From a virus, in the IMG/VR virus record IMGVR_UViG_3300005613_002208, positions 1-25,124 of that record: a stretch of 25,124 bases of DNA. One strand, 5' to 3'. The translations under genes and the position numbers were made by a program. Below the pieces are notes generated by a model. That model did no database searches. It was given only the letters and a program-made list of their open reading frames with translations, and was not told the origin of the DNA. Below, one piece after another: positions 1 to 25,124 of this stretch; within the stretch, counting starts at the first letter, position 1; each line of letters begins with the position of its first letter.

Positions 1-1
1 T

Positions 2-1159
2 TATGAACGAGATGACTCTATTCCGAGAAAGACTGTCAGAGCTCAGGAACTCATTCTGGACCTCCTGAAAGAGAGAGCAGAGACGGGTCGAATCTACATC
101 ATGAACATCGATCACTGCAACTCACACTCTTCTTTTAAAGATAAGGTTGAGATGAGTAATCTTTGTCAAGAAATCACTCTGCCAACGGTTCCTCTTCAAC
201 ATATTGATGATGAAATGGGTGAGATTGCTCTCTGTATTCTCTCTGCGATTAATGTTGGTAAAGTGAAGTCTGATGAAGAACTTGAAGACTTATGTGATCT
301 TTCTGTTCGTGGTCTTGATGAGTTGATTGACTATCAAGAATACCCAATTAAAGCAGCAGAGATCTGTACTAAGGCACGTAGATCACTTGGTATTGGATTT
401 ATTGGTCTTGCACATTATCTTGCCAAACTTGGATTTAATTACGATTCCTTAGGGGCATGGGATGCAGTTCATAAACTAGCAGAATCCTTCCAGTATTATC
501 TCCTGAAAGCATCAAATCAACTTGCAAGGGAGAAAGGTCATTGTGAATACTTTGGTCGTACTAAGTATGCTGACGGTATTCTTCCAATCGACACTTACAA
601 AAAAGATGTAGACGATATTGCTAATCCAGAGTTGCAGCATGATTGGGATAGTTTACGGGATTCTATCAAAGAGTTCGGACTGCGACACAGCACGTTGTCC
701 GCACAGATGCCATCGGAGAGCAGTTCCGTTGTGTCAAATGCAACCAATGGAATCGAACCACCCAGAGATTATTTGTCCATTAAGAAATCCAAGAAAGGAC
801 CTCTTAAACAGATTGTTCCTGGGTATTCGCATCTCAAAAACAACTATACTCTTCTTTGGAATATGCCTAATAACACTGGTTATATCAATGTTGTTGCTAT
901 GATGCAAAAATTCTTTGACCAAGCTATCAGTGGTAATTGGTCTTATAATCCAGAGCACTATCCTGATGGTGAAGTTCCTACATCAGTCATGGCAAATGAT
1001 CTTTTAACTACATACAAATATGGATGGAAGACATCCTACTATCAGAACACTCACGATCAAAAGACTGATGAGGTAGAAGATAAGTCTTCCAAACTGGAAG
1101 CTTTGATGGTAGAATTAGAAAACGCTAACGAAGGGGAGTGTGAGTCCTGTGCAGTTTAA
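2..1159 (+). CDS. nrdA: Ribonucleoside-diphosphate reductase class Ia, alpha subunit (C-terminal part, cut by window edge)
   Basis: This is the catalytic subunit that reduces ribonucleoside diphosphates to deoxyribonucleotides for phage DNA synthesis. The frame is open from base 2, so the start lies outside the window; the ATG at 101 is internal. Family landmarks appear in order: SNLCQEITLP (radical Cys and the Glu two residues later), the second active-site Cys in ALCILSAINVG, the stretch PSESSSVVSNATNGIEPP, the tyrosine pair of the radical path in SYYQNTHD, and a C-terminal redox pair in CESCAV. All match E. coli NrdA closely as I remember it. The 3' end overlaps no confidently assigned start, but nrdB follows within 40 bases, as expected for a phage nucleotide-metabolism pair. 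Confidence 0.96.
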   Translation, partial: YERDDSIPRKTVRAQELILDLLKERAETGRIYIMNIDHCNSHSSFKDKVEMSNLCQEITLPTVPLQHIDDEMGEIALCILSAINVGKVKSDEELEDLCDLSVRGLDELIDYQEYPIKAAEICTKARRSLGIGFIGLAHYLAKLGFNYDSLGAWDAVHKLAESFQYYLLKASNQLAREKGHCEYFGRTKYADGILPIDTYKKDVDDIANPELQHDWDSLRDSIKEFGLRHSTLSAQMPSESSSVVSNATNGIEPPRDYLSIKKSKKGPLKQIVPGYSHLKNNYTLLWNMPNNTGYINVVAMMQKFFDQAISGNWSYNPEHYPDGEVPTSVMANDLLTTYKYGWKTSYYQNTHDQKTDEVEDKSSKLEALMVELENANEGECESCAV

Positions 1160-1196
1160 ACTCAACGACAATCCAGAATCTAGGAGAGTTGAAGGC

Positions 1197-2327
1197 ATGA
1201 CAGTTTTCAACGCCGACCAAGTAGACACCAAAAAACAACCAATGTTCTTTGGTGCTCCACTGGGAGTTCAAAGATATGATTCTTACAAGTATCCTATCTT
1301 TGATAAACTTACAACTCAACAGTTAGGATATTTTTGGAGACCTGAGGAGGTCTCTCTTCAAAAAGATCGTGGAGATTATCAAACACTGCGTCCAGAGCAA
1401 AAGCATATCTACACTTCTAACTTGAAGTATCAGATCATGCTGGACTCTGTGCAGGGTCGTGGTCCTGGGATGGCATTCATTCCCTACTGCTCCCTGCCTG
1501 AATTGGAAGCATGTATGACTGTGTGGGAATTCATGGAGATGATTCATAGTCGCTCCTATACTTACATCATCAAAAACGTGTATTCAAACCCCAGTGAGGT
1601 GTTTGATACTATTCTCACGGATGATCGTATTCTAGAACGTGCTGAGAGCGTTACAGGAGCGTATAACGACTTCATTCGTGAGGCACAGCAGTATGGTTCA
1701 TCTAACGCATGGGAACATGCGCTTGAAGGTGCTGGTACTTTCAAAGAAACAAGGTATGAACTCAAACGGAAACTCTTCCGCGCAATCGCAAATGTCAACG
1801 TTCTGGAAGGCATACGATTCTATGTGTCTTTCGCCTGTTCATTTGCCTTCGGTGAGCTCAAACTCATGGAAGGATCTGCTAAAATTATTTCCCTCATCGC
1901 ACGGGACGAAAACCAACACTTAGTTTTGACTCAGAATATTCTGAACAAGTGGGCAGAGGGTGATGATCCTGAAATGAAAAAGATTTTTGGGGAAGAGAAA
2001 GAGTGGTTGTATGCACTTTTTGACCGTGCTGTTAACGAAGAAAAACGTTGGGCACAATATCTCTTCAAAGACGGTAGTATGATTGGACTCAATGACAAAC
2101 TGCTTCATCAGTATGTTGAGTGGATTGCCAATCGTAGACTTAAAGCCATTGGCATGAAACCGTGCTATGATATTGCTGCCAAAAACAATCCACTACCATG
2201 GACTCAGCATTGGATTTCCTCTAAGGGTCTTCAAGTTGCCCCTCAGGAAACTGAGGTTGAGTCTTATATCGTCGGAGGTATTAAACAAGATGTCACAAAG
2301 AAAACATTTGCTGGATTCCAACTCTGA
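1197..2327 (+). CDS. nrdB: Ribonucleoside-diphosphate reductase class Ia, beta subunit
   Basis: This subunit carries the diferric centre and tyrosyl radical and pairs with NrdA. The ATG at 1197 gives 376 residues, the same length as E. coli NrdB, and follows AGGAG (1182-1186) with 10 bases between. A GTG at 1140 would add 19 residues but its only purine-rich tract is too close. With this start the metal and radical residues fall one position before those of E. coli: D83 in MLDSVQG, E114 and H117 in EMIH, and Y121 in SRSYT. The later ligands are the Glu in LEGIRFYVSF and the Glu and His in RDENQH. No truncation or intron is seen. Confidence 0.96.
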   Translation: MTVFNADQVDTKKQPMFFGAPLGVQRYDSYKYPIFDKLTTQQLGYFWRPEEVSLQKDRGDYQTLRPEQKHIYTSNLKYQIMLDSVQGRGPGMAFIPYCSLPELEACMTVWEFMEMIHSRSYTYIIKNVYSNPSEVFDTILTDDRILERAESVTGAYNDFIREAQQYGSSNAWEHALEGAGTFKETRYELKRKLFRAIANVNVLEGIRFYVSFACSFAFGELKLMEGSAKIISLIARDENQHLVLTQNILNKWAEGDDPEMKKIFGEEKEWLYALFDRAVNEEKRWAQYLFKDGSMIGLNDKLLHQYVEWIANRRLKAIGMKPCYDIAAKNNPLPWTQHWISSKGLQVAPQETEVESYIVGGIKQDVTKKTFAGFQL

Positions 2328-2517
2328 TGAGTTAGAGAATCAAAACATAGAAGCACCTCAAACTTGGACCGAAACCTATTTGGCATGGAAAGGTGCTACA
2401 CTTTCTGAGAAGCAACGTCAGCTTCTTACTGAGGGTCCTAAAAGTCTTACTGACTCTTGGGCTCTTGGTGCAATGAAACTCGATTATACAAAACATTTTG
2501 GTAGAAACAGATGGTAA
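2290..2517 (+). CDS. Small hypothetical protein overlapping nrdB
   Basis: A 75-residue protein of unknown function, beginning MSQRKHLLDSNSDELENQ and ending HFGRNRW. The ATG at 2290 lies 38 bases inside the end of nrdB in another frame and has GGAGG at 2274-2278, 11 bases upstream. The reading frame is open further upstream within nrdB, but that part is the shadow of nrdB. The protein is polar, with no membrane segment or recognisable motif. The stop TAA shares its last base with the next start (TAATG). The tight packing on both sides supports a real gene co-transcribed with nrdAB. Confidence 0.7.
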   Translation: MSQRKHLLDSNSDELENQNIEAPQTWTETYLAWKGATLSEKQRQLLTEGPKSLTDSWALGAMKLDYTKHFGRNRW

Positions 2518-2675
2518 TGTCTAGAAATGAACTTACACGCGATGAAATGAAAATGCGCGTTCTAAAACTTAAAGACAAGTTATATCGTGAACCTCATGGT
2601 GGCGATTATGAACTGAACCTTACCCATAAATATTTGGACGAGGTATTGAATATCATTGAAGAATATAGAGTGTGA
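2517..2675 (+). CDS. Small hypothetical protein (52 aa)
   Basis: A short charged protein starting MSRNELTRDEMKMRVLKLKD and ending NIIEEYRV. The start overlaps the stop of the preceding gene (TAATG). It is probably alpha-helical from its composition and has no cysteines or membrane segment. I do not recognise a function. Its 3' end overlaps the start of the GIY-YIG gene in another frame, in keeping with the tight packing here. Confidence 0.65.
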   Translation: MSRNELTRDEMKMRVLKLKDKLYREPHGGDYELNLTHKYLDEVLNIIEEYRV

Positions 2676-3111
2676 TTATGAAAATCCCTGGATTTTTGAA
2701 GGACGCCCTTTCACATCCGATGACATTGGTGATTGCTACGGTTTTGTGTACCGCATCACTAACATCGCTAATGGTAAAAAATACATCGGAAGAAAATATT
2801 TCTGGCAAAAACGAAAACCTAGAACTTGTTCTAGTAATGCACGGAGGAGAAGAGTTACAACTGAAAGTAACTGGAAAAAATACTACGGAAGTTGTCCAGA
2901 GCTTAAAGAAGATATTGCAAAATATGGACATTCTTCCTTCAAACGAGAAATCCTATCTTTACATTCCACAGTAGGAAAAACTAATTTTGAGGAGACCCGT
3001 CAACTTTTTCTTAACAATGTCTTAACGGAATCCTTGACAGACGGGACCCCTGCATACTATAATAGCAACATCTTAGGAAGGTACTACCGAAAGGACTACT
3101 TTTCTAAATAA
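2656..3111 (+). CDS. GIY-YIG nuclease domain protein
   Basis: A 151-residue protein with the GIY-YIG pattern near the N-terminus: YGFVYRI at about residues 28-34 and KKYIGRK at about 41-47, followed by the basic stretch RKYFWQKRKPR. A conserved-looking NWKKYYGSCPELKEDI segment and a Glu-containing NFEETRQLF segment follow. The family includes free-standing phage homing endonucleases and repair-type nucleases. The frame contains no ATG at all. The only usable start after the in-frame stop at 2647 is TTG at 2656, with GAGG at 2640-2643, 12 bases upstream. Its position among small genes beside nrdAB suits a free-standing nuclease; whether it still cuts DNA cannot be told. Confidence 0.75.
   Translation: MKNIECDYENPWIFEGRPFTSDDIGDCYGFVYRITNIANGKKYIGRKYFWQKRKPRTCSSNARRRRVTTESNWKKYYGSCPELKEDIAKYGHSSFKREILSLHSTVGKTNFEETRQLFLNNVLTESLTDGTPAYYNSNILGRYYRKDYFSK
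3103..3110 (+). promoter_or_regulatory. Possible variant late promoter TCTAAATA
   Basis: The octamer TCTAAATA differs from the T4 late consensus TATAAATA at position 2. If used, transcription would start near 3116, just ahead of the hairpin-rich leader of the lysozyme-like gene. It overlaps the end of the GIY-YIG gene. This is a weak call based on position and similarity. Confidence 0.25.
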
Positions 3112-3115
3112 CATG

Positions 3116-3185
3116 AGCCGTGGGCACTGCCCCTGAGAAGGGGAACCTCTCCCTTGCCTAGACGGATGTTGAGTTTACCATTCAA
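3116..3185 (+). promoter_or_regulatory. Structured leader ahead of the lysozyme-like gene
   Basis: A 70-base stretch without a gene that can form three competing hairpins: GGGC/GCCC (3122-3125 with 3129-3132), CCCC/GGGG (3130-3133 with 3140-3143) and AAGGG/CCCTT (3138-3142 with 3151-3155). Because they share bases, only some can exist at once, which is the usual layout of a switching leader. No classical Shine-Dalgarno sequence precedes the ATG at 3186. I do not recognise the RNA class. Confidence 0.4.
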
Positions 3186-3800
3186 ATGTTCAAAAAAATC
3201 CTGCCACTTGTTTTGGCAACCTCTATTCCTGCTGCTTGTGCTTATCCAACGTTAAGTGATATCAAAGCACCACCAGCAGTAAATGAAGCAGTTGTTGGAG
3301 AAGTAAATCCAGAAAAGGTTGTAAAAATCGAAGTGGAAGAGAAAAAATGGAAGTGTCCCACATGTTCCCCTGCTGAACAATACGTTTTAGAACAACTCCA
3401 AGAAAAGACAAATATCGTTGATCGTAATGCACTCGCAACAATTCTTGGAAATATTAAATCAGAAAGTAACTTCCATGCCAATATTTGTGAGGGAGGTGCT
3501 AGGGTTTCTTATTATAATTGCCATCGCGGTGGTTACGGACTCATTCAGTGGACCTCTACGGGTCGCTATTTGGGGTTAGGTTCTTTTGCTAGAAAGTATA
3601 ATTGTGATCCCTCAGAATTGAAGTGCCAGACACGTTATATGATTAATGAACCTATCTTTCAAAAGTATCTGCCAGAGTTTGAGGGAACGGGGCGTCCTGT
3701 AAGGCAATATATGGTTGCTGCTTTTTATTGGTTAGGTTGGGGCATTAAAGGAAACCGTGAGTTATATGCATATGACTATGTTAAAAAGTTTGTATTCTAA
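3186..3800 (+). CDS. Exported lysozyme-like protein (phage tail-tip lysozyme domain)
   Basis: A 204-residue protein with a Sec-type signal peptide: MFKK, a hydrophobic core, then a likely cleavage after ACA at about residue 19. After a variable, Glu/Lys-rich linker, the segment from about residue 60 to the end resembles the phage tail-tip lysozyme family: NALATILGNIKSESNFHANI, GGYGLIQWTSTGRYLGL and CQTRYMINE. Glu93 in KSESNF is the likely catalytic acid. Several cysteines (about residues 57, 60, 101 and 112) could form disulfides outside the cytoplasm. It would cleave peptidoglycan either from the virion or after export during lysis. It heads a run of genes for exported and membrane proteins. 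Confidence 0.75.
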   Translation: MFKKILPLVLATSIPAACAYPTLSDIKAPPAVNEAVVGEVNPEKVVKIEVEEKKWKCPTCSPAEQYVLEQLQEKTNIVDRNALATILGNIKSESNFHANICEGGARVSYYNCHRGGYGLIQWTSTGRYLGLGSFARKYNCDPSELKCQTRYMINEPIFQKYLPEFEGTGRPVRQYMVAAFYWLGWGIKGNRELYAYDYVKKFVF

Positions 3801-4021
3801 TGAATCAAGATTGGCGCTACGACAATGATCGTTTAAAACTTCGGGAGAAAGTATTAAATATTCTTCTCACGAAGTTTGGTGGGCAAATGGATAGCGGAAG
3901 ACCTAAATATTCAACACAGTCCATTTATGAGTGTGCTCATGATTGGGTATCACAAGGACACAAAACTCATTTTGGGATTGTGAAATATTTTGAGGCTTAC
4001 TATGCGAAAATTTATTCTTAG
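3800..4021 (+). CDS. Small hypothetical protein (73 aa)
   Basis: The start ATG shares its first base with the stop of the lysozyme-like gene (TAATG), suggesting translational coupling. The protein begins MNQDWRYDNDRLKLREKVLN and is soluble and mixed-charge, with no signal peptide or membrane segment. I do not recognise a function. Its last 20 bases overlap the start of the next gene. Confidence 0.65.
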   Translation: MNQDWRYDNDRLKLREKVLNILLTKFGGQMDSGRPKYSTQSIYECAHDWVSQGHKTHFGIVKYFEAYYAKIYS

Positions 4022-4655
4022 TGCTCTGCTTTTAATAGCATCACCCGTCCTTGCTGAACCAACCAAAGGATACTTTACTATGGATGCAATGGGATGTATG
4101 TTGCTCCAAGAATGTAAAGATAATGTCCACCAAATTTTTAGTATCAACGATCTTAAAAATAGGTATCCCGAGTCTGATTATAACGCTGTTGCTGATGAGT
4201 TTAACCAGATGCTGGTGTCCCTTAATCAGATCGGAGTTGTGGTTTTTCTAGCAGATCAAAAATATTTCCCACCTGGTCACCGTGGCGTTTATCATACCGT
4301 AAGTAATAATTTTTATCTTAATGATGCTTTTATGCATCGCCAAAGTACTTTGATGAGTGTCATGCGTCATGAAGGATGGCACGTGGCACAAGACTGTATG
4401 GCAGGAACTATTGATAATAGTATGATTGCTATCATTAAACCAGAAGAAGATGTTCCTGCATACTGGGCAGCAATCGCAAAAGATACATATCCAGCACAAT
4501 CACTTCCATGGGAACGTGAAGCTATGTGGGCAGGACATACTGCTGGCATGACACAGGAAGCACTTCATGCTTGTGCTGCTGGAAATATGTGGGAAGTGTA
4601 TCCCCCAACACCATTAACTGAAAAGTGGTTGCGCCAGAACGACTTTATTAGATAA
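4002..4655 (+). CDS. Exported protein with an HExxH zinc-protease-like motif
   Basis: A 217-residue protein whose signal peptide MRKFILSALLLIASPVLAEP should be cleaved after VLA (residue 18). The ATG at 4002 has TGAGG at 3991-3995, 6 bases upstream, and places the signal at the true N-terminus; an upstream TTG at 3990 would bury it. Residues 123-127 read HEGWH, matching HExxH, the zinc site of many metallopeptidases, preceded by a hydrophobic TLMSVMR helix. Downstream acidic residues (for example EREAMWAG) could supply a third ligand. The protein may act on envelope proteins or peptidoglycan cross-links, given the lysozyme-like neighbour. Substrate and activity are inferred only. Confidence 0.65.
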   Translation: MRKFILSALLLIASPVLAEPTKGYFTMDAMGCMLLQECKDNVHQIFSINDLKNRYPESDYNAVADEFNQMLVSLNQIGVVVFLADQKYFPPGHRGVYHTVSNNFYLNDAFMHRQSTLMSVMRHEGWHVAQDCMAGTIDNSMIAIIKPEEDVPAYWAAIAKDTYPAQSLPWEREAMWAGHTAGMTQEALHACAAGNMWEVYPPTPLTEKWLRQNDFIR

Positions 4656-4658
4656 ATA
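4651..4658 (+). promoter_or_regulatory. T4-type late promoter GATAAATA
   Basis: GATAAATA matches the T4 late octamer TATAAATA at seven of eight positions. The predicted start near 4664 leaves a 17-base leader before the ATG at 4681. The same octamer and spacing occur on the minus strand at 8244-8237, which supports both. Confidence 0.5.
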
Positions 4659-4680
4659 GGAATGCCTGATCTCTCTACAA

Positions 4681-5010
4681 ATGTCTGATAAAAAGACAGC
4701 AGTTGTAGAAGAAAAGCACCACGAACATGAAGATAAAGGTGAAGTTTTAGGTAATCTGGTGAAAGTAGTTGTACTTATATGGTCTGCTTCTCTTCTCACA
4801 TTTAGTTACGTTAGACTTCCAAACGGTCAAAAAATTCTTGACTTTGACCCTACCTTCATTGCCTCAGTATTCTCTGGTTCATTAGCTGCTTTTGGTCTTT
4901 CTCCTGCCAAAAATGGTGGAAATGGAAATGGTCAACAAAAACAAGCACAAAAGAAAGAACCAGAAGTTGTTTCCGCTATCGAGCCTAAAAAAGATGCAAA
5001 AACTGATTAA
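4681..5010 (+). CDS. Small membrane protein, holin candidate
   Basis: A 109-residue protein with a charged N-terminus rich in His, Glu and Lys, then two hydrophobic stretches: VVVLIWSASLLTFSYV (about 29-44) and FIASVFSGSLAAFGLS (about 59-74). The tail is polar and rich in Gly, Asn, Gln and Lys. Two short membrane segments, small size and a charged tail fit a class II holin, and the neighbours include a peptidoglycan-enzyme-like protein. There is no sequence signature that proves holin function. It starts a possible late transcription unit (octamer at 4651). The last 17 bases overlap the next gene. Confidence 0.6.
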   Translation: MSDKKTAVVEEKHHEHEDKGEVLGNLVKVVVLIWSASLLTFSYVRLPNGQKILDFDPTFIASVFSGSLAAFGLSPAKNGGNGNGQQKQAQKKEPEVVSAIEPKKDAKTD

Positions 5011-5215
5011 TGTTGTAGCACTTCTATCTGGTTTAGTTTCTCTCACCACTGTTGCTGGAACAGTGTATCTTTATAAAAATGCAGATACAATGATTGAAAG
5101 TGCAAGAGAGGAGATTGTGAGAGAAATTTCAGAAGCACTTCCAAAAATCATTGAACCATTGATGCCAAACGTTTCAGAGTTTCCTAAAACAACTGGTCCT
5201 GCTATTCCATTCTGA
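4994..5215 (+). CDS. Small membrane-anchored protein (73 aa)
   Basis: The protein begins MQKLINVVALLSGLVSLTTV, one N-terminal membrane segment, followed by YKNADTMIESAREEIVREI, an amphipathic helix, and a proline-containing tail. The ATG at 4994 lies inside the preceding gene in another frame. The topology (one helix, short polar domain) would suit a spanin-like or holin-partner protein, but there is no lipobox and no clear motif. Function unknown. Confidence 0.6.
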   Translation: MQKLINVVALLSGLVSLTTVAGTVYLYKNADTMIESAREEIVREISEALPKIIEPLMPNVSEFPKTTGPAIPF

Positions 5216-5217
5216 TC

Positions 5218-5865
5218 ATGGAAACTGGTGATTACTATCCAGCAGAACACTGCCCTTATAAAACACCAACGAGGAGGAAATCACCAATGAAATGGTTTAT
5301 TGGCATTGTTGGAGCAACGATAGGAATTGCTCATATTGGAGTTCTGGGTCATCTGATTAATCTTACTGGCAAGTATGCAGATCGTCCTCAGTTTCCATCG
5401 ATCAACTTACCAACTGGTGGAGATTATTCATCCTACGATGTTAATGTCGGAAAGGATGGATACTCTATTAAGTATAAAGCAAATGATCCGAAGGTGATGT
5501 CTTCGGAAAGATCATTAGATGTTGATAAAAAGAAAAATGGATGGTTTGGTGGTGGCAGCGAAAAGCGTAGTGAGTATCGCCGTGATGAGTACACTATTAA
5601 CGGCACTCGTAATATTGGTGCAGGAGGTGCCGCAACAGACGGTGAGGGAAAGTCTGCGAAAGACGTAGAGTGCATAGTGGCGGACGCTGGCGCACGGAGT
5701 CAAGGTGCAATGGCAGGGACAGCAATTAGTGCTGGGGTTCTTGTTCCTGCTGTAATGAATATTCCATATGTCGGATGGTTAGCCGCAGGATGGGCAACTT
5801 TGTTGGGAAATAAAGTTGGTAGCGAAGTAGGATCAGAAGTTGGATCAATATTCAATGATTGCTAA
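5218..5865 (+). CDS. Membrane protein with glycine-rich C-terminal region
   Basis: Up to 215 residues. The first ATG (5218) is two bases after the previous stop but has no ribosome site. A second in-frame ATG at 5287 is preceded by a perfect AGGAGG (5272-5277, 9 bases away), which in the longer reading would encode two rare Arg AGG codons. The shorter form starts MKWFIGIVGATIGIAHIGVL, a membrane segment, and may be the main product; the longer span is given because the frame is open and packed. Later parts include GWFGGGSEKRSEYRRDEY and a hydrophobic alanine/glycine-rich stretch AISAGVLVPAVMN, then GWLAAGWATLLGNKVGSEVG, which could insert in a membrane. Function unknown. Confidence 0.65.
   Translation: METGDYYPAEHCPYKTPTRRKSPMKWFIGIVGATIGIAHIGVLGHLINLTGKYADRPQFPSINLPTGGDYSSYDVNVGKDGYSIKYKANDPKVMSSERSLDVDKKKNGWFGGGSEKRSEYRRDEYTINGTRNIGAGGAATDGEGKSAKDVECIVADAGARSQGAMAGTAISAGVLVPAVMNIPYVGWLAAGWATLLGNKVGSEVGSEVGSIFNDC
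5272..5277 (+). promoter_or_regulatory. Strong internal Shine-Dalgarno sequence
   Basis: AGGAGG, fully complementary to the 16S rRNA 3' end, ends 9 bases before the in-frame ATG at 5287. It argues that translation of this gene starts, wholly or partly, at 5287 instead of 5218. Confidence 0.6.
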
Positions 5866-6653
5866 TGGAAATACCTGATGTTTCTGCTGATAATATTAAT
5901 ATTAGAAAGTTAGAAATACCAAATATTCCTGATTGGTTAATGACACCATCTCAGGCAATTCCTCCTGTTGTTCCTGTAACACAGCAGATTGGAGTTCCTA
6001 TTGTTGATATGCCTGGATGTGTTGAGGCACATGAGACAAACAATGCAAAAAACAATCAAGTAAAGTCAGATGATGAAAGAGGAGTACAGACGTATTGCGA
6101 TTCTGGTCTTCCTAGTTTTAATCCTATTCAGTTTGAACCTGAACAGGTAATTCCGACTCGACCAGCTGGGATTCCAAAAACACAGACACCAGAGAAACCT
6201 AAACCTCCTGCTTCTCCTGAGTTGCCGACACCTAAAACTCCTGCTGCTACTGCTAAGATAGATTGTCCAACAGCATCACAACAGGCAAAAGAACCTGTTG
6301 GAACATATATTGAAGGTTTTCGAAAGAAAGTTATTGAATATAAACTTATCAACAATGAATGTATTCAGATCACAGAGAAAGTACCAATCCCAGAACAGAT
6401 CATTGCTGGTGCTCCCAGTGCTGGTGTCGTGATGACAACTGCTAGTATTGCTGTCGTTGCAACAGCATCAGCACTTATGGCAAAACCGCTGGCAGATGTC
6501 CTATTAAAGGTCATCAAACCAACGGTCAAGAAAGTGATGAAGAAGATTTCTAAACTACGGGGGAAGAAACCTAAGGTTTTGTCTTTAAAGGACCGCCAAG
6601 ATCAGCAGCGTTTGTACTCACACGCCCTGAGGAAGTTGAAGGGGAAGGAATAG
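5865..6653 (+). CDS. Proline-rich membrane protein of unknown function
   Basis: A 262-residue protein whose ATG shares a base with the previous stop (TAATG). Residues 1-150 are rich in proline, with repeated short runs such as PKTQTPEKPKPPASPELPTP and PTPKTPAA, typical of an extended spacer. A hydrophobic alanine-rich helix follows near residues 187-210 (VVMTTASIAVVATASALMA), and the C-terminus is strongly basic (KPTVKKVMKKISKLRGKKPK). This layout fits a protein that spans a membrane or the periplasm, with a basic tail inside. The final 83 bases are also coding on the opposite strand. I do not recognise a family. Confidence 0.65.
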   Translation: MEIPDVSADNINIRKLEIPNIPDWLMTPSQAIPPVVPVTQQIGVPIVDMPGCVEAHETNNAKNNQVKSDDERGVQTYCDSGLPSFNPIQFEPEQVIPTRPAGIPKTQTPEKPKPPASPELPTPKTPAATAKIDCPTASQQAKEPVGTYIEGFRKKVIEYKLINNECIQITEKVPIPEQIIAGAPSAGVVMTTASIAVVATASALMAKPLADVLLKVIKPTVKKVMKKISKLRGKKPKVLSLKDRQDQQRLYSHALRKLKGKE

Positions 6654-7308
6654 AATGCACGTGTGGTTTGATGTAAGTAACATTATTAACCATTACATCA
6701 GCACACACTTTATAGTATGGGGATTTGGGGTGGAAACTAATACCCTGCTTCATCAACTCACCACAGTTTTTAAGTCTTGCAATCTCAAAATCTAATCTCT
6801 TATTAGCAGTTGTCTGCTGCATCAAAGCGATGTTAGCAGCAGCTGCTTCTTTACATTGATCTTGTAGTTTCTTATCTTGTGGAATACTCCATGTCGCAGA
6901 CACACCCACAGATAAGTTGTAGTTATCTTTTTGTCCCGTTCTTGTAGGAACATTATAAAGAATGGCACCAGGATTATCAGGAACTCCATCTGGGATGATA
7001 TTTCCTTCATCATCAAAAGCACCAGATAGATCTCTCATATCATAAACAGGACTATCATAATATGCTTCATATGGTTTCGTTGCTGATGCAGCACCAGTTA
7101 CATATGGAGTGATGTTAAGAGTGGGCCCTTGGCATTGAATACCAGCACCGTATGTGTTTGTAATGTATGGTCCTTGAAGAACTTGTATAGCTTGGTTTGT
7201 AACGCTGCCGCTGGAATTAGCAACAGGAGCAGCAGTAGCAGAGACACCACCAACAGTTTCAGCATAAGAAGGAGATGAAAGAAATAATGATAATACTATT
7301 GTTGGAAT
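6571..7308 (-). CDS. Exported protein of unknown function, start codon uncertain
   Basis: The frame from about 7311 down to 6571 encodes a hydrophobic signal-like segment IVLSLFLSSPSYA (cleavage before ETVGG), then about 225 residues with Gly/Ser/Thr-rich and Tyr-rich parts, YDSPVYDMRDLSGAFDDEGN, and a helical region KKLQDQCKEAAAANIALMQQ ending in a Cys-containing KNCGELMKQG segment. No ATG, GTG or TTG lies between the upstream gene's end and the signal segment. The coordinate given uses ATT at 7308, about 14 bases before the upstream stop. The frame stays open to an ATG at 7467, deep in the upstream gene, which would bury the signal. The 3' end overlaps the plus-strand gene by 83 bases. Confidence 0.6.
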   Translation of the reverse strand: MPTIVLSLFLSSPSYAETVGGVSATAAPVANSSGSVTNQAIQVLQGPYITNTYGAGIQCQGPTLNITPYVTGAASATKPYEAYYDSPVYDMRDLSGAFDDEGNIIPDGVPDNPGAILYNVPTRTGQKDNYNLSVGVSATWSIPQDKKLQDQCKEAAAANIALMQQTTANKRLDFEIARLKNCGELMKQGISFHPKSPYYKVCADVMVNNVTYIKPHVHSIPSPSTSSGRVSTNAADLGGPLKTKP

Positions 7309-7724
7309 ACGGAGGTTGTGTCCGTAATGGATTCTATGGTTGTTTCTCTTTGAATGATTGTTTGATTGCTCAAACCAGGACCAGAATAAGTTTCGGTGAA
7401 CTGGAATGCCCCACCTGGATTTGTGATGGTCCAATTTGGTTTGTTCTTGACATCTAATCCTGTCCATTTTGAAGTCACGCCGTTAATGGTTTGGTTTGTA
7501 GTATCTATCGCACTTGGAGACATTGATGATCCACTATGCTGGACATTTGTTCCCGTTACTGAATACTGCCATCCAGTATTGTAGTCAATAGAATTAATAG
7601 TCTCTACAACTTTACTTGTTGTTTCTGTATGGGAAGTCATACTTCCTTGTGTAAAGTTAGGCACTACCGGAACTGCATAAGAAGGAGTTCCTAGCAGTGC
7701 TAAAACTGCTAGGAACTTTTTCAT
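7296..7724 (-). CDS. Small exported protein, Thr/Ser-rich
   Basis: A 142-residue protein with signal peptide MKKFLAVLALLGTPSYA. The mature part is rich in Thr, Ser, Gly and Asn, with motifs such as GWQYSVTGTNVQHSGSSMSP and GGAFQFTETYSGPGLSNQT. Such composition is common in beta-rich surface or fibre proteins. The ATG overlaps the upstream stop (ATGA) and has GGAG 11 bases upstream. The signal ends in the same PSYA as the next gene, and the FTETYS segment echoes FTFSESFN in the upstream gene, suggesting these proteins are related. A 13-base-pair inverted repeat occupies codons 3-13. Function unknown. Confidence 0.65.
   Translation of the reverse strand: MKKFLAVLALLGTPSYAVPVVPNFTQGSMTSHTETTSKVVETINSIDYNTGWQYSVTGTNVQHSGSSMSPSAIDTTNQTINGVTSKWTGLDVKNKPNWTITNPGGAFQFTETYSGPGLSNQTIIQRETTIESITDTTSVFQQ
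7686..7721 (+). terminator. Plus-strand intrinsic terminator inside an opposing gene
   Basis: A perfect 13-base-pair inverted repeat (7686-7698 with 7705-7717, 6-base loop) is followed directly by five T (7717-7721) on the plus strand. It would stop plus-strand transcripts running past 6653. The repeat lies in the signal-peptide codons of the minus-strand gene at 7724, where it would also fold in that mRNA from about base 8. Confidence 0.6.
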
Positions 7725-8212
7725 CTTACAGTAATCTCCGTGACAAACTGCCCTGTTGCAGTCGTTCCAGCACCGCCTGCTGTAAGCGTCATGGAACCAT
7801 CGCTACCAATAGTACCAGCAAGACTTCCAGCGGTCCCACCAAGTTGTGTGGTGGTGTTTCCGTAGATGTTTGGTTGATCAATCTGGCCAGCACTGAGAGC
7901 AGTTTGAGTGGTTACGATTGCATCCCCTTGATTAAACGATTCACTGAACGTGAATGCATCACCAGCAGTTGTCTGTGTATATGTACCTGAACTCATCGTA
8001 GCAGCGGCAGTAGCACTTGCAGGAGCAGTAAGACCGCCAAGAGTTCCTGCTGTTATGTTGCTACCGCTCACAGAGTAGGATGAACCGATTCTGGTCGATT
8101 GAACAGCTGGACCTTCAACATTCAACTGGACACTAGATGAAATTTTATGAATCATATCGGCATTTGCAGGTGCCGCCATCAGAAACATAATGAGAGGTAA
8201 AAACCTTTTCAT
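7721..8212 (-). CDS. Exported glycine/threonine/alanine-rich protein
   Basis: A 163-residue protein with signal peptide MKRFLPLIMFLMAAPANA, then a low-complexity mature part with repeated GT/GG steps (GTLGGLTAPASATAAAT, LGGTAGSLAGTIGSDGSMTL) and FTFSESFNQGDA. The composition suggests a beta-rich, possibly adhesive or fibre-like protein. The ATG at 8212 is preferred over an in-frame ATG at 8224, because it puts the basic end at the front of the signal and gives a leader of about 19 bases from the late promoter at 8244-8237; the other would leave about 7 bases. It heads the three-gene minus-strand unit. Function unknown. Confidence 0.65.
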   Translation of the reverse strand: MKRFLPLIMFLMAAPANADMIHKISSSVQLNVEGPAVQSTRIGSSYSVSGSNITAGTLGGLTAPASATAAATMSSGTYTQTTAGDAFTFSESFNQGDAIVTTQTALSAGQIDQPNIYGNTTTQLGGTAGSLAGTIGSDGSMTLTAGGAGTTATGQFVTEITVR

Positions 8213-8236
8213 CTTTACACTCATTGGGTGCTCAGC

Positions 8237-8244
8237 TATTTATC
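8237..8244 (-). promoter_or_regulatory. T4-type late promoter GATAAATA (minus strand)
   Basis: Read on the minus strand, 8244-8237 is GATAAATA, the same octamer as at 4651 on the plus strand. Transcription should begin near 8231 and read the three exported-protein genes. Confidence 0.6.
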
Positions 8245-8248
8245 GAAT

Positions 8249-8365
8249 GTGGCCCTTGACAAGGTGATTAAATATGAGTATGATAACTCTGTCAGGGTTG
8301 ATGGGACATCTTTAAAGTCTTTAAGAGATCTTGACAATTTGGTAAAAATACATTATAATAAATAG
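8249..8365 (+). other. Possible small or remnant reading frame
   Basis: From GTG at 8249 a 38-codon frame runs to TAG at 8363, with residues VIKYEYDNSVRVDGTSLKSL followed by RDLDNLVKIHYNK. It looks protein-like and stays open upstream across the minus-strand promoter, so it may be the tail of a gene whose front was lost when the flanking genes moved in. No ribosome site is seen and the early promoter of the HNH gene lies inside it. It may equally be chance. Confidence 0.25.
8331..8359 (+). promoter_or_regulatory. Perfect sigma70-type early promoter
   Basis: TTGACA (8331-8336) and TATAAT (8354-8359) match the bacterial consensus exactly with a 17-base spacer. Transcription should start near 8366, inside the left arm of the inverted repeat ahead of the HNH gene, and could continue into the tRNA cluster. 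Confidence 0.85.
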
Positions 8366-8407
8366 ATATTACAAATAAAAAATATAAATAGTTTTGTAAT
8401 ATCTATT
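8361..8407 (+). promoter_or_regulatory. 15-bp perfect inverted repeat over the HNH translation start region
   Basis: AATAGATATTACAAA (8361-8375) is the exact reverse complement of 8393-8407, with a 17-base loop that contains a late promoter. The right arm ends 6 bases before the ATG at 8414, so the hairpin would cover the ribosome-binding area in transcripts that carry both arms. Confidence 0.8.
8383..8390 (+). promoter_or_regulatory. Consensus T4-type late promoter TATAAATA
   Basis: An exact TATAAATA lies in the loop of the inverted repeat. A late start near 8396 would give an 18-base leader lacking the left arm, so the hairpin could not form. Confidence 0.7.
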
Positions 8408-8413
8408 AATGGT

Positions 8414-8869
8414 ATGAAATGTTTATCCTGCGGTGTAGAGCATACTAATCCCAAGTTTTGTGGTAGAAGTTGTGCTGCCAAATGGACCAATAAACATTAT
8501 CCAAAAAAGAAAAAAACTAGAATAGATAAAAACTGCGAAATATGTGGTATATCTATCGATAGTAGAAGCACAAGATGTAGAAAATGTTGTAGTTTTACTG
8601 TAGATATGACGCTTAATGAAGCAATTTATGAGAAGCATCACAGGTCTTCAGCATATGCTCTTATTAGAACAAGAGCAAGGTCCATTGCTAAAAAACTGGG
8701 TCTTGACACCTGCTTCAAATGCGGTTATAATAAACATGTTGAAATTGCTCACATCAAGGGTATTTCAACTTTTGAAGGAGACACCTTAATAAGTGTTATA
8801 AATTCAAAAGAAAACCTAATGGCGTTATGTCCCAATTGTCATTGGGAATTTGATAATTTGGGCAAGTAG
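8414..8869 (+). CDS. HNH-type homing endonuclease with zinc-ribbon motifs
   Basis: A 151-residue protein. The N-terminal half has cysteine pairs typical of small zinc fingers: CLSCG and FCGRSC near residues 3-20, CEIC and CRKCC near 41-59. The C-terminal half has CFKCGYNKHVEIAHIKGIS, an Asn in NSKENLMALC, and CPNCHWEFDN, the arrangement of HNH nucleases in which paired CxxC motifs hold a zinc and the His-Asn-His set binds the catalytic metal. Such free-standing nucleases promote their own spread among phages. The last 10 bases of the gene, including the stop, are the first bases of tRNA-Arg. Expression seems controlled by the early/late promoter pair and hairpin just upstream. Confidence 0.85.
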   Translation: MKCLSCGVEHTNPKFCGRSCAAKWTNKHYPKKKKTRIDKNCEICGISIDSRSTRCRKCCSFTVDMTLNEAIYEKHHRSSAYALIRTRARSIAKKLGLDTCFKCGYNKHVEIAHIKGISTFEGDTLISVINSKENLMALCPNCHWEFDNLGK

Positions 8870-8933
8870 TTCAGTGGATTAGAATAGCGCACTTCTAATG
8901 CGTAGGTCGGGGGTTCGAATCCCTCCTTGCCCG
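8860..8933 (+). tRNA. tRNA-Arg (anticodon TCT)
   Basis: The acceptor arms GGGCAAG (8860-8866) and CTTGCCC (8926-8932) pair, with G as discriminator at 8933. The anticodon loop CTTCTAA gives TCT, and the T arm carries GGTTCGAATCC. The terminal CCA is not encoded. The first 10 bases overlap the end of the HNH gene. It would read AGA codons. Confidence 0.93.
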
Positions 8934-8957
8934 TTGTCATTTTTCCTCGTCATTCGT

Positions 8958-9028
8958 GCGAATGTGGTGTAGCGGTAACATCCCATCCTTCCAAGTTGGT
9001 GTCACGGGTTCGATCCCCGTCATTCGCT
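8958..9028 (+). tRNA. tRNA-Gly (anticodon TCC)
   Basis: The acceptor arms GCGAATG (8958-8964) and CATTCGC (9021-9027) pair. The loop CTTCCAA gives anticodon TCC, and the T arm has CGGGTTCGATCCCCG. The anticodon stem has one T-T mismatch. CCA is not encoded. Confidence 0.92.
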
Positions 9029-9041
9029 CTGGGCACATGCC

Positions 9042-9049
9042 CATAAATA
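9042..9049 (+). promoter_or_regulatory. Late-promoter-like octamer CATAAATA
   Basis: CATAAATA differs from the T4 late consensus only at the first base. A start near 9055 would leave only about 10 bases before the ATG at 9065. The GGGC/GCCC hairpin at 9031-9042 sits just upstream. Confidence 0.35.
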
Positions 9050-9064
9050 CCAAAAAAACATATT

Positions 9065-9235
9065 ATGAAAATTAATTTGTGGTACTCGGAAGAAATGAAA
9101 CAATGGAGATGGACTCTTACGGATCATAAAGATCCAATGTTAATGGAGGCTGGTCAACAACCTTTTCTTCGTGATGCTATGAATGATGTTGCGAATACTG
9201 TGGAATATATTTTAAATATTTCCCCACCAGAATAG
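9065..9235 (+). CDS. Small hypothetical protein (56 aa) between tRNAs
   Basis: Begins MKINLWYSEEMKQWRWTLTD and ends YILNISPPE. It is soluble and rich in Trp, Met and acidic residues, with no recognised motif. The last base of its TAG stop is the first base of tRNA-Val. The late-like octamer at 9042 may drive it. Function unknown. Confidence 0.6.
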   Translation: MKINLWYSEEMKQWRWTLTDHKDPMLMEAGQQPFLRDAMNDVANTVEYILNISPPE

Positions 9236-9306
9236 GGAGATTAACTCAGCGGTAGAGTAATTCCCTTACAAGGAATGAGTCACTGGTTCGATCCCAGTAT
9301 CTCCCA
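9235..9306 (+). tRNA. tRNA-Val (anticodon TAC)
   Basis: The acceptor arms GGGAGAT (9235-9241) and ATCTCCC (9299-9305) pair. The anticodon stem ATTCC/GGAAT encloses CTTACAA, giving TAC. The T arm CTGGTTCGATCCCAG is complete. Discriminator A, no encoded CCA. Confidence 0.94.
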
Positions 9307-9322
9307 TTTATTACATACATAT

Positions 9323-9547
9323 ATGAAAAAGAAAAAACTCAAAGAAATGATTCAGAAACCACTAAGGTTTCATCATCAAGATATTCATGAAGAACTAGAA
9401 GAAATTAAAGGAATGTTGAAAGATGTTATCAGTCAGATGCAAGAGTTGCAATGTAGAGTTGACAAGCAACAACAAGACTCAGTGCTGCGGTTGTCCCAAC
9501 CAGATGATGGTGAGGGAGGACAAGGTTTCAGCCTCGGACCTAAGTAA
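9323..9547 (+). CDS. Small coiled-coil protein (74 aa)
   Basis: The ATG at 9323 follows tRNA-Val by 16 bases; the frame extends upstream only through the tRNA. The protein starts MKKKKLKEMIQKPLRFHHQD and contains a heptad-like stretch EELEEIKGMLKDVISQMQEL, likely a coiled coil, then a Gly/Asp-rich tail. It overlaps the next gene by 44 bases. Function unknown. Confidence 0.6.
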   Translation: MKKKKLKEMIQKPLRFHHQDIHEELEEIKGMLKDVISQMQELQCRVDKQQQDSVLRLSQPDDGEGGQGFSLGPK

Positions 9548-9671
9548 AGTAGTATTACTGAATTCTGAAAAGATTGTAAATAATCAGGGTATTCTAACAA
9601 AACAGGACTTAGAATACCAGGAGAACCGACGTAAACGAAAGGTTCGTAAACTTGATTTTGAGGTACGTTAA
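9504..9671 (+). CDS. Small hypothetical protein (55 aa), basic C-terminus
   Basis: Starts MMVREDKVSASDLSKVVLLN and ends in a basic tail with NRRKRKVRKLDFEVR. Two adjacent ATG codons (9504, 9507) could each serve as start. The frame is open further upstream, but that portion is the shadow of the preceding gene. The basic tail could bind nucleic acid. The stop overlaps the next start (TAATG). Confidence 0.55.
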   Translation: MMVREDKVSASDLSKVVLLNSEKIVNNQGILTKQDLEYQENRRKRKVRKLDFEVR

Positions 9672-9877
9672 TGATTAATCTGGACGACCGTTACCAGAGT
9701 TATCTTCACACTGATAAGTGTTTTACAATTGATGGTAAATGTGAGAGGGTTAAGGGATATGGTTGGACAGATGATGGTAAAAGTATTGTTGGGTATTATG
9801 TCTTGACAGAAACCCATAAACTGTTCTATAATATGCAAGAACAGTTTGTTCATATGGAAGAGTGGTCGAGTGGTTGA
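9671..9877 (+). CDS. Small hypothetical protein (68 aa) ending inside tRNA-Ser
   Basis: Begins MINLDDRYQSYLHTDKCFTI and continues with VKGYGWTDDGKSIVGYYVLT, perhaps a small beta-rich fold. The ATG overlaps the preceding stop. Its last 22 bases, coding for EEWSSG and the stop, are the acceptor strand and D arm of tRNA-Ser, so the protein's end is dictated by the tRNA. Function unknown. Confidence 0.6.
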   Translation: MINLDDRYQSYLHTDKCFTIDGKCERVKGYGWTDDGKSIVGYYVLTETHKLFYNMQEQFVHMEEWSSG

Positions 9878-9940
9878 TGGCATCGGTCTTGAAAACCGAC
9901 GAGGTGCAAGCCTCCGTGAGTTCGAATCTCACCTCTTCCG
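9856..9940 (+). tRNA. tRNA-Ser (anticodon TGA)
   Basis: An 85-base tRNA with the long variable arm typical of serine. Acceptor arms GGAAGAG (9856-9862) and CTCTTCC (9933-9939) pair, the stem TCGGT/ACCGA encloses CTTGAAA giving TGA, and the T arm has GAGTTCGAATCTC. Discriminator G. Confidence 0.94.
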
Positions 9941-9943
9941 TTT

Positions 9944-10017
9944 CGGGGTGTAGCTCAGTTTGGTAGAGCACTGCTTTTGGGAAGCAGGGGCCGTAGGTTC
10001 GAATCCTATCACCCCGA
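9944..10017 (+). tRNA. tRNA-Pro (anticodon TGG)
   Basis: Acceptor arms CGGGGTG (9944-9950) and CACCCCG (10010-10016) pair. The stem CTGCT/AGCAG encloses TTTGGGA, giving TGG. The T arm is TAGGTTCGAATCCTA. It lies 3 bases after tRNA-Ser, so the two are likely processed from one precursor. Confidence 0.94.
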
Positions 10018-10040
10018 CTATATAAAAGAAAACAATTGAA

Positions 10041-10217
10041 ATGTCGAATCATATTACAGTCGCAGAGTTTCGTGCGAACTACGATCATTACATGGAAAGG
10101 ATGGCAGCAGGAGAAGTCTTTTCCATTACAGATATGGAAGAAAATAGAAACAAACTTTATGATCCATTGGAAGATAATAGGGGAATACCGATTGATATAG
10201 AAAAAATCAAGTTCTGA
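10041..10217 (+). CDS. Small protein resembling Phd/YefM-type antitoxins
   Basis: A 58-residue protein: MSNHITVAEFRANYDHYMER, then MAAGEVFSITDMEENRNKLY. The pattern 'I-T-V-x-E-F-R-x-N-(7-8)-R-x-x-x-G-E-x-F-x-I-T' recalls the N-terminal DNA-binding half of Phd/YefM antitoxins, which repress their own operon and bind a toxin with the C-terminal half. No toxin gene follows; the next element is a tRNA. In phages such solitary copies may act as regulators or as antidotes to host toxins. The similarity is judged by eye. Confidence 0.5.
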   Translation: MSNHITVAEFRANYDHYMERMAAGEVFSITDMEENRNKLYDPLEDNRGIPIDIEKIKF

Positions 10218-10226
10218 TGATATAAT
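10218..10226 (+). promoter_or_regulatory. Extended -10 promoter for tRNA-CAT
   Basis: TGATATAAT is a perfect extended -10 element. It would start transcription about 10233, just ahead of the tRNA at 10236. No good -35 hexamer is present, as is common for this promoter type. Confidence 0.5.
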
Positions 10227-10235
10227 AACGGCATT

Positions 10236-10308
10236 GCAGGTCTAGCAATTTGGTAAATGCAGCGTTCTCATAAAGCGCCTAAAAAGAGTTCGATTCTCTT
10301 GACCTGCA
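10236..10308 (+). tRNA. tRNA with anticodon CAT (Met, or Ile if lysidine-modified)
   Basis: Acceptor arms GCAGGTC (10236-10242) and GACCTGC (10301-10307) pair perfectly, with discriminator A. The anticodon stem GCGTT/AGCGC has one T-G pair and encloses CTCATAA, giving CAT. The T arm is AAGAGTTCGATTCTCTT. The D arm is weak (about three pairs). Sequence alone does not separate elongator Met from Ile-2. Confidence 0.85.
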
Positions 10309-10309
10309 T

Positions 10310-10333
10310 TGAGGTTGACAACAACCTCATTTT
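10310..10333 (+). terminator. Intrinsic terminator after tRNA-CAT
   Basis: A perfect 8-base-pair stem TGAGGTTG/CAACCTCA (10310-10317 with 10322-10329) with loop ACAA is followed by four T. It begins one base after the tRNA and its right side overlaps the next promoter. Confidence 0.65.
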
Positions 10334-10343
10334 CTCCTACAAT
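10315..10343 (+). promoter_or_regulatory. Sigma70-type early promoter inside the terminator
   Basis: TTGACA (10315-10320) and TACAAT (10338-10343) are spaced by 17 bases, with one mismatch from consensus. The -35 hexamer lies in the terminator hairpin. The start near 10350 serves the gene at 10366. Confidence 0.75.
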
Positions 10344-10365
10344 AACAAGGTACATCAAAAGTCCA

Positions 10366-10569
10366 ATGTCTGTCACGGAAAAGTTTCGTAAGTATCTTCC
10401 TCTGCTGGAAGAAACTGTTGAAGGATCTATCTTTCTTGACTTGAAGAATCCTAAACTCTACAAAAAAATCATTCGACATTATGCGAATGAGGGTATAGAA
10501 TTTAATAATGATGCCAATGATTATGGCACACTTATCAACTGTCTTGCACAAGATTTGGAAAAAGTTTGA
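10366..10569 (+). CDS. Small hypothetical protein (67 aa)
   Basis: Begins MSVTEKFRKYLPLLEETVEG and ends INCLAQDLEKV. The ATG at 10366 follows the early promoter by about 16 bases of leader; the open frame upstream is only the promoter/terminator region. The protein is probably helical and soluble. Its stop overlaps the next start (TGATG), so the two genes are coupled. Function unknown, but the promoter suggests early expression. Confidence 0.65.
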   Translation: MSVTEKFRKYLPLLEETVEGSIFLDLKNPKLYKKIIRHYANEGIEFNNDANDYGTLINCLAQDLEKV

Positions 10570-10823
10570 TGAAAGTTACCAAGAAACCAACTGTTCTTCT
10601 TGAAAGATTTCCTTATCGCTACATTCAATGTGGCACTTTGGAAATCAATGGGCAACCAGATTGTAGAATTCAAAAGATGGATTCTTACACTGGACGATAC
10701 AAAGACATGTATCTATGTGATAATGAAATGCAGTTGATGACTGCTATGGAAGATCATGATTATACATGTTGGTTGGATCCAGATAGAGTTCCTGCTTACG
10801 TCAAAGATTGCGTTACTAAATAA
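10569..10823 (+). CDS. Small hypothetical protein (84 aa)
   Basis: Begins MKVTKKPTVLLERFPYRYIQ. It contains five cysteines and several aromatic residues (YIQCGTLEINGQPDCRIQKM, MYLCDNEMQLM, YTCWLDPD, KDCVTK) in no standard zinc-binding spacing. The ATG shares a base with the preceding stop. Probably transcribed from the early promoter at 10315. Function unknown. Confidence 0.65.
   Translation: MKVTKKPTVLLERFPYRYIQCGTLEINGQPDCRIQKMDSYTGRYKDMYLCDNEMQLMTAMEDHDYTCWLDPDRVPAYVKDCVTK
10814..10821 (+). promoter_or_regulatory. Weak late-promoter-like octamer ACTAAATA
   Basis: ACTAAATA has two mismatches to TATAAATA but would put a start near 10827 and an 18-base leader before the ATG at 10845, the spacing seen at the better late promoters. 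Low confidence. Confidence 0.2.
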
Positions 10824-10844
10824 AAAAAGACAATCAGTTCTATT

Positions 10845-11045
10845 ATGGCAACACAAGGTACGGCAGCAAAATCAGCAAGCGGAGCAGCAATGTCAAAGTA
10901 TGATGTTGAAGTAGAGGCAAGACTCAAAAAACTTGAAGCACAGGCACATGAAAAATGTGGTGGTGGTAGTAAAGTTTCTGATGATCTCGCTGCTAAAATC
11001 GAAGAACTTTATGATTGGTATCTTTCGGTAAAAGCAAGAGTCTGA
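10845..11045 (+). CDS. Small hypothetical protein with coiled-coil segment (66 aa)
   Basis: Starts MATQGTAAKSASGAAMSKYD, a small-residue-rich leader, then EVEARLKKLEAQAHEKCGGG and DDLAAKIEELYDWYLSVKAR, two helical heptad-like stretches joined by a glycine-rich turn. This suits a short helical hairpin or coiled coil. The family is familiar from T4-like cyanophages but I know no function. Its stop codon touches the first structured RNA module. Confidence 0.65.
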   Translation: MATQGTAAKSASGAAMSKYDVEVEARLKKLEAQAHEKCGGGSKVSDDLAAKIEELYDWYLSVKARV

Positions 11046-11300
11046 GTTTCCTAGTTCCTGAAACTAGGTGGTGGAGTCAAACCCAATATTCCCGTCGCGG
11101 ACAGACGTTAATCGTGCCCTGGTCGGGATGGTTTAGTTAGTATTCAAGAAGTAAAACTCTTGTTAGTTTTCAAGCCTTAATACTCTATGACCCTCGGGTT
11201 TCTTGTTTTTCCATAAGAGCAAGTGGTGCGCTACATCCGCAAAGTTTCCTGGTTCTTTTCAAAAACCAGGTGGCGAGCATATTAACCCTTGAAATATAAA
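11046..11300 (+). ncRNA. Structured leader RNA ahead of the glycan operon, wcaG RNA candidate
   Basis: A gene-free stretch with dense complementarity. Two similar modules flank it: AGTTTCCT, a 7-bp hairpin stem, then AGGTGG and GAG. The stems are CCTAGTT/AACTAGG (11050-11056 with 11062-11068) and CCTGGTT/AACCAGG (11248-11254 with 11264-11270). Between them I see AGTATT/AATACT (11139-11144 with 11179-11184) enclosing CAAGA/TCTTG (11145-11149 with 11158-11162), TCCC/GGGA (11090-11093 with 11125-11128), and long-range pairs AAACCC/GGGTTT (11079-11084 with 11196-11201) and GCGGA/TCCGC (11097-11101 with 11236-11240). The published wcaG RNA motif lies ahead of exopolysaccharide genes in marine cyanophages, the same context; I could not compare consensus sequences. 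Confidence 0.6.
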
Positions 11301-12200
11301 ATGCAAAAGGTTCACTGTATTGTAATGACTCGCAATGATGATCTCATCATTGAACATTGGGTCAAAAAGCACATCAATGTCTTTGATAAGATCTCAGTCG
11401 TAGATGGATCAGATGGTGACTTCACTAAAAAACTGTGTGAGGAGTATGAACTTCTTTACACAAAAGATCCTACTGATAAGCCGTTTCACGAACAGTATCT
11501 TCGTGAGGCGGCTTTCAATAATTTGAAACCTTATATTGAACTTGGTGATTGGGTAGGTTGTTTCATGGCAGACGAGTGGGTCTATCATGATCCCCGTAAA
11601 GTTGTTGAAGGTGTTGAACCATGGGCAGATGTTATCTCATGGAATCAACTCAATGTTCTCCCACATCCCAGCGAAAAGGAAGAGTATTTGAAGAGTGTAG
11701 AGAAAGGCACATATAATCCTACGGAAGTATTCAAACATTACTGGTTCAGAGATAACACTAAGACATGTTTTGAACCACGCATGTTTAAGTATACTGGAAA
11801 TGAATATTGGACTCATCAGATTCCAAGTGAAAATCCTGTTGCAGGTAGAATTGAACCAGTATCTCATAACACAAAATCTGGTGTGATTCCCACATACTTC
11901 CATTACAAAGTATTCGATTTAGATCCTGGTAAATACAAGAACGATGGATTTGCTCACTTTGAAAAGAGTAACCTGAACACTGGAATTGGTTACGGTAAAG
12001 GACAAAGTGTAAGAACTATCGAAACCATCGATGATCTTTTCTTTGATGAAGAAAATATCTATTGCAATATGGGAACAGCAGATGACGGCACTGATTATGT
12101 GCATGGATATTGTGCTAGAATCGGTGATGATGGTTTGATTCCAGACAAAACAAACTATAATCGTTTAGGCAACAGCAAAGACGTAAGACTAATTGTATGA
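11301..12200 (+). CDS. Glycosyltransferase, family 2-like
   Basis: A 299-residue protein. The N-terminus, [20 protein letters not shown], and the [11 protein letters not shown] segment match the nucleotide-binding start of GT-A enzymes that begin 'MxxxRNE...EWVxYH'. [16 protein letters not shown] near residues 83-98 supplies the metal-binding acidic residues (D91, E92). The ATG at 11301 is chosen because a TTG at 11289 adds only four residues. It is the first gene after the structured leader, and its end overlaps gmd (ATGA). It probably adds a sugar in glycan assembly; donor and acceptor unknown. Confidence 0.75.
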
Positions 12201-13267
12201 AACGTGCATTGATTACAGGAGTTACGGGTCAAGATGGTTCCTATCTTGCCGAACTCCTTCTTTCTATGGGATATGAAGTTCATGGTATCAAGAGGAGAAG
12301 TTCTTCTTTCAATACTGATCGAGTCAATCATATCTTCAACAACAATAAAAACTTCACCATGCATTATGGTGATCTAACTGACTCCACAAATCTCATTCGA
12401 ATCATTCAGATGGTTCAACCTGATGAGATTTACAATCTTGGAGCACAGAGTCATGTGAAGGTGTCATTTGAAACTCCTGAGTACACTGCAAACAGTGATG
12501 CTCTGGGGACTCTTCGCATTCTGGAAGCTATCCGTATTCTTGGAATGTCCGATAGGGTGAAGTTCTATCAGGCATCCACCTCTGAGATGTATGGTTTGGT
12601 GCAGGAGAATCCACAGTCAGAAACTACACCGTTCTATCCACGCTCACCCTACGGTGTGGCAAAACTTTATGCTCATTGGATCACAAAGAACTATCGTGAA
12701 TCCTATGGCATGTTTACTTGCTCTGGTATTCTTTTCAATCATGAATCTCCTCGTCGTGGTGAGACCTTTGTGACCCGTAAAATTACCCGTGATCTTACCC
12801 GTGTCAAGATGGGTCTTGCTAAGACTTTGAAACTTGGCAATCTTGATGCTAAACGTGACTGGGGACATGCAAAAGATTATGTCCGTGCTATGTGGTTGAT
12901 GATGCAGCAGGATAAACCTGATGATTATGTGATCTCTACCATGCAACAGATCACTGTTCGTAGGTTCTGTGAACTGACCGCACAAGAACTAGGTATGAAC
13001 CTTGTTTGGTCTGGTGAAGGTGTTGATGAGTATGGAGTTGATTCGATCACAGGTAAGAAAGTGATTGAGGTCAGTCCTCGTTACTTCCGTGATGCAGAAG
13101 TAGAAACTCTGTTGGGTGATTCCACCAAGGCACGTCAAGAACTTGGTTGGTATCCAGAGGTAACAGTAGAGGAAATGATCAAAGAGATGGTCAAGAAAGA
13201 CATTGAGTTTGCTCAACGTGATGAGTATCTAGCAAAGGGAGGATTTAGTCGTTATGCATACGAATGA
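12197..13267 (+). CDS. gmd: GDP-mannose 4,6-dehydratase
   Basis: A 356-residue short-chain dehydrogenase that converts GDP-D-mannose to GDP-4-keto-6-deoxy-D-mannose, the branch point for 6-deoxy sugars. Seen directly: the NADP-binding [12 protein letters not shown] (G8, G11, G14), catalytic T128 and E130 in ASTSEMYG, the Y152-xxx-K156 pair in SPYGVAK, and the Gmd signature [18 protein letters not shown] (about 181-198). [14 protein letters not shown] completes the family pattern. Length is normal. Its start overlaps the previous stop (ATGA) and its end overlaps wcaG by 14 bases. Confidence 0.96.
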
Positions 13268-14183
13268 TAAGATCTTTGTTGCTGGTCATAAAGGTCTTGT
13301 GGGATCAGCAATTGTTCGTACTCTCAGGGAACAAGGTTATACTAATCTAATTTTAGCATCTAAAAAAGATCTTGATCTTCGTGATGAAGATACAACGCTT
13401 AACTTTTTTAAAGAGACTAAACCAGATTATGTTTTTCTAGCTGCTGCAAGGTGTGGTGGTATCAAAGATAATATCGATCATCCTGTTCAGTTTCTTGAAG
13501 ATAACTTGAAGATTCAAAATAGTGTTATCTCTGCTGCACATAAAGTTAATGTGAAGAAACTGTTGTTTCTTGGTTCTGCTTGCATCTATCCAAAAGAATG
13601 TGAGCAACCTATTCGTGAAGATCATCTTCTTTCTGGATATCTTGAACCAACAAATGAAGCATACTCTCTTGCTAAGATTACTGGCATCAAACTATGCCAG
13701 GCATATAACAAACAGTATGGAACTAACTTTATTTGTGCTCAACCATCAAATGTTTATGGTCCAAAAGACAACTTCAATCCACAAACAAGTCATGTGATTG
13801 CTGGATTGATTCGCAGATTTCATGAAGCAAAAGTTGGCGGTAAGGAAAGGATTGAATGTTGGGGAACTGGATCAGCAAGACGTGAGTTCATCTATGTGGA
13901 AGACCTTGCAGATGCACTTATCTTCTTGATGAACAACTATGATGACTCTGAAATCATTAATGTTGGTGTTGGACGTGATGTATCAATCAAAGAACTTGTC
14001 TCTCACATTGTTGATGTGGTAGGATATGAAGGTGAAATTGGTTGGGATACAACTAAACCTGAGGGTATGAAACAGCGTTTATTGGATACAACTAAACTCA
14101 AAAATTTGGGATGGAAACCTCAGACAACTCTTGATCTTGGTCTTCATCTAACTTATGAATACTTTAAATTGGAGGAAAAGTGA
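13254..14183 (+). CDS. wcaG: GDP-L-fucose synthase family protein (or GDP-colitose synthase)
   Basis: A 309-residue bifunctional epimerase-reductase homologue. It shows [15 protein letters not shown] (dinucleotide site), GSACIYPKE with S108 and C110, [18 protein letters not shown] with Y137 and K141, and [19 protein letters not shown], as in E. coli WcaG. It would turn the Gmd product into GDP-L-fucose. Because a ColD-type dehydratase follows directly, it might instead, or also, process the 3-deoxy intermediate to GDP-L-colitose, as the related ColC does; sequence inspection cannot decide. The start has GGGAGGA 10 bases upstream and lies inside gmd. Confidence 0.92.
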
Positions 14184-15370
14184 TGTATTGGCCTTTGATG
14201 GAAGACACGATTTCATTTAAAGATCGTTTGAAGATGGCAGCATTTGTGCTGACCAGCAGTAGACTTACTAATGGACCTAAGGTTCGTGAGTTTGAAAAAA
14301 AGTGGTCTGAGTGGTTGGGTGTTAAACATTCTCTGTATGTTTCTAGTGGTAGCACTGCAAACTCTTTATTGATTGCTGCTGTAAGGGAACATTATGGATT
14401 AGAGGATGGTGATAAAGTTCTTGTTCCTGCCACAACATGGATGACAAATGTTGCTCCTGTGATTCAGGCAGGACTTCAACCCATCTTTTGTGATATTAAT
14501 CTACGTAACTTTTCTTTTGATACTGATGAGTTGAAGTATGTTGCGGAACAACATCCAGACATTAAAGCAGTATTCATCACTCACTTGATTGGATTATCTG
14601 CTCCTGTGGAAAGGATTCGTGAGATCTTTCCTGAGGCATTGATCCTTGAAGATGTTTGTGAATCTCATGGTGTTGAGGATCATAATGGAAAGAAACGGGG
14701 TAATAATTCGATTGGATCTACTTTTAGTTTCTATTTCGGACATCACATGACCACTATTGAAGGTGGCATGGTATGTACCAACAATACTGAACTCTATGAA
14801 CTGATGCGATTGAAGCGTAGCCATGGTATGGCACGTGAAGGATCTCCACATATGTTTAAAAAATATAGTGAAGAGAATCCAGATATTGATCCTGCATTCT
14901 TGTTCATGACTGATGGATATAACTTCCGTAATCATGAAATCTGTGCCGTGCTTGGACTATCACAAATCAAGAGACTTGATAAGAATATTGAGATTCGTAG
15001 AGAAAACTACAAGAGATATTTTGATGGAGTCATTCATCTTCCAAACTATATGATTCCAGAATATAGAGTTGGCAATAGTAGTTTTTCTTTCCCAATCATT
15101 CCTATCATGATGCCAAACTCTCCTTCACAAGTTGTTTCTACTTTGAAAAATACTTTGAAGGAAAACGAAATTGAGTATCGTCCCATCATCAGTGGAAACT
15201 TACTTCGTCATCCTGCTTTTAAAGAGTATAAACTTTGTACCAAAAGGAATGATCCCAACGTAGAAACTTTGCACAAACATGGTTTATATGTTGGTAACAG
15301 TCAGTTTGTAACTAAGAAAAAAGTCGATAAACTTTTAGAAATCATGGAGGAGGTTTATCCAAGTGTTTGA
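14183..15370 (+). CDS. colD: ColD-like PLP enzyme, GDP-4-keto-6-deoxymannose 3-dehydratase (DegT/DnrJ/EryC1/StrS fold)
   Basis: A 395-residue protein of the sugar-aminotransferase fold: SSGSTANSLLIAA (phosphate site, about 54-66), LEDVCESHG with D157 for the PLP ring, and GYNFRNHEICAVLGLSQIKRL. Where aminotransferases carry the PLP-binding lysine it reads FYFGHHMTTIEGG, with His at 187 and 188. ColD of E. coli O55 has His188 there and removes the C3 hydroxyl of GDP-4-keto-6-deoxymannose. The ECRPI/EYRPIISGN and HGLYVGNSQF segments also resemble ColD. It lacks the cysteine cluster of iron-sulfur E1/RfbH dehydrases. GGAGG lies 7 bases before the ATG, which overlaps the wcaG stop. The predicted product leads to colitose. 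Confidence 0.85.
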   Translation: MYWPLMEDTISFKDRLKMAAFVLTSSRLTNGPKVREFEKKWSEWLGVKHSLYVSSGSTANSLLIAAVREHYGLEDGDKVLVPATTWMTNVAPVIQAGLQPIFCDINLRNFSFDTDELKYVAEQHPDIKAVFITHLIGLSAPVERIREIFPEALILEDVCESHGVEDHNGKKRGNNSIGSTFSFYFGHHMTTIEGGMVCTNNTELYELMRLKRSHGMAREGSPHMFKKYSEENPDIDPAFLFMTDGYNFRNHEICAVLGLSQIKRLDKNIEIRRENYKRYFDGVIHLPNYMIPEYRVGNSSFSFPIIPIMMPNSPSQVVSTLKNTLKENEIEYRPIISGNLLRHPAFKEYKLCTKRNDPNVETLHKHGLYVGNSQFVTKKKVDKLLEIMEEVYPSV

Positions 15371-16130
15371 CGTAATTTGTTCAGGTACTCTTTCATCTGA
15401 GGGACAATACAGTAAAAAGGTTCATATCTCCTATGACTCTCTTTCATATAAAAGTGAGTGTGATTTAAATATTTTAGTTCTTATTGAACCACCGTCGATT
15501 TTAGATATTGGTCCACAAGTTAGATCTAACTGGAAACTATGGGATTTAATTCTCACTTGGCGAGAGGATCTTCTTAATCTTCCTAATGCTAGGAAGTTTG
15601 TGTTTGGATCTTGTTGGATTGATCAAGAAACTTTTGAACCAAACAAAGGAAAATATATCTCATTCAACACTAGTAATAAAGGTTGGGCACCAGGTCATCA
15701 ACTTCGCCAGCAAATCTGGGAAGGTCTTGAAGATGCAGAAGATCTTAACGGTTTTGGCATCATCAAACATAAATCACCACCGCGAATACCGACCAAGGAC
15801 TTCCTGTTTGAAGTTGCTAAATACCACATAGTTGTAGAGAATGAGCAACGAAACAATTGGATCACGGAGAAACTGATCGATTGTCTTGCCACTAGAACTA
15901 TTCCAATTTATTGGGGTGCATCAAACATCGGGGAATACTTTAATACCGATGGCATGATTATCTTTAATACTATCGAGGAGCTCAAAGATATTCTTGACAA
16001 TCTCGACGAAAAGTTTTATGATGATCGTGTAGATATTATCAATGAAAACTTTGAAAGGTCCAAAGAATACTGGGACTTTCACGCAAGAGTAAGAACAACT
16101 ATTGAGGATTACATCAACTATCATGACTAA
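15363..16130 (+). CDS. GT10-family fucosyltransferase-like protein
   Basis: A 255-residue protein. The C-terminal region has the GT10 (alpha-1,3/4-fucosyltransferase) signature: YHIVVENEQRNNWITEKLID (about 154-173) then CLATRTIPIYWGASNIGEYF (about 174-193). The N-terminal half, with VLIEPPSI and WAPGHQLRQQIWEGLED, is the less conserved acceptor domain. The GTG start at 15363 is supported by a perfect AGGAGG ending 9 bases before it. It overlaps the ColD-like gene by 8 bases. GT10 enzymes use GDP-fucose; GDP-colitose, its 3-deoxy analogue, is a possible donor here. Confidence 0.85.
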   Translation: MFDVICSGTLSSEGQYSKKVHISYDSLSYKSECDLNILVLIEPPSILDIGPQVRSNWKLWDLILTWREDLLNLPNARKFVFGSCWIDQETFEPNKGKYISFNTSNKGWAPGHQLRQQIWEGLEDAEDLNGFGIIKHKSPPRIPTKDFLFEVAKYHIVVENEQRNNWITEKLIDCLATRTIPIYWGASNIGEYFNTDGMIIFNTIEELKDILDNLDEKFYDDRVDIINENFERSKEYWDFHARVRTTIEDYINYHD

Positions 16131-17160
16131 GACTGCACTTGTATGTGGTGCTGGTGGTTTCATCGGCAGTCACATGGTCCGCCGACTAAAAGAAGAGGGA
16201 TATTGGGTTCGTGGAGTGGACGTTAAACTTCCTGAATATTCGCAGTCTGCTGCGGATGAATTCATCATTGGAAATCTGACAGATCAAAAGTTTGTTGATC
16301 GTGTGATTCGCTTTTCTGGTGAGCAAGGTAACTTTTATCATCAGACTCCTGAATCATTTCAACAACCCTTTGATGAGATCTATCAGTATGCTGCTGATAT
16401 GGGTGGTGCTGGATACATTTTCAGTGGGGAAAATGATTCGGAGGTAATGTATAACTCTGCTTCTATCAACCTCAACATTCTCAAATCACAACTTGAACTG
16501 AATAAGAGAAAAGAAATTAATAAGACTAAGATCTTCTATTCATCTTCTGCTTGCATGTACCCCGAGTATGCTCAGATGGATGTAGACAATCCTGGACTGA
16601 AAGAGTCTGATGCATATCCTGCTGGTCCTGACTCTGAGTATGGTTGGGAGAAACTGTTCTCTGAGCGTCTGTATTTGACGTTCAATCGTAATCATGGCAT
16701 TCCTGTTAGGATTGCTCGCTTCCATAACATCTACGGTCCTGACAGCACCTGGGAGGGTGGTAAGGAGAAGTCTCCTGCTGCTATGTGCCGTAAGGTTGCA
16801 TATGCTGAGGATGGTGGCACCATTGAAGTGTGGGGTGATGGAGAACAGACTCGTTCATTCCTTTACATTGATGAGTGTATTGAAGCTACCCGTCGCCTGA
16901 TGGAATCTGATTTCCTTGGTCCTGTAAACATTGGTTCTGAGGAGATGGTGACGATTAATCGCCTTGTGGAAACTGTTGCCAAGGTTGCTGGCAAGACTAT
17001 CAACATTGAACACATCGATGGTCCTCTGGGTGTTCGTGGTCGCAACTCCAACAATGATCTGATCCGCGAGAAACTGCAATGGGATTACAGCACAACTCTT
17101 GAAGAGGGTATTGCACAAACTTACGCATGGATCTCTGAACAAATTGCTGCTAAGAAATGA
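16123..17160 (+). CDS. GDP-D-mannose 3',5'-epimerase-like enzyme
   Basis: A 345-residue extended SDR protein closely resembling plant and bacterial GDP-mannose 3,5-epimerase, which makes GDP-L-galactose and GDP-L-gulose. Landmarks: GAGGFIGSHMVRRL (NAD site), AADMGGAGYI (about 90-99), SSSACMYPEY with C144, SEYGWEKLFSE with Y173 and K177, FHNIYGPDSTWEGGKEKSPA, GDGEQTRSFLYIDEC and GVRGRNSNNDLI. An insertion of about 20 residues near 64-83 (GEQGNFYHQTPESFQQPF) precedes the AADMGG motif. The ATG overlaps the fucosyltransferase end by 8 bases. It diverts GDP-mannose to L-sugars. Confidence 0.9.
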   Translation: MTKTALVCGAGGFIGSHMVRRLKEEGYWVRGVDVKLPEYSQSAADEFIIGNLTDQKFVDRVIRFSGEQGNFYHQTPESFQQPFDEIYQYAADMGGAGYIFSGENDSEVMYNSASINLNILKSQLELNKRKEINKTKIFYSSSACMYPEYAQMDVDNPGLKESDAYPAGPDSEYGWEKLFSERLYLTFNRNHGIPVRIARFHNIYGPDSTWEGGKEKSPAAMCRKVAYAEDGGTIEVWGDGEQTRSFLYIDECIEATRRLMESDFLGPVNIGSEEMVTINRLVETVAKVAGKTINIEHIDGPLGVRGRNSNNDLIREKLQWDYSTTLEEGIAQTYAWISEQIAAKK

Positions 17161-18017
17161 AAACGGTAACTATTCTTGGATCAAGTGGGCAGATTGGTGC
17201 TTACTTGACCACTTATCTTCGTGACAAAGGTTACAAGGTCTATGAGTTTGATATTGTTAGATCACCTCTTGAAGACCTAACTTATTTTCCCAACCAGATT
17301 CTTGAAAGAAAAATTCAAGACAGTGACTTTGTGTTCTTCCTTGCATTTGATGTAGGTGGGTCACGTTATCTGGCCAAGTATCAACACACGTTTGACTTCA
17401 TCAACAACAATACCAGGTTGATGGCACAGACCTTTGGGTTCTTGGAGAAGTATAAGAAACCGTTTGTGTTTGCATCATCTCAAATGAGCAACATGAGTTA
17501 CTCTCCGTATGGTGTTCTGAAACGTGTGGGTGAACTTTACACCCGTGCTCTCAAAGGACTGACCGTTAAGTTCTGGAACGTGTATGGTATTGAGCATGAT
17601 GAAGAAAAGTCTCACGTCATTACTGATTTTATCCGTAAGGGATTTGAAGTTGAAGATGGTGGCACTGTTGAGATGCTGACTGATGGTACTGAGGAACGTC
17701 AGTTCTTGTATGCTGAGGATTGTTGTGAGGCACTTGAAGAAGTCATGAATTCTTTCAGTGACTTCAAGATTGATGATCCTCTTCACATCACATCTTTTAA
17801 CACAACAACGATCAAAGAGATTGCTCAGATCATTACTGGACAGTTCAATCTGATTAATAAGACAGTTATCTTTAAACCAGCAGAAGCAAAAGATACGGTG
17901 CAGCAGAATAAAAAGAATGAGGCAGACACTTATATTAGTGGTTGGTGGATGCCGAAAACTACCATTCAAGATGGTATTGCAAAAGTATTCAATCAAATGA
18001 AGGAGGAAAGAGGATGA
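17157..18017 (+). CDS. NAD(P)-dependent sugar epimerase/dehydratase (extended SDR)
   Basis: A 286-residue protein with LGSSGQIGAYLTTYL (G8, G11, G14), a Ser pair at 107-108 (FASSQM), and YSPYGVLKRVGEL with the catalytic Tyr118 and Lys122. FWNVYGIEHDEEKSHVITDF and ERQFLYAEDCCEAL are the substrate-side landmarks. The overall family is certain but the exact reaction is not. It follows the 3,5-epimerase gene with an ATGA overlap, so it may act on the GDP-L-sugar made there or supply a separate deoxysugar step. Confidence 0.8.
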   Translation: MKTVTILGSSGQIGAYLTTYLRDKGYKVYEFDIVRSPLEDLTYFPNQILERKIQDSDFVFFLAFDVGGSRYLAKYQHTFDFINNNTRLMAQTFGFLEKYKKPFVFASSQMSNMSYSPYGVLKRVGELYTRALKGLTVKFWNVYGIEHDEEKSHVITDFIRKGFEVEDGGTVEMLTDGTEERQFLYAEDCCEALEEVMNSFSDFKIDDPLHITSFNTTTIKEIAQIITGQFNLINKTVIFKPAEAKDTVQQNKKNEADTYISGWWMPKTTIQDGIAKVFNQMKEERG

Positions 18018-18874
18018 GTATTGGATATAATGGTTTGGGAAATAATGGGCGTCTGGGTAATCAGATGTTCCAGTATGCTGCTCTGCGTGGCATTGCAGCA
18101 CGACATGAATATGACTTCATGTTTCCACCACCGTATGACAGCGTAGATAACTATGGTCTTCATGACTGTTTTAAACTGACTAATGTTGCTGACAGGAATA
18201 TTGGATTTCATCCATCAGAGCAATATGTGCAGGAAGGACAGTTTCATTTCAATGAAATGCTGTTTGAAAAATGTCCAGACAATGTAAACCTTTATGGTTT
18301 CTATCAAACCATTAAATATTGGGCACATATTGAGAACGATATCCGTCAGGATTTTGAATTCAAGAAAGGTATTCTTGAACCATGTCAAGAAATGATGGAG
18401 AGTTTTGAAACTCGTCCCATCATGTTGCACGTTCGTCGTGGTGATCCTAATCTTGCTGACAAGCGTGGATTCAAGTGGGCATATGTGAATCTACAAGATC
18501 AGCATCCTGTGCAGACTCTGGAATACTATGAGGAAGCACTGAAACAGTTCCCAGATGATGTACCTGTCATCGTATTCTCTGATTCGATTGATTGGTGTAA
18601 AGAGCAAGAGTTCTTCTCTGATGATCGTTTCAACTTCTCTGAGTCTACTGATAAGCATGAAGATGGTGCCTTGGTTCCATTTGTTGATCTATGTCTGATG
18701 TCTCTGTGTGATGGTGGCATCACTGCTAATAGTTCGCTATCATGGTGGGGTGCATTCCTTCAAAAGAACCGCACTCGTACTCTGGTATCTCCCGTGAAGT
18801 GGTTTGGTCCTGCTTATGCAAGCCATGATACCAAAGATTTGATTCCTGAAAATCGTAATTGGATTCGTTTATGA
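18014..18874 (+). CDS. GT11-family alpha-1,2-fucosyltransferase-like protein
   Basis: A 286-residue protein with the N-terminal GLGNNGRLGNQMFQYAALRG (7-26), the donor-binding HVRRGD (139-144) and the C-terminal ANSSLSWWGAFLQKN, all hallmarks of GT11 enzymes. The ATG at 18014 lies in the preceding stop (ATGA), with AGGAGG 18001-18006 upstream; longer frames upstream are shadows. GT11 uses GDP-fucose to make alpha-1,2 links. Together with the GT10 enzyme it shows that fucose-like donors are used twice in this glycan. Confidence 0.88.
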   Translation: MSIGYNGLGNNGRLGNQMFQYAALRGIAARHEYDFMFPPPYDSVDNYGLHDCFKLTNVADRNIGFHPSEQYVQEGQFHFNEMLFEKCPDNVNLYGFYQTIKYWAHIENDIRQDFEFKKGILEPCQEMMESFETRPIMLHVRRGDPNLADKRGFKWAYVNLQDQHPVQTLEYYEEALKQFPDDVPVIVFSDSIDWCKEQEFFSDDRFNFSESTDKHEDGALVPFVDLCLMSLCDGGITANSSLSWWGAFLQKNRTRTLVSPVKWFGPAYASHDTKDLIPENRNWIRL

Positions 18875-19584
18875 AAATCGCAGTCGTAACAGCATCTGTT
18901 GGTGCTGGTCTTCCCGTTGAATCTGCTAATCCTTTTGAGGGCGTGGACTATCATGCCTTTGTGGATTTTACTTCTGGTTTAGAACGTCCCACTGAATCAA
19001 TGTGGAAGTTTCATCCTGTTCCTCAATGGACAACTGATAGAACTTATACTAATCGTAGACACGCAAAAATATTTAAAGTCCTACCTCATCTGTTTCTTCC
19101 TGGATACGATTACTATATTTGGATTGATTCAACTCACATGGTTGCGATGGATCCAAAACAGATTATTGAAATGTATTTGAAGGATGCTGATATTGCTCTA
19201 TTCAAACATCCTGAACGTAACTGTGTGTATCGAGAGGCAGACATTATTTTAGCAACAAAGTTTGATAAAGGATATAATGTTCAGTCTCAGATGAACTTTT
19301 ATAAGTCTTGTGGTTATGCTGAGGAAGTTGGATTATATGAACTTCCATGCAGAATTCAAAGAAATACTCCACAAATCCAAGCACTTATGCTAACATGGTG
19401 GGAGTTGATCTGTAAGTATTCTTCACGTGATCAACTGAGTCTTCCTTTTGCTTTGACAGCACATCGCATCACACCTGCTATTATGCCTGGTAATGCAAAT
19501 GGAATCATGAGAAACAGTATTCTTCCTCAGGTAAGAAACTCAAATCACAGTAGAGTACATAATTTTCTGTCCCCAGATGTGTAG
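18871..19584 (+). CDS. DUF616/TOD1-MUCI70-type glycosyltransferase
   Basis: A 237-residue protein starting MKIAVVTASVGAGLPVESAN. The segment NRRHAKIFKVLPHLFLPGYD followed by YYIWIDSTHMV (81-91) and the later DIALFKHPERNCVYREAD fit the DUF616 (TOD1/MUCI70) group, a GT-A-like family known from plants and bacteria. The Asp in WIDST likely binds the metal or donor. It overlaps GT11 by ATGA and the next gene by 8 bases. Sugar specificity is unknown. Confidence 0.75.
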   Translation: MKIAVVTASVGAGLPVESANPFEGVDYHAFVDFTSGLERPTESMWKFHPVPQWTTDRTYTNRRHAKIFKVLPHLFLPGYDYYIWIDSTHMVAMDPKQIIEMYLKDADIALFKHPERNCVYREADIILATKFDKGYNVQSQMNFYKSCGYAEEVGLYELPCRIQRNTPQIQALMLTWWELICKYSSRDQLSLPFALTAHRITPAIMPGNANGIMRNSILPQVRNSNHSRVHNFLSPDV

Positions 19585-20908
19585 TTTTCTTTTTTCTAGT
19601 AAAGAACCAAATGCAGACTCCAACCGTTTGATGGTGAGGCGTGGTCCTGATAAGACCAACCTCATTGAGGTTGGAGATTATTTTTTTATGCATAATCTAC
19701 TCAGCATTACTGGTGAGTTTACACCTCAACCGTTTGTTGATGAAGAGCGTGAAGTCGTAGTTGTATATAACGGCGAGATTTATAACGCAGATGGGTATGA
19801 TAGTGACGGGAAGATTATTATTCCTCGTTATTTTCAGTATGGATTTAGAATGCCCAGGCATTTAGATGGTGAGTTTGCTATTTGTTTAGTTGATTACAGG
19901 AATCAAAAGATTCTTCTCTCAACTGATGTCTTTGCAACCAAACCATTGTGGTGGTGTGTTGAAGATGGTGAGATTGGTGTGGCTTCATATGAGTCTGCAC
20001 TTTTGGAACTTGGATTTAAAAACCCAAAGAAAGTTCCTGCAAACACCAGACTACTGATTGGATTTGATTCACACACCAGAGAGTATTGTATCGAGGATCA
20101 GGGAACTCTATTTGATTTTGATTTGAATCAAACTAAGGATTCTTTTGATGATTGGAATGCTGCATTCTCTGAGGCAATCAGAAAGAGGACTCAAAATTGT
20201 CGAGAGAAAATCTTCATTGGATTGTCCAGTGGATATGATAGTGGATCGATTGCTTGCGAACTTCGTAAACAAAATGTACCACATACCGCATATACTCTGA
20301 CTGGCACAGAAAATATGGATGTGCTTGATCGCCGCCATCAAATTTTTAATGATAACTCTATACATAAAGTGTACACTCTTCCCGAACAAGATCGTGGAAT
20401 GATTGTTCAATACATTATGTCTGTCGTTGAACCTTTCAAAAATACAATACACTCATCATCGAGCGACTACAATGAATACGGAATGGATATTGTCGATGAT
20501 CACGGTGGTGGTTCTCTCGCTTTTATATGTGACCATGCCACCAGAGACGGAAACAAGGTCTATCTTTCAGGATCAGGTGCCGACGAAATCTTCTCCGATT
20601 ATGGATTCGGTGGAGTAAAAAAATATCAACATAGTAATTTTGGGGGTCTTTTCCCTGATGATCTCGCAACAATTTTCCCATGGGCATCATTCTACGGAAG
20701 CTCACAAGAAACTTACATCGCCAAAGAAGAACACGTCGCAGGGTCTTTTGGTATTGAAACACGATACCCATACCTTGATAAATATGTCGTACAGGAGTTT
20801 CTTTCACTTACTCCTGAATTAAAGAATTCAAAGTACAAATCAGTTCTCTATAACTATTTGACTGAAAATAATTATCCCTTTTGCGAAAACGAAAAAATTG
20901 GATTTTGA
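19577..20908 (+). CDS. asnB: Asparagine synthase (glutamine-hydrolysing)-type amidotransferase
   Basis: A 443-residue protein with Cys2 directly after the initiator Met, the nucleophile of class II glutamine amidotransferases, then RRGPD (21-25) and NGEIYN (65-70). The synthetase half has a PP-loop, LSSGYDSG (216-223), that differs from the common SGGxDS by a Ser for the first Gly, and SGSGADEIFSDYG further on. It is shorter than E. coli AsnB (554). In glycan operons such proteins can amidate a sugar acid or other group, so it may not make asparagine. An 8-base-pair hairpin lies in codons 27-33. It overlaps the preceding gene. Confidence 0.82.
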   Translation: MCSFLFSSKEPNADSNRLMVRRGPDKTNLIEVGDYFFMHNLLSITGEFTPQPFVDEEREVVVVYNGEIYNADGYDSDGKIIIPRYFQYGFRMPRHLDGEFAICLVDYRNQKILLSTDVFATKPLWWCVEDGEIGVASYESALLELGFKNPKKVPANTRLLIGFDSHTREYCIEDQGTLFDFDLNQTKDSFDDWNAAFSEAIRKRTQNCREKIFIGLSSGYDSGSIACELRKQNVPHTAYTLTGTENMDVLDRRHQIFNDNSIHKVYTLPEQDRGMIVQYIMSVVEPFKNTIHSSSSDYNEYGMDIVDDHGGGSLAFICDHATRDGNKVYLSGSGADEIFSDYGFGGVKKYQHSNFGGLFPDDLATIFPWASFYGSSQETYIAKEEHVAGSFGIETRYPYLDKYVVQEFLSLTPELKNSKYKSVLYNYLTENNYPFCENEKIGF

Positions 20909-20909
20909 C

Positions 20910-21728
20910 ATGACTGGACATCATTATACACAAGTAGTACCTGGTATTGGTATTCGTGCTGGAAAATATGGTGGTTGGAACTTTTCCACCGAAGAAAACT
21001 TTCAATTTAGTAATCTTGGAACTAACATCTATGAACTCGCAAGAGTTGTAGATCAATGTGGTGAAGGAAATATCTTTGTTGACTTAGGAGTTGACTATGG
21101 TGTCTCTTCACTTACAATGACCTATGATTCTATTGAGAGGGACAATAAAGTTTACGGTGTAGATACTCAGTTTAAGCGTCTAGGATTTGATCTTTGGGAG
21201 TTTCCAAACTACAATCTGATTCAAGGCGATAGTTCTAGTGTTGGAAAGTATTGGGACACCGATGAATATGGAGAAGTGAGTTTACTTTTTGTGGATTCTA
21301 TTCATGTTGCATGTCAAGTTGCAAGTGAACTTTATCATTGGTATCCTCATGTGAAGGAGGGTGGATTTATTGTCTTCCATGACACCAACTGGCCAGCAGG
21401 AATGCATGATCTAACTTGGCACCCTGAGGTTCAAGAGAAAGGTCTCAAATGGGATCGTCCTGAGGTTGCTGTTGGTCGTTTCTTTGGTATTACAGAACTG
21501 TTTGAAAAGTATGGTGATCAAGGATTCAGATATGAAGATGATTACATTCGTGTTCGTCATCGTCCAGAGTCCTGGGGTATGACAACGGTTAAGATCAAAG
21601 AAAAGAAAGACTTCACTTCTAACATTGATGATTGGGATCAGATTTTCCAAGATCGTAATACAGTTGTTGGATACTTCAAACAAGAACCAGATGCATTTGT
21701 AATCGAGGACATCAGAAACGATGAGTGA
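20910..21728 (+). CDS. Class I SAM-dependent methyltransferase-like protein
   Basis: A 272-residue protein. FVDLGVDYGVSSLTMTYDSI matches the SAM-binding glycine loop, VYGVDTQFKRLG the acidic end of the next strand, and GGFIVFHDTNWP a later strand common in the Methyltransf_24 group. The ATG at 20910 follows the previous stop by one base; a TTG at 20898 overlaps it. Such enzymes in polysaccharide clusters O-methylate sugars, but a role on another acceptor cannot be excluded. Confidence 0.72.
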   Translation: MTGHHYTQVVPGIGIRAGKYGGWNFSTEENFQFSNLGTNIYELARVVDQCGEGNIFVDLGVDYGVSSLTMTYDSIERDNKVYGVDTQFKRLGFDLWEFPNYNLIQGDSSSVGKYWDTDEYGEVSLLFVDSIHVACQVASELYHWYPHVKEGGFIVFHDTNWPAGMHDLTWHPEVQEKGLKWDRPEVAVGRFFGITELFEKYGDQGFRYEDDYIRVRHRPESWGMTTVKIKEKKDFTSNIDDWDQIFQDRNTVVGYFKQEPDAFVIEDIRNDE

Positions 21729-22605
21729 AAATGTAAAACATGTTCATATCTGTTGTGACGGTAGTTTTGGCAACAGATATAGTGGTTTGATTGGAGGTCT
21801 TACACTAGCAAGACTGTGTGGACTTCCTGCAACTATCAGTTGGCCAAGCACAAATATGTGTCGTGCTTTATGGGATGATATCTTTGCACCAGTTGAGAAC
21901 GTTGTTGATTGGAGACTCAAAGAGTTTTATCCTCATGTGGATAAGTATGATTTTTTGACAGTCAACGATCAGCATGTTCAATTGTTTAGAGAACATGGTC
22001 CGATGAAGATGGTTGATCCTGGTTCTTTAACTTTGGAACAGGCATGTATTGCCGTTGCTAATAGTGATAAGAATATTTTTTACTATACTCCACTTATCTA
22101 CGATTGGTTACCTGAGCAAGAGGTGAGAAATACTATTAGAAACCTTTTGTTTAATGATAAAATCATGAAAAAGGTTTCTGAGTATCTTGATCAAAATCTT
22201 CAAGGTGGATACTATGGTATTCATCTTCGAATGACAGACTTCAAGGGCATTGAGTCTTTTGATGTTGATCATTGGTATAATACTGTAATGTATGACACGG
22301 AGAATAAGTTCTTTATTTGTTCTGACGATCCAGAAACCGAGGCACGATTTAGTACACTGCCCAATGCTTTCTCTTATCCAAAAGAATATAAAACAGAAAA
22401 GTTTATTGAAGAGGGAGACTGGCATCATCCATACACTGATGAAGATGGAAGGCACACAGTATTCAACGTTGAGCGTGGAACAGAACATGTCAAAGAAGCA
22501 GTGATTGATTTTCTTTTACTTGCTCTATCTCAACCATTTGATACTGGAAAGCAAAGCACTTTCCTTAGAATGGCAAAACGTGTTGGAGCAGCTTTTAGAA
22601 CATGA
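21721..22605 (+). CDS. Fucosyltransferase-like glycosyltransferase (GT-B)
   Basis: A 294-residue protein starting MSENVKHVHICCDGSFGNRY. The N-terminal GNRYSGLIGGLTLARLCGL and the later GGYYGIHLRMTDFKGIES, with FFICSDDPETEARF, recall the GDP-fucose-binding C-terminal half of NodZ/POFUT-type fucosyltransferases (HLR-R/M-x-D motif). I judge the superfamily probable but not the linkage. It overlaps the methyltransferase by 8 bases and the next gene by 4. Confidence 0.6.
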   Translation: MSENVKHVHICCDGSFGNRYSGLIGGLTLARLCGLPATISWPSTNMCRALWDDIFAPVENVVDWRLKEFYPHVDKYDFLTVNDQHVQLFREHGPMKMVDPGSLTLEQACIAVANSDKNIFYYTPLIYDWLPEQEVRNTIRNLLFNDKIMKKVSEYLDQNLQGGYYGIHLRMTDFKGIESFDVDHWYNTVMYDTENKFFICSDDPETEARFSTLPNAFSYPKEYKTEKFIEEGDWHHPYTDEDGRHTVFNVERGTEHVKEAVIDFLLLALSQPFDTGKQSTFLRMAKRVGAAFRT

Positions 22606-23345
22606 ATAAATTTTCTATTGTCATTCCTGCTTATGAGATGCGTGGATGTGGTTCAAAGTATTTGAGAGAATTATTCGAGAGCATTCAAGAGCAGTCATAT
22701 AAAAATATTGAAGTTCTTGTATCCGATCACTCAAAAAATAACGAGATCCTTGATCTTTGCGAGACATATTCTGATAGGTTTAATCTAATATATGTAAGGA
22801 ATTTCTATGACCATGGAAATGGTCCTGCCAATACTAATGTTGCCATCAAATACTGCACTGGCGATCTGATCAAGATCATGTTTCAGGATGATGTTTTTAC
22901 TGATGAACTGGCTCTTCTGAGAATCAGAGAAAGGTTCTTAGATACTAATGCATCTTGGGTTGTCACTGGATTCTCTCACACTCAGAATGGAAAAGATTTT
23001 TACAGACCAATGATTCCACGTTGGTCTCAACATCTTTTGGAAGGACAGAACTTCATGGGCGGTCCTTCCATTGTCACTATGAGAAAAGAAGCAGTAGAAC
23101 TTTTTGATCCAGAGTGTAAAATGCTCATGGATACTGAGTTCTATCATCGCATGAGATACTATCATGGTATGCCTCAAATTATTGAAGATGTTTTAGTTGC
23201 AAGTCGGGAGGGAGATCACCGCATCTCTGCCAACCTTGATCTTGATATCATATGCCAACATCCTGATGGATCTTGGGAAGCAAACAGTAAAGAGATAGAT
23301 TATGTCACAAACAAACACAAAGAGACCAGAGACTATAAGATTTGA
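22602..23345 (+). CDS. Family 2 glycosyltransferase
   Basis: A 247-residue GT-A enzyme: FSIVIPAYEMRGCGSKYLRE, then NIEVLVSDHSKN and the metal site FQDDVF (D96, D97), after GNGPANTNVAIKYCTGDLIK. A conserved MDTEFYHRM follows, as in GT2 enzymes, where the Asp/Glu is the likely base. Length is typical. Overlaps with both neighbours (4 and 44 bases) mark it as part of the operon. Confidence 0.85.
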   Translation: MNKFSIVIPAYEMRGCGSKYLRELFESIQEQSYKNIEVLVSDHSKNNEILDLCETYSDRFNLIYVRNFYDHGNGPANTNVAIKYCTGDLIKIMFQDDVFTDELALLRIRERFLDTNASWVVTGFSHTQNGKDFYRPMIPRWSQHLLEGQNFMGGPSIVTMRKEAVELFDPECKMLMDTEFYHRMRYYHGMPQIIEDVLVASREGDHRISANLDLDIICQHPDGSWEANSKEIDYVTNKHKETRDYKI

Positions 23346-24162
23346 TCTTAGTAATGCAACGTTCATCATGCCTCTCAGAATTGAGAGTGAAGATCGTTTG
23401 CGTAATATTGTTCTCAGTCTGACTTACCTCTTGAAAAATTTCAAAACAAATGTTATTATTCAAGAGGTAGATGAAGAGTCAAAGTTTCAAAGGTATGCTG
23501 CACCTCAGTTGCAGAATCTGATTGAAGATATGTCTTCGGTCACTTTGATCTATGAAGAAAGTAAAGACCCTATCTTCCATCGCACCAGAATCCTCAATGA
23601 TATGTTGATGGAATCCAAGACTGATGTGGTAGTAAACTATGATACGGATGTAATCTTCCCAATCAGCAGTTATAATATTGCATACGATATGATTCTAAAA
23701 GATGGATATGATTTAGTTTATCCATATGGTCAGGGTCATTATCAGGAAAAGGTTACAGTCAATCAAACACTCATCAATAGTTTGATTGAAAGTGATTTCT
23801 GTGAGAATGCATTTGCAAATCACCCAGATACAGAAAACTCTACTTCTGATTATGGATGGGCACAGTTTTTCAATCGACAGTCATACATCGATGGTGGAAT
23901 GGAAAATGAACACTTCATTTCATACGGATATGAAGACAATGAAAGACCCGAAAGATTTGAAAGACTTGGATATAAAGTTGGAAGAGTTGACCAAGCAATC
24001 TATCACATGGAGCATGTAAGAACTATGAATTCTTGGTTTACTAATCCACACATTCAAAATAACAAAAATCTTTATGAAACTCTCAAAGGAATGACTCCCG
24101 ATGAACTTAAAACCTATTATGAAACAATTGATTATGTGAGGAGGAGAAATGGACAAAAATAA
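23302..24162 (+). CDS. Galactosyltransferase-like glycosyltransferase (GT7 C-terminal type)
   Basis: A 286-residue protein. FIMPLRIESEDRLRNIVLSL opens the nucleotide-binding fold, VNYDTDVIFP (112-120) supplies a DxD motif, and GGMENEHFISYGYEDNERPE with RFERLGYKVGRVDQAIYHME matches the C-terminal 'GGF/M-NE-F-GYEDxE' region of GT7-type galactosyltransferases. The start ATG overlaps the previous gene by 44 bases; a later ATG at 23368 would lose the conserved FIMPLR strand only in part. Confidence 0.75.
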   Translation: MSQTNTKRPETIRFDLSNATFIMPLRIESEDRLRNIVLSLTYLLKNFKTNVIIQEVDEESKFQRYAAPQLQNLIEDMSSVTLIYEESKDPIFHRTRILNDMLMESKTDVVVNYDTDVIFPISSYNIAYDMILKDGYDLVYPYGQGHYQEKVTVNQTLINSLIESDFCENAFANHPDTENSTSDYGWAQFFNRQSYIDGGMENEHFISYGYEDNERPERFERLGYKVGRVDQAIYHMEHVRTMNSWFTNPHIQNNKNLYETLKGMTPDELKTYYETIDYVRRRNGQK

Positions 24163-24970
24163 GTCTGCATATAAACTGAAAGGAATTCCTCCTGTTCTTT
24201 GGATCAATCTTGATTCTGATGTGCAACGTCGTCAGCATATGGAGAATCAATTCAAATATTGGGAGATTGAGAATCATACCAGGATTGCTGGTATCGATGC
24301 ACGTCAAGACGATCCTAGTGTGCATCTAAGTGGCACAGTTCCACACACAATGATTCCAAATGAGATTGGATGTTGTATGTCACACCTCAAAGCAATCAAA
24401 TATTTCATTGAAGAAATGGATTGTGATGAAGTTATGATTATGGAGGATGATGCTTGCTTTGATCCAGTGAGGTATTGGCCTTTCTCATATAAAGAAGCAG
24501 CAGCATTATTTCCATATAACTATGATGCAATGCAACTGACTACAATTAATCCTGCTGTGGTCTATGTAACGTTACATAATCGATTCATCAATGATTTTTC
24601 TGCTGCTGTATATGTGTTGAAGCGCACACACGCACAGAAAATTTATAACTTACATGTTCGTGGTAATAAGTTTAAACTTGATCAGGATGTAAGACCACGT
24701 GCTACATCAGAAGATGTAATCTTTGAAAGTGGAAAAGTGTATTGCATTCCTCTGTTCCTTTACCGTTTGGATCTAGGGTCATCAATTCATCCAGAACATA
24801 TTGACATCTTTCATAGAAACAGTTATAATGGCATTTCCAGTTTCTGGGCAGAGTCTAATAAGATCGAAGATTGGAAGTCTCTGTTTAACTGGAATGCATA
24901 CCTGGGCAGACTCCCGCCTGGGTATGATGAGAATGGGAAGATCGAAGGTCATCCTGCTCACAACTCTTGA
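24149..24970 (+). CDS. Family 25 glycosyltransferase (LPS biosynthesis type)
   Basis: A 273-residue protein with VLWINLDSDVQRRQHMENQF (16-35), EIGCCMSHLKAIKYFIEE (about 72-89) and VMIMEDDACFD (95-105), the diagnostic order of GT25 (PF01755) enzymes that add galactose or related sugars to lipooligosaccharide. The acidic pair in MEDD binds the metal. It is the last gene of the operon; its TGA stop lies in the hairpin that also contains a -35-like TTGACA. Confidence 0.85.
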   Translation: MDKNKSAYKLKGIPPVLWINLDSDVQRRQHMENQFKYWEIENHTRIAGIDARQDDPSVHLSGTVPHTMIPNEIGCCMSHLKAIKYFIEEMDCDEVMIMEDDACFDPVRYWPFSYKEAAALFPYNYDAMQLTTINPAVVYVTLHNRFINDFSAAVYVLKRTHAQKIYNLHVRGNKFKLDQDVRPRATSEDVIFESGKVYCIPLFLYRLDLGSSIHPEHIDIFHRNSYNGISSFWAESNKIEDWKSLFNWNAYLGRLPPGYDENGKIEGHPAHNS

Positions 24971-24988
24971 CAAAATTCAAATGTCAAG
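24966..24988 (+). terminator. Hairpin at the end of the glycan operon
   Basis: CTTGACA (24966-24972) and TGTCAAG (24982-24988) are perfect 7-base arms around a 9-base loop. The stop of the GT25 gene lies in the left arm. There is no T-tract, so it may act as a weak terminator, an mRNA 3' end protector or a protein-binding site. Confidence 0.35.
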
Positions 24989-24995
24989 TTAGTAT
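24967..24995 (+). promoter_or_regulatory. Sigma70-like promoter within the hairpin
   Basis: TTGACA (24967-24972) is exact and is followed after 17 bases by TAGTAT (24990-24995), four of six matches to TATAAT. It could give early transcription of the gene at 25105. Confidence 0.4.
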
Positions 24996-25000
24996 AAATA
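24993..25000 (+). promoter_or_regulatory. Consensus T4-type late promoter TATAAATA
   Basis: An exact late octamer. A start near 25006 would give a leader of about 99 bases before the ATG at 25105, much longer than at the other late promoters in this window. Confidence 0.75.
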
Positions 25001-25003
25001 TTG

Positions 25004-25080
25004 AACCGATACACAATGTAACGGTTTATTACAACGAAGACAAGTCGAGTCTTCTTTCATCTGTGGGTATCCATTCCACA
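25004..25080 (+). promoter_or_regulatory. Leader with three consecutive hairpins
   Basis: Hairpin 1: AACCG/CGGTT (25004-25008 with 25022-25026) continued by TACA/TGTA around a CAA loop, with one A-A mismatch. Hairpin 2: GAAGAC/GTCTTC (25036-25041 with 25049-25054). Hairpin 3: TGTGG/CCACA (25062-25066 with 25076-25080). A free GAGG (25093-25096) follows, 8 bases before the start. If transcription starts near 25006, the first two bases of hairpin 1 are lost. Confidence 0.5.
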
Positions 25081-25104
25081 AGTAAAAACTACGAGGTATC
25101 TAAA

Positions 25105-25124
25105 ATGATCAAATCTGTATTCGC
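25105..25124 (+). CDS. Start of a new gene (cut by window edge), possibly exported
   Basis: Only MIKSVF and part of the next codon are visible. GAGG at 25093-25096 gives a good ribosome site. The Lys followed by hydrophobic residues could begin a signal peptide, but six residues are too few to say. The strong late promoter and long structured leader suggest an abundant late protein. Confidence 0.6.

Follow-up and report, generated by a model that had tools for sequence, protein, structure and literature searches.

A putative promoter-in-hairpin switch ahead of a free-standing HNH nuclease gene in a T4-like cyanophage

Introduction

A late promoter combined with a hairpin at the gene start has been described for several phage nuclease genes, namely I-TevI, I-TevII, I-TevIII (HNH), segB, and mobE of phage Aeh1 (HNH; PMC2988022). 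Repression by a hairpin has also been described for soc, e, 39, 25, and 26 (PMC2988022), and T4 gene 49, which encodes a recombination nuclease, has an inhibitory hairpin of its own (PMC3014915). The late-promoter motif considered here is TATAAATA (PMC2984593). In the literature searched, we found no report of the arrangement in cyanophages.

Here, we analyze a record of 25,124 bases from a virus of marine cyanobacteria (the window, that is, the whole stretch of DNA studied), in which an inverted repeat enclosing such a promoter precedes an HNH nuclease gene (Table 1). An earlier note on this DNA had proposed an early/late translational switch at this site and regarded it as new for an HNH or tRNA-linked nuclease. 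The second claim does not hold, because mobE and I-TevIII (HNH) and the tRNA-linked segB are already so arranged (PMC2988022). The observation itself is confirmed, and the switch mechanism is likely on the strength of the sequence.

Results

The setting is that of a T4-like cyanophage, because nrdA and nrdB match Synechococcus phages and the closest relative of the window, a 194-kb contig (G001; 97% identity across the window), encodes gp23, gp45 (4e-24), gp55 (4e-18), and gp33 (2e-4). The last three are late-transcription factors and are thus present in a near-identical phage. A divergent gene (phrog_564) lies upstream, followed by promoter-like sites at 8256 and 8331, the repeat, the HNH gene, and the tRNA genes; five further tRNA genes lie downstream of tRNA-Arg(TCT). 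Elsewhere in the window, a wcaG RNA motif (RF01761; 11194-11284) is found upstream of glycan genes.

Table 1. Positions of the features discussed (window coordinates).
Feature	Position	Strand	Remark
Window	25,124 bases		virus record
Sigma-70-like promoter, TTGACA-17-TATGAT (11/12)	8256..8284	+	predicted RNA start ~8291, complete hairpin
Perfect sigma-70 promoter, TTGACA-17-TATAAT	8331..8359	+	RNA would begin within left arm
Left arm of 15-bp perfect inverted repeat	8361..8375	+	AATAGATATTACAAA
Loop of inverted repeat	8376-8392		17 nt
T4-type late promoter, TATAAATA	8383..8390	+	in 17-nt loop; expected RNA start ~8396
Right arm of inverted repeat	8393..8407	+	TTTGTAATATCTATT; covers -21 to -7 of HNH start codon
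HNH nuclease gene, 151 aa	8414..8869	+	Pfam HNH_2 2e-6
Perfect sigma-70 promoter inside HNH gene	8703..8731	+	within LDTCxxCGYN codons; presumably for downstream tRNA genes
tRNA-Arg(TCT)	8859..8934	+	5' end overlaps last 11 nt of HNH gene

The HNH protein has zinc-finger-like cysteine pairs in its N-terminal part and the HNH domain in its C-terminal part. The match to Pfam HNH_2 is above the cut-off, and phrog_1271 matches with 4e-9; a search of solved structures with this protein gave no useful match. The gene adjoins tRNA-Arg(TCT), a likely target, in many relatives, and its spread is patchy, with few named phages carrying it. The longest run identical between the window and G001 is 755 nt (8194-8949, versus 97% overall), and it spans the control region, the HNH gene, and tRNA-Arg. 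Such a run is what recent homing or co-conversion would leave, but it is suggestive only.

The promoter inside the HNH gene has counterparts in other members of the family. TTGACA (TTGACT in L132), 17 nt, and TATAAT or TATGAT occur inside the LDTCxxCGYN codons of the window gene and of L002, L005-L008, L010-L012, L014, L016, L019, and L132. These carriers belong to the HNH clade that mostly adjoins tRNA-Arg(TCT); HNH relatives located elsewhere mostly have FTEC instead and are without the -35 box. It looks like a tRNA promoter embedded in the nuclease gene, which, if so, would favor retention of that gene.

The elements named in the earlier note are exactly as it claimed. The sigma-70 promoter (TTGACA at 8331, TATAAT ending at 8359) has a spacer of 17 bases, the late promoter is an exact TATAAATA within the loop, all 15 pairs of the repeat are perfect, and six bases lie between the right arm and the ATG at 8414. 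The window contains five perfect TTGACA-N15..19-TATAAT promoters, all on the + strand (0.08 expected), while TATAAATA alone is not rare (2 versus 1.1 expected). A dinucleotide Markov model predicts 0.007 perfect 15-bp pairs within 60 nt per window; one is seen, and a chance origin of the repeat was rejected. The hairpin region also folds better than its shuffles (z -4.1 and -5.0 in two scans). With the late promoter inside the repeat (8361-8407), late RNA would be without the left arm. No Shine–Dalgarno motif is visible before the HNH ATG or in the stem of the window, so that a hidden ribosome site can mean only the pairing of -7 to -21.

We favor, with fair but far from full confidence, a promoter-in-hairpin translational switch before a free-standing, probably homing, HNH nuclease inserted 5' of tRNA-Arg(TCT). 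Early in infection, RNA entering from upstream would fold the 15-bp repeat, and the folded repeat would pair the bases directly before the AUG, resulting in poor translation. Once the phage late sigma factor (gp55 with gp33 and gp45) takes over, transcription would begin in the right arm at ~8396; this late RNA would not carry the left arm, and the nuclease would be made. We infer the start sites, the translation block, its timing, and homing by the nuclease, whereas the sequence elements, their statistics, their conserved order, and the late-transcription genes are observed.

Which early RNA would be silenced depends on where it begins. Transcription start sites were placed by rule, and the predicted start of the 8331 promoter (~8365-8368) lies inside the left arm. 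The whole repeat has a predicted energy of -13.2 kcal/mol; RNA of the 8331 promoter retains 8-11 of the 15 pairs (-5.5 kcal/mol in isolation from 8366). Freeing -15 to +12 is predicted to cost 15.3 kcal/mol in upstream RNA from 8256, 6-11.5 kcal/mol in RNA from 8331, and 4.7-5.7 kcal/mol in late RNA. The right arm thus lies where opening is costly in upstream RNA (15.3 versus 4.7-5.7 kcal/mol), yet there is no Shine–Dalgarno motif there. Since the hairpin of the 8331 RNA is truncated and weak, strong silencing needs read-through or the 8256 promoter, and these calculations make read-through RNA or 8256 RNA the likelier silenced species.

Protein and alignment scans gave 292 HNH-family genes with 100 distinct upstream stretches. 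Most cyanophage-type relatives have the order tRNA or early promoter, left arm, TATAAATA, right arm, ATG. A significant hairpin (folding versus shuffles), with NATAAATA in the loop and closing beside the start codon, is present in 14 of 19 distinct relatives, counted as stretches in which NATAAATA precedes the start by 27-35 nt, the sister clade being left out. The arms differ among groups and pair within each (GGAACC/GGTTCC, GTGTTTTGAAAC/GTTTCAAAACAC, and TTCGAACTAA/TTAGTTCGAA). In an alignment of 20 relatives, 86.5% of cells are paired and the covariation score is 0.249, compared with shuffles at 0.121 +/- 0.023 and slid partners not exceeding 0.094, although the structure was read from the same 20 sequences and is thus somewhat favored. 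In G001, identical to the window here, 28 sites combine NATAAATA with an ATG, and the HNH gene is the sole one with z <= -3. A group I intron (Rfam RF00028) runs antisense across one HNH relative (L173:1356-2032, - strand).

The tree places the window as sister (98/80) to a clade (L098, L099, L100, L102, L103, L105, and L106; proteins 65-77% identical) in which the long hairpin is absent. The left arm is missing there, and the late promoter and the right half are kept. Because of this placement, the hairpin of the window reads as either a gain in its own line or a loss in that of its sister. The sister-clade HNH gene is placed 3' of tRNA-Arg(TCT) (checked in four), not 5', and offers a natural comparison for the switch. 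The subclade L008/L011/L019 has TATAAT in the loop and GGAGG in the right arm, with TTGACA (L011) or TTGACT (L008) at the foot of the left arm. Here, an early-class promoter would allow the same kind of escape.

We surveyed ten related-phage contigs (1.17 Mb), in which 179 sites combine NATAAATA with an ATG, for hairpins with z <= -2, at least eight enclosing pairs, and an arm no further than 8 nt from this ATG. Under these cut-offs, which were fixed after the data were seen, nucleases make up 16 of 21 distinct genes, compared with 5 of 30 random late-promoter genes without the arrangement (Fisher p 3e-5; 11 of 16 and p 7e-4 without this HNH family). At z <= -3, the fraction is 10/11. The 16 nucleases comprise this HNH family (5), other HNH, endonuclease-VII-like, two LAGLIDADG-like (labeled from the names of homologues), and GIY-YIG types; a seventeenth gene, L339:9780, GIY-YIG by eye only, was left out of the nuclease count. 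Endonuclease-VII-like genes need not be homing nucleases, because the product of T4 gene 49 is a recombination nuclease. Shuffled-letter control motifs were rejected as not clean and replaced by the 30 random genes; their best matches were mostly the same nuclease loci, reached via overlapping motifs. Nucleases also predominate among the other genes so arranged in a smaller locus set (for example, GIY-YIG-like L011:836-1453, z -6.5).

We next applied these cut-offs unchanged to the isolated Synechococcus phage S-SRM01. Five genes pass, four of them nucleases: gp207 and gp225 (annotated endonuclease VII), gp320 (a homing endonuclease between psbA parts), and gp152 (GIY-YIG by eye); the other is a baseplate gene. 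A variant is seen in this phage (NC_070963, ~162214-162247) before the homing endonuclease gp253, where a hairpin (AAGTATGGTTAGTAACCATACTT) directly follows TATAAATA and late initiation would trim the left arm. When T4 was scanned in the same way as a control, I-TevII (z -6.8) and gene e (z -4.2) ranked high, and 26/51 was found as well. The scan does not recover soc, whose arms are outside the scanned stretch, and the survey counts are therefore lower bounds.

The early/late logic of the earlier note is thus supported by placement that is conserved with changed arms, by compensatory changes, by the T4 control, and by gp55, gp45, and gp33; the role given to the 8331 RNA and the novelty are the parts that give way. 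A wider generalization, on which we are nearly evenly divided and do not quite commit ourselves, is that the cyanophage promoter-in-hairpin is a portable signature of selfish nucleases of any fold (HNH, GIY-YIG, LAGLIDADG-like, endonuclease-VII-like), arising over and over with new arms, a sigma-70 -10 box replacing the late promoter in one subclade. Its purpose would be to silence the nuclease on read-through RNA with the nuclease's own promoter active.

Discussion

The repeat could also be a DNA operator, in which a dimer, perhaps of the HNH protein, binds both arms and represses the late promoter. There is precedent in I-TevI, whose operator overlaps its own late promoter (PMC2988022). In the TATAAATA group, the sense RNA stem is no stronger than the antisense stem (p 0.90; G-U 3 versus A-C 7), so a role at the DNA level is possible. 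A G-U bias was rejected as proof of an RNA role, as it is absent from the TATAAATA group and seen only in L008/L011/L019. There, the stem contains GGAGG and gains ~8 kcal/mol in sense RNA through G-U pairs (n=3), which speaks against an operator. The arms of nearly all relatives outside the clade of the window keep a GAAC...GTTC core (AAC and GTT invariant) similar to the tRNA T-arm GGTTCGA, and the genes concerned adjoin tRNAs. However, the arms of the window share nothing with this core, and the sister clade is without the repeat. The hairpin position, moreover, follows the start codon, with an arm usually closing 0-7 nt from it, and the same placement is seen before nucleases of unrelated folds. 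We consider an operator unlikely on balance, and it may act jointly with an RNA hairpin. The T-arm-like GGTTC, a candidate for a homing-site-like sequence over the late promoter, occurs in the arms of most relatives and is absent from those of the window. Arms with GAAC...GGTTC(GA), near tRNA genes, are found for example in L019, L176, and L304 and may be a binding site in imitation of the target.

It is less probable still that the promoters alone matter, with an incidental repeat and purely transcriptional timing. The sister clade does keep a late promoter without the hairpin, and overlapping early and late promoters have been described in cyanophages (PMC2984593), but a perfect repeat so rarely expected per window and its equivalents with compensatory changes in relatives speak against this reading. 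A transcription terminator or RNA-processing site ahead of the tRNA operon would suit a hairpin between promoters and a tRNA cluster but is very improbable with 2 G-C pairs in 15, a 17-nt loop, no T-run on either side, and no match here in a terminator scan.

Taken as a translational switch, the window alone adds a cyanophage gene to those under a known T4 mechanism, and its novelty is modest; that of the survey pattern is greater. If the pattern holds, unrelated selfish nucleases have repeatedly reached one regulatory solution in a distant T4-type branch with a different host. It would then give a signature by which homing nucleases can be recognized in sequence, and a handle on why their genes need early silence.

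Among the known systems, I-TevI, I-TevII, and I-TevIII have, as predicted here, a late promoter within or adjacent to a hairpin by which the translation start is paired on upstream RNA, and late RNA without the left arm (PMC2988022, PMC3014915). I-TevIII is also HNH, and T4 I-TevII has TATAAATA in the loop, like the window. These three are intron genes of an E. coli phage with a clear Shine–Dalgarno motif in the stem, whereas the window gene is free-standing, belongs to a cyanophage, and has an AT-rich stem (2 G-C of 15) without this motif. The logic of early silence and late translation proposed here is also that of T4 e, soc, and 49 (PMC3014915), which serve the phage and are not selfish nucleases. 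The Aeromonas phage Aeh1 gene mobE (Gibb and Edgell 2007, 2009, as cited in PMC2988022) is likewise a free-standing HNH gene with a late promoter and a hairpin that sequesters the ribosome-binding site; it is embedded in a ribonucleotide reductase gene, whereas the window gene lies at tRNA-Arg, and the likeness noted here is one of arrangement. T4 segB lies directly 5' of tRNA-Arg(TCT), like the window gene, and has a late promoter and a hairpin at its start. It is GIY-YIG, not HNH, and its CATAAATA is at the foot of a tighter hairpin, not in a 17-nt loop. T4 segB and the HNH gene of the window, although unrelated, thus adjoin the same tRNA gene and would share one control logic.
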